Shown one piece after another: positions 1-64,000 of a stretch of 64,000 nucleotides of DNA. Source of the DNA: Chloroflexota bacterium (GTDB lineage: Bacteria > Chloroflexota > Anaerolineae > SpSt-313); assembly GCA_029553955.1 (NCBI GenBank), contig JAKPJZ010000250.1:124001-188000 (forward strand), given 5' to 3'. A program made the translations under genes and the position numbers. The notes under the pieces are model-generated. The model was not told the origin of the DNA. It worked only from the letters and a program-made list of their open reading frames with translations, and ran no database searches. Numbering within the stretch: position 1 is the stretch's first letter; each line of letters opens with the position of its first letter.

Positions 1-1002
1 CTCATCATCTTGATTGCCCTGGCGCTGGCCTTTGACTTTCTCAACGGCTTTCACGACTCGTCGAATATCGTGGCGACGATGATCTCGTCGCGGGCGTTGG
101 CGCCGCGGGTGGCCCTGACGATGACGGCCATTGCCGAGTTCTTGGGACCGTTCCTCTTTGGCGTGGCGGTCGCCAAGACCATCGGCGATGAGGTGGTCGC
201 CGCAGAGGCGATCAACATGGCGGTCCTCTATGCAGCGCTCATGGCGGCGATCATCTGGAACCTGTTCACCTGGTTCTTTGGCATTCCCTCCAGCTCTTCG
301 CACGCGCTCATTGGCGGCATCGTCGGGGCTGTGGGCGTGCATGCCGGGTTGGGGACGATTCGCCTGGACGGGCTCGAGAAGATCCTCATTGCCCTCTTCA
401 CCTCGCCGCTCATTGGCCTGGCGGCCGGCTGGCTGCTGACCAAGGCGATCTTTGCCCTTGCGGCTGCTGCCACGCCCAAGATCAATCTGTTCTTCAAGCG
501 TTTTCAGATACTCACCGGCATTGCGCTGGCGCTGAGCCATGGCGCCAACGACGGCCAGAAGACGATGGGCATTATCACGCTGTCGCTGGTCACAGGGGGC
601 TTTCTGCAGTCGTTTGCCGTGCCCACCTGGGTGATCGCGCTCAGTGCGGGCGCAATCGCCTGCGGCACGGCGTTCGGCGGCTGGCGCCTGATCAGGACGC
701 TGGGCGCCAAGTTCTACCGCATCCGCCCCGTCGACGGCTTTGCGGCGCAGGTTTCGTCGGCGGCGGTCATCCTTGGCGCGGCGCTTTTGGGCGGGCCGGT
801 CAGTACGACCCAAGTCGTCAGTTCGGCGATCATGGGCGTGGGTGCGGCCGAGCGGGTGAGCAAGGTGCGCTGGGGCGTGGCCGGCAGCATCGCCACGGCC
901 TGGCTTCTCACCATCCCGGCGACGGCGGCGCTGGGAGCACTGCTCTATTTGGGGCTGATGGCGATCGCGCCGGTGCGCCAGGCGCTGCTGGCGGCGTACT
1001 GA
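1..1002 (+). CDS. Inorganic phosphate transporter, PiT family (5' end outside window)
   Basis: DFLNGFHDSSNIVATMISSRAL and GIPSSSSHALIGGIVG / ALSHGANDGQKTMGII signature motifs of PiT permeases; ORF continues to window start. Confidence 0.92.
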   Translation, partial: LIILIALALAFDFLNGFHDSSNIVATMISSRALAPRVALTMTAIAEFLGPFLFGVAVAKTIGDEVVAAEAINMAVLYAALMAAIIWNLFTWFFGIPSSSSHALIGGIVGAVGVHAGLGTIRLDGLEKILIALFTSPLIGLAAGWLLTKAIFALAAAATPKINLFFKRFQILTGIALALSHGANDGQKTMGIITLSLVTGGFLQSFAVPTWVIALSAGAIACGTAFGGWRLIRTLGAKFYRIRPVDGFAAQVSSAAVILGAALLGGPVSTTQVVSSAIMGVGAAERVSKVRWGVAGSIATAWLLTIPATAALGALLYLGLMAIAPVRQALLAAY

Positions 1003-1199
1003 CGGCCGAGGACTAGTGGCACAGTCCTTGCTCCTCATCCTGCAACTGGGGCGTGTCGGCAGACTCGCGTAGCCTGGTAGTACGCTGTCAGTTCCGTTGC
1101 CTGGTGCCGGGTCGATGCCCTGGCATGCCGAGAAGAGGACGCTCAAGCGCCTCCTACGAACCTTCAGCGTGCGCAAGGTGTGCTTGCTGACACAGTACA

Positions 1200-1313
1200 C
1201 CCGGGGCCTTGTGCCCGTTTGGCTTCGACATGGCGCCAGATCCGCCGCCAACAACGCCCACAAGCTGCCTGCGGCGGCCAAGGGGGGCTATGCTACGGGT
1301 TTGCAGGCACGCC
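1200..1313 (-). repeat. Diverged copy of the 111-144 bp TIR repeat family seen at 18545 and 43722
   Basis: ggggccttgtgcccgttt...ggcgccag...gcctgcggcggccaaggggggctatgctacgggtttgc matches the reverse complement of 18545-18688 with substitutions. Confidence 0.7.
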
Positions 1314-1336
1314 CTGGAATGAGAGGATGGCTACGC

Positions 1337-1744
1337 ATGGACACGGCGCGCGTCGGACAGGTGAAGGCGTACCACAGCAGCGGATCGACCGCGCACATCC
1401 TGCTGCGCTCGGGCAAGTTCGATGCCCGCAACCTGCTCATCACGTGGACGGTGCTCACGCCCCGCGGCCAGCAGCGCGGGCACAGTCACGTCGGGAGCGA
1501 GCAGGCCTACATCTTTGTTTCGGGCAGTGGGCGCATCCAGGTGGGCGACGAGCGGGCGTTCGTTGGCCAGGGCGAGATGGTGTACGTGCCGCCCGGCACG
1601 CCGCACGCCATCGCCAACACCGGCGACGACAATCTAGTCTTCATCACCGTGGCCTCGCCGCCATTCGCTGTCGAGCGGCTGTTTGCCGAGCGGGAGAGGC
1701 GAGAGGTGCGGCACGAGCCGGAGGAGGCCGAACTGGCGTTGTAG
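1337..1744 (+). CDS. Cupin-domain protein
   Basis: GHSHVGSEQAYIFVSGSGRIQVGDERAFVGQGEMVYVPPGTPHAIANTGDDNL cupin motifs; start chosen at ATG 1337. Confidence 0.85.
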   Translation: MDTARVGQVKAYHSSGSTAHILLRSGKFDARNLLITWTVLTPRGQQRGHSHVGSEQAYIFVSGSGRIQVGDERAFVGQGEMVYVPPGTPHAIANTGDDNLVFITVASPPFAVERLFAERERREVRHEPEEAELAL

Positions 1745-1769
1745 GGGCAGCGCGGTGCGGCACGCGAAG

Positions 1770-1809
1770 GCGGCCCTCATGCTCGCGGTTGGGCGAGCAT
1801 GAGGGCCGC
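1770..1809. terminator. Bidirectional hairpin between convergent genes
   Basis: gcggccctcatgctcgc / gcgagcatgagggccgc, 17-bp perfect stem, 6-nt loop, between cupin stop (1744) and CHAP stop (1819). Confidence 0.6.
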
Positions 1810-1818
1810 TACGATTCT

Positions 1819-2769
1819 CTACGCGTGCGCCGCGTTGAGGCTGATGGGCATGTGGAATGCCGGCCAGCCTGCGAGGGGCAGGCCCGGCTCTGGCTGGAAC
1901 GGCGAGGCGTTCAGATCGACGCCGGCCCAGGGCCCCTTGGCGATGTCGCTGAAAGGGCGGTTGGGGGTCCACTGCTGCACCGTGAACGGCCGCGCAAAGC
2001 CCGCTGCGCGCAGGAGAGCGGCCATATCGACACCCGGCTTGGCAGGTGCCCGGTCAGCGGGCGCCGGGTTGGCCGGCGCTGCGGGCTGGCCTTGCGGCTG
2101 GTCTGTCGCGGGCGCCTGGTCAGCGGGTGCCGGGTGGGCTGCGGGTGCCTCGTCTTGTGGCTGGTCTGCCGGGGGCGCCTGGTCAGAGGGCGCCGGGTTG
2201 GCCGGCGCCCCGGTCTGAGGCTGTGCCTGGTCGGCCGGCGGCGTGGGCTGCGGATTGTCGCAGACGATGAACGAGATGCCTTCCTGCCACGTCACCCAGC
2301 GCTCGTCGTCGGTAGCTGGGATCCAGTTGCGGTCCTTCACCAGGAAGCGGTCACCATCCACCTTCTCTACCCAGCCCACGTGGCCGACCCCCGAAGCTCC
2401 ACCGACGCCCGGCTGCCACACGGCGACCGCGTTGGCCACGCTGGGGTCGATGGTGTCGACGACCTTGAGGCCGTGCTCGATGGCCCCCTGCCGCCAGTCC
2501 ATGGCGTTGCCGGCGAACCAGGGCAGCTTGTGGCCGGCTTCGGCGGCAAAATCCCAGGCGCCGGCGACGCACTGGGTCAGGTCGGCGTAGGGGTTACTTT
2601 CAGGGATTGCGGATGTATCGGCTGGCGACGCCTGCGTCGTTTCGTTGGCCGGCTCCTCGGCGAGGACCGGGGCCACGGCGGGCACAACGCTCGCCGACAA
2701 GAGCATGGTGCTCGAGATTGCCGCGACCGACAGCAGGCGAACCAATGACTGATTGCGCAAGTTTGGCAT
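1819..2769 (-). CDS. Secreted CHAP-domain-like protein with Pro/Ala-rich tail
   Basis: Signal peptide; NPYADLTQCVAGAWDFAAEAG...WRQGAI...GHVGWVEKVDGDRFLVKDRNW CHAP-like amidase pattern. Confidence 0.75.
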   Translation of the reverse strand: MPNLRNQSLVRLLSVAAISSTMLLSASVVPAVAPVLAEEPANETTQASPADTSAIPESNPYADLTQCVAGAWDFAAEAGHKLPWFAGNAMDWRQGAIEHGLKVVDTIDPSVANAVAVWQPGVGGASGVGHVGWVEKVDGDRFLVKDRNWIPATDDERWVTWQEGISFIVCDNPQPTPPADQAQPQTGAPANPAPSDQAPPADQPQDEAPAAHPAPADQAPATDQPQGQPAAPANPAPADRAPAKPGVDMAALLRAAGFARPFTVQQWTPNRPFSDIAKGPWAGVDLNASPFQPEPGLPLAGWPAFHMPISLNAAHA

Positions 2770-2956
2770 AGTACTCCTTACAAGTCTAGAGTGCTCTGTA
2801 CAACCTTTCAGCAGCGTCAGTCGGCTGGGTTGCAGGCAATGAAGCCCTGATTATACCACGCCTATGGTCAGATGCAAATGGATCGTCACATAACGGCTGT
2901 GTCCCAGAACCGTCGGCAACCGACCGGGGCCGATCACCACGAAGGACACAAAGGGA

Positions 2957-3008
2957 GCCGGGGAGACACCTGACAGGTCTCCGAAGACCTGTCAGGTGTC
3001 TCCCCGGC
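2957..3008. repeat. Palindromic repeat, 24-bp arms
   Basis: gccggggagacacctgacaggtct-ccga-agacctgtcaggtgtctccccggc; same core as 11697-11754. Confidence 0.9.
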
Positions 3009-3009
3009 A

Positions 3010-3867
3010 TTAGTGGCTCTGGGCCACGCTGCTCGTGGGGAGTACGGGCGCGGCGACGAGGCTGCCTGGCTTGGCGGTGAGGAGTGAGCGGTCGGGCGGG
3101 GCGGGCACGCGGAGTGAGCCGATGCAGATGAATGGGGTGGTGAAGAGGTTGGCGATGCTCGCGCCGCACGCTGTACCGGCCGGCGATGCCAGGCGCGCGA
3201 CAAGGGGGCGGCCCTGATCGGGCGCAGCGGCGGCGGGGCGCTGCGCGCGGTCGGAGGCTGAGGCGGTGCTGCGGCGGCTCAGCAGGTTGACCGCCGGCTC
3301 GGTTGGGCTGGGCTGTGGCCTGGCGGTGGGGAGCGCCGGGGCGCGCGTTGGGCTGGCGGTGGGGGTGGCGGCGGCGGTGGGCTCGGGCTGAGCTGCCTCG
3401 ATGCCGCCCAGCCTGATGAACGAGATGCCCGGCACCCATTCGACCCAGTGCTCATAGTCGGTGGCGGGGATCCAGTTCCGGTCTTGCACGAGGACGCGGT
3501 TGCCGTCGACGGCGACGACCCAGCCCACGTGGCCGAGCGAGCTGACACCGCCGACGCTGGGACCCCAGACGATGACCGAGTAGATGCAACTGGGGTCGAC
3601 GCGGTCGATGACGTCGTAGCCGGCGTCGATCGCCCCCTGGCGCCAGTTCATAGCGTTGCCGAAATAGGGTAGCTTGTAACCCGCCGCGGCGGCGAGCTCC
3701 CACGCACGGTAGACGCACTGTGTCGGGTTGTGGTAGGGGTTGGTCTCGGGAATGACGGCGGCGATGGCCGGCGCTGCGCCTGGTGACGCTGCAGCGACAA
3801 GGAGGAGGCTTGCTGTGACCGCGGCAGTCGTGAGCAGGCGGATGGCGGACTGATAGAGCTTGTTCAT
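3010..3867 (-). CDS. Secreted CHAP-domain-like protein, paralog of the 1819-2769 product
   Basis: MNKLYQSAIRLL signal peptide; ETNPYHNPTQCVYRAWELAAAAGYKLPYFGNAMNWRQGAIDAGYDVIDRVDPS...GHVGWVVAVDGNRVLVQDRNWIPATD. Confidence 0.78.
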   Translation of the reverse strand: MNKLYQSAIRLLTTAAVTASLLLVAAASPGAAPAIAAVIPETNPYHNPTQCVYRAWELAAAAGYKLPYFGNAMNWRQGAIDAGYDVIDRVDPSCIYSVIVWGPSVGGVSSLGHVGWVVAVDGNRVLVQDRNWIPATDYEHWVEWVPGISFIRLGGIEAAQPEPTAAATPTASPTRAPALPTARPQPSPTEPAVNLLSRRSTASASDRAQRPAAAAPDQGRPLVARLASPAGTACGASIANLFTTPFICIGSLRVPAPPDRSLLTAKPGSLVAAPVLPTSSVAQSH

Positions 3868-3943
3868 GCCGCGCCCTTTCAGGGGTCGTTCTGAACAATC
3901 CTTCAGTACACTCCGTTGGCTACGCTGCCTTGTGAATAGAGCC

Positions 3944-3971
3944 ATTATACAATAGAAATTAATTGAAGCAA
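3944..3971 (-). promoter_or_regulatory. Candidate sigma70-type promoter for the CHAP gene
   Basis: On minus strand TTGCTT (3966-3971), 16-bp spacer, TATAAT (3944-3949). Confidence 0.55.
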
Positions 3972-3973
3972 AA

Positions 3974-4085
3974 CCACACTCATAGCTTGGAACTGGAGTG
4001 AGCGTGAGGAGGGGGCCATGCGCCGCCCGCGGGCGGCGCATGGCCCCCTCCTCACGCTCACTCCAGTTCCAAGCTATGAGTGTGG
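3974..4085. repeat. 112-bp perfect loopless palindrome
   Basis: ccacactcatagcttggaactggagtgagcgtgaggagggggccatgcgccgcccg followed by its exact reverse complement; 56-bp arms. Confidence 0.97.
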
Positions 4086-5573
4086 GATCGAGGCGACGGC
4101 GCGCGGCGGGACGGGCTCTGCGGCGGCGGCGAGCTCGCGTTGTTCGAGCCCGCAGAGCAGGCCGAGCAGGGCGAAGGGCAGCGGGGAGACGAGCTGGTGC
4201 ATGGCGCCGGCGGTGCGCCAGATGAAGAGGGTGTTGGTCTCAAAGAGGCCCTGGACGAGGAAGGCGACGAAGGCGCCGTAGAGGCCGGCGATGGCCCAGG
4301 TCGGCGCGCTGCGCTGTGCGGCGGGCGCGAGCATGGAACGGCCCAGGCGCAGGAGCGCCCACGCCCAGGCGGCGAGGCCGAGGAGGCCGGCATCGGCCCA
4401 GAGCTGGAGCAGAGCGTTGTGGGTGGCCTCGAGGCGCGCCTGGCCAAAGGCGCCGGAGACGATGACCCCCGCCTGGGCCACGCGGCCGAGGCCGATGCCG
4501 GTGATGGCATGGTCGCGCACCATTGCGATGGTGGCCTGCCACAGGCTATGGCGGATGGTCAGGTCGATGGCCGAGCCGAGGGCGGGCGACGCGCCCAGCA
4601 GCGCGGCCATGGCCAGGCCCGAGAGGGCGAGGGCGACAGTGGCCTGGCGGCGCCCACGGCCGGCGGCGACGACAAAGAGCGCCGCGGCACCGGCGCACCA
4701 GCCGGTGCGCGAGGCGGTGAGCAGGAGCGACCCCGCGGTGAGGATGACGCCGGCCGCCGCGAGCAGGCGGCGCCGGCCGTGGTTGTGCAGGGCGACAGCG
4801 ACCGCCAGCGCGAGGGCGATGGCGAGCAGCCCGGCCACGGCGTTGGGGTTGGGCGCCGGCAGAATGATGGCCGGCAGGTGCTCGCCGAGCCGGTAGGCCC
4901 AGGCGTTGAAGGTTGTGACCTTGCGGTGGTCCACAGGGTCGGGGCCGAAGGCCAGCGGCACGCCGGCGAGGGAGATGGCCACGAGCAGCGCGGCGATGCC
5001 GCCCGCACGGCCGGCGGCCGCGGCGCGCGAGCACAGGCTGTAGACGAGCGCACCCAGAGCGAGGCTGGCGAAGGTCGCCCAGCCGGGCCAGGGGCCGGGC
5101 AGGGCGACAAGCCCCACGAGCAGCCCGGCGAGCAGCAGGTAGAAGGGGCCGGCAAAGCTGAGCGCCGGCGCCTCGCAGGCGCAGACGAGGGGCTCGCCGG
5201 CGGGGGCCTGCCGCCACACCCAGGGCAGCCGGCGCCAGCCGCCGAGGAACAGCAGCAGCAGCCGCAGGGTGCCGCCCCGGGCGACGACGAGCGCGCGCGG
5301 CTTGAGGCGCACCTCCTGGGCAAAGCGGGCCGTGCGCACGAGGCCAGTGAGGACGGCGGGCCCACCCGAGAGCTGCTGCAGGCCGCTGTGCACCACAGGC
5401 CGCAGCCCCAGGCGCGCGGCCAGGGCCGACGAGGCCCGGCGCGTGCCGTGCTCGGGGCCGGTGTAGAGCACGTCGAAGCGGGCGGCGGCGAGCTCGCTCG
5501 CCAGGAATTCGACCTGTCGCGCGCCGTCCAGGCCGATGAGCACCGGCCCCGGGCGAGCTTGCTCTGCAGTCAT
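4074..5573 (-). CDS. O-antigen ligase-like membrane protein with N-terminal histidine-phosphatase-like segment
   Basis: Multiple TM segments; LTASRTGW, GIGLGRV, ATHNALLQLWADAGLLGLAAW (Wzy_C-like); N-term LIGLDGARQVEFLASELAAARFDVLYTGPEHGTRRASSALAARLGLRPVV. Confidence 0.75.
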   Translation of the reverse strand: MTAEQARPGPVLIGLDGARQVEFLASELAAARFDVLYTGPEHGTRRASSALAARLGLRPVVHSGLQQLSGGPAVLTGLVRTARFAQEVRLKPRALVVARGGTLRLLLLFLGGWRRLPWVWRQAPAGEPLVCACEAPALSFAGPFYLLLAGLLVGLVALPGPWPGWATFASLALGALVYSLCSRAAAAGRAGGIAALLVAISLAGVPLAFGPDPVDHRKVTTFNAWAYRLGEHLPAIILPAPNPNAVAGLLAIALALAVAVALHNHGRRRLLAAAGVILTAGSLLLTASRTGWCAGAAALFVVAAGRGRRQATVALALSGLAMAALLGASPALGSAIDLTIRHSLWQATIAMVRDHAITGIGLGRVAQAGVIVSGAFGQARLEATHNALLQLWADAGLLGLAAWAWALLRLGRSMLAPAAQRSAPTWAIAGLYGAFVAFLVQGLFETNTLFIWRTAGAMHQLVSPLPFALLGLLCGLEQRELAAAAEPVPPRAVASIPHS

Positions 5574-5719
5574 GGTTGATGACAGCCGATCACGAGCGAG
5601 TGCGGTTTCCAAACGAAGATGATACTCCTTGGTTCTCCAACCGTACTTGGCGCGGGCAGTCACAGCAATCCGGCTGGCTGCCGGCTGATCTGCTGCGCTT
5701 CAGCCCGGCCCTGGCCTGG

Positions 5720-5803
5720 AGGGGGGAATTCTCGACGGGCTGGGCGACCCGTGGCCGCCCGCCGGCGGCCACGGGTCGCCCAGCCCGTCGAGAATTCCCC
5801 CCT
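5720..5803. repeat. Long palindrome, 40-bp perfect arms, 4-nt loop
   Basis: aggggggaattctcgacgggctgggcgacccgtggccgcc-cgcc-ggcggccacgggtcgcccagcccgtcgagaattcccccct. Confidence 0.97.
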
Positions 5804-5865
5804 TTAGGGGTTTCGTTCCGGGCTCGTGCGAAGCATGACGCCCGGATGGCCAGGGCTGGTGACGC

Positions 5866-8800
5866 TCAGCCGGCCAGCCGCACTTTGACGGTACGGATCT
5901 GGTAGGGCGCGATGTCGAGGGTGAGCGCGTCGCCGCCAAAGGGCAACGGCTCGGCGCCGTCTTCGATGAAATTGCAGGCCGCGGCCGAGGCGATGGGCGC
6001 GCCGAAGCGCAGGGTGACCGGGCCGCGCTGGTTGTAACATTCGTAGAGGCGGATGACCAACTCATCCGTGTCTTCGGCGACCTTGACCGTCTCGACGACG
6101 ACGTTCTCGCGGCTCGACTCGACCAGTGACCAGCGCCGTGGCAGGCGCCCGGCGTGGGGCTCAGCGACCACGGCGCCGAGCGGCGCGTTGAGGGCGTAGG
6201 CCTGCTGCACCGTGCCCAGCCGCCAGTCGCCGCCATGCAGGTAGAGCGCGTAGGTGAGGCGCTGCGGCCCCTCGTCGGCGTGCGCATCGGGGTAGGCCGG
6301 CGAGCGCAAGACGGTGAGGCGCAGCACGTCGTCGTGCACGTCGCAGCCGTACTTGCAGTCGTTGAGCAGCGAGACGCCATAGTCGCCCTCGGAGAGGTCG
6401 GCCCACTTGTGCGCGGGCACCTCAAAGCGCGCCGCGTCCCAACTGGTGTTGCGGTGCGTGGGGCGCTCGAGGTTGCCGAATTGGATGTCGAACGTCGCGC
6501 GCTCGGCGTGCACGTGCACCGGGAAGGCCACCTTGAGCAGCACGTGCTTCTCGCGCCACTCGATCTCGGTTTCGAAATCGATGCGCGGTATCCTCTCATA
6601 GATATAGATGCGCTGCACGAGCGCCGAGCTGAGGAGCGGCCGGCGCACCTCGACACCGGCGCGCACCGGGCCGCACTCGATGACGCGCACCGATGCCGCG
6701 CCCTCGATGGGGTAGCGCGTCTCTTCATAGTCGTGGTTCAGGTCCCAGGCGTCGAACACCGTGCGCGGCCGGTCGTCGAAGGCCTGCCACTCGTTGGCCA
6801 CCCGGCCCGGGGCCAGCACCTCGCGCCGGCGCAGCGTGTCGTACAGCCCCGCAATCTCGCCGCGCTCGTTGAGTGTGAGGCGGAAGAAGCCGTTCTCCAG
6901 CTCGCGCTCGCTGGCGCGGAGCGAAGTGGCCCCATCGCATCGGCCTTCGTGGATGCTGTAGCTGGCATAGCCATACGCGGGCACGCCCTGTACGTCGACG
7001 AGCCAGCGACCATCCCCCAGGGGCTGGGCCGGCGCCTCGCGGCCGGCGTCGTCGAGCAGGCGGTAGGGGCCGCCTGCGCCGAGGTCGACCACGGCCACAT
7101 CGTCGCGCGCCCAGGAGAGCGGGTTGTAGATCAGCACGGCGCGCTCGGGGCCGGGCACGTCGACGGCGGCGGCGATGGCCGTGAGGGCGTGACTGCGCAC
7201 GCCCTGGCCTAGCTCGCGGATGCGGGCGTACTGCTGGGCGCAGTCGGCATAGACCGGCGCGATCGACGAGCCGGGCAGGATGTCGTGGAACTGGTTGAGC
7301 AGGATCAGCTCCCAGCCGGCGTTGAGCGCCGCGTGCGGGTAGGGCTCGCCCAGGCGGTGCGCCAGCGCGGCCAGGAACTCGGCCTCGTGGTAGAGGAACT
7401 CGCTCTTGCGGTTGGCGCGCTTGTTGCGTGCCTGCGTGGTGTAGGTGCCGCGGTGGAACTCGAGGTAGAGCTCGCCCGACCAGCGCGGCCAGGCGGCGCC
7501 GCGCGCCTCCAGACGTTGGAAGAACTCGTGCACCGTGCCCAGGCGGCAGTGCGGGATGCCGGGGAAATCGGCCATGCGCGACGCCGACTCGAGCATCTCC
7601 TTGGTGGGACCGCCGCCGCCGTCGCCGTGGCCGAAGGAGATGAGCAACTCGTCGTTGAGCCCCTTCTGGGCATAGTGCTTCCAGGCGCCGAGCAGGCTCT
7701 TGGGGTCGGTATCGCCGTTGTAGGTGTACGACCAGAGGCCGCCGCCGGGGCCGGTGACGTAGTGGGTGAGCAGGCGCGTGCCGTCGATGCCCTGCCACCA
7801 GAAGGTATCGTAGGGGAAGCGGTTGACCTCGTTCCAGCTCATCTTGGTGGTGGAGAAATAGCGGATGCCGCATCCGGCCATGATCTGGGGCAGGGCGGCG
7901 CTGTAGCCAAAGACGTCGGGCAGCCAGAGGATGTCGTTGTCGACGCCGAACTCGCGGCGGAAGAAGCGCTTGCCGAAGAGGAACTGGCGCACCAGCGACT
8001 CGCCCGAGGGCACGTTGGTGTCGGCCTCTACCCACATGCCGCCGGTGGGCTCCCAGCGCCCCTGGCGCACGCGCTCGGCGATGCGCGCATAGAGGCTGGG
8101 ATGGTCCTCTTGCACAAAGCGGTAGAGCTGGGGCTGGCTCTGGGTAAAGCGGTACTCGGGGTACTGCTCCATGAGCTTGAGCACGGTGGCGAAGGTGCGC
8201 GCCGCCTTGCCGCGGGTGACGGAGAGCGGCCAGAGCCAGGCGACGTCGATGTGGGCGTGGCCGGCGGCGACGATGCTGGGCTGCGCGCCATCGTCGTAGG
8301 CGGCGAGGCGCGCGCGCAGGTGGTCGCGGGCGCGGGTCAGCGAGGCGCGCCAGGCGCTGCCGCGGGGCTGGCGCGGCTCGAGCTGCAGAAAGGCCTCGTT
8401 GAGGGCGTTGAGCAGCGCCGGCTGGGCCGGGTTGTTCTCGTCGAGCAGGCGGGCGGCCTCGAAGGCGGCGCGGGCGTCAAAGTAGAGGGCCTCGGTGTCG
8501 CGGTCGATGCCGGCAAGGTCGGCGACGGCAAAAGTGCGCAGGCCGGGGTTCATGCCGGCAAAGGCCTCGATGGCGACGAGGAATTCTTCGCCGCCGCGGG
8601 CGCAGTCGGTGAGCAGCACCTCACGGTGGTGGCGGTCGATGCCCTGCACCGGCACGCCGTCGATGTAGACCAGGGATTCGGAGGTGAGCAGGGCGTCTTC
8701 CACGACGTGGGGCACGTAGGCGTGCAGGCTGAGGAAGAGGCACACCGGCCGCCCCGCCCACTCGGTGGGGATACGCACGCGACGGCGGAACCAGGCGTAG

Positions 8801-8991
8801 CGCCCAGCCTCGCCCCAGCGGTCGCCCAGGCGAATCTCGGGCCAGGCCGAGTCGTCGAGGTCCACGGCAGCACCGCCGTCGAGCCGGCCGTTGTGGAAGC
8901 GCCAATCGGCCAGGGCCAGGCGGGGCTCGTATACCGCGGCCTGCAGCTCGCGGATGCGGCGATCCAGCTTTTCGAAGAGGAATTGGAGCAC
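5866..8991 (-). CDS. Alpha-mannosidase, GH38 family
   Basis: AGHAHIDVAWLWPL, PEYRFTQSQPQLY, GMWVEADTNVPSGESLVRQFLFGKRFF, WLPDVFGYSAALPQI motifs; probable GTG start at 8991. Confidence 0.93.
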   Translation of the reverse strand: MLQFLFEKLDRRIRELQAAVYEPRLALADWRFHNGRLDGGAAVDLDDSAWPEIRLGDRWGEAGRYAWFRRRVRIPTEWAGRPVCLFLSLHAYVPHVVEDALLTSESLVYIDGVPVQGIDRHHREVLLTDCARGGEEFLVAIEAFAGMNPGLRTFAVADLAGIDRDTEALYFDARAAFEAARLLDENNPAQPALLNALNEAFLQLEPRQPRGSAWRASLTRARDHLRARLAAYDDGAQPSIVAAGHAHIDVAWLWPLSVTRGKAARTFATVLKLMEQYPEYRFTQSQPQLYRFVQEDHPSLYARIAERVRQGRWEPTGGMWVEADTNVPSGESLVRQFLFGKRFFRREFGVDNDILWLPDVFGYSAALPQIMAGCGIRYFSTTKMSWNEVNRFPYDTFWWQGIDGTRLLTHYVTGPGGGLWSYTYNGDTDPKSLLGAWKHYAQKGLNDELLISFGHGDGGGGPTKEMLESASRMADFPGIPHCRLGTVHEFFQRLEARGAAWPRWSGELYLEFHRGTYTTQARNKRANRKSEFLYHEAEFLAALAHRLGEPYPHAALNAGWELILLNQFHDILPGSSIAPVYADCAQQYARIRELGQGVRSHALTAIAAAVDVPGPERAVLIYNPLSWARDDVAVVDLGAGGPYRLLDDAGREAPAQPLGDGRWLVDVQGVPAYGYASYSIHEGRCDGATSLRASERELENGFFRLTLNERGEIAGLYDTLRRREVLAPGRVANEWQAFDDRPRTVFDAWDLNHDYEETRYPIEGAASVRVIECGPVRAGVEVRRPLLSSALVQRIYIYERIPRIDFETEIEWREKHVLLKVAFPVHVHAERATFDIQFGNLERPTHRNTSWDAARFEVPAHKWADLSEGDYGVSLLNDCKYGCDVHDDVLRLTVLRSPAYPDAHADEGPQRLTYALYLHGGDWRLGTVQQAYALNAPLGAVVAEPHAGRLPRRWSLVESSRENVVVETVKVAEDTDELVIRLYECYNQRGPVTLRFGAPIASAAACNFIEDGAEPLPFGGDALTLDIAPYQIRTVKVRLAG

Positions 8992-9164
8992 AGGATTCTC
9001 CTCGAGGCAGGGGGGACTCCACAGCGGGACCTGCGGCCCAACGCGCGGGGGTCCGGGCTTGTACCAGACACCACGCAGGGCGGCTGCGGCCGCCCTGCTG
9101 TGCACATAACGTTGTTTGCGGGAGTTGATTGTACCACAGGTGCGCAAGGTCGCCAAAAGTGACG

Positions 9165-9240
9165 CCCCGGCCCGAACAAGCCCGGACTCCCCAACTTGTT
9201 GGGGGTGGGGTACGGCCCGAACAAGTTCGGGAGTCCGGGG
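9165..9240. repeat. Inverted/direct composite repeat
   Basis: ggcccgaacaag occurs twice (9169, 9214); cccggactcccc pairs with gggagtccgggg. Confidence 0.6.
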
Positions 9241-9241
9241 G

Positions 9242-10996
9242 CTAGGATATGGCCTCTGCCACGCCCAGGCGCTCGGCGAGGGCCTGGTGTTCGTGAGAGA
9301 CCTCGTCGGGCAGGCGGCGGCCGAACTGGCTGAAGAACTGGGCCTGCTCGGTGAGCTCGGCTTCCCAGGCCTCGCGGTCGACGCTAAGGAGGTCCGCGAG
9401 CGCCCCGGCGGGCAGGTCGAGGCCTGCGAGGTCGAGCGAGCCGGGGGCGGGGACGTAGCCGATGGGCGTCTCGACCGCGGCGGCGTGGCCCTGCACGCGC
9501 TCGATGATCCACTTGAGTACGCGCACGTTGTCGCCAAAGCCGGGCCAGAGGAAGCGGCCGTCGGCGCCGGTGCGGAACCAGTTGACGTGGAAAATGGCCG
9601 GCGGGCACGGCATGAGGCCGCCCAGGCGCAGCCAATGGGCGAAATAGTTGCCCATGTTGTAGCCGCAGAAGGGCCGCATGGCCATGGGGTCGCGGCGGGT
9701 GACGCCCACGGCGCCGGTGGCCGCAGCGGTGGTCTCGGAGGCCATGCCGGCGCCGACGTAGACGCCGTGTTGCCAGTCGAACGACTGGAAGACCAGTGGC
9801 GCGACGCGGGCGCGGCGCCCGCCAAAGACGATGGCCGAGATAGGCACGCCCTGCGGGTCTTCCCAGTGAGGCGACATGCTCGGGCAGTTGGCGGCGCGCA
9901 CGGTAAAGCGCGAGTTGGGGTGGGCTGCCTTGTCGCCATTGCGTCCCCAGAGTTGGCCGCGCCAGTCGATCAGCCCGGCCGGGCCGGCGCCGTTGATGCC
10001 CTCCCACCAGGGCACGCCGGAGGGCGTCAGGGCCACGTTGGTGAAGAGGGTGTCGCGCCGGATGGCCGCCATCATGTTGGGGTTGGTCTGGTCGCTCGTC
10101 CCTGGGGCCACGCCAAAGAAGCCGGCCTCGGGGTTCACCGCCCACAGGCGGCCGTCGGCGCCGATGCGCAGCCAGGCGATGTCGTCGCCCACCGTCCGCA
10201 CCCGGTAGCCTGGGAGGGCAGAGACGAGCATGGCCAGGTTGGTCTTGCCGCAGGCGCTGGGGAAGGCGGCGGCGATGTAGGACACGTTGCCCTGTGGGTC
10301 TTCGAGGCCGAGGACGAGCATATGCTCGGCGAGCCAGCCCTGCTCGCGGCCCATAGCGCTCGCCAGGCGCAGCGAGAAGCACTTTTTGCCCAGCAGGGCG
10401 TTGCCGCCGTAGCCGGAGCCGATGCTCCAGATGGCGCGGCGCTGAGGAAAGTGCATGATGAAGCGGCGGCTGGGGCTCAGGTCGCCGATGGAGTGCAGGC
10501 CGGGCACGAAATCATCGGAGCCGCCCAGTTGCTCGAGCGCGGCGCGGCCCATGCGGGTCATGATGCGCATGCTGGTGGCCACGTAGACGCTGTCGGTCAC
10601 CTCGACGCCCACCTTACTAAAGGGCGAGCCGAGCGGCCCCATGACGTAGGGCAAGACGTACATGGTGCGCCCCTTCATGGCGCCGCGGAAGAGGGGCAGG
10701 ATCTGCTCATCGGCATCGCGTGGTGACATCCAGTTGTTGGTAGGGCCGGCGTCGTCGCGGCGGTCGCTGCAGATGAAGGTAAGGTGTTCCGTCCGGGCCA
10801 CATCGCTCGGATGGCTGCGGTGCAGGTAGCAGCCGGGATAGGCCGTATGGTTGAGGCGATGGTAGACGTGCTCGCGCAGCCCCAGCTCGATGAGCGACTG
10901 GTACTCCTCTTCGGAGCCGTCACACCACACAATGCGATCGGGCTGGGTGAGCGCTGCGGCCTGGTTGACCCATCTTTCGAGCGCGGTCTCTGCCAT
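9242..10996 (-). CDS. pckG: Phosphoenolpyruvate carboxykinase (GTP)
   Basis: RTMYVLPYVMGPLGSP, FPSACGKTNLAML, GDDIAWLRIGADGRLWAVNPEAGFFGVAPGT, GRRA motifs of GTP-PEPCK. Confidence 0.95.
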   Translation of the reverse strand: MAETALERWVNQAAALTQPDRIVWCDGSEEEYQSLIELGLREHVYHRLNHTAYPGCYLHRSHPSDVARTEHLTFICSDRRDDAGPTNNWMSPRDADEQILPLFRGAMKGRTMYVLPYVMGPLGSPFSKVGVEVTDSVYVATSMRIMTRMGRAALEQLGGSDDFVPGLHSIGDLSPSRRFIMHFPQRRAIWSIGSGYGGNALLGKKCFSLRLASAMGREQGWLAEHMLVLGLEDPQGNVSYIAAAFPSACGKTNLAMLVSALPGYRVRTVGDDIAWLRIGADGRLWAVNPEAGFFGVAPGTSDQTNPNMMAAIRRDTLFTNVALTPSGVPWWEGINGAGPAGLIDWRGQLWGRNGDKAAHPNSRFTVRAANCPSMSPHWEDPQGVPISAIVFGGRRARVAPLVFQSFDWQHGVYVGAGMASETTAAATGAVGVTRRDPMAMRPFCGYNMGNYFAHWLRLGGLMPCPPAIFHVNWFRTGADGRFLWPGFGDNVRVLKWIIERVQGHAAAVETPIGYVPAPGSLDLAGLDLPAGALADLLSVDREAWEAELTEQAQFFSQFGRRLPDEVSHEHQALAERLGVAEAIS

Positions 10997-11187
10997 GGTC
11001 TCCTCCCTGGTCGGTGCACAAAACCTTTGCCAAAAAAAACGCCGGCACCCGCCTCACGTTTCGTGAGACGAATGCCGGCCTACCATGCGGCCAATCTCCT
11101 GCTTGCTGGAAAGGCAGGGTATTGTCCGCCCCGTCTGCCGGGGGATGTCATGCAGCGCTGAAGACTATGACTGGGGATGCGGCGCCG

Positions 11188-11553
11188 TCAGAGCCATTTG
11201 CTCACGTCGCTATCCATGATGAGGACGATGATACGCTCGCCGGTGGCGGTGCTGACGTCGGTGAACAGGCTCAGCACCTTGCTGCCGGTGATGTCTTCGA
11301 TCATGGATTCGAGAACGGGGCGCGAGGCCTCCACGAGCTCTCGACGCAGGTCCTTGAGCAGCGTACGGCCCTCTTCGCTCTGCGCCAACTGGCGCTCGGC
11401 CGGGGTCAGAAGGCCCTTGAGGCGTACGAAAACGGCATCGCCGATCACATAGGTGCGCACGTCGGCGGGGCCACGCCCCATCTGCTCAACTTCGAATTGG
11501 ACCACCGCCTTGCTGATGGCCGCCTCGATCTGCCCTCTGGTCCGCCTCCCCAT
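11188..11553 (-). CDS. DUF2294-like protein
   Basis: GQIEAAISKAVVQFEVEQMGRGPADVRTYVIGDAVFVRLKGLLTPAERQLAQSEEGRTLLKDLRRELVE. Confidence 0.8.
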   Translation of the reverse strand: MGRRTRGQIEAAISKAVVQFEVEQMGRGPADVRTYVIGDAVFVRLKGLLTPAERQLAQSEEGRTLLKDLRRELVEASRPVLESMIEDITGSKVLSLFTDVSTATGERIIVLIMDSDVSKWL

Positions 11554-11696
11554 GAAGGTGAGCTTTCTCCTCGAATGCCGATGGCCGATTGATTCCCGGC
11601 CTATTATAGCGTTGGTTGCCGTGGGATGCAAATTCCGTGAGCCGCCCGGGCATGCCGCAGAACCGCCGGCGAGAATCGTTCGTAGTGCCGGAGAGC

Positions 11697-11754
11697 GGTG
11701 CTGGGGAGACACCTGACAGGTCTCCGGAGACCTGTCAGGTGTCTCCCCAGCACC
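11697..11754. repeat. 58-bp perfect palindrome
   Basis: ggtgctggggagacacctgacaggtctcc|ggagacctgtcaggtgtctccccagcacc; shares core with 2957-3008. Confidence 0.93.
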
Positions 11755-13825
11755 CGCTCTGCTGCGAGGCGAGCTCGAGGCGTGGCAGGACGAGGGCCTG
11801 GAGCGGCAGCCAGGCGAGCAGGATGGCGATGCCCCAGGCGGTGAGGACGAGCCAGCAGCCGGCGCCGAGCACGGCCGGTTGCTGGGCGAGCGCGTTCTGC
11901 AGCACGGCGAGGCGCAGCGAGAGGGGGAGGTAGTCGCGCTGGGCGAGGACGAGCAGCGGCCAGAGGAGCGACTGCCCCTGGAAGAGGAGCGACATGGCGC
12001 CACCCAGCGCGGCGATGCCGAGCGAAGGCCGGAAGGCGAGTTGCAGGAAGGCGCCGGCGGCGGGCTGGCCGGCGAGGCGCGCTTTGTCGAGGAGCGGCGC
12101 GATGCCGTCAAAGTAGAGCGTGAGGATGTAGAACGCTGCCGGGCAGGCGAGGTAGGGGAGGGCGGGGGTCAGTGGACTGTCGTAGAGGCTGCCGGCGCGC
12201 ACGGCCTCGAACAGGCCGGTGGCGACGGCGACGGGTGGCACGAAGCCGAGGGCGAGAAGCGCCAGGCTGGCGGCCCGGCTGCCGCGCCGGCCGAAGGGCT
12301 GCACGAGCGAGAGCGACAGGGCGGCCAGGTAGGCCGACGGCAGGCCGACGCCGAGGGTGGCGAGCAGCGGCGCCAGGGTGCCGTTGAGCAGCGAGAGCCC
12401 CGGCAGGAGCTCGGCAGCCGCCTGCGCCAGCGGTGCGCCACTGGGGTGGCAGGCCAGTCCGCTGCACCAGAGGTAGGCGAGCAGGAAGGGCAGGATGATC
12501 AGCGCGAGCGCGAGAACGACTGCCAGGCGTGCGAGGGAGCGATGGAGGATGCCACCAGGAAGGGGAGAGGTTCCCTCACCCCCGGCCCCTCTCCCACGTG
12601 CGCGGGGAGAGGGGAGCAGTGACCGCAGGGCCACCATCACGTGGCTCCCTCTCTCATGTGCGCGGGGTTCAGGGGCCGACAGGCGGACCTGTTCCCTCTC
12701 CCCCCTTGCCGCCGCAGCTGCGGCAAGGGGGGAGAGGGCTAGGGTGAGGGGGGATGCCACGGCGTGGCGAGCTTTTGGGCGGGCAGGAAGCGGCTCGCTG
12801 CTGTCCCCAGTCGGCCGCCGATGCGACGTTTCACCCTCACCCCTGCCCTCTCCCTCCGAGGGAGAGGGGGTAGTTGTCGCCCTATCTGGCTCTGGACGTG
12901 CGCGGGCCGGGGCACCCTCACCCCTGCCCTCTCCCTCCGAGGGAGAGGGGGTAGTTGTCGCCCTATCGGCCGCTGAACCCTGCGAGGGAGAGGGAAAGAC
13001 TGCTGCAGTTGCCCCGGCGGCGACCAGGCGCAGGCCGAGGCGCTCGCTCACGAGGCCAAAGGCGAGGCCGAGCCCGAGTGAGGCAGCGAGGAGCAGCGTG
13101 GCCTGGGCAGCGGCCGGCCCGAGCTGGCGCGCCTGGAAGGCGGTGCGAAAGGCGAGCAAGGGCGGTGTGAGCGTGGCGCCGTTGGGCCCGCCGCCGGTGG
13201 CGACGAAGGGCAGGGTGAAGGAGGCGAGGCCCGAGGCCGCTGTCAGCAGCGCCGCGAGCCCGAGCACGCCCATTCTGGCGCGCCTGCCGCGGGCCACGAG
13301 CAGCGCGGCCGCAGTGAGCGCCCCGCCCAAGCCGAGGAAGGCCAGTGCCTCGAGCCCCAGGTAGACGCAGAGGGCGCGGCTGCCGGTGCCGAAGGCGAGC
13401 GCCTGCAGCCAGGGCACGCGTTTGGCGGCGAGTGGCCAGAGGAGCGCCCATGCGGCCGGCGCCGAGAGGGCCAGGGGCAGGCCCAGCGCCAGGCCCGCTG
13501 CGAGGCGCGCCGCGGGATGCGCGCGCGAGAGCAGCCAGCCGGCCAGCGCGGGCAGAGCCAGGCCCGCCAGGCGCGCGGCGATGACGAGCAGGCTGTGGCC
13601 GAGCGCTGCGCCCAGGACGGGGTCGGCCGCCAGCCGGGCATAGTTGGCCAGGTCGGCCCACTGCCCCGGCCGGCCCAGCACGGCGGTTTGCAGGCTGAGC
13701 GCCAGGGTGCGCAGGGCGGGGTAGCCGAGGGCGAGCCCGAAGCCAAGCACGGCGGGCAGGAGCAGGAGGCTGCCCACCGCCAGGCGGGCGATCCGGCTCA
13801 CCTTCTCTCGGGCGAGACGCAGCAT
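11735..13825 (-). CDS. Two-module ABC transporter permease (sugar/ThiP-like) with repeat-derived central insert
   Basis: Two permease-like halves with multiple TM helices, same frame, separated by the low-complexity PSPSEGEGRGEG insert. Confidence 0.7.
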   Translation of the reverse strand: MLRLAREKVSRIARLAVGSLLLLPAVLGFGLALGYPALRTLALSLQTAVLGRPGQWADLANYARLAADPVLGAALGHSLLVIAARLAGLALPALAGWLLSRAHPAARLAAGLALGLPLALSAPAAWALLWPLAAKRVPWLQALAFGTGSRALCVYLGLEALAFLGLGGALTAAALLVARGRRARMGVLGLAALLTAASGLASFTLPFVATGGGPNGATLTPPLLAFRTAFQARQLGPAAAQATLLLAASLGLGLAFGLVSERLGLRLVAAGATAAVFPSPSQGSAADRATTTPSPSEGEGRGEGAPARARPEPDRATTTPSPSEGEGRGEGETSHRRPTGDSSEPLPARPKARHAVASPLTLALSPLAAAAAARGEREQVRLSAPEPRAHERGSHVMVALRSLLPSPRARGRGAGGEGTSPLPGGILHRSLARLAVVLALALIILPFLLAYLWCSGLACHPSGAPLAQAAAELLPGLSLLNGTLAPLLATLGVGLPSAYLAALSLSLVQPFGRRGSRAASLALLALGFVPPVAVATGLFEAVRAGSLYDSPLTPALPYLACPAAFYILTLYFDGIAPLLDKARLAGQPAAGAFLQLAFRPSLGIAALGGAMSLLFQGQSLLWPLLVLAQRDYLPLSLRLAVLQNALAQQPAVLGAGCWLVLTAWGIAILLAWLPLQALVLPRLELASQQSGCWGDT
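12560..12985. repeat. Cluster of inverted repeats inside the permease ORF, including a 55-bp direct repeat at 81-bp spacing
   Basis: caccctcacccctgccctctccctccgagggagagggggtagttgtcgccctatc at 12832-12886 and 12913-12967; plus ccccttgccgccgcagctgcggcaagggg hairpin. Confidence 0.9.
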
Positions 13826-13965
13826 GGCACGCTCCACATCGGCGAGTTGCCGCGCCCCGCGCGGCTTGCATGAGTATAAACTCCTCTTCCTGGCAGGCAA
13901 GCCGATTCTGCATCACGAAGATGACCGGGTCTGATGCTCCGCACACGCCCGGTTCGGACCCCTAA

Positions 13966-14061
13966 CAAAGGGGGAAATGCTGGGCTGGCCGGTCTGCGCC
14001 GCCGGCTGCCCCGCCGGGCAGCCGGCGGCGCAGACCGGCCAGCCCAGCATTTCCCCCTTTG
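13966..14061. repeat. Long palindrome, 46-bp perfect arms, 4-nt loop
   Basis: caaagggggaaatgctgggctggccggtctgcgccgccggctgccc-cgcc-exact reverse complement. Confidence 0.97.
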
Positions 14062-14151
14062 GGTTTTGAGCTGGGTGGCGGCGAAGCGGGCAACCCGGCA
14101 GCGCTGCTCAAAATGGACATCTTGAGGAGAGGGGCCTGCTCCTGCAAATGT

Positions 14152-14180
14152 TTGACGCGGCCCGGCTTATCGGCTACACT
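14152..14180 (+). promoter_or_regulatory. Candidate dnaJ promoter
   Basis: TTGACG (14152-14157), 17-bp spacer, TACACT (14175-14180), 30 bp before dnaJ ATG. Confidence 0.6.
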
Positions 14181-14210
14181 ATGAGCAAGAACCAACAAAG
14201 GTAACCAGGA

Positions 14211-15341
14211 ATGGCAGAAAAGCGCGACTATTACGAGGTCCTCGGTGTGGGCCGGCAGGCCACGGACGAGGAACTGAAGAAGGCGTTTCGCCGTTTGGCG
14301 CGCCAGTACCATCCGGATGTCAACAAGAGTCCGGACGCCGAAGCTCGCTTCAAAGAGGTCAACGAGGCCTATGAGGTGCTGCGTGACCCCGACAGGCGCG
14401 CCGCGTACGACCGCTATGGGCACGCGGGGGTACAGGGCAACGGGGCCGGCTTTGGCGATTTCGGCGGCTTTGGCTTTGGCGGGCTGGGCGACATATTCGA
14501 GGAATTCTTTGGCTTTGGCTCGCGGGCCGGCGCATCGCGGCAGGGGCCAGGGCGCGGCGGCGACGTGCGCGCGCAGGTGACGCTCACCTTCGAGGAGGCG
14601 GTGTTCGGCGCCGAGAAGGAGATCGAGGTCACGCGGCTGGAGGCATGCTCGAACTGTGGCGGCTCGGGCGCCGAGCCGGGCACGCAGCCGCGCCGCTGCC
14701 CCGAGTGCAACGGCCGCGGCGAGGTGCGCCGGGTGCAGCAGTCGCTCTTCGGCTCGTTTGTCAACGTCACCCTCTGCCCGCGCTGCGGCGGGCGCGGCGA
14801 GGTGGTGGGCACACCATGTAGCCGCTGCCGCGGCGAGCAGCGGGTGCCGGTGACCAAGCGGCTGGTGGTGACCGTGCCGGCTGGGGTCGATGACGGCAAC
14901 CAGGTGCGCCTGGCCGGTGAGGGCGAGGCCGGCTTGTTTGGCGGGCCGCCGGGGAACCTGTTCGTGAGCCTGCGCGTGCAGCCGCACCGCTACTTCCGGC
15001 GCCGCGACAACGATGTGCTGCTCGACCTGAACATCAGCTTTGTGCAGGCGGCGCTGGGCGACAAGATCAAGGTGCCGACGCTGAAGGGCGAGGAGGAACT
15101 GACCATCCCTGCGGGGACGCAGACCGGCACGTCGTTCCACCTGCGGGGCAAGGGGGTGCCGTATCTGCGCCAGAATGGCCAGGGCGACCAGGTGGTGACC
15201 GTCCACATCCAGACGCCGACCAAGCTGACGGCCAAGCAACGCGAACTGCTGAAGCAGTTGGGCGAGGCGCTCGGCTATGAGGTCACCCCTCAGGAGTCGA
15301 AGAGTTTCTTCGATAGGGTGAAAGATGCATTCGGAGTCTGA
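14211..15341 (+). CDS. dnaJ: Chaperone protein DnaJ
   Basis: [35 protein letters not shown]-domain; four CxxCxGxG zinc-finger motifs. Confidence 0.96.
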
Positions 15342-16323
15342 CGAACAACCTCCTGCCGGGGTGGCCGCAGGTGCGGGCGATGCTGACGCCCGCGAGGGGC
15401 CGCTGAACTGGGTCGAAGTGAGTGTGGTGGTGGATGCCGAGACCGCCGAGGCTGTGAACGCTCTCTTCGAGCAGCATGGAGACGGCGGCGCAGTTGTTGA
15501 GGAGGTGCCGCTGCAGCCCGGGCTGGTCGACGAGCGCGAGCTGCGCGATGCGCCAGCGCCGGAGGGAGGCCTCGCCGTTCGCCGCGTGATCAAGGCATTC
15601 CTGCCGGCCGGCGACGAGGCGCGGCTGGAGGCGCTGCGGCAGGCGCTGTGGCACCTCAGCCAGTTGCGGCCGCTGCCCGAGCCGGAGATCCGCGAGCTGG
15701 GCCCGGCCGACTGGGCGGAGGCCTGGAAGTCGGGCTACCAGGTGCTCACGGTCGGGCCTCGCATGCGCATTGTGCCCTCGTGGATCCCCTACGAGCCGGC
15801 ACCGGGCGAGGTGACGATCACGCTCGACCCAGGCATGGCCTTTGGCACCGGGCTACACCCCACGACGCAGCTCTGCCTGCAGGCGCTCGAGGACCTGATC
15901 GTGCCGGGCATGCGCGTGCTCGATGTGGGCACCGGCTCGGGCATCCTCGCCATCGCCGCGGCCAAGCTGGGCGCGGCGGAGGTGCTGGGGCTCGATATCG
16001 ACATGATCGCCGTGCGCACCGCCCGCGAGAACATGCAGTTGAACGGCGTAGACAGCGTGGTGCGCGTGGAACGGGGCTCGGTCGACACGGCCGACCACGG
16101 CGCCTACGACCTGGTGCTGGCCAATATCCTGGCCGAGATCAACGCGCGCCTGGCGCCCGACCTGGCCAGGCACACCGCGCCGCAGGGCTGGCTCGTGGCT
16201 TCGGGGATCCTCGACACGCGCGAGCCGGTCGTCACGCAGGCGTTCGCTGCGGCCGGGCTCGAGGTCGCGCGCTGCTGGCAGCAGGAGGACTGGCTGGCCC
16301 TGGGGGCCCGGCATACCGAATAG
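15325..16323 (+). CDS. prmA: Ribosomal protein L11 methyltransferase
   Basis: [48 protein letters not shown] motifs; overlaps dnaJ by 17 bp. Confidence 0.94.
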
Positions 16324-16409
16324 GAGGGGGTTTGGGTGGGGTTGGGGCTGCCCTGGCCCGCCCGCGGGCGGGCCAGGGCAGCCCCAACCCCACCCAAACC
16401 CCCTCCTAT
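16320..16409. repeat. 90-bp perfect loopless palindrome filling the prmA-rsmE gap
   Basis: ataggagggggtttgggtggggttggggctgccctggcccgcccg followed by its exact reverse complement. Confidence 0.97.
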
Positions 16410-16424
16410 GGGCAGGAGCATGAC

Positions 16425-17192
16425 GTGTATCGTTTCTTTGTGCCGCCCGAAAGCTTGCAGCGCGACCCGGTGGTCCTGACGGGCCAGCCGGCGCACCGCA
16501 TCGGCCGGGTGCTGCGCATGCAGCCGGGCGACCATGTGCTGCTCCTCGACAACAGCGGCTGGGCCTACGAGACGGAGCTGACCGGATTCGGGGCCGATCA
16601 GGTAGAGGGGCACGTGGAGCGCAAGGTGCTCGCCAGCGGCGAGCCGCGAGCCAAGATCACCCTCTACCAGGCCATGCTCAAGGGCCACGGCTTTGAGACG
16701 GTGCTGGAAAAGTGCACCGAGGTGGGCGTGGTCGAGTTTGTGCCGCTCCTCTGTGAGCGCTGCGTGGTGGGCAGCCTGATGGACGTGGAGGGCCACCGCC
16801 AGGAGCGCTGGGAGCGCATCGTGCGCGGCGCCGCCGAGCAATCGCGGCGCGGCCGCCTGCCCCGGCTGGCGCCGGTGACGATGTGGCCCGTGGCCTGCCA
16901 GCGGGCGCAGCGCAGCGACGTGAGCGTCCTCCCCTGGGAAGAGGCCAAGGGGCCGGCGCTGCGCAACGTGCTCGAGGGCCAGGCTGCCGGCGATGGGGGC
17001 GCGAAGCACGCGCGGCCCTATTCGATCAGCGTCCTGATTGGGCCCGAGGGGGGCCTGACGCCCGAGGAAGCGCAGATGGCAGAGAGCAGCGGCATCCAGG
17101 TCGTCACGCTGGGGCCGCGCATCCTGCGCGCCGAGACGGCGGGGCTGGTGGTGGCAGCGGCGATCTTGTACGCGCTGGGGGATTTGGAGTGA
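16425..17192 (+). CDS. rsmE: 16S rRNA (uracil1498-N3)-methyltransferase
   Basis: YRFFVPPESLQRDPVVLTGQPAHRIGRVLRMQPGDHV...LIGPEGGLTPEEAQMAESSGIQVVTLGPRILRAETA; GTG start. Confidence 0.93.
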   Translation: MYRFFVPPESLQRDPVVLTGQPAHRIGRVLRMQPGDHVLLLDNSGWAYETELTGFGADQVEGHVERKVLASGEPRAKITLYQAMLKGHGFETVLEKCTEVGVVEFVPLLCERCVVGSLMDVEGHRQERWERIVRGAAEQSRRGRLPRLAPVTMWPVACQRAQRSDVSVLPWEEAKGPALRNVLEGQAAGDGGAKHARPYSISVLIGPEGGLTPEEAQMAESSGIQVVTLGPRILRAETAGLVVAAAILYALGDLE

Positions 17193-17311
17193 GGCGTGAA
17201 ACGTAATGCGTACTACGTACTACGTGACCTCCGTCACAACGCCATGCCTCGCTCTAGACGACATTACGCATCACGCATCACACTCGCAGACGGTTCGAAG
17301 GAGTTGCTCTC

Positions 17312-18547
17312 ATGGCCAACGTGTACGACATTCTGGCCGAACGGGGCTTTATCTACCAGGTGACCGACGAGGCGGCGCTGCGGCAGGCGCTGGAGCGGCC
17401 GCTGACGCTGTACTGCGGCTACGATATGACCGCGACGAGCCTGCACATCGGCAACCTGACGACGATCATGCTGCTCCTGCACCTGCAGCGGGCCGGCCAT
17501 CGCATCATCGCCGTGGTGGGCGCGGGCACGAGCATGGTGGGCGACCCCAGCGGCAAGACGACGGCGCGGCCGATCCTGAGCCGCGAGGAGATCGCTGCCA
17601 ACCAGGGCTGCATCAAGGCGCAGCTCGCGCGCTTTCTCGATTTTGAGGGCGGCCGCGCGCTGATGGTCAACAACGCCGACTGGCTGCTGGAGCTGAACTA
17701 TGTCCAGTTCCTGCGCGAGATCGGGCGCCATTTCAGCATCGCCGAGATGCTGGCCGCCGAGACCTACCGCCAGCGGCTGGAGACGGGGCTGACCTACCTC
17801 GAGTTCAGCTATCGTCTGCTGCAGGCGTACGATTTCCTGCACCTCTTCCGCAGCTACGACTGCCTGCTGCAGGTGGGCGGCTCGGACCAGTGGGGCAATA
17901 TCACGGCGGGGGTGGACCTGATCCGCCGGGTGGAGGCCAGGCAGGCGTTCGGGCTGGTGATCCCGCTGCTCACGACCTCGTCGGGCGCCAAGATGGGCAA
18001 GACGGAGGCGGGCGCGATCTACCTTTCGGCGGAGCGCACGTCGCCCTATGACTTTTACCAGTATTGGATCAACACCGAGGACGCCGACGTGGGCCGCTTC
18101 CTGGCCATCTATACCTTCCTGCCGATGGACGAGGTGCGCGCGCTCGCGGCGCTCGAGGGCGCGGAGCTGCGGCGGGCCAAGGAAACCCTGGCCTTCGAAG
18201 TGACCACGCTGGTGCATGGCCGGCAGGCGGCTGAGGAGGCGCGGGAGGCCTCGCGGGCGCTCTTTGGCCCGGGCCGGCCCACAGGCGCGGCGCTGGAGGC
18301 GGTGCCCACGACGCACATCCCGCGGGCGCGGCTGGCGGCGGGCATCGCGGCGACGCAGCTCTTTGCCGAGACGGGCCTGGCGGTGTCGGCGAGCGCGGCG
18401 CGGCGGCTCATCCAGCAGGGCGGTGCCTATGTCGGCGAGCGCCGCGTGGACGACGTCAATGCCGCGATTACCGACGAGGCGCTGGAGGACGGCGAGATCC
18501 TGCTGCGCGCCGGGAAGAAGAGCTACCACCGCGTCGTGGCCGACTAG
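17312..18547 (+). CDS. tyrS: Tyrosyl-tRNA synthetase
   Basis: YCGYDMTATSLHIGNL, SDQWGNI, KMGKTEAGAI, S4-like C-terminus. Confidence 0.96.
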   Translation: MANVYDILAERGFIYQVTDEAALRQALERPLTLYCGYDMTATSLHIGNLTTIMLLLHLQRAGHRIIAVVGAGTSMVGDPSGKTTARPILSREEIAANQGCIKAQLARFLDFEGGRALMVNNADWLLELNYVQFLREIGRHFSIAEMLAAETYRQRLETGLTYLEFSYRLLQAYDFLHLFRSYDCLLQVGGSDQWGNITAGVDLIRRVEARQAFGLVIPLLTTSSGAKMGKTEAGAIYLSAERTSPYDFYQYWINTEDADVGRFLAIYTFLPMDEVRALAALEGAELRRAKETLAFEVTTLVHGRQAAEEAREASRALFGPGRPTGAALEAVPTTHIPRARLAAGIAATQLFAETGLAVSASAARRLIQQGGAYVGERRVDDVNAAITDEALEDGEILLRAGKKSYHRVVAD

Positions 18548-18688
18548 GTCGTGTTCGCAAACCCGTAGCATAGCCCCCCTTGGCCGCCGCAGGCGGCTTC
18601 GTGGGCGTCTTGGGCGGCGAGACTGGCGCCACAGAACGGCAAAACGGGCACAAGGCCCTAGGCTACGACGGTTTGCGAACACGACCTA
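18545..18688. repeat. 144-bp MITE-like element with 19-bp terminal inverted repeats
   Basis: taggtcgtgttcgcaaacc ... ggtttgcgaacacgaccta; second, shorter copy in opposite orientation at 43722. Confidence 0.92.
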
Positions 18689-18713
18689 GAGCTCGTCACC
18701 GAGGGGATGGTAT

Positions 18714-18974
18714 TCACCGCAGAGGACGCGGAGGACGACGAGGCATCGTGTCATTGCGAGCGGAGCGAAGCAATCTCCACCTCGGACATGGAGTTGCTTC
18801 GCTCCGCTCGCAACCTGGGGCTGCTGCGCTGCGCTTGCAGCTACGAGATTGCTTCGTCGGCTGCGGCCTCCTCGCAATGACAGTCGCAGTTTCTGTGCCT
18901 GCACATGCTGCGCGGCGGCATGGGATACTCGCAATGACACGATGCCTCCGCGTCCTCTGCGCCTCTGCGGTGAG
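18714..18974. repeat. Nested composite inverted repeat
   Basis: Outer tcaccgcagaggacgcggagg / cctccgcgtcctctgcgcctctgcggtga; inner gaggcatcgtgtcattgcgag / ctcgcaatgacacgatgcctc with gcgaagcaatctcc / ggagttgcttcgc. Confidence 0.85.
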
Positions 18975-19000
18975 TTCTATTCTCGTTGGTATCGTGAGTG

Positions 19001-19726
19001 ATGGGAGACCCCGTGACCAACCCCGACAAGGCGGCGGCTGTGGCCCGCCTTTTTGCCGCCATCGCGCCACGCTATGACCTGATGAACCGCCTGATGACGG
19101 CGCGCATGGACGTGGCCTGGCGTCGCCGCGCCTGTGACCTGCTGGGGCGGTTGCCCGAGGGTGCGATGGTGCTCGACGTGGGCACGGGCACGGCCGACCT
19201 GGCGCTGACGATGGCGCAGCGCCAGCCGGGGCTGCGCGTGCTGGGGGTGGACCTCTCGCCCGAGATGCTGGCGCTAGGCCGGCAGAAAGTGGCGCGCGCC
19301 GGGCTCGACGGCCGCATCGCCCTGGTGCGCGGCGACGCGCTGGCGCTGCCCTGCCCCGAGGGCGCGGGAGCGGCGGTGGTCTCGGCGTTTACGCTGCGCA
19401 ACGTGGCCGACGTGCCGCGGGCGCTGGGTGAAATGCGCCGCGCCGTGCAGCCCGGCGGCGTGGTGCTCTGCCTGGAGCTCTCGCAGCCGCGCCTGCCCGG
19501 ATTCCGCCCCCTGTTCCGCCTCTACTTTACCCGGCTCGTGCCTGTGCTCGGCGCCCTCGTGGCGCGCAGCCGCGCCGCCTACACCTACCTGCCGCAGTCA
19601 GTCGACGCCTTTCTCTCGCCGGCGGGCCTGGCGCGCGCCATGGAAAACGCGGGCCTCGACGTCGAGCACGTCGAGCCCCTCGCCCTCGGCGCCGCCGCCA
19701 TCCACGTCGCCCGGAGAATGCGATAG
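19001..19726 (+). CDS. ubiE: Demethylmenaquinone methyltransferase (UbiE/MenG family)
   Basis: YDLMNRLMTARMDVAWRRRA, VLDVGTGTADLAL, GVDLSPEMLALGRQKV, AFTLRNVADVPRALGEMRRAVQPGG. Confidence 0.93.
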   Translation: MGDPVTNPDKAAAVARLFAAIAPRYDLMNRLMTARMDVAWRRRACDLLGRLPEGAMVLDVGTGTADLALTMAQRQPGLRVLGVDLSPEMLALGRQKVARAGLDGRIALVRGDALALPCPEGAGAAVVSAFTLRNVADVPRALGEMRRAVQPGGVVLCLELSQPRLPGFRPLFRLYFTRLVPVLGALVARSRAAYTYLPQSVDAFLSPAGLARAMENAGLDVEHVEPLALGAAAIHVARRMR

Positions 19727-19731
19727 GACAT

Positions 19732-19800
19732 CTCACCGCAGAGGCGCAGAGGACGCAGAGATGATCCAAGATACCTCCGTCCTCTGCGCCTCTGCGGTGT
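19732..19800. repeat. Inverted repeat of the ctctgcgcctctgcggtg type
   Basis: caccgcagaggcgcagaggacgcagag / ctccgtcctctgcgcctctgcggtg. Confidence 0.85.
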
Positions 19801-19910
19801 ATCTATCATGTGGGCGTGATAGGATTCCCCGCCTCGCGCTGTTACTTTTTCGCTCGTTCTGCGATAACATAGTCGAGCGGTGACTGCTCGGCCTGCCATG
19901 CTATGGCCTC

Positions 19911-20017
19911 TGAACCGCGAAGGACGCCAAGGGCGCGAAGGGGACGCCAAGGTTCACAGCCAGGATTCACCAGTTCCCCTTGGCGTCCTTCGCGTTCTTG
20001 GCGCCCTTCGCGGTTCA
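19911..20017. repeat. Inverted repeat, tgaaccgcgaaggacgccaagggcgc family
   Basis: tgaaccgcgaaggacgccaagggcgcgaaggggacgccaagg / ccccttggcgtccttcgcgttcttggcgcccttcgcggttca. Confidence 0.88.
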
Positions 20018-20096
20018 TGGTTCGTGCCTGCAGTGACGGGCTGAGTAGCAGCGTCGAGCGATGATCGCGCGATCGGTTCGCTGGTGAGGTGCATCG

Positions 20097-20678
20097 ATGA
20101 CAAGTCTACCCCTGGCGAGGGAGGCCGCGGCGGCGCCATGCGAGGATGATGCCGCGTTGGTGCAGGCGGCGCGGCGCGACGTGGCCGCGTTCGCCGCGCT
20201 GTACCACCGCTACGTCGGCGCGGTGTACCGCTACCTGTACAGCCGCATGGGCAGTGTGGCCGAGGCCGAGGACCTGACGGCGCAGGTGTTCACCGAAGCG
20301 CTGCAGGGCCTCGGCGGCTACCGCGAACGGCAGCGCTTTGCCGCCTGGCTCTTTGCCATCGCGCGCCGCAAGGCAGCCGACCACCACCGCCGCCGGCGGC
20401 CAGAGCTGCCGCTCGACGAGCGCCTGCACAGCGCGAGGAAAGAGTCGGACCCGCTGGCGCAGGTGCTGCGGGCGGAGGCGCTCGAGCGGCTGGCCGGGCT
20501 GGTGGCCGGGCTCGACGAGGCGCAGCAGGAGCTGCTCAGGCTGCGCTTTGCGGCGTCACTGAGCTATGGCGAGATCGGCGTGCTCGTGGGCAAGAGCGAG
20601 GCGGCGGCCAAGATGGCCGTGCATCGCCTGCTGCACCGCCTGCAGCAGGGTTGGGAGGACTGCGATGGGTCAGCATAA
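20097..20678 (+). CDS. ECF-type RNA polymerase sigma factor
   Basis: YRYLYSRMGSVAEAEDLTAQVFTEALQGLGGYRERQRFAAWLFAIARRKAADHHRRRR; region 4 LRFAASLSYGEIGVLVGKSEAAAKMAVHRLLHRLQ. Confidence 0.92.
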   Translation: MTSLPLAREAAAAPCEDDAALVQAARRDVAAFAALYHRYVGAVYRYLYSRMGSVAEAEDLTAQVFTEALQGLGGYRERQRFAAWLFAIARRKAADHHRRRRPELPLDERLHSARKESDPLAQVLRAEALERLAGLVAGLDEAQQELLRLRFAASLSYGEIGVLVGKSEAAAKMAVHRLLHRLQQGWEDCDGSA

Positions 20679-23028
20679 CGATCTGACAACGGCGCTGCCG
20701 GTGGAGGGGGCACTGCGGGAGCTCTACGCCGCCGCGCCCGAGCCGGCGTTCGTCGCCGGGCTCGAGCAGCGGCTGATCGCGCAGGCGCGCAGCCTGCCCG
20801 CGTACAACGAGGATCTGCACCGCGAAGGACGCGAAGGGCGCCAAGGGATGGAAGGAAGCCTCTTGTCGTGTCTGCGCGCTCTGCTTGGGCCGGCACATAG
20901 AACCTTGGCGCCCTTCGCGTCCTTCGCGGTTCAAACCTCCCGTCGTCGTTGGGCCGTGGGTGCCGCGGGGCTGGTGCTGGCGCTGGCGGTGGCGCTGCTT
21001 GCCGCCGGGCCGGCCGAGGTATTGGCGCAGGTGCAGCGGCTGCTGGGCTACGTGCCGGGCATCGGTTTTGTGGACCTCGACCAGGCGCGCGTGCTGGCGG
21101 CGCCCGAGGCGCTGACGCGCGAGGGGGTCACGCTCACCGTCGAGCAGGTGGTCGCCCGGCCCAACGGCACCACGATGGCCATCCGCGCCGCGGGCCTGCC
21201 GCCGCTGGTGCCTGTGGAGGCGGGCGAGGCGCCGGCGCTGCGCCTGGCCGACGGCACGGTGCTGGCGCATACGGGTTACCAGTTACGCTACGGCGCGGGC
21301 ACCATCCAGTTCCCGGCGCTGCCCGAGGAGGTCTACCGGGCGACGCTGGTGCTGCCGCGGCTGCCGCTCGTGCCCGCGGGCGCGGCGCCGGAGGGCTGGG
21401 AGGTGCCGCTGGTGCTGCGCGCGGCGACCGGCGAGCTGGCAGCAGCGCTCTTCCCGCAGCCCTACCGGCCGGCGGCGGCGAGCGACAGCCACGAGGGCGT
21501 GGCGCTGCGCGTGCTCGATGTGGCGCAGGGCGCCGAGGAGACGGCCGTGCGCCTGGCGCTGGAATGGCAGGACGCGCGCGCCTATGCCTCCGCCATCGGC
21601 GGCAGCGCCTACCTGCGCGATGACCTGGGGCACGTCTACGGCGTGGCCACGCGGCCGGGCAACGGCTCGTTCGTCGAGACCGAGGTTATCGCCATCGACC
21701 CCGCCGCGCCGCGCCCGACGCCGGCGCCGGCGACGCGCGAGGAGACGTTGGCGTTCACGCCTGTGTCGCCGCAGGCGCGCGAGCTCACGCTGCTCTTGAA
21801 CGAGATACACTCCACCGTGCCGGCCGCGGCAAGCATCACCGTGGACCTGGGCGCCGCGCCCAGGGTGGGCGACTCCTGGCCGCTGGACGTCGACCTCGAC
21901 GTGGTCGGCGTGCCGGTGCACGTCAGCGGCGCGCGGCTGGTGGAGGAGGTCGCCGGCCCGCGCGAGGCGCCCGAGCGGCGCAGGGCGCTCGAGTTCGACT
22001 TGGTGCTGCCGCCGGGTGAGGGCAGCAGGGCATTGACTAGCCTGAGCCTCGACGGCGGCGCGGCCGGATTCGGCGGCGCCGGCTGTAGCGGCGGCATGGG
22101 GCGCATGACGGCCGCGGTGTACGTGGGCGAGGGCGAGCCGCTGCCGCAGGGCCGGGCGCAGGTGCTGGTGCGCGAGGCCATGCTGAGCCTGCGCGGGCCG
22201 TGGACGGTGAGCTGGCCGGTGCCGGGCGCGGAGCCGGTGGGGGTGTCGCCCGCCGTGCTGCGCCCCATGGTGAGCCAGCGCCGCGGCGAGATTGTGCTGC
22301 GGCTCGACGAAGCGGTGCTCAGCGACCGGCTGACGAGCCTGCACCTGTCGCTGGCCGAAGCGCCGGCCGGGGTGACGCTCAGCGGCAGGGACAGCTTTGC
22401 CGCCGCTCCCGGCGAGGGGGCCACGCTGACGGACGACCGCGGCCGCGACTATGGCCGGCCCAACGCCGTGGGCGTGCGCTGGCTGCCGGCGGGCGCCACG
22501 GGGCCGGAGCTGGACACGCTCACCTTTGCGCCGCTCCAGCCCCTGGCGCGGCGGCTGACGCTGAAGCTGCCCGCGCTGCGCCTCGCCTGGCCGGGCGCGG
22601 CGGCGTTCGACGTCGATGTGCCAGCGGGCGACGGCCGGCGTGGGCGGGGGAGTGCGCCGTGGGCGGTCGACATCCCGCTGGAGGTGGCAGGCTACCGGCT
22701 GCGCTTCGCCGAGGCGCGGCTGGTGGAGAACGGCAACACCACGGCGCTGCAGCTCACCAGTGCGCCCTATACCTCCGCGCGCGAGCGCCAACTCACCGGA
22801 CTGCGCCTGGCGGCGATCACCGCCCCCGGCGGCCGTGTGGTCGACGTGACGAGCATGCTGAGCGCGGCCGGGCCACTGGGCCAGCGCGAGCAGACGGCGC
22901 TGCTGCTCTTCGACGTCACCGAGCCCGAGAGCGGCGCCGTGCAGCCCGGCTGCTACCATGTCGAGCTCAGCGGGGCGACGGCGGCGGTGCGCGGGCCGTG
23001 GGAGCTGAGCTGGGAGGTGGGGCAGTAA
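20665..23028 (+). CDS. Putative membrane-anchored anti-sigma/regulatory protein with large extracytoplasmic region (DUF4179-like)
   Basis: Start overlaps the sigma factor by 14 bp; single TM WAVGAAGLVLALAVALLAAG; repeat-derived segment before the TM. Confidence 0.65.
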   Translation: MGQHNDLTTALPVEGALRELYAAAPEPAFVAGLEQRLIAQARSLPAYNEDLHREGREGRQGMEGSLLSCLRALLGPAHRTLAPFASFAVQTSRRRWAVGAAGLVLALAVALLAAGPAEVLAQVQRLLGYVPGIGFVDLDQARVLAAPEALTREGVTLTVEQVVARPNGTTMAIRAAGLPPLVPVEAGEAPALRLADGTVLAHTGYQLRYGAGTIQFPALPEEVYRATLVLPRLPLVPAGAAPEGWEVPLVLRAATGELAAALFPQPYRPAAASDSHEGVALRVLDVAQGAEETAVRLALEWQDARAYASAIGGSAYLRDDLGHVYGVATRPGNGSFVETEVIAIDPAAPRPTPAPATREETLAFTPVSPQARELTLLLNEIHSTVPAAASITVDLGAAPRVGDSWPLDVDLDVVGVPVHVSGARLVEEVAGPREAPERRRALEFDLVLPPGEGSRALTSLSLDGGAAGFGGAGCSGGMGRMTAAVYVGEGEPLPQGRAQVLVREAMLSLRGPWTVSWPVPGAEPVGVSPAVLRPMVSQRRGEIVLRLDEAVLSDRLTSLHLSLAEAPAGVTLSGRDSFAAAPGEGATLTDDRGRDYGRPNAVGVRWLPAGATGPELDTLTFAPLQPLARRLTLKLPALRLAWPGAAAFDVDVPAGDGRRGRGSAPWAVDIPLEVAGYRLRFAEARLVENGNTTALQLTSAPYTSARERQLTGLRLAAITAPGGRVVDVTSMLSAAGPLGQREQTALLLFDVTEPESGAVQPGCYHVELSGATAAVRGPWELSWEVGQ
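20819..20930. repeat. 112-bp inverted repeat located in-frame inside the 20665-23028 CDS
   Basis: accgcgaaggacgcgaagggcgccaagg (20819-20846) / exact reverse complement (20903-20930). Confidence 0.95.
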
Positions 23029-23227
23029 CTCGTGACGCATGATGTGTGAGAGCGCTGCTGGGAGTGCCGAGCGAGCTCGGGCGTCTCCCACGCCAGGGAC
23101 ACCCCAACTCGCTTGGTCGAGTACGGGTGCAAGGCAGCCCCTCTTGCGCTCGCTACAGACTTTGGAATAGCGCTCGGGGCTCCTGAGGAGCAAAACGCCG
23201 GCAGATAGCGTGGCGGAGCGACCTCAG

Positions 23228-23434
23228 CTACGCCTCCGAGATGGGCGTGCCCGAAGTGGGAACGCTGAGCATCCTGATAATATGTCTGGCCAGGGCGTCC
23301 TTGATCTCACGGTGCCGAGGCACGGGCTGGGAGATGCCGGTCATCGGGTTTCGGTACCAATCGTGTTTCCCGCCGTGTCGCACCAGCACGCAGCCAAGCC
23401 CCTCGATGGTGCTGATCAGATCTACCCGTGTCAT
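23228..23434 (-). CDS. hicA: HicA-like mRNA interferase toxin
   Basis: IEGLGCVLVRHGGKHDWYRNPMTG...VPRHREIKDALARHIIRML. Confidence 0.85.
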   Translation of the reverse strand: MTRVDLISTIEGLGCVLVRHGGKHDWYRNPMTGISQPVPRHREIKDALARHIIRMLSVPTSGTPISEA

Positions 23435-23625
23435 GGCACGACCAGCTCATCGACCCGGCGAACCCCGGTCAGCTCTCCGCTCGTCAGATCCCGGTACAGA
23501 TCGCGCAGATGCTCTTTTAGGTCGTCGAGGGTCTCGCCTTGAGTCCAATAGTCGGGGTACTCCTGAAGATAGCCGATCCACGCGCCGTCCTCTTCCCAGT
23601 AGACGAACCCGACGGTGTGCGCCAT
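23431..23625 (-). CDS. hicB: HicB-like antitoxin
   Basis: VGFVYWEEDGAWIGYLQEYPDYWTQGETLDDLKEHLRDLYRDL; 4-bp overlap with hicA. Confidence 0.82.
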   Translation of the reverse strand: MAHTVGFVYWEEDGAWIGYLQEYPDYWTQGETLDDLKEHLRDLYRDLTSGELTGVRRVDELVVP

Positions 23626-23751
23626 CCAAACCCTCCACTCGAGCATATGGCTGGACGAACTGTCCTCACATAGTGTGCCTGCATTGTACCTCGTTCGCTA
23701 TGCGGGCGCAAAGGGCGTCGAGGTCAATCCCCTCGTCTGCTCATCCCCCTC

Positions 23752-23780
23752 TTGACAACGCTCGCTTCTCATGGTACAAT
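23752..23780 (+). promoter_or_regulatory. Strong sigma70-type promoter upstream of padR
   Basis: TTGACA (23752-23757), 17-bp spacer, TACAAT (23775-23780). Confidence 0.75.
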
Positions 23781-23789
23781 ATATCCACC

Positions 23790-24206
23790 ATGCATATAAG
23801 TCGGATGGATACATCCGTGGGGGAGGTGGCCATGGGCGATGTGAGCCTGGATGGCGGCGGCATGCTGCCGCTGACGCCGGCGGCCTTTCAGATTCTGCTG
23901 GTGCTGACGGATGGCGAGCGCCACGGCTATGTGATTATGAAGGAAGTGGAGGCCAACACGCAGGGTCGCATGCAGCTGGGGCCGGGGACGCTCTACCGCT
24001 CGATCAAGCGCATGCTGGCCGATGGGCTGATCGAAGAGTCGGACGAGCGGCCCGACCCCGCGCTCGACGACGAGCGGCGGCGCTACTACCGGCTGACGGC
24101 GTTGGGGCGGCGCGTGGCGGCGGCCGAGGCCGAGCGCCTGGCGGGCTTGGTGCGGCTGGCGCAGAGCAAGCGCCTGCTGCCGGCGCCGTCGGCCGGCGGT
24201 GCCTGA
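23790..24206 (+). CDS. PadR-family transcriptional regulator
   Basis: FQILLVLTDGERHGYVIMKEVEANTQGRMQLGPGTLYRSIKRMLADGLIEES...RRYYRLTALGRRVAAAEAERL; start uncertain (23790 or 23832). Confidence 0.92.
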   Translation: MHISRMDTSVGEVAMGDVSLDGGGMLPLTPAAFQILLVLTDGERHGYVIMKEVEANTQGRMQLGPGTLYRSIKRMLADGLIEESDERPDPALDDERRRYYRLTALGRRVAAAEAERLAGLVRLAQSKRLLPAPSAGGA

Positions 24207-24260
24207 TGGCTGGCGACCGGGCTCCACGCGCTGCACAGACCCGGTGCTGACCCTTTTGAA

Positions 24261-24336
24261 GGGGTTTGGAGTTCCGGTTGGCGTTGCCGGTCGCCCCGCG
24301 GGGCGACCGGCAACGCCAACCGGAACTCCAAACCCC
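24261..24336. repeat. 76-bp perfect loopless palindrome
   Basis: ggggtttggagttccggttggcgttgccggtcgccccg plus exact reverse complement. Confidence 0.97.
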
Positions 24337-24357
24337 AATCCCGAGTGGAGATGTGCG

Positions 24358-25608
24358 ATGGCCACGACCAGGTTGCCGCTGGTTGTTTGGGTCTCCAGAA
24401 GGCTCTATGGCCTCTTGCTGTGGCTCTGCCCGGCTCAGTATCGCCGCGAGTATGGGCCGTCGATGCGGCAGGCCTTTAGCGACCTGGCGCGTGAGGCCTA
24501 CGCGCGGCATGGCGCCTGCGGCGTGCTGGCGCTATGGCTGCGCGCCTTCCCGGATCTCGTGGCGACCGCGACCCGCGAGCACCTCGCGGCGTTCTCGTAT
24601 GGAGGTGGCATCATGCTGGAGGATCGGCCCTGTACCCCGCGCCCGTGGTGGCAGGTGGGTCTGGCCGTGCTGCCCGGTCTGCTGGTTATTGTGGGCGACT
24701 GGCGGCAGCCCCGGCTGCTGGCCGGGCTCGCCAGCAGCCGGGGCCACAGCCTGCCGCTCCTCGCCCTCGCCGTCCTCCTGGTGGCGGCCGGCCTCGTATG
24801 GCGCCGCCGCGTCCCGCCGTGGGCCCTGCCGGCGCTGGGCCTGCTCTTCGGCGTGGCGGTGGCGGGGCCGTACTTTCTGCTGCTCGGCCTGCCCGGCGCA
24901 CTGGCCGCGGTGGCCTATCTGGCCGCCCACGGGCTGCGGCGGCGCGGTCTGCCGGCGCGGGCCTGGGCGCTGCTGGCCGCCTGTCTCTGCCTCTCCCTGC
25001 TGCCGGCGCTGGGCGCTGCCCTGGGCCTGCCCTTTCTGGCGCGCTCGTTCGGCTGGCTGGGTTGGCTGAGCCCGTGGTCGACCCTCGGCGTCGGCGCCAC
25101 CCTCCTGGTGGCATTCGTGGCCCTGCCCCTCGCCCGGCCGCACGGCCTGCCCGCCGGCCTGTTGCTGCTGGCGACCGGCTTTGCTTTGTGGGAGCAGACC
25201 TTTGACCTGATGTATGGCCTGGCACGCACCCTCTGGGGCAACACCATGCTGGCCGTCCTGGCGGCGCTGCTGCTCGTCGTGGCGCCGCTGTGGGTGCTGC
25301 GTGCCCGCTCTCTCCACGGCCAGGCGCGCGGGCTGCTCGTTCCGGCGGCAGCGGCGCTGGCCGGCGTGGTCGCCATCGACACCATCGTGCGCACCGATCC
25401 GGCCATCCTCGAGGGGCTGCTGCACCGCGCGGTCGCCCTGGACGAAGTCCTGGGCATCAGCTACGGATCGAGTGGGCCGGCGCTGCTCGCCCCCTTCCTG
25501 CTGCGCAACGGCCTGGCTGTGCTGCAGCTCCTGCTGGCGCTGCTGCTGGCCGTGGTGCTGTTCGCGAGGGCGCAGGCTGCCGGGGCGCTGCGCGAAGAGG
25601 AGGCATGA
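24358..25608 (+). CDS. PadR-associated membrane protein (paralog 1)
   Basis: N-term LLLWLCPAQYRREYGPSMRQAFSDLAREAYARHGACGVLALWLRAFPDLVATATREH module followed by TM segments. Confidence 0.7.
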   Translation: MATTRLPLVVWVSRRLYGLLLWLCPAQYRREYGPSMRQAFSDLAREAYARHGACGVLALWLRAFPDLVATATREHLAAFSYGGGIMLEDRPCTPRPWWQVGLAVLPGLLVIVGDWRQPRLLAGLASSRGHSLPLLALAVLLVAAGLVWRRRVPPWALPALGLLFGVAVAGPYFLLLGLPGALAAVAYLAAHGLRRRGLPARAWALLAACLCLSLLPALGAALGLPFLARSFGWLGWLSPWSTLGVGATLLVAFVALPLARPHGLPAGLLLLATGFALWEQTFDLMYGLARTLWGNTMLAVLAALLLVVAPLWVLRARSLHGQARGLLVPAAAALAGVVAIDTIVRTDPAILEGLLHRAVALDEVLGISYGSSGPALLAPFLLRNGLAVLQLLLALLLAVVLFARAQAAGALREEEA

Positions 25609-26705
25609 TGGCCGGTGGCAGGCGAGCGCCCATCCTTGCGGTTTCGCATACGGTCTACGACCTGCTGCTCTGGCTGTGCCCGGCTCGGTATCGTCGCGAG
25701 TACGGGCCGTTGATGCGGCAGGCCTTCGCCGACCTGGCGCGTGAGGCCTACGCGCGGCATGGCGCCTGCGGCGTGCTGGCGCTGTGGCTGCGCCTGCTGC
25801 CCGACGCCTGCGCCACGGCCCTCGCTGAGCACATCGTGGCGCTCAAGGAGCGGCGCGTCGCCGCGCCGGCGCTCGCCGCGGCGGGCGGGCAGGGAGGATA
25901 CAGCATGCGTTCGAGGCTGGCAACTGATGTGGGCTACGTCGCCGGCATGGGCACGCTGCTCGCCGGCGCCTTCTCTGTCTGGCCGGTGTACGCCATGGGC
26001 GGCGTGGCACTCGTCATGCGCCTGCTGGGGCCGGGCGCGCTCAACAGCCCGCTGAGCAACGTGCTCGCCATCTCGGTGGGCATGGGCGCCTTCTGGGTCA
26101 CCACGCTGCTCAGCGAGCTGGGCTTCTACCTGGGGGTCAGCGCCGCCGGCATCGCCCTGGCCGTGGCGGGGCTGCTCTTCGGCCCCCGCAGGCGCCTGCT
26201 GCTGGCCGTGGAGGCGCTGACGCTGCTGGGCATCTTGGCTTTCCCCTGGTTCTTCCGCTACCGCGCGCCGGTGGTGGCCGCGCCGGGCGTCACCCTACAC
26301 GTGGCCACGCAGCCGGGCCTGCTCCACGGCGTGGTCAAGTCGGCGCAGGCGTTCGCGGAGATAGTCCCCAGCAGCTACGAGATCCTGGGCTGGAGCGCGG
26401 ACGGCGTGCTCTACTACCGCGAGACGGTGCGGGCGACGCAGGAGCTGCGCACCTGGGCCTACACGCCGGGCGCAGCCGCGCAGCTCGTGGCGGCCGCCGG
26501 CGACCTCGCGCCCACCGTACCGGTCAGGCGGGTGGCGTTGCAGGAGCGGGTGCGCGGGGAGGTGTGGCCTGAGAACGCCGAGGAGAGCACGCGCGCGCTC
26601 AAGATGCGCCACGACGGCGTGGCCTCGCCCGATGGCCGCTGGGCGGCAGCGGTGGCGCAGCACATCTATGGGCCGCAGGATGTCATTGTCGTGGCGCTGC
26701 CGTAG
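25605..26705 (+). CDS. PadR-associated membrane protein (paralog 2)
   Basis: LLLWLCPARYRREYGPLMRQAFADLAREAYARHGACGVLALWLRLLPDACATALAEH; ATGA overlap with previous gene. Confidence 0.7.
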   Translation: MMAGGRRAPILAVSHTVYDLLLWLCPARYRREYGPLMRQAFADLAREAYARHGACGVLALWLRLLPDACATALAEHIVALKERRVAAPALAAAGGQGGYSMRSRLATDVGYVAGMGTLLAGAFSVWPVYAMGGVALVMRLLGPGALNSPLSNVLAISVGMGAFWVTTLLSELGFYLGVSAAGIALAVAGLLFGPRRRLLLAVEALTLLGILAFPWFFRYRAPVVAAPGVTLHVATQPGLLHGVVKSAQAFAEIVPSSYEILGWSADGVLYYRETVRATQELRTWAYTPGAAAQLVAAAGDLAPTVPVRRVALQERVRGEVWPENAEESTRALKMRHDGVASPDGRWAAAVAQHIYGPQDVIVVALP

Positions 26706-26783
26706 GGGCGGGGTTTCCCCGCCCTTGGCCGGCCGGCGAACCGGGTTTTGCGCGTTGCGCGAGCCCGGTACGAGCCTGGTGTA

Positions 26784-26860
26784 GGGAGTTTGGGGTGCAG
26801 TCGGACGCTGCGGGTCGCCCCGCGGGGCGACCCGCAGCGTCCGACTGCACCCCAAACCCC
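26784..26860. repeat. Long palindrome, 35-bp perfect arms extended past one mismatch
   Basis: gtttggggtgcagtcggacgctgcgggtcgccccg (26788-26822) plus exact reverse complement (26823-26857). Confidence 0.96.
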
Positions 26861-26895
26861 TGCCCTGGGATAGGGCCGGGTGGTCGCGAGGCGAG

Positions 26896-27596
26896 ATGGC
26901 CGGCCGATTCAGGAGATGGATGATGTCACCCACGAAACCTGCGACAACGCTCATGATCTGTGGGAGGCTCTACAGCCTCTTGCTGTGGCTGTGCCCGGCT
27001 GCGTACCGGCGCGCGTATGGGCCGTTGATGCGGCAGGCCTTCGCCGACCTGGCGCGTGAGGCGTACGAGCGGCGCGGGGCGGGGGCGTGGCGACGCTGTG
27101 GCGGCGCATTCTCCCCGACACGTGCGCCACGGCGCTGGCGGAGTGGTGGCCGGCCCTGCGTGCGGAGGGCGGGGTGCGGCTGCGGGCGCTGCCCATGATG
27201 CTCGTGGCGGCCTCTCTCTGCGCCCCCTGGTTCCGCTTCCACGACGGCGGCACTTTCACGGGCTGGCAGACGGTCTGGATGTCGCTTCTGCCTGGCGACT
27301 GGACGGCGCTCCACGTGACGCTGCTCCTCATGACCCTGTCCCTCGTCGCAGCAACCCTCGTCGCTCTCGGCGTCGAGCCGCTGGCGGCCAGGCTTTCTCG
27401 CGGGCAAGCAGCGCTCCTGCTCGTCACCCTGGCCGGCATCGCCATCTTTGCCATTGCCTGGGGGCCGTGGCCGGGTGTCGGGGGAGCGCCGGGGGTGCTA
27501 TGGGGCGCGTGGTTGACGGCGGCCTGCATCGGCGTGGCGCTGGCTGTGGAGGCGGCGCTGTGGGTGGGCGCGCGGCGGCCTGCGGGGTGCCATTGA
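26896..27596 (+). pseudogene. PadR-associated membrane protein (paralog 3), apparent frameshift
   Basis: LLLWLCPAAYRRAYGPLMRQAFADLAREAYERRGAG in frame 1, continuation GVATLWRRILPDTCATALAEWW... in frame 3; break near the G-rich run around 27070-27085. Confidence 0.65.
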
Positions 27597-27651
27597 CATG
27601 GGCGCCATCTGGGCGCGAGCCACCGTCGCCGCAGCCTGAGGAGATCGCGGA

Positions 27652-28068
27652 GTGAGACGATGTGCTGGCGGCATCCTTCTGCAGGGCAAGGGGATTCTCC
27701 TGGGGAGGCGCGCCTCCAATCGCGGGTTCTACCCCAATGTGTGGGATATTATCGGCGGGCACTGTGAAACCGGCGAAGAGCCGGAGGAAACGCTCGTGCG
27801 CGAGATGAAGGAAGAGATCGATGTCACGCCGTGCACGTTCACCAAATGTGCAGTACTCTGGGAGCCAGCCCCTGAGTGTCATGGCGAAGCCGAGTATCAC
27901 GTTTTCGTCGTGACGGCATGGGTGGGCCGGCCTGTGGCGCTTGGCGATGAGCATGCCGAGATCCGCTGGTTCCGGCTGGAGGAAGCGATGGAACTCGACC
28001 TGGCCCATCCTGCATACAGGGATATCTTTGTGGCTATCAGGGATGGGAGGACGGGGGCAACGTCGTGA
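27652..28068 (+). CDS. NUDIX hydrolase
   Basis: WDIIGGHCETGEEPEETLVREMKEEIDV Nudix box. Confidence 0.93.
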   Translation: MRRCAGGILLQGKGILLGRRASNRGFYPNVWDIIGGHCETGEEPEETLVREMKEEIDVTPCTFTKCAVLWEPAPECHGEAEYHVFVVTAWVGRPVALGDEHAEIRWFRLEEAMELDLAHPAYRDIFVAIRDGRTGATS

Positions 28069-28407
28069 GTGGCAGGCGTGGGGTGTTACGCCACCTGGTA
28101 GATCGCCGGCCGGTAGCGTGGCGAGGGAATGGGCTTGCCGGCGGCGCGAGCGGCTTCGAGCCAGGCCTCTATGGAGGCTGTCACGGCAAGAAGCTTTGGC
28201 CAAGACCACATCGCCCAAGAACCTCTGCGGTCTTGGTGATTCAGCAGCCTCCGACGGTTCTGGGGTGCACCCTCCGGCGTGCCGGGTATATCCCACAGTC
28301 GTGGGGCACCCGTGTGCTGGCCGGGTTCTCCGCTCCGCTGCCACCCTTTGGGCGCGGACAAGCCTGCACAGGCTCATGTTCTCGTGCGCCCGGCCCTGAC
28401 CCGGGTT

Positions 28408-28485
28408 AGGGGTTTGGCGGGCTGGCTGGCGTTGCTGGCCGCCCCGCGGGGCGGCCAGCAACGCCAGCCAGCCCGCCAAACCCCT
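28408..28485. repeat. 78-bp perfect loopless palindrome
   Basis: aggggtttggcgggctggctggcgttgctggccgccccg plus exact reverse complement. Confidence 0.97.
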
Positions 28486-28594
28486 GCCTCAAAGGCCAGC
28501 ACCGGGTTCGTGCGAAGCTCAAGAGCCGGTCACCAACGATGATGGGATATACCCCCGGCGTGCCAGAGTTGTTTCCCTAATACGCAGAGTGTGG

Positions 28595-28600
28595 TATAAT
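28595..28600 (+). promoter_or_regulatory. Candidate -10 element (TATAAT)
   Basis: gtgTGGTATAAT upstream of the CapA-like gene; -35 not convincing. Confidence 0.4.
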
Positions 28601-28725
28601 CGCGTGGCAGGATTGGCAAGAGGGATGGACCGATTATGGCAGGCACGTGCAGGCGCCGCCGCACACGGCCAAAGCCAGCCGAGGCCACGGCGCAGGCACT
28701 GCCTGGCCAACGTGCAAGGAAACGA

Positions 28726-30342
28726 ATGAGATACTTCCGTATTCTGTCTGTACTCCTGATCCTCTCGCTCGCTGCCGGCGCCTGCGCTGCGCCCGCCGGC
28801 CCGGCAGCCGCCGCAGCCCCGCCCGGCATCTCTGCACTCGGTGAAGCGGCAGCACCGGGCGCGCCGCTCTCCGTCGGCTGCAGCGACACCGCGCCCGCGG
28901 CGGCCTGCGTGCGCCTGCGCGAGTTCATCGCCCCCGCCGCCGACCGCCTGGCCTGGAGCGACGACGCGGCGACCGCCGATGTGCTGCTCGACGCGGGCGC
29001 GGCTCAGGGCTCCCTGGCGGGCACCTGGACCTACGCCCTGGTCGCCCCCTTCCGCACCGTCGACGATGGCGTGGCCCTGGCCGACCTGCAGGCCGCCTGG
29101 CAGGGCCGGCCCAGCGGCGCACTGGCGGCGCACCCGCTCTTGGCCAGCCCCGGTACCCTACGCGTCTTCACGGCGCTGTGGGGGCCGGCCGCTTCTACGG
29201 TGCGCGCCGTCGCCGCGGCCACGCTGCTCGCCGAGGCCGAGCGCGCCTCGGGCTGGGCCATCATCCCCTTTGACGAGCTGGAGATGCGCTGGAAGGTGCT
29301 GCAGGTCGACGGCCTCTCGCCGCTGGCCAGGGGCCTGGACCAGCCGTACGCCCTGCAGGTGCCGCTCACGCTGCGCGGCAGCCGCGCCCAGGAAGTGTTG
29401 GCGCAGGCGCCCGCTGCGTTGAGCAACCGCCAGGAGGGGCGCATGACGATTGTGGCCATGACCGGGGTGACGGCCCTGGTGCGCGCCACGGCCACGATCA
29501 TGGAGGCCTACGGCGTCACCTACCCGGCGCGGGACATTGCGGACTGGCTGACCTCCGCCGACCTGACACACATCTCCAACGAGGTCCCCTTCGACAGCAA
29601 CTATGAAGTGCAGACCGACCCGGAGAGCCTGCGCTTCAATTCCAAGGATAGCTACATCGAGCTGCTGGAAGCGGTTGGCACCGACATTGTCGAGATGACC
29701 GGCAACCACATGCTCGACTATGGCCCCGAGCCGCTACTGCACACCTTCGACCTGTACCGTCAGCGCGGCTGGCAGTGGTACGCCGCCGGCGAGGACCTGG
29801 CCGCGGCGACGGCGCCGCTCAAGATCGAGCACAACGGCAATCGCATCGCCTTCTTGGGCTGCAACTACTGGGGCCCGCCCTCCGCCTGGGCCACCGCAGA
29901 CAGCCCCGGCACCGCGCCCCCCGACCTCGAGGGCATGCAGGCGCAGATCCGCGCCCTGCGCAGCGAAGGCTACCTGCCCATCGTCACCTTCCAGTACGTC
30001 GAGACCTACGACTCTGCGCCCCTGCCGCGGCAGGTCGTCGACTTTCGCGCCATGGCCGAAGCCGGGGCGGTGGTCGTCCAGGGCAGCCAGGCGCACCAGC
30101 CGCAGGCACTCGAGTTCCAGGGCGATGCCTTTATCCACTATGGCCTGGGCAACCTCTTCTTCGATCAGATGGAGGTCCTGGCCACGCGGCAAGAGTTCAT
30201 CGATTGCCTCGTCTTCTACGACAACCGCCTGCTCTCCGTCGAGCTGCGCACGGCCATGCTCGAGGACTGGGCGCGCCCGCGGCCCATGACCCCCGAAGAG
30301 CGCGCCGAGCTGCTCGGGCAGGTCTTTGCTATCCAGCCGTGA
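28726..30342 (+). CDS. CapA-family (poly-gamma-glutamate capsule-like) lipoprotein with N-terminal extension
   Basis: Lipobox LSLAAGAC; ISNEVPFDSNYEVQ...SLRFNSKDSYIELLEAVGTDIVEMTGNHMLDYG...GSQAHQPQALEFQGDAFIHYGLGNLFFDQ. Confidence 0.82.
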   Translation: MRYFRILSVLLILSLAAGACAAPAGPAAAAAPPGISALGEAAAPGAPLSVGCSDTAPAAACVRLREFIAPAADRLAWSDDAATADVLLDAGAAQGSLAGTWTYALVAPFRTVDDGVALADLQAAWQGRPSGALAAHPLLASPGTLRVFTALWGPAASTVRAVAAATLLAEAERASGWAIIPFDELEMRWKVLQVDGLSPLARGLDQPYALQVPLTLRGSRAQEVLAQAPAALSNRQEGRMTIVAMTGVTALVRATATIMEAYGVTYPARDIADWLTSADLTHISNEVPFDSNYEVQTDPESLRFNSKDSYIELLEAVGTDIVEMTGNHMLDYGPEPLLHTFDLYRQRGWQWYAAGEDLAAATAPLKIEHNGNRIAFLGCNYWGPPSAWATADSPGTAPPDLEGMQAQIRALRSEGYLPIVTFQYVETYDSAPLPRQVVDFRAMAEAGAVVVQGSQAHQPQALEFQGDAFIHYGLGNLFFDQMEVLATRQEFIDCLVFYDNRLLSVELRTAMLEDWARPRPMTPEERAELLGQVFAIQP

Positions 30343-30392
30343 CCTGAAGGGGCTGGGCATGCTGTCACGCGCAGCTCGTTCCTGATCAGGGA

Positions 30393-30472
30393 GGGGGATT
30401 TTGAGGTTCTCCAGCGCCGACTGGCCCGCCCGCAGGCGGGCCAGTCGGCGCTGGAGAACCTCAAAATCCCCC
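30393..30472. repeat. Long palindrome, 38-bp perfect arms, 4-nt loop
   Basis: gggggattttgaggttctccagcgccgactggcccgcc-cgca-exact reverse complement. Confidence 0.97.
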
Positions 30473-30546
30473 AGAAAAGGGCTCCGTACCGGGTGGCTGC
30501 GGAGCGTGCAGGCCGGTTATCCGACATTCGGACGCGAGCGCGGCCT

Positions 30547-30954
30547 TTACGGCGCGCTCCAGTCCTCTACCTGTAGACCTTCGATGCGGTCGAAATGCTT
30601 GCGATTGTGTGTCACCAGGGTCCAGCCGCTGGCTAGCGCGACGCCCGCGATGAGCAGATCAATGTCGTCAATCGGCATGCCCCGCGCTCTGAGCGCCGCG
30701 TAGAGGTCAGCCGACAGCATGACGGACGCTTCCGTGAGGGGAACGATGTTGTTCTGCGCGGCGAACTCGAGGAAGGCAGCCATCTGTTTCTGCGCGCCGC
30801 GGTGCTTGAGGCCGCTCACGATCTCATAGTAGGTGATGATGGTGGTGTTGATGGTGCCATGCAGGGTGGCGTAGGTATCGAAGCGTGCAACGACGTTGGG
30901 ATCACCGTGGAAGAACATGGAGAGGATGTCGGTATCAATCAGCGCCTGTTTCAT
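30547..30954 (-). CDS. PIN-domain (VapC-like) ribonuclease toxin
   Basis: MKQALIDTDILSMFFHGDP...TYYEIVSGL...IDDIDLLIAGVALASGWTLVTHNRKHFDRIEGLQVEDW. Confidence 0.9.
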   Translation of the reverse strand: MKQALIDTDILSMFFHGDPNVVARFDTYATLHGTINTTIITYYEIVSGLKHRGAQKQMAAFLEFAAQNNIVPLTEASVMLSADLYAALRARGMPIDDIDLLIAGVALASGWTLVTHNRKHFDRIEGLQVEDWSAP

Positions 30955-31198
30955 CGCTACGCCTCCCCGAGAACGCGCGCCGGCGACGCTCCCCTACCTC
31001 GTGGAGAAAGGAGTCGAATGACTCGCTGGGCATGTCTTCCCAGCATCCAGCGAACTGCATCACCGACCGGCCCTGCTTCTCCGCGCTCTGCAAGCCTATG
31101 CGGAAGTAGTGTAGAAGCGTATAGACGTCAGCCAGCCTGTCTTCCGGAATAAGCTCGACTTCCCGGATCACCTTGGTTCTCGCGGTAGATGGACTCAT
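30935..31198 (-). CDS. Probable cognate antitoxin of the PIN toxin
   Basis: Small ORF overlapping the PIN gene by 20 bp; STARTKVIREVELIPEDRLADVYTLLHYFRIGLQS resembles a DNA-binding antitoxin N-terminus. Confidence 0.65.
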   Translation of the reverse strand: MSPSTARTKVIREVELIPEDRLADVYTLLHYFRIGLQSAEKQGRSVMQFAGCWEDMPSESFDSFLHEVGERRRRAFSGRRSDETGAD

Positions 31199-31395
31199 CT
31201 CGCACCCCTCCATGAGAGCGAATCTTGCATCGTCCACAGTGTACCAGGAAACGGCAGCAGGCACAAGCAAAGATGCCAGAGAGCCTGCAAGTCTGTCCCA
31301 ATTCTCGCATCCCGATTGTCATACTCTATAGATAAGGAGTGCCGCAGTGGGCGGCGCCGGCGCCGGCGCCGGCATGCATCCCAAGGAGCCTGCCC

Positions 31396-31956
31396 ATGCC
31401 AGCATCGTGCACAGATCGCGGGCGAGCCGAGCCCCAGGCCTCGGGTGGCACCGCCGCCGAGGCGGGGACGGCGCTGGCGGTGGACCTCTTTGAGCGCTAC
31501 CACGAGGAGGTCTACGGCTACCTCTGCGGCATGGTGCGCGACCCGGCCTGGGCCGAGGACCTGGCGCAGGAGACGTTCCTGCGCGTGCTGCGGGCGCGCC
31601 GGCAGTTGCCCGGGGTGCAGAACTGCCGCGCCTGGCTGTACCGCGTGGCCACCAACGTGGCGCTGAATGCGCTCAAGCGGCGGCGGCGCTTTGCCTGGCT
31701 GCCGTGGCGCGCGGGCGACCGCGAAGTGAGCGCGCCCGACGTGGCCGAGCAGGTGGCCGAGCGTAATGCGCTGGAGGCGGCGCTGGCGAGCCTGCCCGCG
31801 GAGAGCCGCGCGCCGCTCCTGCTCTACGCCCAGTACGGCCTGAGCCCTGCCGAGGTGGCCGCGGCGCTGGGCCTGAGCGAGGCCGCGGCCCGCAAGCGCA
31901 TCTACCGGGCGACGGCGCTCTTCCGCCAGGCCTTTGGCAAGGGGGACGCGCGATGA
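31396..31956 (+). CDS. ECF-type RNA polymerase sigma factor
   Basis: FERYHEEVYGYLCGMVRDPAWAEDLAQETFLRVLRA...NCRAWLYRVATNVALNALKRRRR; region 4 YGLSPAEVAAALGLSEAAARKRIYRA. Confidence 0.93.
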   Translation: MPASCTDRGRAEPQASGGTAAEAGTALAVDLFERYHEEVYGYLCGMVRDPAWAEDLAQETFLRVLRARRQLPGVQNCRAWLYRVATNVALNALKRRRRFAWLPWRAGDREVSAPDVAEQVAERNALEAALASLPAESRAPLLLYAQYGLSPAEVAAALGLSEAAARKRIYRATALFRQAFGKGDAR

Positions 31957-34900
31957 TGAGCCACGCGCAGCACGAGGAACGGCTGGCCGTATACCCCGAC
32001 CTGGCCCCGGCGGAGCGCACCGAGGTCGACGCCCACCTCGCCACGTGTGCGGCCTGCGCGGCGCTCTTGGGCGACTATCGGCGCCTGCACCAGGCGCTGC
32101 GCAGCCGCCCTGCCCCCAGGCCCAGCCCACGGCTGCGCCAGGGGTTTGCGGCCGCCGTGGCGCAGCCGCAGGCCAGGGGCGCCGGTCTGTGGGCCGAGCT
32201 CTCGCGGGCGGCGCTGGCGCTGGGCAACGCCGCGGTGTGGACGGCGGTGGCGGCGGTGGCGCTGCTGCTCGTGGTGGGCGTGATCGTGGCCGGGCGGCCG
32301 CTGGTCGAGCGGGCATGGCCGGCGGGGCAGCCAACAGGGACGGCAGGCGACCGTTGGGTCACCGGGCACCTCAGCGTCGAGGGCCAGGTCAGCTACGCCT
32401 GCCGCCTGCTCATCCCCGCAGATTGGGCCGGCAAGTACGAGGTGACGGAGCGGGGGAACACCGTCTCGTTCGCGTACACCGTGCCTCCCGACGTGCGCGA
32501 GCTGCTGGCCGGGCTGACGCCGGCGCCGGGTTTGGCCAGGCCCAACCCGAGCGAGACCCTGTTCTGGGTGTCGCTCTTCAGCGATGCCCGGTGGCGAGAG
32601 GAGCAACAGCAGCCGGGCGTGGGGAGGGTGGTGCGCTCGCTCGATGGCCTGGTCGTCGTCAGCGGCTCGGCCATTGCCAACATGTACTCTGCATTCAGCA
32701 GCGAGCCGTGGCCGCGGGTGGCCGCCGAGTTCCAGCGCATGGCCGGCCAGGTGCCGGGCATCCTGCAGACCCTGGAGGTGGCGGGCGATCCCACAAGGTC
32801 CACGCCCACCCCTCTTGCGGAGCCCGCCGTCGCCGTGACGCGGCTGGAGCGGCTGCAGGACCTCTGCTGCCCGCCCAGGTTCGCCCCCGATGGCAAGACC
32901 TATCTGACCGTGCGCGATGGCCGGCTCTATGAGCGCGCCCTCGGCGGCGGGCCGGAGACCGAGCGCCCGATCGACGTCAGGCAAGGCGATGCGCCGCTGC
33001 AGGTGAGCAACGCCGCCTGGACGCCCGACGGCGCCCGCATCGTCGTCACCGTGGGCGCGCCTCAACGCGGCAACACGGCGGCGCTGTACCTCGTCGACCC
33101 GGCGAGCGGTGCGGCGCGCGCGCTCGGCGAGACCTCCACCCCCTGGCGCCTGACCTTCGACACCCGCGGCCGCATCGTCGTGGGCACGCAGACCGGCTAC
33201 CAGGCGCTGCAGCTCGACAGCGGCGCTGCGGTCGCCATCCCCGGCATCGCGCCGCGCGATGCGAGCGGCGTCGAGACCGAGCTGGCCTTCTCGCCCGACG
33301 GCCGCTCCCTGGCGGCGCTCCAGGGCCAGGAGCTGGCTATCGTGGACCTGGCCAGCGGGCTGAGGACCTCGGTCACCGTGCGCATCCATCCGCAGTGGCG
33401 CGCCTGCTTTGCCTGGTCCACTGACGGCCGCCAGCTCGCCTACGCCACCGGCGTGCGCGGCGCGGCGCCCGAGCTGTGGGTTGTCAACGCCGACGGCAGC
33501 GGCGCGCGGCGGCTGGTGACGCGCGCGGGCGACCGCAGCGGCGCCTACGCCGGGCTCTCGTGGCTGCCCGGCACACCCTATATCGTCTACGAGTACGTGC
33601 CCGACTCGAACACCGCCACGCTGCAGGGCGAGTACCAGGTGGTCAGCGCGGCGGGTGGCCCGGCCAAGACGCTCTTTACCAACGGCCTGGGCCTCACCCT
33701 CTCGCCCGACGGCCACGTCATCTCTTTCGTGCGCGACCTGCCGGGGCCCGACGAGACGGGGAGCTGGGTGGCGGTGCTGGAGTATGGGGAGGTGGGCGAG
33801 GCGGCCACGCCCGCACCCACGCCGGCGCCGTCGGCGACCGCCCAGCCCGTGCGGGTGCCGCCGGGCACGGTGGCGCTCTATGGCGTGGGCGCGCCGCAGG
33901 AGAACGTGGCCCTCTACGCGCTCTCGGCCGGCGGCACGGCAACCGCGCTCGGCGTCGAGGTCCCCTGGGGCACAGTAGCCTCCGGCGATGGCCGCTGGCT
34001 GGCGCACGCCGACGCCCCCATGCCGGGCGCGCATGCTGTGGTCGTCGAAAACCTGCAGGACCGCCGCCGCTACACCATCCCGCTGAGCGATGCCTGCGTC
34101 GCCGGCCCGTGCGTGACGGGGCTCTACGCCTTTGACCACGCGGCGACGCGCCTGGCATCGGTCGAAGTGACGCGCGACGCCTGGGCCATCGTTGTCGCCA
34201 ACCTGCAGGACGGCTCGAGCCGGCGCTTCGAGATGCGCCGCCCCCAGGCCAGCAGCTACCCCATCATGCCCGGCGCGCCCCTGGGCTGGGCGTCGACCGG
34301 CGAGCTCCTGCTCGACACCTTTGCGCCCTTCAGTGAGGGCGCCTTCATGGGCGTGTGGGCGCTGACCCTGCCCGACAGCGGCGCGCCGGCCGCGATCGAC
34401 GCCCTCCCCAGCCGGCAGTTGCTGGCCCCGCGGGCCTATCGGCAGCGGCCGCAGCTTTCTCCCGACGGCGCCAGGCTGCTCTACCTGGCGCGCGACCCGG
34501 GCTACACCCCGGCTGGCTACCCGCTCAGCGGCGGCTTTGAGGACATGGCCGTGAACCAGCTCTGGTCGCTCAGTCTCGTCAGCGGCGCTGCCACCAAGCT
34601 GGTCGATATCAACGACGGCGGGGCGCTTGCCCCTGCCGCGGCCTGGTCGCTCGATGGGCGTGAGGCGCTCTTCGCCCAAGGCCGCTACGCCAGCAGCGGC
34701 GTGCTCGGGCGCCTGACGCTCGAGGCGGTCGTCATGGCCGGCGCGCTGCGCGAGATCGGGCCACTTGAGATCCATGGCACCCTCTCGGCCCTCTACTGCG
34801 GCTGGCCCGGCCTGGCTCTGGCGACCACCTACGGCCAGGCGAGCGAGCTCTACACCGTGGACCTGGCGACCGGCCGGGCGACCCTGGCGGCCAGGGATGC

Positions 34901-35699
34901 GGTCGTGCTGGCGACCAACCCGTTGGCCGAGGGCGAAGAGGCCGGCATCCCCGCCGAAGGGCCGCCGGTCACCACTTCGGCGGTGGATGGCTGGATCGGC
35001 ACTGTCGTTGCGCTCGACCCCCTGGCCCAGTACGACGATTACTTCCTGCGCAATGACGGTGAGCGCTATGGCATTGACGGCAGCGCCGCCGGGCTGACGG
35101 CGCAGATCGAAAGCGCGCGCCGCCAGGGCAACGCCATCCAGGTGTGGGGGCAGCTCCAGACGAACGTGCCCGACGCCTACGGCCGCCAGATCATCGTCGA
35201 GCGGCTCGATGTGATCAGTGTTCCGGCTGCGGTGGCCACCCCCTGCCCCTCGCGCTCCATCGACCTGCCCGCGCCGGCACGCTTCGACCCGCTGCCCGAT
35301 GCCCGCGGCGCCATCGCCGTCTCCACGGCGGGCGGCGGCTTTGGCCTGGCCTTCCCCGATACGGGCGCCGTCGTGCCGGTCCACACGCTGGTGCCCTGGT
35401 GCGGCCAGCAGGTGCGCGAGGCCGACCGCGGCCTGGCCTGGTCGCCCGACGGCCGGCGCATCGCCTTCGTCTACTCGGAGTACGGCCCGCCGCAGGACGA
35501 GCAGACCGGCTACCTCATGCTCGCTGACCTGGCACGGGGCGTCGTGCGGCCGCTGCTGGAGCAGCCAGGCGTGTATGGCCGGCCTGCCTGGTCGCCCAAC
35601 GGCACACGGCTGGCCATGTCGGGCAACGTGCCCGGCGAGTGGCGCTATGCGCTGTTCATCAGCGAGCGCAGCAGCGAGCCATGGACGAGCACGCGCTGA
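31953..35699 (+). CDS. zf-HC2 anti-sigma domain fused via TM to an extracytoplasmic TolB/WD40-like beta-propeller region
   Basis: ERLAVYPDLAPAERTEVDAHLATCAACAALLGDYR; TM VWTAVAAVALLLVVGVIVAG; repeated SPDGRxLA / WSPDGRRIAF motifs; ATGA coupled to sigma. Confidence 0.8.
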   Translation: MMSHAQHEERLAVYPDLAPAERTEVDAHLATCAACAALLGDYRRLHQALRSRPAPRPSPRLRQGFAAAVAQPQARGAGLWAELSRAALALGNAAVWTAVAAVALLLVVGVIVAGRPLVERAWPAGQPTGTAGDRWVTGHLSVEGQVSYACRLLIPADWAGKYEVTERGNTVSFAYTVPPDVRELLAGLTPAPGLARPNPSETLFWVSLFSDARWREEQQQPGVGRVVRSLDGLVVVSGSAIANMYSAFSSEPWPRVAAEFQRMAGQVPGILQTLEVAGDPTRSTPTPLAEPAVAVTRLERLQDLCCPPRFAPDGKTYLTVRDGRLYERALGGGPETERPIDVRQGDAPLQVSNAAWTPDGARIVVTVGAPQRGNTAALYLVDPASGAARALGETSTPWRLTFDTRGRIVVGTQTGYQALQLDSGAAVAIPGIAPRDASGVETELAFSPDGRSLAALQGQELAIVDLASGLRTSVTVRIHPQWRACFAWSTDGRQLAYATGVRGAAPELWVVNADGSGARRLVTRAGDRSGAYAGLSWLPGTPYIVYEYVPDSNTATLQGEYQVVSAAGGPAKTLFTNGLGLTLSPDGHVISFVRDLPGPDETGSWVAVLEYGEVGEAATPAPTPAPSATAQPVRVPPGTVALYGVGAPQENVALYALSAGGTATALGVEVPWGTVASGDGRWLAHADAPMPGAHAVVVENLQDRRRYTIPLSDACVAGPCVTGLYAFDHAATRLASVEVTRDAWAIVVANLQDGSSRRFEMRRPQASSYPIMPGAPLGWASTGELLLDTFAPFSEGAFMGVWALTLPDSGAPAAIDALPSRQLLAPRAYRQRPQLSPDGARLLYLARDPGYTPAGYPLSGGFEDMAVNQLWSLSLVSGAATKLVDINDGGALAPAAAWSLDGREALFAQGRYASSGVLGRLTLEAVVMAGALREIGPLEIHGTLSALYCGWPGLALATTYGQASELYTVDLATGRATLAARDAVVLATNPLAEGEEAGIPAEGPPVTTSAVDGWIGTVVALDPLAQYDDYFLRNDGERYGIDGSAAGLTAQIESARRQGNAIQVWGQLQTNVPDAYGRQIIVERLDVISVPAAVATPCPSRSIDLPAPARFDPLPDARGAIAVSTAGGGFGLAFPDTGAVVPVHTLVPWCGQQVREADRGLAWSPDGRRIAFVYSEYGPPQDEQTGYLMLADLARGVVRPLLEQPGVYGRPAWSPNGTRLAMSGNVPGEWRYALFISERSSEPWTSTR

Positions 35700-36337
35700 T
35701 CGCGGCTGCCTGCCGGGGAGACGCGGAGAGCCTGGGCCGGCTCGCGGAAAGGTACCAGGATGCCGCCTACAACGTCGCCTACCGGCTGCTGGGGTGCACC
35801 GGCCTGGCCACGGAGGCGCTGGAGGAGGCGCTCCTGGCGGCCCTCAGCGACGCGAGGCAGCACATATGCGTGCACAGCGAGTCGACCGTCGTGCCGGGGA
35901 TGGCCGGCCCCACGGCCGGGGTGTCACGGGGGGCAATGCGGGGCGAGTCGTTCGGGACCTGGCTGCTGCGCCGCGTTGTCGCTGCCTGCCGCCGCCGTGC
36001 ACGGCTGAGGCGCTGCCCGCCGGCCTCGCCTGGCCGCCTTGAGGACCCTGGAGGGGCTTCACTGGGGCCGGGCCTGGTGCAGGCCATCGAGGCCGGCCTT
36101 GCCGCGTTGCCGCTGGAGTCGCGGCTGGTGCTGGTGCTGGCCGACGTACAGGGGCTGAGCTACGAGGAGATCGCCCAGGTCGCCGGCGTGGCGCCGCGGG
36201 CCGTTGCGCGGCGGCGCGCCACGGCGCGCGCCCGGCTGAGGGACTGGATGGATGCCAGCGGCCATGGAACCTTTGGCCCGGAGCGAGCGTCTTCTACTTG
36301 GAGTGCATCGCGACGCCGGCCAAATGCTCGCCCATGA
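35682..36337 (+). CDS. Sigma-70-like (ECF) protein
   Basis: AACRGDAESLGRLAERYQDAAYNVAYRLLG...PLESRLVLVLADVQGLSYEEIAQVAGVAPRAVARRRATARARLRDWM. Confidence 0.75.
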
Positions 36338-36382
36338 GGCCGCCGGCAGGCGGGCGATGCACTGTGCAGAGGAGGCTGGCCC

Positions 36383-38046
36383 ATGTTTCGCCGGCCGGTA
36401 CCCCAGCGGTGTGCTCTGGCCTTGGCCCTGGCGCTCACCCTCGCGGCCTGCACCGCCGCGCCCACGCAGGCCGGCGCCCCTGTAGGGGCGGTTCGGGAAC
36501 CGTCCACGTCCACGACGCCGGCCGCGAGCGCAACGCTGCAATCTCCCACCCCGTCGCCAGTGGCCACCCGCACGCCCGTGCCCCGAGCGTCGTGGCCATC
36601 GCCAACCCCTTCGAGCGCCGCCACCTGGCCGCGGGCGAGCCGATCACCCACTTTGGCATGTTCTTCATGGATGTGGCCAGCGGCGAGGTCGAGGCCTGGT
36701 CGCTGCCGAGGGCCGATGGCGCCCTCGTGACCTATTCCACGTCGTCCGATAGCCGCTGGGTCTTGGCCTACCCCTCCGCCGCGGCCTATGCTGTCGACCG
36801 CCAGAGCGGGGCTGCCTTCCGCTGGGGTCGCAACAGCCCGCGGCTGGTGGCGCTGCAGGGCGAGCACCTGCTGTTTCGCGATCAGGGGCGCACCTGGGTG
36901 GTGGGGCTGCGCCAGCCCGAGCCCGCGCTGCTGCCGGTCAAGCCGGCCGAGGGCTGCGTAGCGCTGTCGCCCGATGGCGAGACGGCGGCCGTGCTCAGCG
37001 GGCGCACGCTCTCGCTGGTGCGCCTCGCCGACCTCAGTTGCCGCACGGTGGCCGAGCTGGCCCTGCCCGCCGGCGCGCTGGATTCGTTGTATCTCCGAGC
37101 GGGGCCACGTGGCGCATGGTTTGCGGTGGAGGCCCGCGTGGCCGAGGGCACAGGCGCGGCGCGCAGGACCACACGGTGGATCGCACGTTATTCCTGGCAA
37201 GGCGAGCGCCTCGGCGAGCTGACGCTGCCCGGCGACAGTTGGTACGCCCCCCTCTCTCCCGATGGTCGCCTCATTGCCTGGGAGGAGCAGCTGTCGAGCC
37301 TGACTAAGGCTGTGGTCGTGGCCGATGCCGCGACTCTCGCGCCCCGCTTGCGCATCGTCGGCGCGACGCTGTGCTTCTACGACCTGGGCTCCGGCGACTG
37401 GCTGGCCGACAGCTCGGGCTTGATCGTGCGCACCAGTGAGGGCTACCACATCGTCACGCGCGACGGCTGGCTCGTCGCCCTTCCCAGCCCGGGCGGCGTG
37501 CCGTTGCCCGACCCCGACGAGCCGCTGCCCGCGCCCGACCGCGCAGACCTTCTCGCCGTTGGCCGCCGCGTGGTGATCGACACGACGGGCAAGGCGCTGG
37601 CCGTCGCTACCCTGGACGCCGGCCCCGACTGGGACCGGCCCGCCGACCTCTACCCCTGGGGGCCAGATTCGACCGAGCTGCGCTTCGCCCTGCCACACCT
37701 GGGCCACGGCGGCTCGTGCGGCGAGACGGAATACCTGCTGCCGGCGCGGGTGGAGCGGCCGCCCTTTGGCCCGCTGGTCCTGGCTGTGGGGCTGCCCGCC
37801 GGCGACTGCGCCAACCTGCGCGCCGCGCCCGGCATCAAGGCCGAGGTACTGGCCTGTCTGCCCGGCGGCATGCGGCTTTCCCCTGCGCCGCTGGCTGAGC
37901 GGCCCCGGTCAGAGGGCGAGGAGCCCTACTACCTCAGCCTCTGCATGGCCTGGGCCGGCAATAGCCTTTGGCTGCGCGTGCGCACGGCCGCTGGGCAGGA
38001 GGGCTGGCTGGATGCGCAGGCGGGGGAGATCGGCTGGGCGCAGTGA
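36383..38046 (+). pseudogene. Propeller lipoprotein with C-terminal SH3-like segment; signal peptide and body in different frames
   Basis: Frame 2 MFRRPVPQRCALALALALTLAACTAAPTQAG...; frame 1 SVVAIANPFERRHLAAGEPITHFGMFFMDVASG...NLRAAPGIKAEVLACLPGG; break near 36570-36600. Confidence 0.6.
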
Positions 38047-38047
38047 C

Positions 38048-38452
38048 CTTCGCTACCCCCCCGCGACGGGGAATAGGTTGGGTCCGCCGGTGATGCGGCA
38101 CCGGTGGTCTTGCCGCGTTGGGGATCGTGTCAAGGGAGAGACATCGTACCCATTCAGGCTCGAGTGCAAAGAGGGTCCATGCTGCTGCGTACCCTTGCAC
38201 GCGATCCCCCCATCGAACGCGGGAGGACGCGAACAGGGATAGACAGGATACACAGGATGGTAGTACCTTATCCTGTTCAGCCCCTGCGGGCCAAGCCGCC
38301 GGGCTTGGCCCGCAGGGGCGCAGGCCTGCGCATCCCTGTTCGTCGTTCTCCCAAGGGTCTCCAGCGCGAGTGTGAACAAGTACGTGACATCCAGCCGGCG
38401 AGCGTCGCTCGTAGCGGCAGCCTATTCCCCCCTGTGGGGTGACGGGTAGCGG
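38048..38452. repeat. Imperfect inverted-repeat-bounded element with a further repeat nested inside
   Basis: cgctaccccccgcgacggggaatagg ... cctattcccccctgtggggtgacgggtagcg; inner gaacagggatagacaggatacacagg and cccctgcgggccaagc/gcttggcccgcagggg. Confidence 0.7.
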
Positions 38453-38474
38453 AGGGTGCTTCATGGAGGTGAAC

Positions 38475-40328
38475 ATGCTCGCGACAGTGACGCAGTGGAT
38501 CACCCGCTCGTCGGCGTGTCTGGCTGCATGGGTGCTCCTGGCGGGCTGCACGGTGGCGCCGTACGCCACTCCTCCGCCGCCGGCAACGCCAGAGCTCGCG
38601 CCAGGCCTCAGCGCACCGCCGGCCGCCGCGCCATCGCCGAGCGGCACAACCCCGGCGACGGCCGTGCCCCCCACGGCCGGGCCCTCGCCCACCTGGAGCG
38701 GCCCGCTGCAGTGGCCCGCGGGCACGGTCGCGCTCTACGGCGTGGCCGAGCGCATAGGCGCGCAGGAGGCCCTGGAGCTCTACGCGCTCGATGCCGCGGG
38801 CTCGGCGATCAATCTGGGCGTGCGCGTCACGGCAGGCGCCCGCCTCTCCGACGACGGCCGCTGGATCGTCTACCTGGATGCGCCCCCGCCGGCCGCCGGC
38901 GCCGTCGTGGTGCGCAACCTGCAGAGCGGCGCCGCGCATACGGTCCCTCTCAGCCTGGCCGCCGGCGAGGGACCGGCCGGCCAATGGGCCTTCGACCGCG
39001 ACGGGAGCCGCCTGGCCTTCCTGGAGGTCGCCACGCCCGGCAAGGGCAAGTGCGCCGCCTGGTCGATCACCGTCGTGCAGTTGGCCGGCGGCTGGAGCGC
39101 GCGTTTCGAGCGCGCCGGCGAGTGCTCACTGCTGCCGGGCATCCCGCTCGGCTGGTCGTCTTCTGGTGACCTGCTGCTCGACGTTTTCCGCCCCTATGCT
39201 GAGCGCTGGTGGGCCAACGTCTGGGCCTTGGCCCTGCCGCCCGGCCACCCCGCGCGGCCCATCGAGTCGCTGGGCCACCGCCAGCTCCTGGCCCCCGAGG
39301 CCCAGGGCTGGGGCGCGCGCCTCTCGCCCGACGGCACGCGCCTGCTCTACCTGGCCCGCGACCCCGGCTACACCCCCGCGGGGCTGGAGGGCGCCAGCCC
39401 CGACATGGCCGTCAACCAATTGTGGACGCTGGACGTGAGCAGCCCCGGCGGCCAGCCCACACGGCTGTTCGAGGTCACCGACGGCGGCGCGCTGGCCCGC
39501 GTCGCCGCCTGGGCGCCCGGCGGCGATGCCATCCTCTGTGTGCAAGGCCGCTACCCGCCCGGCAGCGGCACTCAGAGCGCCGGGCCATTGCTTGGCGGGG
39601 CCATGCTCAAGGTCGCCGACCTCACGGGCGCCGTGCGCACCGTCGGCCCGCTGCCGGAGGAGGGCCACCTCATCGCGCTCGATTGGTGCGCCCCGTCTAC
39701 GGCGCTGGCCACGTTCACGCGCGGCACACGGCAGGCGCTCTATGCAGTAGATGTGGCCACAGGCCAGGCAACGCGCGTGGCCGAGGCGCCGCAGCTCGCC
39801 GTGCTGGGCCGTCTGCCGGCCGACGCGCGCACGCTGCCCAACCCCGAGCCGTCGCGGCCCGCTGTCAGCAGTTGGCCCACCTACGAAGATACGGAGCAAG
39901 GCTACCGCCTGCATTACCCTGCCGGCGCCACCATCGCTACCGACCAGTCCGGGCAGACCACCTTCACCCTCACCGACAACCAGACGACCTATACAATGCG
40001 AGTAGGAAAGCGGGAAGCGCCCGTTGGCACGGATGGACGCGTCATTCGGCCCGCCTCGTTTCTGGCGACCATCAGCCAGAATCCAGGCATCTTCGACATG
40101 AGCGAGATCCAAGAGTTCACCATCAACGGGGTGCCCGCGGCGCTCGTCGCCTACAGCTACAGCGATCCCAAACAAGAGCCGTGCAGCACCCAGCGCGCTC
40201 AACAGGCCCACCTTATCGGGGGCGAGCAGCTCTACATGCTGACTTGCACGGTCGCTGGCCCTGACCAGTGCGATGCCGCGGCCGTCCCCTGGTTCGGCCA
40301 GATGTTGCACAGCTTTGAGACATACTGA
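38475..40328 (+). CDS. TolB/WD40-like beta-propeller lipoprotein
   Basis: Lipobox AAWVLLAGC; WPAGTVALYGVAERIGAQEALELYALDAAG; LSPDGTRLLYLARDPGYTPAG. Confidence 0.78.
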   Translation: MLATVTQWITRSSACLAAWVLLAGCTVAPYATPPPPATPELAPGLSAPPAAAPSPSGTTPATAVPPTAGPSPTWSGPLQWPAGTVALYGVAERIGAQEALELYALDAAGSAINLGVRVTAGARLSDDGRWIVYLDAPPPAAGAVVVRNLQSGAAHTVPLSLAAGEGPAGQWAFDRDGSRLAFLEVATPGKGKCAAWSITVVQLAGGWSARFERAGECSLLPGIPLGWSSSGDLLLDVFRPYAERWWANVWALALPPGHPARPIESLGHRQLLAPEAQGWGARLSPDGTRLLYLARDPGYTPAGLEGASPDMAVNQLWTLDVSSPGGQPTRLFEVTDGGALARVAAWAPGGDAILCVQGRYPPGSGTQSAGPLLGGAMLKVADLTGAVRTVGPLPEEGHLIALDWCAPSTALATFTRGTRQALYAVDVATGQATRVAEAPQLAVLGRLPADARTLPNPEPSRPAVSSWPTYEDTEQGYRLHYPAGATIATDQSGQTTFTLTDNQTTYTMRVGKREAPVGTDGRVIRPASFLATISQNPGIFDMSEIQEFTINGVPAALVAYSYSDPKQEPCSTQRAQQAHLIGGEQLYMLTCTVAGPDQCDAAAVPWFGQMLHSFETY

Positions 40329-40499
40329 CAGGGCCTGGCAATGCCGGCGGCGGCTGCCATGCCGTGCTCCCTCTCCCACCATGCCGCAGCGGCGGCGCCA
40401 GGAGATCATGCTGCCCGACGATGCCTACGCGGTGGCCTGGCGGGCGGTGGGGCAATGATCCCCCCGTTCGGTGGCGGCTGTGCGAAAGGAGATGCCCAA

Positions 40500-41026
40500 A
40501 TGACCGGGATGCGATCTCACGTGGGCGTGGAGCGGTCCCTGGCGGCGCTGCTGGTGGTCGCGCTTTTCCTGGGCAGTTGCGCCAACCCCCACAGCTTTGG
40601 GCCGGCGCGCTGAGCGTCTCGGTCTTTGACCGCGCCAGCGGCAACACTATACTGACCCTGACGGAACACAGGCTCGCTGCCTGGGCCTCCGACGAGGTGC
40701 TGCTGGCCGCCGAAGCGCAGTACAACACCCGGCTCGTGCGCTGCAACGTGCGCAGCGGCGCAAGGACCACCAGCCGCGCCAGGGATATGGGCGACAACGT
40801 CTACGCCCCGGGCGGCGCCTACTATGCGACGATGAGCCAGCGCCCCTATGCTGGGCGGGGAGTTTATGTGCACGATGCAGAGACCGGCGCCCAGCTCTGC
40901 TCCGCCTATCACGGCGCCACCCTGATCCACATCAGTTGGTCGCCCGATGGCGGCAGAATCGCCTCGCTGGCGAGCGACGGCACGATCGCGGTGTGGACCG
41001 TGGCCGGAAAGGAAGCTGGACCATGA
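40500..41026 (+). pseudogene. Truncated/frameshifted propeller lipoprotein remnant
   Basis: Lipoprotein leader LAALLVVALFLGSCANPHSFGPAR* in one frame, WD40-like body SVSVFDRASGNTILTLTEHR...ISWSPDGGRIASLASDGTIAVWTV in another. Confidence 0.6.
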
Positions 41027-41147
41027 GCCGGAATGGAACAAGGACGCCGCGACCGGCGGGTGCATACGGCTGGGGGCCCATACGTTTGCCTGCCGAGTAG
41101 CTGCCGGATGCCAAAGCGATCTTGACACACGATGGAAGGAGGAGGCG

Positions 41148-42137
41148 ATGAAGAGGCTTGTCGCCTGCGCGATGCTTGCGGCCATCCTGGCGGCCGCCTG
41201 CACCCGACCCGCAGCCCCGGCACGCGAGGGTTTTGCCATCTACCTGCTCGCCAAGAAGCTGTCGCCGGCCGAGGTGGTCCGGGCTGATCTGCGCAGCCTC
41301 AGGTTGGAGGATACGCCGCGTCTCTCGACTGAGGACATTGTCAGCTACACCTGGGAGACGCACGAGATCACGCTGACCGCTGCGGCGGCTGAGCGGCTCG
41401 GCCAGCTCGAGATGCCGGTGGGCGGTGCGGGCATCCCCTTTGTCGTCTGTGTGGGCGAGGAGCGTATCTACAGCGGCGCGTTCTGGAGCGCCCTCTCTTC
41501 CTTGAGCTTCGATGGCGTGGTCATCATGCTGCTGCCGGGTGGGCAGCTCAACCCCATACGGATCGTGGCTGGCTTTATCGGGGAGAAGGCCGACCCGAGG
41601 TCCGACGCGAGGATACTGCAGGCGCTGGAGTCGGCAGGCAGGCTGAGGCGCGGGGCTGCCACTGTCGCGCCCGAGCCCACCGCCGCGCCGCCGCTCGTGC
41701 CCCGGGACGTGCCGGCCAGCGCCGTCGCCCGGCGCCAGGGGCAGGCCGTCGCGCTCGGGCCGGAGGACCGCCAGGCGCTCCCGGCTGCGCTGCTGGCGGC
41801 GCTCGAGGGCTCGCCTGCCGACGTGGTGGCGCTCGGGCCTGCAGCATTGGTGGAGGCCAAGGTGAGGAGTGCGATGGATGACCTGGCCTACACGTTGGAG
41901 GTCGCCTATGCGGCCCCGGTGCAGTTCGCACTGGCGTCGGATGAGCTGCCGCGCCGCTACGAGCGCGATGAGGCGCAGCGCAGCGTGGTCACGCTCGAGC
42001 GGCTGGTCGTGCTCGCCGCCGAGGACCGCCACCTGGACCTGGCCTGCCTGCCCGGCGAGGGGGAGGGGTTGATCTTTACCATCGCGCGCGGGGCTGGCAG
42101 CAGGGCGCTGGAGGAGATGATCTTCGGGAGCTCATAA
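41148..42137 (+). CDS. Lipoprotein of unknown function
   Basis: MKRLVACAMLAAILAAACTRPAAPAREG lipobox; open to 42137. Confidence 0.7.
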   Translation: MKRLVACAMLAAILAAACTRPAAPAREGFAIYLLAKKLSPAEVVRADLRSLRLEDTPRLSTEDIVSYTWETHEITLTAAAAERLGQLEMPVGGAGIPFVVCVGEERIYSGAFWSALSSLSFDGVVIMLLPGGQLNPIRIVAGFIGEKADPRSDARILQALESAGRLRRGAATVAPEPTAAPPLVPRDVPASAVARRQGQAVALGPEDRQALPAALLAALEGSPADVVALGPAALVEAKVRSAMDDLAYTLEVAYAAPVQFALASDELPRRYERDEAQRSVVTLERLVVLAAEDRHLDLACLPGEGEGLIFTIARGAGSRALEEMIFGSS

Positions 42138-42167
42138 GGGGCTGTGCCGATTTGGTCGCTGGTGCGA

Positions 42168-42325
42168 CGTTTCACCCTCACCCCTGCGGGCCAAGCCCTC
42201 GGGGCGCAGGCCCCCGCCCTCCCCCTGAGGGAGAGGGAGAAGGTGTCGGCGAGCCAACCTCACGCGCGGAAGCGGCGGGCCTGTCCCCTCTCCCCCGCAG
42301 GGGAGAGGGTTAGGGTGAGGGAACC
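42168..42325. repeat. ctcacccctgc...gggttagggtgag-type inverted repeats (same family as the permease insert)
   Basis: gcgacgtttcaccctcacccctgc ... ctccccctgagggagaggga ... cccctctcccccgcaggggagagggttagggtgaggg; shares gatgcgacgtttcaccctcacccctgc with 12820-12845. Confidence 0.82.
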
Positions 42326-42425
42326 CACGGCCTGCTCAAGGGCATATGCTGCGCTGATGCGGAACCTTGTACCACTGCAGAGCGTCCTACGTCTATGGAG
42401 GACTGCTGACCGCACGGAGGCTGCC

Positions 42426-43247
42426 GTGAGGCACGTGCATCTGGCCCTGGCCATACTGAGCATGCTGCTCGCGGGCTGCGCGATGCAGGCCGCGCCGGCG
42501 ACGATTGCGCCCGCCACGCCCGGCCCGCCCTGCAGCGACGAGGAGGCGATGGCCCTCATCCGCGGCTTTGTGGGCCGGTCTGACCTCGCGCTCACCCCAC
42601 AGCCGGCGCCCGACGAATCGCGCCCCTGGCAGCGCGAGTACACCGCCGCCCCCGGCGGTTTCTTTACCGTCGACGTCGAGCGGCGCGCGGTGATCGGCGC
42701 CATCATGCCGCCCGGCCTCGCCGGCCCCGGCGGCGTATTGGATTGTGACCAGGCGCGGCAGGCGGTGCGTGAGTTCGCCGCGGCGCACGTCGAGGGCTTT
42801 GACCGGCTGACGCTGCTCTACGACACCCTGGCCGACCACGGCACGGCCGGCGGCCGGCACTGCGAGTTCCGCTGGGGCGAGCTTTTGGGCTCGCAGCAGG
42901 CGCGCGGCATGCAGTTCGTCGCCGTCTCGGTCGACGGGGCCAGCGGCAGCATCGTCAGCTTTATGCAGCTCCTGCCCGTGCCCATTACCGTCAGCGTCGA
43001 GCCGCAGGTCAGCCGCGAGCGCGCCCTGGCCATCGCCACCGAGCGCTTTGGCGCGCACGTCACCGAGAGCACGGCGGAGCTCAGCGTGTGGTGGCGGCAC
43101 AACGACCGCGCGCAGGGGCTGTGCCTGCGCTGGCAGGTGCGGCTGCAGAGCGACGAGCCCATCAGCCCAGGGGTGCCGGAGATCATGAAGAAGGCAGCCT
43201 ACACCATCGACGCGCACACGGGCGAGGTGCTGGAAGAGACGAGGTAG
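42426..43247 (+). CDS. Lipoprotein of unknown function (PepSY-like C-terminal repeats possible)
   Basis: MRHVHLALAILSMLLAGCAMQA lipobox from GTG; VSRERALAIATERFGAHV...YTIDAHTGEVLEETR. Confidence 0.65.
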   Translation: MRHVHLALAILSMLLAGCAMQAAPATIAPATPGPPCSDEEAMALIRGFVGRSDLALTPQPAPDESRPWQREYTAAPGGFFTVDVERRAVIGAIMPPGLAGPGGVLDCDQARQAVREFAAAHVEGFDRLTLLYDTLADHGTAGGRHCEFRWGELLGSQQARGMQFVAVSVDGASGSIVSFMQLLPVPITVSVEPQVSRERALAIATERFGAHVTESTAELSVWWRHNDRAQGLCLRWQVRLQSDEPISPGVPEIMKKAAYTIDAHTGEVLEETR

Positions 43248-43253
43248 GGCCAC

Positions 43254-43724
43254 ATGGCGCAGAGCAACCGGAATACGCTCGCCGCCGCGGATGAAAACGG
43301 GGCAGCACCGCGGAGGCGCCGCGAACGCGGAGGGGATCATGCAAAGAGGCCTCCGCGTCCTCGGCGCCTCCGCGGTGCAACCGCTGCCCGGCCTGAGCAT
43401 GAGCGCGAGGCCGGCGACGGCCGCCCGGGCGCCGTCGAGCGCTGGCGCAAGTGGCAGGCGCACCAGTACCTGCCGGGCTACTTTGCCGGCGGCCGCGTGC
43501 CGCCGTTCTACCGCGGCCGGCGGCCCAACCGCTTTGGCTGCGGCCTGGTGCTGCTCGGCCTGCTGGCGACCGCCGGGGTCGCCGCGGCCGCGCTGACGGC
43601 GGCGTGGCCCTGGAGCTCGGGCACCGCGCTCGCCGTTGTGGTGTCGGTCGGCATGGCGCTCTTGCTCCTGGCGGCGGGTGCGGCGCTGCTCTGGTGGCGG
43701 CAGAATGGGCGCCGCGAGGGCTAG
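43254..43724 (+). CDS. Small two-TM membrane protein with repeat-derived N-terminal segment
   Basis: Two hydrophobic segments; QAHQYLPGYFAGGRVPPFYRGRRPNRFG; starts 7 bp after previous stop. Confidence 0.6.
   Translation: MAQSNRNTLAAADENGAAPRRRRERGGDHAKRPPRPRRLRGATAARPEHEREAGDGRPGAVERWRKWQAHQYLPGYFAGGRVPPFYRGRRPNRFGCGLVLLGLLATAGVAAAALTAAWPWSSGTALAVVVSVGMALLLLAAGAALLWWRQNGRREG
43305..43378. repeat. Inverted repeat in-frame inside the 43254-43724 ORF
   Basis: gcaccgcggaggcgccgcgaacgcggagg / cctccgcgtcctcggcgcctccgcggtgc. Confidence 0.88.
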
Positions 43725-43832
43725 GTCGTGTTCGCAAACCGTCGTAGCCTAGGGCCTTGTGCCCGTCTTGCCGTTCTGTGGCGCCAGTCTCGCCGCCCAA
43801 GACGCCCACTACGGGTTTGCGAACACGACCTA
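43722..43832. repeat. 111-bp deletion derivative of the 18545 TIR element, opposite orientation
   Basis: taggtcgtgttcgcaaacc...ggtttgcgaacacgaccta; nearly identical to reverse complement of 18545-18688 minus about 32 bp. Confidence 0.93.
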
Positions 43833-43894
43833 GGCTCGTAGCGCGCACGCCTGTGCGCCGGGCGCGTGCACCATGAGCTTCTCTGGAGGTGGCG

Positions 43895-45280
43895 ATGAGG
43901 CCAACTCGCATCTCTTCATGGTCCATGGTGGGCTTGCTCTGCGCCGGCCTGCTGCTCGCGGGCTGTGCGCGCCTGCCCTCACCTACGCCAAGGCCGCAGG
44001 CCGCGCCCGTGCTCGCCGTCGCGAGTGCGACGCCGGCCGCGCCCGCGTCGCCCGCTATCCCCGCGCAGCCCGCGCCGGCGGACCTCGAGCTGCCCAGCCA
44101 GCGCACGCTGCCGACGCCCACGCCGTACCTGCCGGACCTCACGCCGCCGCCGGGCGGCTGGATCGCCTACCTCACCCTTGAGCCGGCGAACCGCCTGGCC
44201 CTGGCCTCGCCCGACGGCACGCGCCGCGTAGTGCTCGACGAGCTCGGGCCGGTCTCGGGGTTCAGTTGGTCGCCCGACGGGCAGCGGCTGGCGGTGCTGC
44301 AGCGGGGCGACTGGCTCGCGCTCATCTCGCTCGCCGGGCCGGGCATCGTGCAGGTGAGCGACAGCGTGTGGTCGCGGCCAGCGCCCGGCTGCGCCTGGTC
44401 GCGCGACGGGCAGACGCTGGCCTACATCCGGCGCGGCCCGGTGGGCATGAACGGCGCCGCCGAGTACAGCATCTGCCTCTACGACGTCGCCACCGAGCAG
44501 ACAGCCGCGACGCCCATCAGGCCGAAAAGGTTCGCCGAGTGGGGCTGCGTGGCCGGCGAGGCTGCGCCACCCCTGGTGCCGCTGCTCCACGGGCTGGAGG
44601 CGACTCTGCAGGTGTGGGACGTGGCGGCGGGCCAGGTGGTCGCCGCCTTTGCCCACAGCGATACCGGCCTGCAGGGCAACGGCGCCGGCCACGCGGCGCT
44701 CTGGATGCCCGATGGGCGGGGCCTGGTCTTTGCGCGGATGGAGCTCGACAGGGCGCCGGTCGAGGTGCTGCAGCGATGGCCTGTGATGGATGTTGTGGTC
44801 CGCACATCACTCTACTATCCCAGCAGCCTGGCGCTCTGGCAGGTGGGCAGCGGGGTGGCGCAGACGGTGCTCGAGGCCGAGGCGCGGCGGCGCCTGTGGC
44901 CCGAGGGCTGGCTGCCCGACGGCCGGCTTGAGGTGCGCGTGATGGAGTGGGCCAGAGAGCGCTACGAGCCCGGCGAGGCGCGTGGCCCAGAGCAGGTGAG
45001 CTATCGCTACTTCCGGGTGGCCGAAGGCGGCGGGCTCGAGGCGGTGGGGACAGCGGACGTGCCCTGGTGGGCGGGCGGACAACTCCAGGCGCGGCTGGGC
45101 TGGCCTCTGGACCCGATGGGCGAGCTCTATCGGGCATGCGTGGCGCCCGACGGCGTGACCGTCGCCCTGACGCAGCGCTGCCCGGGCGAAGCCAAGGGCG
45201 GTTGCATCGCCCTGTGGCAGGGCGAAGGCGAGCCGGTGCTCTTGGCCGAGGGCCACGACCCGCAGTGGCAGCCAGGGTGA
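43895..45280 (+). CDS. TolB-like propeller lipoprotein
   Basis: Lipobox LLCAGLLLAGC; LASPDGTRRVVLDELGPVSGFSWSPDGQRLAVLQRGDWLALISL. Confidence 0.78.
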   Translation: MRPTRISSWSMVGLLCAGLLLAGCARLPSPTPRPQAAPVLAVASATPAAPASPAIPAQPAPADLELPSQRTLPTPTPYLPDLTPPPGGWIAYLTLEPANRLALASPDGTRRVVLDELGPVSGFSWSPDGQRLAVLQRGDWLALISLAGPGIVQVSDSVWSRPAPGCAWSRDGQTLAYIRRGPVGMNGAAEYSICLYDVATEQTAATPIRPKRFAEWGCVAGEAAPPLVPLLHGLEATLQVWDVAAGQVVAAFAHSDTGLQGNGAGHAALWMPDGRGLVFARMELDRAPVEVLQRWPVMDVVVRTSLYYPSSLALWQVGSGVAQTVLEAEARRRLWPEGWLPDGRLEVRVMEWARERYEPGEARGPEQVSYRYFRVAEGGGLEAVGTADVPWWAGGQLQARLGWPLDPMGELYRACVAPDGVTVALTQRCPGEAKGGCIALWQGEGEPVLLAEGHDPQWQPG

Positions 45281-45284
45281 GGGG

Positions 45285-45520
45285 GTCCTCCTACTGTTCG
45301 CCCCGTGAGGGAGAGCAGGTTGGCATCGCCGCATCCGCTGCATGGCACAGGCCGGGCTGCGGGTATGGCTGGCGCGAGCAACATCCTCCACCTGAGGGGA
45401 ACGCGCTGGTACTGCGGCACATGGTGCACAGCGCATGCTAGGCGGCGAGCGTAGCTGGCGCGGACAGCCCATTCCCCCTCGCGGGGGGAACGGTAGGGGG
45501 TCGACCAACCACGGAGACGC
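45285..45520. repeat. Inverted-repeat-bounded intergenic element
   Basis: gggggtcctcctactgttcgccccgtgagggaga ... attccccctcgcggggggaacggtagggggtcgacc; related to 50140-50280. Confidence 0.6.
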
Positions 45521-45545
45521 GTGTGCCTATGGATGAGGAGGTGAC

Positions 45546-48500
45546 ATGATCGCATCGCAGCGGATCATGCGGCTGGCGGCGGGCCTGTGCGCGCTGGCGC
45601 TGCTCGCGGGGTGCGCGGCGCCACCACCGGCCACGCCATCGCCAGCCGCGGCAATGGCCAGCCCGAGCGCAAGGACCGCCACGCCTGCAGCCGAGCCGAG
45701 CCCCACACCTTGGAGCAAGCTGCGGCCACCGGCCGGCACGGTGGCCCTCTACGGCGTGGGCACGCAGGAGCGCTGGGAACTCTACGCCCTCGACGCCGCC
45801 GGCCTGGCGATGGCCCTGGGGGTGAGCATCCCCAGGAGCGCGCTCCTCTCACCCGATGGCCGCTGGCTGGCGCAGCTCGACGCGCCCGAGGGCGAGGCGC
45901 GCGCCGTGCTGATACGCAACCTGCAGCAGGGGCAGAGCTACACCAGCCCGCTCGGCCAGGCCTGCAGCGGGCCGATGTGCCTGGCGGGGCTCTGGGCCTT
46001 TGACCGCGAGGGCACGCGCCTGGCATCGGTGGAGGTGACGCGGCAGGGCTGGGCGCTCGCCATCGTCGATCTGCGGGACGGCTCGAGCCGGCGCTTCGAC
46101 CCCGTGCAGGCCGATGCCGGCGGCTACAACCTGCAGCCGGGCCATCCGCTCGGCTGGGCGGCGACGGGGGAGCTCGTGATCTCGTGCTTCACCCCCTTCT
46201 CTGGGGGCGGCCGGTCCGGCGTGTGGGCGCTGAGCCTGCCCGCTGGGGATGGCCCCATCGCGGCGCGCCGCCTGCTCGGCCCCGACTCCTACGCGACGCT
46301 GGCGCTCTCGCCCGACGGCACGCGCCTGCTCTACCTGGCGCGTGACCCGGCCTACACGCCGGCCGGCTACACGGCCATCGAGGGCAGCTATGACGACGTG
46401 GCCGTGAACCAGCTCTGGTCGCTCGATATCGCCAGCGGCATGGGCACCAGGCTCGTGGAGGTCGCCGACGGCGGCGCTCTGGCCGGCGCCGCGGCCTGGT
46501 CGCCCGACGGCCACGAGGCGCTCTTTGCCCAGGGGCGCTATGGCGACGCAGACGTATTGGAGTCGCTGGCCCTGAAGGCGGTCGATAGCGCTGGCGCTGT
46601 GCGCGCGGTCTGCAGCCTGCCGGCGCAGCGCGCGCTGTTTGGCCTGCATTGGTGCCGGCCCGACCTGGCCCTGGCGGTCATCTTTACCGACGACGAGCTA
46701 AGCGAGCTCCACCTGATGGACCTGGCCACGGGCCGCAGCGACTTTGTGGCCAAGGGCCGCTGGGTGAGCGTGGTGGCGACCGGTCTGCCCCAGACCGACC
46801 CTGACCCGGGGGAGCCCGGCGCGGCCACCTCGTCGGTAGTGGATGGCTGGAGTGGCGTCGTCGTGCGGCTCGACTCTCAGGCCCAGTTCGACGACTATTT
46901 CCTGCGCGCCGATGGTGAAAAGTTCGGCATCGACGGCTCGGCTGCCGGCCTGAGCTGCCCGCTGGAAGGTGCGGCTGGGCAGGGAGGTACGATCCGCGTG
47001 TGGGGGCGGCTGTACGACGATGTGCCCGACGCCTTTGGCCGCCAGATTGTGGTCGAGCGCCTCGAGTATGCCACGGGCAGCGCGCCGCCCCCGGGGCAGA
47101 TTGTCTACGTCAACCCCGATGGCCGGCTGCGCCTGGCCGGCACCGATGGGCAGAGTGTGCCGGGCCCCAGGGCCTACGAGCGCGCAACAGCACTCGCCTG
47201 GTCGCCCGACGGGCGCCTGCTGGCCTACGTCGACCAGCAGCCCGGCGGCTGGGGCGCGGCCTACGTCTACGACATGGCCACTGGGCGCACGGAGCCGGTC
47301 TCGCGGGCAACGCAGCCCGTGGGGCAGGTTTCCTGGTCACCCGACGGCCGCTACCTGGCGCTCGACTGTGGCACGAGCATAGTGCGCAGCCTGGAGATCG
47401 TCGAGGTGGCGACGCAGACCTTTGTCAGCCCGCTCGAGGCGGTCGGCTACGCCTGGTCGCCCGATGGCCGTCAGCTCGTCGTGGGCCGGCGCCGGCCCGT
47501 GCAGCCCCCGCTGCCCTATGAGATCGGCGATTCGCTCAGCCTGGCCCTGGTCGAGCCCGGCCTGCCGCCGCGCGTGCTCCTGGAGGGCACGGCCGACGTG
47601 CTCTACCGCCCACTGGCCTGGCTGCCCGACGGGCGCATCATCTACCGGCGCACCGACCGGCCCGACAAGACCACGGGCGGCCAGGATTCCCTGTGGACGA
47701 CGCGGCTCGACGGCGCGGCCGTGCAGAGCGAGCCCGCACACGACATCCCCCTGGCCTACGACCCGCAGGCCCTGCTGGCGCGCCTGCCGGCCGGGCTGCG
47801 CGACACGGCCGGCGCCTTCTCTTGGGCGCCCGACGGGCGGTGGGTCACTTTCCAGGCGGGCGGTTACCCGCACTGGGGAGTGTATCTCTTCGACACGCAA
47901 ACGGGCGACGCGCCGCGCTGCCTGGCCGATGGCACCAGCCCCGCCTGGCGGCCGGGGGTTGCCGCCATGCCCGGCCCGCTGCCCACGCCCAACTATCGCG
48001 CGCCCCAAGCGTTCGAGACCTACACCGTGACCTCGACCTCGCCCGACGGCCTGTGGACCGCCGAGGCGTTCGACGCCCTGCCGGCGTCTGGCGGGGGCAT
48101 AAGCAGCGACTATTACACCCGGCTGACCGTGGCCCGCGCCGATGGCACCGCGGCGTGGACGCTGGTCGACACATGGCAGCGCTGGGGCCTCGGCTACTTG
48201 GTGCCGCGGCCGTTCCACTGGTCGCTCGACGGGCGCTCGCTCTACTTTACCAACCGGCCGGTCCCCGACGGCTGCCCCTACTTTGTCAACGGCAGCGACC
48301 TGCAGCGCGTGGACCTGCAGAGCGGCCACGTGACGCAGCTCGCCCCGGCGCTGGGCTTCTGGCTGGCCCTCTCGCCCGACGAGCGCACGCTGGCCGCCGG
48401 CGGCTCGGGGCGCTTGACCCTGCGTGACCTGGCGACGGGGCTCGAGCGCGAGCTGCGGTTGTCGCCGGCTGAGGTCTATGCGCCGCTGGGCAAGATTGTC

Positions 48501-48746
48501 TGGTCGCCCGATGGCGCCGCGCTCGTGCTCACGGTTGCCAACGACCCGTGCAGCACGCGCCCAAGGACGCACTCCATCGTACGGGTCGAGGCGGCCACGC
48601 TGGCGGCGACCACACTGCTCGAGCGCGATCCCCGCCTCTTCACCAGCGAGGCGTGGCCCGAGGCGCGCCGGGTGCTCCTGGCCGACCAAGGCAAGGGCCG
48701 CTGGTGGCTCGACCCCGGCAGCGGTGAGCTCACGTGCGCAGAGTAG
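45546..48746 (+). CDS. Large TolB/WD40-like propeller lipoprotein
   Basis: Lipobox LALLAGCAAPPP; PPAGTVALYGVGTQERWELYALDAAG; many WSPDGR motifs; paralogous to the distal half of 31953-35699. Confidence 0.82.
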   Translation: MIASQRIMRLAAGLCALALLAGCAAPPPATPSPAAAMASPSARTATPAAEPSPTPWSKLRPPAGTVALYGVGTQERWELYALDAAGLAMALGVSIPRSALLSPDGRWLAQLDAPEGEARAVLIRNLQQGQSYTSPLGQACSGPMCLAGLWAFDREGTRLASVEVTRQGWALAIVDLRDGSSRRFDPVQADAGGYNLQPGHPLGWAATGELVISCFTPFSGGGRSGVWALSLPAGDGPIAARRLLGPDSYATLALSPDGTRLLYLARDPAYTPAGYTAIEGSYDDVAVNQLWSLDIASGMGTRLVEVADGGALAGAAAWSPDGHEALFAQGRYGDADVLESLALKAVDSAGAVRAVCSLPAQRALFGLHWCRPDLALAVIFTDDELSELHLMDLATGRSDFVAKGRWVSVVATGLPQTDPDPGEPGAATSSVVDGWSGVVVRLDSQAQFDDYFLRADGEKFGIDGSAAGLSCPLEGAAGQGGTIRVWGRLYDDVPDAFGRQIVVERLEYATGSAPPPGQIVYVNPDGRLRLAGTDGQSVPGPRAYERATALAWSPDGRLLAYVDQQPGGWGAAYVYDMATGRTEPVSRATQPVGQVSWSPDGRYLALDCGTSIVRSLEIVEVATQTFVSPLEAVGYAWSPDGRQLVVGRRRPVQPPLPYEIGDSLSLALVEPGLPPRVLLEGTADVLYRPLAWLPDGRIIYRRTDRPDKTTGGQDSLWTTRLDGAAVQSEPAHDIPLAYDPQALLARLPAGLRDTAGAFSWAPDGRWVTFQAGGYPHWGVYLFDTQTGDAPRCLADGTSPAWRPGVAAMPGPLPTPNYRAPQAFETYTVTSTSPDGLWTAEAFDALPASGGGISSDYYTRLTVARADGTAAWTLVDTWQRWGLGYLVPRPFHWSLDGRSLYFTNRPVPDGCPYFVNGSDLQRVDLQSGHVTQLAPALGFWLALSPDERTLAAGGSGRLTLRDLATGLERELRLSPAEVYAPLGKIVWSPDGAALVLTVANDPCSTRPRTHSIVRVEAATLAATTLLERDPRLFTSEAWPEARRVLLADQGKGRWWLDPGSGELTCAE

Positions 48747-48796
48747 GGCAGAGGCAATGCCATGCATCAAGCCTGTCAACTGGCAGGCCAGACACT

Positions 48797-48846
48797 AAGC
48801 TCGTGATGCGCACGCCTGTGCGCACAGGCGTGCGCATCACGAGCTT
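48797..48846. repeat. 50-bp perfect palindrome
   Basis: aagctcgtgatgcgcacgcctgtgc|gcacaggcgtgcgcatcacgagctt. Confidence 0.95.
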
Positions 48847-48860
48847 CTCTGGAGGTGGCG

Positions 48861-49442
48861 ATGAGGCCGACTCGCTCTTCTGCATGCTCCATCGTGGGCT
48901 TGTTGCTCTGCGCCGGCCTGCTGCTCGTGGGCTGCACGGCTGCGGCCACGACGGCCCCGACTCCGCCTTCGCCGATCGGCGCAGAGGCGACGGGCTCCGA
49001 CACCGTCGCCATCTATGCCACGGTTATCCGGCGCCTGTGCACGCGCGACGACTCTTTCGGCGGCACGTACAACCCCGCGATCGTCTACCTGGTGCGCCGG
49101 ACCAACGACGCGGCTGGCGACCCGAGAGCCCCGCGAGGCGTGCCGGCGCCGCTCTCGGAAGCGGTGCAGAATGGCATCAGCGCGGCCCTGGATGATCTGC
49201 CGGGCCGCATCGTCTGGGTCGACTCGCCCGACGATGCGCCCAAGGATGCCATGGGCGCGGTCGAGGGCCATGGTGTGATCGTCACCCTGGGCAGCATCTC
49301 GCCCCAGGAGGACGGCTCGGTGCACGTTCCGGCGAGCATCTATATGGCCAGCCTCGCCGCCGCCGGCCAGACCTACGTGCTGCAGCAGCAGGGTGGCGCC
49401 TGGGTGGTGACCGGCAACACCGGCGTGCAGTGGATGAGCTAA
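48861..49442 (+). CDS. Lipoprotein of unknown function
   Basis: MRPTRSSACSIVGLLLCAGLLLVGC leader nearly identical to that of 43895. Confidence 0.72.
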   Translation: MRPTRSSACSIVGLLLCAGLLLVGCTAAATTAPTPPSPIGAEATGSDTVAIYATVIRRLCTRDDSFGGTYNPAIVYLVRRTNDAAGDPRAPRGVPAPLSEAVQNGISAALDDLPGRIVWVDSPDDAPKDAMGAVEGHGVIVTLGSISPQEDGSVHVPASIYMASLAAAGQTYVLQQQGGAWVVTGNTGVQWMS

Positions 49443-49480
49443 GCGACAAGGCAGTCAATCGGCAGGTCAGACGCTCAAGA

Positions 49481-49604
49481 AGCTGGTAGTGCGCACGCCT
49501 GTGCGCTGGGCGCGGCGTGGTGCCAGGCCCAGGCACAGGGGGCTCGCACAATCGTTGCCTGGCCGTCAGAGAGGGAAGGCGCACAGGCGTGCACACTACC
49601 AGCT
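49481..49604. repeat. 124-bp inverted-repeat element, 26-bp arms with one mismatch
   Basis: agctggtagtgcgcacgcctgtgcgc / gcgcacaggcgtgcacactaccagct. Confidence 0.9.
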
Positions 49605-49710
49605 ATTGCCCAGGCTCGCAGATCGAACGGACTAGCTGTCGACGCGACGAGGCCAATCCGTTCCCGTGATCCGTTGACAGCGGCCCAGAGTGCAAAGGAG
49701 AAAGACACGG

Positions 49711-50070
49711 ATGCTCAAGCGTATGCTGCAGCCGGACTGGAGGAAGCTCTTCCTCTTCGCCGTCTTGATCGCCATTGCCATCGGGGCCCACATTCAGACC
49801 TGGGCTTTCGTCGACGACATGCCTCATCCACCTCCCAAGCCCCCGCTCTACGACCTGCTGCGGCCCTTGCCGCTCTGGGCGCTGTGGATATTCTTGCAGG
49901 CGCCACTGGCCCTGCTGCTGTGGCCCTTGAGGCTCCTCGGGCTCGACGTAATGCGTGGCGACCTCTGGTGGTTCAGAGTGGCCGGCATCATCTACTTTTA
50001 CCTGCTCTCCTGCCTGGTGGTCGCCGTCCTTGATTGGCTCAAGGGCAGGTTGAGGCGACAGAGGGGATGA
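49711..50070 (+). CDS. Small integral membrane protein
   Basis: Three hydrophobic segments: LFLFAVLIAIAIGAHI, LWALWIFLQAPLALLLW, IIYFYLLSCLVVAVL. Confidence 0.6.
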   Translation: MLKRMLQPDWRKLFLFAVLIAIAIGAHIQTWAFVDDMPHPPPKPPLYDLLRPLPLWALWIFLQAPLALLLWPLRLLGLDVMRGDLWWFRVAGIIYFYLLSCLVVAVLDWLKGRLRRQRG

Positions 50071-50137
50071 CACGCCGATTGCCCTGGTCAGAGAGTGACT
50101 GGCAAGAGCTCAGCCAGGGGTCTGCCCAGACTGCCGC

Positions 50138-50285
50138 TGGGTGCCCCCCTACCGTTCCCCCGTCGCGGGGGAATTGGGCCGCAGGACCACGCCCTGCCTG
50201 GCCAAGAAGCGGCAAAGAGGCGATGCGGGGCGGCAAAAGCCAACCCAATTCCCCCGCGACGGGGAAACGGTAGGGGGGCACCCCA
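50138..50285. repeat. Inverted repeat element
   Basis: gtgcccccctaccgttcccccgtcgcgggggaattggg / cccaattcccccgcgacggggaaacggtaggggggcac. Confidence 0.88.
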
Positions 50286-50404
50286 AGGGCTTGGCCCGCA
50301 AGGGGGGGCCTCAGCCGCCGGCAGATGTCTGGTTAGGTTCCTGCCAATCGCCTTCCTGCCAGGGAATTCGCTGTGACAGGACATCGAAGCAATCGGAGGC
50401 AACT

Positions 50405-51466
50405 GTGAAGAGATTCCTGGCCGTGCTGCTGCTCCTCAGCGCCGTGCTTGCCGCCTGCGGGCGGGCCGGCCCGCTCCCCAGCGTCACGCCCGAGGAGGCC
50501 GGCCTCTCGTGGCGCGAGTGCGCGGTGAGCAGCTTTGACCTGGCGCAGGCAGAGGCGTGCCTCGGCCTGCAGCGCCCATACAAGAGCGACGCCGAACGGG
50601 CGCGGCTGGGCACGCGGGGCGCGACGGGCCTGCACCTGACGCTCGGCGGCGACACCTACGAGACGCGCCACCTGGGCCTGGGCTTTATCCCCGCCTGGCC
50701 GTGGGACCCCTACGTGCTGCTCAAGAACGGCCGGCCGCTCAGCCTGCTCTTGGGCGAGTTCCAGGTCTACGACCCCGACCGCTCGCTGCAAGAGATCGCC
50801 GGCCAGGCGGCCTGGGAGTTCGCCGACCCCCGTCAGGCCACGGTCATCTACGGCGGGCGCGACCTGCGCCGCGTCTACGGCCTGGAGGCAGCCTATGCCC
50901 CCTACGAGCTGGGTGGCCGGCTGGCCTTCATCGGCAAGCGAGATGGCCGCTCCTTCCTGGTCTGCGACGGCCGGCAGGTCGGCCCCGCCTTCGATGAAAT
51001 CACCATCGCCTACTGCTGCGAGATCATGCTCTACTCGGCCGGCGGCGGCGAGGGGCGCTACCGCTTCTGGGGCCGGCGCGGCGATCAGTTGTACGTGGTG
51101 GAGGTGGCCGTCCCGCCCTTGCCGCGCGGCTTCAAGGGCTACGAACTCTACAGTTGGCGCGAGGGCGGTGAGTGGCGCTTTACCCTGATCACCGGCACCA
51201 ACCGCAACAAGAGCTGCGCCGAGATTGCCGCAGCCGGCGAGGAGGCTGGGGGCGACGGTTGGGTGCGCATTGGCGTCAAAGGCGCTGCGGCCATCAAGGG
51301 TGCCCTGGCCCGGCTGCCGCAGGGCGAGAGCGTCTTCTGGCTCGATCAGGCGCGCTGGGGCGATGAGCAGGGCTGCCGCATCCGCCTCGAACGCCCCGAC
51401 CCGGCCATCGTCGACGATATTGTCGGGCAGTGCGAGCGGCTCGGGGTCGAGCTGCACGGCCTGTGA
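50405..51466 (+). CDS. Lipoprotein of unknown function
   Basis: GTG start; lipobox LLLLSAVLAACG. Confidence 0.7.
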   Translation: MKRFLAVLLLLSAVLAACGRAGPLPSVTPEEAGLSWRECAVSSFDLAQAEACLGLQRPYKSDAERARLGTRGATGLHLTLGGDTYETRHLGLGFIPAWPWDPYVLLKNGRPLSLLLGEFQVYDPDRSLQEIAGQAAWEFADPRQATVIYGGRDLRRVYGLEAAYAPYELGGRLAFIGKRDGRSFLVCDGRQVGPAFDEITIAYCCEIMLYSAGGGEGRYRFWGRRGDQLYVVEVAVPPLPRGFKGYELYSWREGGEWRFTLITGTNRNKSCAEIAAAGEEAGGDGWVRIGVKGAAAIKGALARLPQGESVFWLDQARWGDEQGCRIRLERPDPAIVDDIVGQCERLGVELHGL

Positions 51467-51540
51467 GGCGGCTAGCGACCTATCGGACAAAGATCTTCCG
51501 CCGCCAGCATCCTGGTAACAGCCGGGCATTCGGCACTGCT

Positions 51541-51608
51541 ACCGCCCGGCTCTGATCCAGAAAAGGGTCCTGCACCAGGCTGGCGCGGAGCGTGCAAGCC
51601 GGTTGCCT
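51541..51608. repeat. Solo conserved flank of the long-palindrome family, palindrome absent
   Basis: ccagaaaagggtcctgcaccaggctggcgcggagcgtgcaagccggttgcc aligns to ccagaaaagggctccgtaccgggtggctgcggagcgtgcaggccggttatc at 30471-30522. Confidence 0.7.
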
Positions 51609-51706
51609 GCCCAGGGCGTTGCTCTCCGACAAACCAAGTCACCAGCCGCACCTGCACCTTCACCATGCGCCAGGGCACCTTTGCTATCACCCAGGGAGGG
51701 GCTACG

Positions 51707-53092
51707 ATGAAGCGAAACGCGCTCCTGGTTCTCGCCGTCGTGATCGCCGTGCTCACCGCGTGCAGCCGGCCATTCGAGCCCACCCAATCCCCCGCGACGC
51801 CGGCCTCCACCGCCTCGCCCTCGCCGGCACCGGGCCGCGAGCGTACGCGGGCCAGGGTTGAGATGGACGTCTTCGACGACCGGCCAGATCCAACTTGGGA
51901 GCTCTCGCCGGAGCAGACGGACCAGGTGATCGCGGCCATGTTCTCCGGGGGGTCCCCAGCGGCCGGCGAGCCATCGCGCTGCCCGAGCGCGTCCGGCTAC
52001 CGCGGCTTTGTCGTCACCTGGATTGGCGATGCCAGGTATCTCAGTGGTGGGCCAGAGAGCCTGCGCGTGTGCGGCGGGCGCATCGAGGCGCGGGGTAGGA
52101 TCGGGGCCAAGGCGCCGGGCCCGGCCGAGCCCGAAATCGTGCAGGACCTGGACCACCGGCTGGAATACTACCTCCTGGAGACGGCCAGACCCCACGTCGA
52201 TGCCGCGCTCTACGATGCTGTGCGCCAGGAGATCGCGCGCCGCACCGCGCCGGACGACGCCACGCCCTATGCCCGCTTGCGCATCGCCCGCTACGCCCTG
52301 GCCGGCGAGCTGCCCGCGGACCTGCCTACGGAGGCGCCCGTCTACTCAGTGGTGCCGGGAACCGTGCCGGATGAGGAATGGGCGCGCCGGGTGGCCGCAG
52401 CATTGGGCTTTGCAGGTGATCCCAGCGGCGAGAGCAGAAGCGCTGCCCAGCCGGCATGGACGTGGCTCGGGCCGGAGCGCAACTCGCTGCTCGACGTGTA
52501 TGGCGGCATCGCCTATACGTGCGCCCGCCCGCCCGCGCAGGCCCGGCCCGCCAACGCCCCCGAGACGGCCGACCAGGCGATCGCGGCGGTGCGCGCCTGG
52601 CTCACAGCGCAGGGCCTGCTGCCTGCCGATTGTGCGGACGATGCCCAGGCGTGGCCCGGCGTCGATGGGCTCGGCTGGGAGGTGCGCTTCCGCCGCCGCC
52701 TCGACGGCCGGCCGGTCGGCAGCGACTGGACCATGACTGGCGGCCTGCTCGTGCGCCTGAATTCGCTGGGCGAGGTGGACTCGCTGGGCTACCTGCGCCA
52801 CGAGGTCGAGAAGGGCGCGCCGGTGCCGCTCAAGCCGCTGCAGCAGGCCTGGCAGGAGCTACAGACGTACGGCCCGACCCACTTTGACCTGGAGGGCGCG
52901 GCGACGGGGCCGGCGTATGAGGCCTTTACCGTCACGCACGTCGGCCTGGGCTACCGCGAGTGCTGCTATGGCTCGGCAGAGGTCCAGGAGGCGCTGCGGC
53001 CGTACTATGTCTTTACCGGAGAGGTGGAGATCGCCAACTGGCCGCGCAGGATCAGGGCGAGCGCCTACGTGCCCGCCGGTGCCGCGCCTTGA
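51707..53092 (+). CDS. Lipoprotein of unknown function
   Basis: MKRNALLVLAVVIAVLTACSRP lipobox; long open frame. Confidence 0.7.
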   Translation: MKRNALLVLAVVIAVLTACSRPFEPTQSPATPASTASPSPAPGRERTRARVEMDVFDDRPDPTWELSPEQTDQVIAAMFSGGSPAAGEPSRCPSASGYRGFVVTWIGDARYLSGGPESLRVCGGRIEARGRIGAKAPGPAEPEIVQDLDHRLEYYLLETARPHVDAALYDAVRQEIARRTAPDDATPYARLRIARYALAGELPADLPTEAPVYSVVPGTVPDEEWARRVAAALGFAGDPSGESRSAAQPAWTWLGPERNSLLDVYGGIAYTCARPPAQARPANAPETADQAIAAVRAWLTAQGLLPADCADDAQAWPGVDGLGWEVRFRRRLDGRPVGSDWTMTGGLLVRLNSLGEVDSLGYLRHEVEKGAPVPLKPLQQAWQELQTYGPTHFDLEGAATGPAYEAFTVTHVGLGYRECCYGSAEVQEALRPYYVFTGEVEIANWPRRIRASAYVPAGAAP

Positions 53093-53253
53093 GGGCTGGT
53101 GAGGCACATCGTCGACAGCGGGTGGCAGGCCCCACAATTGCCTTCACCCTGGCCTCTTCCGCGCCGTTGTGTATACTTCTGCAGGAAGGGGCGTGAGGAT
53201 GGCTATCTCACGCTGATGAAGGCGGCCGGTCCTCGCGCCGGCGGAGGTGAAGC

Positions 53254-53673
53254 ATGAAGCTCGAGATCGTCGGTGTCGGCCACTGCTACGGGCGCGACCG
53301 CTGGGCGCTGCGCGACCTCACGCTGACGCTGGGGCCGGGCGTGCTGGGGCCGCTCACCGCCATGGCCGTGAGAGGGCGGCCATTGGCGCTGGCGGCAGCG
53401 CTGGCGGGCCTGGGCTTTGTCGTGGCGCTGGCCGTGGCCTGTGGCGTGTGGACGGGCGGGCCGCGACTGTTCCAGGTGCTCTACATGCTGATCTGGTGGT
53501 CGCTCTACGCCGGCATCGGCAAGGACGTGCCTGCGTGGCTCGACCTGGCGGGCGTGTCGCACCATGGGCAAGAGCCCGCAAGCACCGCGCTGTATGTGCT
53601 GCTGACTGTGGCGCTGCTGGGCCTGGCTATGCAGCGATCACCGCTCGCTCCACGTCTTCCGGCAGCTCGATGA
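53254..53673 (+). pseudogene. Chimeric remnant: ABC-transporter ATPase N-terminus joined to a permease-like C-terminus
   Basis: MKLEIVGVGHCYGRDRWALRDLTLTLGPGVLGPL ends where Walker A would begin, followed by hydrophobic TAMAVRGRPLALAAALAGLGFVVALAVACGVW. Confidence 0.6.
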
Positions 53674-53842
53674 AGGCGAAGTGACTTGCATGGAAGAGAT
53701 AGTCTTCGCCGCTCTCATCGATGACGCGGACAAAGCTGTCCTGGGCCGCACGTTCGTCGGGGATGACCTCGTAGATCTTTCTTGGGATCAGCGACGCTTC
53801 ATACCCCTTGTTGTCGATGCAGACGGCAAAGCGCTTTCTCAT
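53627..53842 (-). CDS. Small conserved hypothetical protein
   Basis: MRKRFAVCIDNKGYEASLIPRKIYEVIPDERAAQDSFVRVIDESGEDYLFHASHFAFIELPEDVERAV, a recognisable small-protein family. Confidence 0.78.
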   Translation of the reverse strand: MRKRFAVCIDNKGYEASLIPRKIYEVIPDERAAQDSFVRVIDESGEDYLFHASHFAFIELPEDVERAVIAA

Positions 53843-54052
53843 GGGCGTCTCCTATTTCAGGTATCGCTTGATCTTGATGTCCCTGCGACCCACACCATGG
53901 GCCTCATACCAGTGAAGCTCGACCCAGCAGGTTGCGCCATTCGGGAGTCTCACTTGCGCGATGCTCTTGAGCTTTGCTTTCAGTATGCATGAGGACCAAG
54001 AGCTCTGTCAACCGGGCTGTACGCTTTGCGCTACCCCGGTATGGGCCTTGAG

Positions 54053-54131
54053 GGGGTCTGGTGAGTTTGCCGGTGCGTCTGGCCGCCCCCCGCGGGGGCG
54101 GCCAGACGCACCGGCAAACTCACCAGACCCC
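54053..54131. repeat. Long palindrome, 38-bp perfect arms, 3-nt loop
   Basis: ggggtctggtgagtttgccggtgcgtctggccgccccc-cgc-exact reverse complement. Confidence 0.97.
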
Positions 54132-54396
54132 TACCCGGGTGGGAGCCGGGCGGCAGCGGAGCGGAAAAGCCGGCCATGGCCCGGGCAGGCAGGATCTTGG
54201 ATGGGCCTCGCCGCGGGCGCGTGGACGCTGCGGTTCGCCGGCCGCGCCGATTGCGACGCAGCAAGCGCCGCAATGTGGAACCTATCTGCCATGTGTTGCG
54301 TCTATAGAGAAATGCTCCTTCAACACAATTCTCGCCAATGGCCATGGCTCCCTTGAAGGCCTATGGAATGGCCCGACACATCCAGGAGGTCACCCG

Positions 54397-56379
54397 ATGC
54401 CCCCTCACACTCTACTCCGCCGGATGGGCCTGCTGCTCTTGGCGCTGGCCGTTCTCGCCGCCATCCTCCCGCCTGGGGCCGTGCGCGCGGCGCCGCCGGT
54501 GCGCGGCGAGTACTTTGCCAACCGCGACCTGGCCGGCGAGCCTACGCTGGTGCGCGACGATGCGGCGATCGACTTCAACTGGGGCTACGGCTCGCCGGCG
54601 CCTGAGATCCCGCGCGACGATTTCTCGGTGCGCTGGACGCAGCAGGTAAGCCTGGCGACGGGCGGCAGCTACACCTTCTCGGCCACGTCCGACGACGGCA
54701 TTCGGGTCAAGGTCGACGATGCCCTGGTCATCGACCGTTGGCGCGACCAGTCGCCCACGACGACGACCGGCAGCATCGACCTGGCCGCTGGGGCGCACAC
54801 GGTGGTGGTCGAGTACTATGAGCGTGGCGGCACGGCGGTGGCGCGCGTGCGCTGGAGCCTGGGCACGGCGCCGGCGGGTGCAGTGCTGGTCGACGACGTG
54901 CAGCCCCAGTTCACGCGTGGCTACACCCTGGCCGGCTTTCAGACGGCGCGCTACGGCCAGGGGGGCCACCTCTTCTGGGTGTGGAATGATGCCAGCGTGC
55001 CCCGCTACTGGGGCCGCTGGACCCCCAAGCTGCCTGGCGCGGGCAACTATGAGGTGCAGGTCTTTATCCCCCGCTACTACTTTGGCACCACTGCGGCCCG
55101 CTACCGCATCTACCATAACGGCCGGCGCGACGACAAGGTCATCTCGCAGGCGGTCTACTATGACGAGTGGGTGAGCCTGGGCAGCTACTACTTTGCCGGC
55201 CAGGGCGCCGAGTATGTGCTGCTGGCGAGCAACACCGGCGAGCTTGGCGCCACGCGGCCGGTGGGCTATGACGCCGTGCGCTTTATCGGCGGCAGTGGCG
55301 GGTCGCCTGTGGAGGCCGTGCCCACGCCACCGCCCGGCCCGGCGGTGCAGATGCGGCGGCTGGCATCGCCCGAGTATGGCATCCAATGCTTCCTGTGGCT
55401 CAAGCCCGAGGTGGCCACGCGCGACCTGCAGATGGTAAAGCAGGCGGGGCTGGGCTGGGTCAAGCAGGGCGCCTCATGGCGCGATGTCGAGCCCAGCAAG
55501 GGCGCCTTCAACTGGGCACAACTCGACGATATCGCCAAGTGGACCGGCGAGCAGCGGCTCAACGTCATCCTGCGCCTTGACTTTCAGCCGCAGTGGGCCG
55601 GCGGCGGCTACCCCTCGAACGGTCCACCCGCCAACTATGCAGATTTCGGCGACTATTGCTACGCCGTGGCCAGCCGCTACAAGGGTCGCTTCCGCGCCTA
55701 TGAGATCTGGAACGAGCCCAACCTGGCCCGTGAGTGGGGCGGCCGTGCGCCCAACCCGGCCGAGTACGCCCGACTCCTGAAGGTGGCCTACCAGCGCATC
55801 AAGCAGGCCGACCCCGGGGCCATCGTCGTCTCGGCTGGCCTGACGCCCACCGGCACGAACAACGCCCAGGCCATGCCCGACGACGTCTACCTGGAGCGGC
55901 TGTACCAGGCCATGGGCGGCTCGAGCGCGGGCTACTTTGACGCACTCGGCGCGCATGCGCCAGGCTACAAGGCGCCGCCTGAGGCCAGCCCGGCCGAAGT
56001 GGCCGCCAACCCCAGCCTGGGCGGCCAGCGCTTCTTCTGCTTCCGCCGCGTCGAAGACCTGCGCGCCATCATGGTGCGCCATGGCGACAGCGGCAAGCAG
56101 GTGTTCATCACCGAGTTTGGCTGGACGAGCGATCCCATCCACCCCGAGTACGCCTGGCACCGGGTGAGCGAGCAGGAAAAGGCCGACTATCTCGTGCGCG
56201 CCTACCGCTACGCCAGAGAGCACTGGGCGCCCTGGATCGGCCTCATGTCGGCCATCTATATCGCCGACCCCTTCTGGGGCGAGCAGCAGGAGCAGTACTG
56301 GTGGGCCATCAGCGAGCCGGGCTATCCCGACTTTTTCGCGCGCCCGGCCTATGAGGCCCTCAAGGCCATGCCCAAATAG
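54397..56379 (+). CDS. Secreted PA14-domain plus glycoside-hydrolase-like (GH39/GH5-type TIM barrel) protein
   Basis: RGEYFANRDLAGEPTLVRDDAAIDFNWGYGSPAPEIPRDDFSVRWTQQV (PA14); RFRAYEIWNEPNLAREWGG, VFITEFGWTSD (catalytic Glu contexts). Confidence 0.85.
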   Translation: MPPHTLLRRMGLLLLALAVLAAILPPGAVRAAPPVRGEYFANRDLAGEPTLVRDDAAIDFNWGYGSPAPEIPRDDFSVRWTQQVSLATGGSYTFSATSDDGIRVKVDDALVIDRWRDQSPTTTTGSIDLAAGAHTVVVEYYERGGTAVARVRWSLGTAPAGAVLVDDVQPQFTRGYTLAGFQTARYGQGGHLFWVWNDASVPRYWGRWTPKLPGAGNYEVQVFIPRYYFGTTAARYRIYHNGRRDDKVISQAVYYDEWVSLGSYYFAGQGAEYVLLASNTGELGATRPVGYDAVRFIGGSGGSPVEAVPTPPPGPAVQMRRLASPEYGIQCFLWLKPEVATRDLQMVKQAGLGWVKQGASWRDVEPSKGAFNWAQLDDIAKWTGEQRLNVILRLDFQPQWAGGGYPSNGPPANYADFGDYCYAVASRYKGRFRAYEIWNEPNLAREWGGRAPNPAEYARLLKVAYQRIKQADPGAIVVSAGLTPTGTNNAQAMPDDVYLERLYQAMGGSSAGYFDALGAHAPGYKAPPEASPAEVAANPSLGGQRFFCFRRVEDLRAIMVRHGDSGKQVFITEFGWTSDPIHPEYAWHRVSEQEKADYLVRAYRYAREHWAPWIGLMSAIYIADPFWGEQQEQYWWAISEPGYPDFFARPAYEALKAMPK

Positions 56380-56385
56380 CAGGGT

Positions 56386-56469
56386 GGGGGATTGGCGGGT
56401 TGGTCGCTGGCGCCGCCGGCTGCCCCGCGGGGCAGCCGGCGGCGCCAGCGACCAACCCGCCAATCCCCC
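56386..56469. repeat. 84-bp perfect loopless palindrome
   Basis: gggggattggcgggttggtcgctggcgccgccggctgccccg plus exact reverse complement. Confidence 0.97.
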
Positions 56470-56594
56470 TCAAAGGGCTGCACCGGGATAGCGCGGAGCG
56501 CAGGGGCCGGTTTCTCCCCTGTGGCCGCAACCTGGAGCAGGCTGCTGCGTCTATCATCTATCAGCAACTCTGTACAGAGGAAGGACAAAGCCGC

Positions 56595-58673
56595 ATGGCG
56601 TGGAGATCAGGGATGCGCGGGGCGCTGCTGGCGCTCGTCGTCACTGGCCTACTGCTGGCGTGCAGCCGGCCAGGCACGGCGACGCCGGGGGCGGAACCGG
56701 CGAACGCGGCCTCACCGGCGCTGCCTTCGGCGTCGGCCACGCCTGAGACGCCGGCAACCGCCACGCCGGCCATCCCCAGCGGGGCCGCCATGCGCTTCGA
56801 GGTGCTGGGGCAGACCGGCGGTGAGATCGGCTGCGTGGCGACGCAGGACCACACCGTCTACCTAGGCATTGGGCCGCGGCTGGTGGCGCTCGACGTAACC
56901 GACCCGGCGCAGCCGAGGCTGCTGGGCGAGATGATGCCAGGCACCGCGCGCATCACGCTGCTCGCGGTGGCCGGCGCGTATGCCTGCGTGGCCGATGTGG
57001 AGGGCCGGGTGCACGTCGTCGCCATAGGCGACGCGGCCCGGCTGCAGCGCGTCGCCTCGTTTGCCGCGCCCAGCCCGCTGCACGAGCTGGCGCTGGCCGG
57101 CGGCCGCCTCTACCTGGCGAGCTATGCGGGCGTCTACATCTACGATCTGCGCGATCCAACCCATCCCCCGCAGGTGGCGTTCTACGACACGCCAGGGCAG
57201 GCCGAGCGGTTGCTCGTGAGCGATGGCCTGGCCTTTGTCACCGTGGGCGCCTACAGCGGCTATCCCTTCCGTGGGCTGCACATTGTCAGCGTGGCCGAGC
57301 CGGGCGCGCCGCGCGAGGTGGCCGTGTATGGCCGCGAGCCTGGCGATGGCGGCTGGTCGACGGTGGCCGCGGGCCTCAAGGGCCATTATGCCTACGTCAC
57401 AGCGGGCGGCGGCGAGCTGCGCGTGCTCGACGTGGCCGACCCGGCGCACCCCGTTGAGGTCGGCACCTACCCCACCGGCGGCCAGGCGTTCCCGCTGGCG
57501 GCGACCGAGACGCGGCTGACCCTGGCCGTCGACGACGGCGTGCTGCTGTTTGATGTGAGCGACGCCGCCCGGCCGCGGCAGGTGGCGCGGCTCCGGCTGC
57601 CCAGCGCCGGCTGGCTCGCGGCGGCGGCAGGCGATCTGGCCTACACCGTAGAGCGCCGGCCGGCGGGGCACGAGGTCGGCAGCGGCAGCTACCTCAGCAT
57701 GCTGCACATCGTCGACCTCGCCGGCGCGCGGGGCCCCACAGAAACCGGGCGTTTTGACGCCGTCTCGCCGATGGGTTGGTCATCCAACGCGCAGGCCAGG
57801 CAACTGGTGGCGCTGGGGTCGCGGCTCTATGCGGCGGCCGATGCGGCCGGCCTGCGCATCCTCGACGTGGCCGATGTGGCGCGGCCGCGGCTCGCCGGCG
57901 TGAGCGCCGCATCGGGCTTTTTCTACGACGTGGCGGTGACCCCGGCGGACCCTGCGACGGGCCGCAGCTATGCGCTGGTGGCCGATGGCTCGCTGGCCCA
58001 GGCTGAGCAGCCGGGCCTGCGCCTGTTCGACGTCACCGACCCGGCCAAGGTCGCCTCGGTTGGGTTCTACGACTCGCCGGGGAACGCCATGGGGGTGGCC
58101 GTCGCCGGGCATTACGCCTACCTGGCCGATGGGGCGCGGGGCCTGCGCGTTGTCGACATCGCCGACCCGGCGCAGCCGGTGGAGGTTGGCGCGTGCGAGT
58201 GGCCGGGCTTTGCCCAGCGGGTCGCGCTGGCGGGGCACTATGCCTGCGTGGCCGACGCTGCCGAGGGCCTGCGCATCGTCGACGTGGCCGACCCGGCGCA
58301 CCCCAGCGAGGTCGCCGCCTTTGACGACGGCGACCACGCCACCGGCATCGCCATGGCCGGCGACGTGGCCTATCTGGCGACGGCGACGGGCGTGCGCATC
58401 GTGGGGCTGGCCGACGCGGCGCAGCCGGTGGAGTTGGCCCGCATCCCGCTGCCGTCGCCGCTCAAGCTGGCCGTGAGCGGCACACTCCTCTGCGTGGCCA
58501 GCGATCAGACGCTGCGCGCCTACGACGTGACAGACCCGGCGCACCCGCAGGAAGTGGCCTCGCTCGCCCTACGCGACGATCGCATCGAGGCCGTGGCCGT
58601 GGCAGGCGCCGAGGTGTACTTGGCGGCGAACCGCTGCGGCCTGTGGACCTTGCGCCTTGCCGGCACATCGTAG
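56595..58673 (+). CDS. LVIVD-repeat lipoprotein
   Basis: Lipobox TGLLLACS; repeated LRVVDIADPAQPVEVG / LRIVDVADPAHPSEVA units. Confidence 0.88.
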   Translation: MAWRSGMRGALLALVVTGLLLACSRPGTATPGAEPANAASPALPSASATPETPATATPAIPSGAAMRFEVLGQTGGEIGCVATQDHTVYLGIGPRLVALDVTDPAQPRLLGEMMPGTARITLLAVAGAYACVADVEGRVHVVAIGDAARLQRVASFAAPSPLHELALAGGRLYLASYAGVYIYDLRDPTHPPQVAFYDTPGQAERLLVSDGLAFVTVGAYSGYPFRGLHIVSVAEPGAPREVAVYGREPGDGGWSTVAAGLKGHYAYVTAGGGELRVLDVADPAHPVEVGTYPTGGQAFPLAATETRLTLAVDDGVLLFDVSDAARPRQVARLRLPSAGWLAAAAGDLAYTVERRPAGHEVGSGSYLSMLHIVDLAGARGPTETGRFDAVSPMGWSSNAQARQLVALGSRLYAAADAAGLRILDVADVARPRLAGVSAASGFFYDVAVTPADPATGRSYALVADGSLAQAEQPGLRLFDVTDPAKVASVGFYDSPGNAMGVAVAGHYAYLADGARGLRVVDIADPAQPVEVGACEWPGFAQRVALAGHYACVADAAEGLRIVDVADPAHPSEVAAFDDGDHATGIAMAGDVAYLATATGVRIVGLADAAQPVELARIPLPSPLKLAVSGTLLCVASDQTLRAYDVTDPAHPQEVASLALRDDRIEAVAVAGAEVYLAANRCGLWTLRLAGTS

Positions 58674-58749
58674 GGGCGAGGTCACCTCGCCCCTCACTGC
58701 AGAGACGCAGAGGGCGCGTGGGGCGAGGTCACCTCGCCCCTACGATGTG
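58664..58749. repeat. 86-bp inverted repeat, taggggcgaggtcacctcgcccc family
   Basis: cacatcgtaggggcgaggtcacctcgcccc / ggggcgaggtcacctcgcccctacgatgtg, 30-bp arms. Confidence 0.93.
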
Positions 58750-58762
58750 ATTCCTTCAGTGG

Positions 58763-59176
58763 TCAGCTTGGCTGGGCAGCGGTGACCGACTGGACCTTCT
58801 TGACCGACTCGGGCGTGAGCTTGAAGGCGATGGAGCGGATCAAGCTGCCGTCGAGCACGGTGCGCACCTGTGCCTGCAGCGGGTCGATGCCCATCTCCTC
58901 AAAGCGGTCCGACACGAGGCGCGCGTTCCAATTGACCTCGTTGCCCGACGCCTGCCAGTCGCGGGCGGTGATGTTCAGGTGTTCGGCCATCAGCTCGCCC
59001 AGCCATTTCTCGATCTCGCCGCGCCCATTGTAGACCTGCTTGGGCGAGCGCGGCAGCGGGGGCTCGAAGCTGAGGATGGCGCTCTCGTCGAGCATGCGTA
59101 GGACCTCGTCCGTCTCGTGGCGGTTCACAGCGTCGACAAAGCTCTTGACGATGGAAACCGTATCCGGCAGTTGCAT
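58763..59176 (-). CDS. SnoaL/NTF2-like protein
   Basis: VKSFVDAVNRHETDEVLRMLDESAILSFEP...GRGEIEKWLGELMAEH. Confidence 0.75.
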   Translation of the reverse strand: MQLPDTVSIVKSFVDAVNRHETDEVLRMLDESAILSFEPPLPRSPKQVYNGRGEIEKWLGELMAEHLNITARDWQASGNEVNWNARLVSDRFEEMGIDPLQAQVRTVLDGSLIRSIAFKLTPESVKKVQSVTAAQPS

Positions 59177-59238
59177 GCCCCTCCTCCTCGCGAGAGATAT
59201 GCGCTGGGGCAGCCAAAGTGCCCCAGCGCAGCGATCGC

Positions 59239-59679
59239 TCAGCGCACGGTCGACACCATCAGGCGCTCGGGGATGGCGCCAAGCTGCTGTAGCAGGCCCA
59301 GGTGGTCTTGGCTGCTCCAGCGCTCCAAGATCTTGCCGCTGGCGACGCGGAAGATAGCCATAGCCTGCCACGACACCTGCATCCCCGTCGGCGAGATGCC
59401 CATGAACTCGCCCTTCTGGGTGCCTCGGATGGTAGAGCGCATGGCGACCTTGTCGCCCTCGGCGACCATCTCTTCGATGTTGACGTGCAGGTCGGGGAAA
59501 GCACTACGGAAGTTGCGAGCGAACTCGATGGCGCCCATCGGGCCGGTGGCCTGCCCAGGCGTCGGGTTGTGGTCCACAAAGCTGGGTGCCAGCACTTCGT
59601 CGATCACCGCCAGATTGCCCTTGTTGAAGGTCTCGTCGATGTAGCGATGGACAGTCTCCTTGTTCTGCACAGCCGACAT
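59239..59679 (-). CDS. SnoaL-like ester cyclase family protein
   Basis: NKETVHRYIDETFNKGNLAVIDEVLAPSFVDHNPTPGQATGPMGAIEFARNFRSAFPDLHVNIEEMVAEGDKVAMRSTIRGTQKGEFMGISPTG. Confidence 0.88.
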   Translation of the reverse strand: MSAVQNKETVHRYIDETFNKGNLAVIDEVLAPSFVDHNPTPGQATGPMGAIEFARNFRSAFPDLHVNIEEMVAEGDKVAMRSTIRGTQKGEFMGISPTGMQVSWQAMAIFRVASGKILERWSSQDHLGLLQQLGAIPERLMVSTVR

Positions 59680-59768
59680 GGCGACACTCCTCTCCTCTAT
59701 CTAGCAATTGGGGTGGGCATGACGCCACCCTATCGGCGGAGCAGCACGAACCATGCCTTGGGGCGCTA

Positions 59769-60809
59769 TCACGTGTCGTCGAGCAGGCCGTGCAGGTCCA
59801 CCGTCACCTGGCCTGTCTCGTCGGTATGGATGCGATTCTCGCGCTCCAGCCAGGCTACAGCCTCTTCGTAGCGTCCGTCGACGATCAACTGCGCAAAACT
59901 CGAGCCCGCTTCACCGCGGGGGGCCTCCGCGGCGCCGGCGCGGCCGAAGCGCGGCCGCACATCGCCGGCCAGGTCGCGCAAGGCCTGTTGGCGCATCTCG
60001 GCCAGCCGTTCATCCTCTGCGGTCCAGCCCTCCAGCAGGGCCACCGTGCCCAGCCCGGCATCGACAAAGCGCCCGTCCTCGGCCAGGATGGCGAGCAGCG
60101 GGTCCGGCGCAATCGGTTCGGCGTAGACCCCGGCCGCAATCAAGAGCGGCGCCAGGCGATCGACCAGGATCTCGCCCCCGGCCGCGCGTATCGCCTGCTC
60201 GGCGTGGTCGGCCACCTGATGGTTGCGCTGCGCGATGGCCTGCTCGTCGCGCCGCAGCCGGCATTGCAGGTCGCCCACATAGTTGCGAGCCTCCACATCG
60301 GCCACGCCGATGAGCAGGTCGTCGCCCGGCTGGGCGCCCACCTCGTCGAGCCAACGCCACAAGTCCGGCCCGGCGGTCAGGCCCCAACGGCCCATGAGGC
60401 GGAAGTGGCGCTGCAGCCTGGCCTGGACCCCGCCGGGCAAGAGCAGGGTCGCCGGGCGCGTCTCCTGCTTGCGCTGTGCTTCCACCCAGCCGGGCCACAG
60501 CGCCGTCATGAGCTCGGGGCTCAGCTCGATGAACCCCTGGACCTGCGTCTCCTCGGGCAGTGGCTGGCGGAAGCGGTTGCCCTCGAGCAGATGGGGCAGG
60601 TAGCCATAATGCGCGCCACCCAGCGGCACGATCAGGTTCGATTGCTCCACGATGCGCTGCACCAATGCCCTGGGGTTGGCAGCATGGATGGGCTCCAGGC
60701 GCTGCATGCCGGCCACGATCTCGGCGATGGTCAGGGGCCGGCGCGCATCGCGCACGACGTGGTGCACGAGCTCGGGATACTCTGCGCCGTTCCCTCGGTG
60801 CGGCATCAA
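59769..60809 (-). CDS. Uncharacterised protein with HARE-HTH-like N-terminus (paralog of 60806-61732)
   Basis: LVHHVVRDARRPLTIAEIVAGMQRLEPIHAANPRALVQRIVEQSNLIVPLGGAHYGYLPHLLEGNRFRQPL. Confidence 0.65.
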   Translation of the reverse strand: MMPHRGNGAEYPELVHHVVRDARRPLTIAEIVAGMQRLEPIHAANPRALVQRIVEQSNLIVPLGGAHYGYLPHLLEGNRFRQPLPEETQVQGFIELSPELMTALWPGWVEAQRKQETRPATLLLPGGVQARLQRHFRLMGRWGLTAGPDLWRWLDEVGAQPGDDLLIGVADVEARNYVGDLQCRLRRDEQAIAQRNHQVADHAEQAIRAAGGEILVDRLAPLLIAAGVYAEPIAPDPLLAILAEDGRFVDAGLGTVALLEGWTAEDERLAEMRQQALRDLAGDVRPRFGRAGAAEAPRGEAGSSFAQLIVDGRYEEAVAWLERENRIHTDETGQVTVDLHGLLDDT

Positions 60810-61732
60810 AAGTCTTCTTCGTCGTGGCCTGCGGGGACCTCGACCAGTTCTGGGGTTACGCCGCCGGGCACTGTGGAGTCCACCTCCGTCGCCAGCCGGC
60901 GCGCGTCGACCGTCTCTGTTGGATAGCCGGGCCAGCGATCGGCGAGGGCCACCATGTCGAGCCCAGCATCCGCAAAGCGGGGGTCGTTGGCCAGGATCAT
61001 CGCCAGCGGGTCGGGCGGCACTGGGTGGCGATAGGAGCCAAGCCCGACCAGGCGCACGGCCAGATTGCTGAGGATGACCGCATCGTGGGCGGCCTTGAGG
61101 AGCACCTCTGCCTGGTCGGCAAGCAGCAGGTTGCGCTCGGCGATGGCGTGCTCGTCGCGATCGCTCTTGGGGGCCAGGCGCACGCCATAGCGGCGCTCCT
61201 CGGCATCGAGGATATCGAAGATAAGCTCATCGCCGGTGTGCGGGTCGAGGCCCTCGAGCCAGCGCCAGAATTCGGCGTCTGCCCGCATGCCCCAGCCTTC
61301 CACCTCGCGATAGACCTGGATGGCCCTCGCGCCGTCGCGGCCATGGAGCCGCAGGAAGGCCGGGCCATCGTCGCGCCGCTTGGCGATCTCAAAGGTTGCC
61401 GGCCACAGCGCCGTGACGATTTCCGGCCCCAGCAGGAACAGGTCGCGCTGCAGCGCGCCGCGCTCGATGGGGTGGCGGAAGCGATTGCCCTCGAGCAGGT
61501 AGGGCAGGTAGCCGTAGCGGTTGTCGGTTGTAGGCTGGACGAGGAACATCTGGCTGATGGCCTTGCGCATGGTGTTCTTGGGGTTGGCGCTGTGCACCGG
61601 GGCCAGTTCCTGCACCCCGGCCAGGATCTCCTCCACGGTCAGCGGCCTGCGCGCCTCACGCAAGACGCGCAGCACCAGGTCCGTCGTGCTCCGCGCGGTC
61701 ACTCTTTGAGCCATAGCGACGTTATCCTCCAT
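60806..61732 (-). CDS. Uncharacterised protein with HARE-HTH-like N-terminus
   Basis: LVLRVLREARRPLTVEEILAGVQELAPVHSANPKNTMRKAISQMFLVQPTTDNRYGYLPYLLEGNRFRHPI; 4-bp overlap with downstream paralog. Confidence 0.65.
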   Translation of the reverse strand: MEDNVAMAQRVTARSTTDLVLRVLREARRPLTVEEILAGVQELAPVHSANPKNTMRKAISQMFLVQPTTDNRYGYLPYLLEGNRFRHPIERGALQRDLFLLGPEIVTALWPATFEIAKRRDDGPAFLRLHGRDGARAIQVYREVEGWGMRADAEFWRWLEGLDPHTGDELIFDILDAEERRYGVRLAPKSDRDEHAIAERNLLLADQAEVLLKAAHDAVILSNLAVRLVGLGSYRHPVPPDPLAMILANDPRFADAGLDMVALADRWPGYPTETVDARRLATEVDSTVPGGVTPELVEVPAGHDEEDF

Positions 61733-61973
61733 CGTGAGTGTCGTGGCAGCAGACGAACTGCTCGCCGACGAGTTGGTCTTTTTCTATACCAGCAAGGTTC
61801 GGGCCACAAGCGCAAGGATTTAAGGAATGGCCGCTGCAGACTTGACTGCATCTTGCACTTGCTAAAGTGTGTGAAACATAGTATCATGCGCCTCGTTGTT
61901 AGCTGCATGTTCTCCCGATCCGGGTAGCTGCCGGCCGATCCGCTGTGCTTCGACCCGGCGCGGGGGTCCGGAA

Positions 61974-62047
61974 GGGGGAATCGGCGGGGTGGCTGAGCCA
62001 TGGCCGCCCACGGGCGGCCATGGCTCAGCCAACCCGCCGATTCCCCC
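61974..62047. repeat. Long palindrome, 36-bp arms with a single mismatch, 2-nt loop
   Basis: gggggaatcggcggggtggctgagccatggccgccc / gggcggccatggctcagccaacccgccgattccccc. Confidence 0.96.
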
Positions 62048-62175
62048 CCTAAGGGGTTCCGTTCCGGTCGTGTGCGAAGCGAAGCCCGGATGGCAAGCCA
62101 CGACCGGCACGTATCGTTGCAGCATGAGGCGGCGTAAGCCACAGATGGCGCATCGTCCAGGGAGGGGAGGCACCG

Positions 62176-63588
62176 GTGACCAGCGAACACGTCGTCACAT
62201 TCCGGCAACACATCGGGCCCGCACACACCGGCGAGTGCTTTTTGTTGCCCTTCGAGGTGCCGGCCGATGCGTCGCGCATCGAAGTGGAGCTGCACTACGA
62301 CCATGCCATATCGGCTGCGCTGGGCGCCGGTCCGGGCAATGTGGTGGACTTGGGGCTCTTTGATGCGCGCGGCGCCGAGTTCGGCACCACCGAGGGCTTC
62401 CGCGGCTGGAGCGGCTCGGCCAGAGCGCGCATCTTTGTGGCGCCCGACGCGGCGACGCCGGGCTACCTCCCGGGGCCGCTCTACCCGGGCGTGTGGAACG
62501 TTTCGCTGGGGCTCTACCATGTGCACCCCTCGGGCTGCAACTATACCGTCACCGTGCGCCTAAGCCGCGGGCCGGCGGCCGAGCCGGTGCAGCTCACCTG
62601 GCCGGTGCCGCCCCTGAAGCGCGAGGCGCGCTGGTACAAGGGCGACCTGCACTGTCACAGCCACCACAGCGAGGCCACCGGCTCGCTGGCCGACCTCTGC
62701 GGGGCGGCGCGGGCGCAGGGGCTCGACTTTCTGGCGGTGACCGAGCACAACACCACGAGCCACCACCGCCTGCTCGGCGAGTTCCGCACGAGCGACTTCC
62801 TGCCCATCGCGGGCCAAGAGATCACCACCTACCATGGGCACGCCAACGTCTGGGGCGCCGGGCGCTGGCTCGACTTTCGCTTCCACAGCGATGCCGACCT
62901 GGCGCGGGTCATCGCCATGGCCCATGCCGCCGGCGCGCTCTTCTCCGCCAACCATCCCAAGACCAACGGCCCGCCCTGGGAGTTCGGCACCCTGGCCGGC
63001 ATCGACTGCCTGGAAGTGTGGCAGGCGCCGTGGTTCCTCTCGAACTATCAATCGCTCGCCAAGTGGGACGAGCTGCTGCGCAGTGGCGCCAGGGTGGTTG
63101 CCGTGGGTGGCAGCGACCAGCACCAGCCGGCGCCGGGCGACTCATACGCTCAGCAACTGGGCCAGCCGACCACCTGGGTCTATGCTGAGGCACTGGAGCC
63201 GGCGGCGATCCTGGGGGCCATCAAGGCGGGGCACGTCTTCATCTCAGCCGGGCCGGCGGGCCCACAGCTCGAGCTCGTGGCGCAGGCCGAGGGCCGGCAG
63301 GCGATGATGGGCGATGGCCTGGCGACGGCCGGCGGCCGGCCGCTGCAGTTGACGGCGCGGGTGCAGGGGGCGGGCGGCATGGTGCTGCGGCTGGTGGGGC
63401 CGCGCGGTGTGCTCGCGGAGGCACCCATCCCCAGCGACGATTTCGCTCTCGAACATACGCTCCTGCCCCGCGTGTCAGGCTATGTGCGGCCCGAAGTGAC
63501 GCTGCCCGTCGACCCCGAGGATGCCGATGAGCCGGCGGCGCTAATGATGCAAGCTCTGGGGAACCCGATTTACATTCAGGCGATCTGA
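62176..63588 (+). CDS. PHP-domain metallohydrolase (CehA/McbA-like)
   Basis: WYKGDLHCHSHHSEATGSLADLCGAARAQGLDFLAVTEHNTTSHH...GQEITTYHGHANVWG...VVAVGGSDQHQPA. Confidence 0.9.
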   Translation: MTSEHVVTFRQHIGPAHTGECFLLPFEVPADASRIEVELHYDHAISAALGAGPGNVVDLGLFDARGAEFGTTEGFRGWSGSARARIFVAPDAATPGYLPGPLYPGVWNVSLGLYHVHPSGCNYTVTVRLSRGPAAEPVQLTWPVPPLKREARWYKGDLHCHSHHSEATGSLADLCGAARAQGLDFLAVTEHNTTSHHRLLGEFRTSDFLPIAGQEITTYHGHANVWGAGRWLDFRFHSDADLARVIAMAHAAGALFSANHPKTNGPPWEFGTLAGIDCLEVWQAPWFLSNYQSLAKWDELLRSGARVVAVGGSDQHQPAPGDSYAQQLGQPTTWVYAEALEPAAILGAIKAGHVFISAGPAGPQLELVAQAEGRQAMMGDGLATAGGRPLQLTARVQGAGGMVLRLVGPRGVLAEAPIPSDDFALEHTLLPRVSGYVRPEVTLPVDPEDADEPAALMMQALGNPIYIQAI

Positions 63589-63728
63589 TTTGCAGTGGAG
63601 GCCGGGCCACGTTCCACGGGCGTCGGCCACGTGTTGCGCGATTCATCAGTACTGCAACCGCACATGACCGGAGAGTCATGGCATTCGGGCCCTGCGCTTC
63701 GCACGTAACCGGAATCGAACCCTTGAGG

Positions 63729-63800
63729 GCGGTTTGGGTGGGTTGGTTGGCCCTGGCGCGCCCGCGGGCGCGCCAGGGCCAACCAACCCACCCAAACCGC
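63729..63800. repeat. 72-bp perfect loopless palindrome
   Basis: gcggtttgggtgggttggttggccctggcgcgcccg plus exact reverse complement. Confidence 0.97.
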
Positions 63801-64000
63801 TTCCGGGTCAAGGCCGGGTGGGCGCGAAGCGGGCGAGCCGGCTGTTGCCGGATGCCTGGGCGCCAAACATGGTTGTGGTATGAGGGGGTATCCGAGCAGA
63901 GTGCAGGCGACGCTGGAGGTGAGTGGCCCGGGCTCCTGATGTGCCCGGCAAGGCGAATCTGCGCCTCGCTGGACGTATGAGGAGGACACCGGTGCTCAAC

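Follow-up and report, generated by a model that had tools for sequence, protein, structure and literature searches.

Introduction

The arms of an inverted repeat can be made identical by copying, as described for quasipalindrome-associated template-switch mutagenesis in E. coli and yeast (PMC7202029, PMC3820800, PMC8794818), which leaves signatures such as multi-base replacement and inversion of the spacer (the latter in PMC8604942). This process is known mainly at individual sites, and arm homogenization by template switching has so far mostly been inferred from single mutations. Numerous long perfect inverted repeats have also been described in the mitochondria of Nematomorpha, where coding palindromes are abundant, imperfect ones are almost absent, and the authors suggest active repeat conversion (PMC6649704). 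In bacteria, REP/REPIN elements and MITEs are dispersed, palindromic and intergenic, are often found downstream of genes, and show compensatory changes (PMC3116915, PMC3733652). REP stems span 5-13 bp and carry an unpaired GTAG or CGTC tag (PMC3733652).

The palindromes that we describe here touch on each of these systems. Arm copying, multi-base replacement and spacer inversion are shared with quasipalindrome mutagenesis, but here the process appears to have shaped a large share of the long palindromes of one genome, gene ends included. Whereas the Nematomorpha palindromes are mitochondrial and lie inside genes, these come from a bacterium and lie for the most part between genes or at stop codons, and their sister copies show replacement tracts. 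Unlike REP sequences, they have perfect arms of 35-56 bp, with one type embedded in elements bounded by terminal inverted repeats, and a gene-end type with unique arms. They resemble intrinsic terminators in that the hairpin directly follows a stop codon or separates convergent genes, but their stems are several times longer, perfectly paired at the DNA level, and not generally followed by a U-tract. A single genome here offers hundreds of perfect palindromes (by extrapolation), sister copies recording replaced tracts of either direction, and apparently rewritten gene ends, and with it the origin and persistence of long perfect palindromes in bacteria become directly testable. It also carries a warning that perfect hairpin pairing need not imply selection on RNA.

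Results

We analyzed a stretch of 64,000 nucleotides (the window) from a 5.37-Mb metagenome-assembled genome (MAG) of an uncultured Chloroflexota bacterium (Anaerolineae-type). Contamination of the MAG is 8%, two of its contigs are fold-backs, and its nearest named relatives, judged by GlmS, are Anaerolineae MAGs (68% identity). An earlier sequence-only reading had reported a 112-bp perfect palindrome at 3974-4085, and we find it to be real: the 56-nt arms are 100% complementary, with 0 mismatches and a 0-nt spacer, compared to arms of only 10-11 (about 11) attained in Markov-simulated windows. The claim that one arm holds the end of an O-antigen-ligase-like gene is also correct, as CCA CAC TCA TAG, read from 4085 to 4074, fills the final 12 nt of the right arm, with the identical 12 nt at the start of the left arm. 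Table 1 lists this locus and the other palindromes of the window; gene calls beyond the named genes are codon-based predictions.

Table 1. Features of the palindrome locus and other palindromes in the window
Feature	Position	Strand	Remarks
Left arm of 112-bp palindrome	3974..4029	.	56 nt, non-coding side
Right arm of 112-bp palindrome	4030..4085	.	56 nt, exact reverse complement of left arm; holds the last three ligase codons plus stop in its final 12 nt
O-antigen-ligase-like gene, Wzy_C domain (PF04932)	4074..5663	-	tail ...ASIPHS*; last 12 nt inside arm
Pro-His-Ser-stop, CCA CAC TCA TAG	4074..4085	-	mirrored at 3974-3985; codon score in lowest 1.9% of gene ends
CHAP-domain gene, downstream of palindrome	3010..3867	-	
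Possible promoter TTGCTT-16-TATAAT	3944..3971	-	begins 2 nt past palindrome, weak -35
Family-type palindrome	5720..5803	.	arm 40, 4-nt spacer, both outer flanks
Family-type palindrome	13966..14061	.	arm 46, 4-nt spacer, between divergent genes
Palindrome	16320..16409	.	arm 45; outer end ATAG holds upstream gene's stop codon, mirrored on far side
Family-type palindrome	24261..24336	.	arm 38
Family-type palindrome	26788..26857	.	arm 35
SET1 MITE-like element copy	28310..28560	+	ends GGGTATATCCCA.../...TGGGATATACCC, around palindrome 28408-28485
Family-type palindrome	30393..30472	.	arm 38, spacer CGCA
Family-type palindrome	54053..54131	.	arm 38
Family-type palindrome	56386..56469	.	arm 42, 6 nt past stop codon
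Family-type palindrome	61974..62047	.	arm 36, one mismatch
Family-type palindrome	63729..63800	.	arm 36

The palindrome at 3974-4085 is part of a genome-wide system. Sampled stretches totalling 845 kb of the MAG contain about 130 palindromes with arms of at least 17 nt, which by extrapolation gives hundreds of long perfect palindromes in the genome. A sister genus, G001, has 16 such palindromes in 172 kb, and G002 has one in 123 kb. In 12 other genomes of the class, 396 kb contained none with arms of at least 18 nt, and the family-type pattern described below was absent from the other 395 sampled genomes of the class and from the named genome collection.

These palindromes fall into two kinds, which we sorted by arm-similarity scores with a cut-off of 18. 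Those of the family type (GGGGTTTGG...GCCGCCCG) form the center of MITE-like elements of ~250-305 bp that have terminal inverted repeats and occur in dozens of copies. The others are one-off palindromes with unique arms; all 21 are perfect, and 15 of them lie between -14 and +20 nt relative to a stop codon, compared to 8.25% expected from random intergenic placement (p=2e-12) and to 10 of 63 for family-type arms. Five of the unique-arm palindromes are flanked by convergent stops. Stems of every length are enriched at gene 3' ends, from 9-17 bp (49 versus 3 in coding controls) to 35-60 bp (26 versus 1). Gene-end palindromes show no U-tract enrichment, and Rfam and tRNA scans were empty. The genome encodes three Y1_Tnp genes, the Y1 tyrosine transposase type (RAYT) that accompanies REP/REPIN elements. 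A second dispersed palindrome family, with the core GACACCTGACAGGTC, is found at several loci, including 2957-3008 and 11697-11754 of the window, and its ACACCTGA provides several genes with their stop codon.

Neighboring families are MITE-like in having terminal inverted repeats and multiple copies, whereas 3974-4085 has neither. It lacks the outer flanks shared by its neighbors, as had been proposed, and it also lacks their terminal repeats and a target-site duplication, with no direct repeat of at least 3 nt at its exact edges. Its 56-bp stem without a GTAG or CGTC tag likewise sets it apart from REP/REPIN sequences. Apart from ~38 nt at the center, which match another palindrome at 89%, the arms have no match elsewhere in the genome. 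The outer 32 nt of the arm have no second occurrence, and the inner 24 nt are similar to a repeat-family core, so the core of this palindrome may have come by insertion. Owing to this center its arm-similarity score is 19, just above the cut-off, and it stands outside the 21 palindromes counted as unique-arm; in its location and missing flanks it resembles the gene-end group.

Sister copies elsewhere in the lineage record how the arms change. Among palindromes with arms of at least 30 nt, 77 of 83 have no mismatch and the remaining 6 have one. These 83 include the two fold-back contigs, C2 (53,358 bp) and C9 (30,840 bp) of G000, whose fetched parts are perfect self-inverted repeats about the midpoint, centered on a family-type palindrome, and which are apparently assembly artifacts. 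Over all elements, mismatches are not mainly of the G-U type. Copies of different families diverge by tens of percent, yet the two arms within a copy hardly differ. An alignment of 28 sister copies (1076 arm-pair cells) contains 22 substitutions that are paired and complementary, some of them common by descent, along with 6 confined to one arm and 1 that is paired without being complementary. At L134, the left flank has been copied in reverse complement over the inner part of the right flank, beyond which the normal right flank resumes, and at L141 the left flank was overwritten by the right. Both loci, like the paired substitutions, display the replaced tract matching the opposite arm that template switching leaves. 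In addition, both arms at L106:5156 carry a 4-nt deletion in mirror image, and two nearly identical copies in G001 differ by an exactly inverted 3-nt spacer (ACA versus TGT); 3974-4085 itself has no spacer. Taken together, these substitutions, flank replacements, mirrored deletion and spacer inversion are unexplained by point mutation and selection, and we conclude that in this lineage one palindrome arm is overwritten from the other at its own site, in either direction. The general idea of the earlier reading, that palindromes are made in place, therefore finds its support at these sister loci.

We then asked which arm was the source at the ligase. No close ortholog of the ligase turned up: the best match, from the same family, is 37% identical over part of the protein, and comparing C-termini was uninformative because tails past the last membrane helix differ in length and sequence among homologs. 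The codons CCA CAC TCA look non-coding (Table 1), which makes it more likely that the non-coding arm supplied the ligase tail, an argument resting on three codons. The palindrome thus probably rewrote the last three codons of the ligase, giving it its Pro-His-Ser-stop. The comparison of C-termini suggested in the sequence-only reading could be run at a sister locus, the glmS palindrome at L048:19277, where the mirror image of the glmS stop forms the stop of the convergent gene. The ...SVTVE terminus is unchanged in palindrome-free orthologs, which makes the gene side the apparent source at this locus, over a stretch of only 4 nt.

At the RNA level, the 3' end of the ligase transcript is predicted to fold into a 56-bp hairpin of -133.6 kcal/mol (z -19), followed by UUUUGCUU. 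A G+C-rich hairpin at the stop codon, with the stop here inside the arm, is what an intrinsic terminator would have, and the T-rich TTTTGCTT directly after it is also a possible terminator tail, although the scan did not pick it up. Continuing along the minus strand past the palindrome are TT, TTGCTT (3971-3966), 16 nt and TATAAT (3949-3944), and then the CHAP gene. The proposal of a promoter 2 bp from the palindrome is thus correct as to motifs and position, and the -10 is perfect, but TTGCTT matches the -35 consensus at only 3/6 positions, and the promoter scan did not call the site. We infer that 3974-4085 likely acts as a very strong, terminator-like hairpin at the 3' end that keeps the ligase apart from the CHAP promoter. 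The CHAP-domain genes at 1819-2769 and 3010-3867 themselves look like a tandem duplication, with 72-76% DNA identity in stretches.

Discussion

The explanation that we favor, and consider reasonably probable, is that 3974-4085 is a gene-end palindrome that owes both its origin and its lasting perfection to arm-to-arm copying. A hairpin just past the ligase stop would fold out during DNA replication, and the polymerase would then switch template to the other arm, so that one arm is rewritten in reverse complement to its partner. Repeated events of this kind could have extended perfect pairing outward to 56 bp and into the last codons of the ligase. That the process visible at sister loci also made 3974-4085 is our inference, and replication template switching is suggested as the underlying enzymology by analogy with published systems (PMC7202029, PMC8794818, PMC6649704).

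The same mechanism could have run the other way, with ligase coding sequence copied into the left arm, as the sequence-only reading had entertained. Copying in both directions at sister loci and the mirrored stop on the ancestral gene side of glmS would allow for this, but the non-coding look of the terminal ligase codons (in the lowest 1.9% of gene ends) and the lack of conservation of the tail in distant homologs speak against it, and we regard this direction as unlikely. We are similarly doubtful that a mobile MITE- or REP-like palindromic element inserted at the 3' end of the ligase, bringing the last codons and stop without any copying in place. Dozens of related elements with terminal inverted repeats are dispersed through the genome, stop codons do come from other repeats, as with the ACACCTGA core in several genes, and the inner 24 nt resemble family cores. 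However, 3974-4085 has no terminal repeats, family flanks or flanking direct repeat, its outer 32 nt are found nowhere else in the genome, and it occupies the same kind of site as the unique-arm palindromes at gene ends.

Arms could also stay complementary through ordinary selection for a strong RNA hairpin, with no copying at the DNA level. The position of palindromes at stop codons and between convergent genes, the enrichment of shorter stems at 3' ends, and the extreme RNA stability of this hairpin fit such a terminator. Yet an RNA hairpin under selection could accommodate G-U pairs and would not require 40-56 perfect pairs, U-tract enrichment is not seen, and selection cannot yield the multi-base flank replacements at L134 and L141, mirrored deletions or an inverted spacer; we consider it quite improbable as the sole cause. 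Least plausible of all is that the assembler created or perfected the palindrome. Although a palindrome lies at the center of the self-inverted contigs C2 and C9 and contig C168 begins inside one, different genes lie on each side of 3974-4085, the assembly kept copies with mismatches or deletions, and homologous palindromes appear in the independent assembly of the sister genus, which together make an artifact very unlikely.

More tentatively, frequent template switching within palindromes may be a property of the whole lineage. Palindromes would then perpetuate themselves: short 3' hairpins would grow long and perfect, rewriting gene ends and stops, and the cores of MITE-like elements would be kept perfect. 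This extension is possible, though we hold it with less conviction than the account of the single locus. We considered loss of SbcCD, the palindrome-cutting nuclease, as a cause and rejected it. None of the three genomes of the family has canonical SbcD, but neither do several relatives free of palindromes, and a divergent Mre11/Rad50-like (SbcCD-like) pair is present in place of canonical SbcCD at G000:C20:32951-36919 and also in G001. Exonuclease VII (XseA) is present.

Two further observations concern repeats of this genome. The SET2 copies at L160, L163 and L174 have an identical 47-nt spacer between their arms, possibly the ancestral form, and loopless copies could come from deletion between CGCCC repeats. 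Within the window, a related 187-nt stretch occurs three times at 24357-27108, with 65-80% identity and a spacing of ~1.3 kb, in a region that holds several palindromes.
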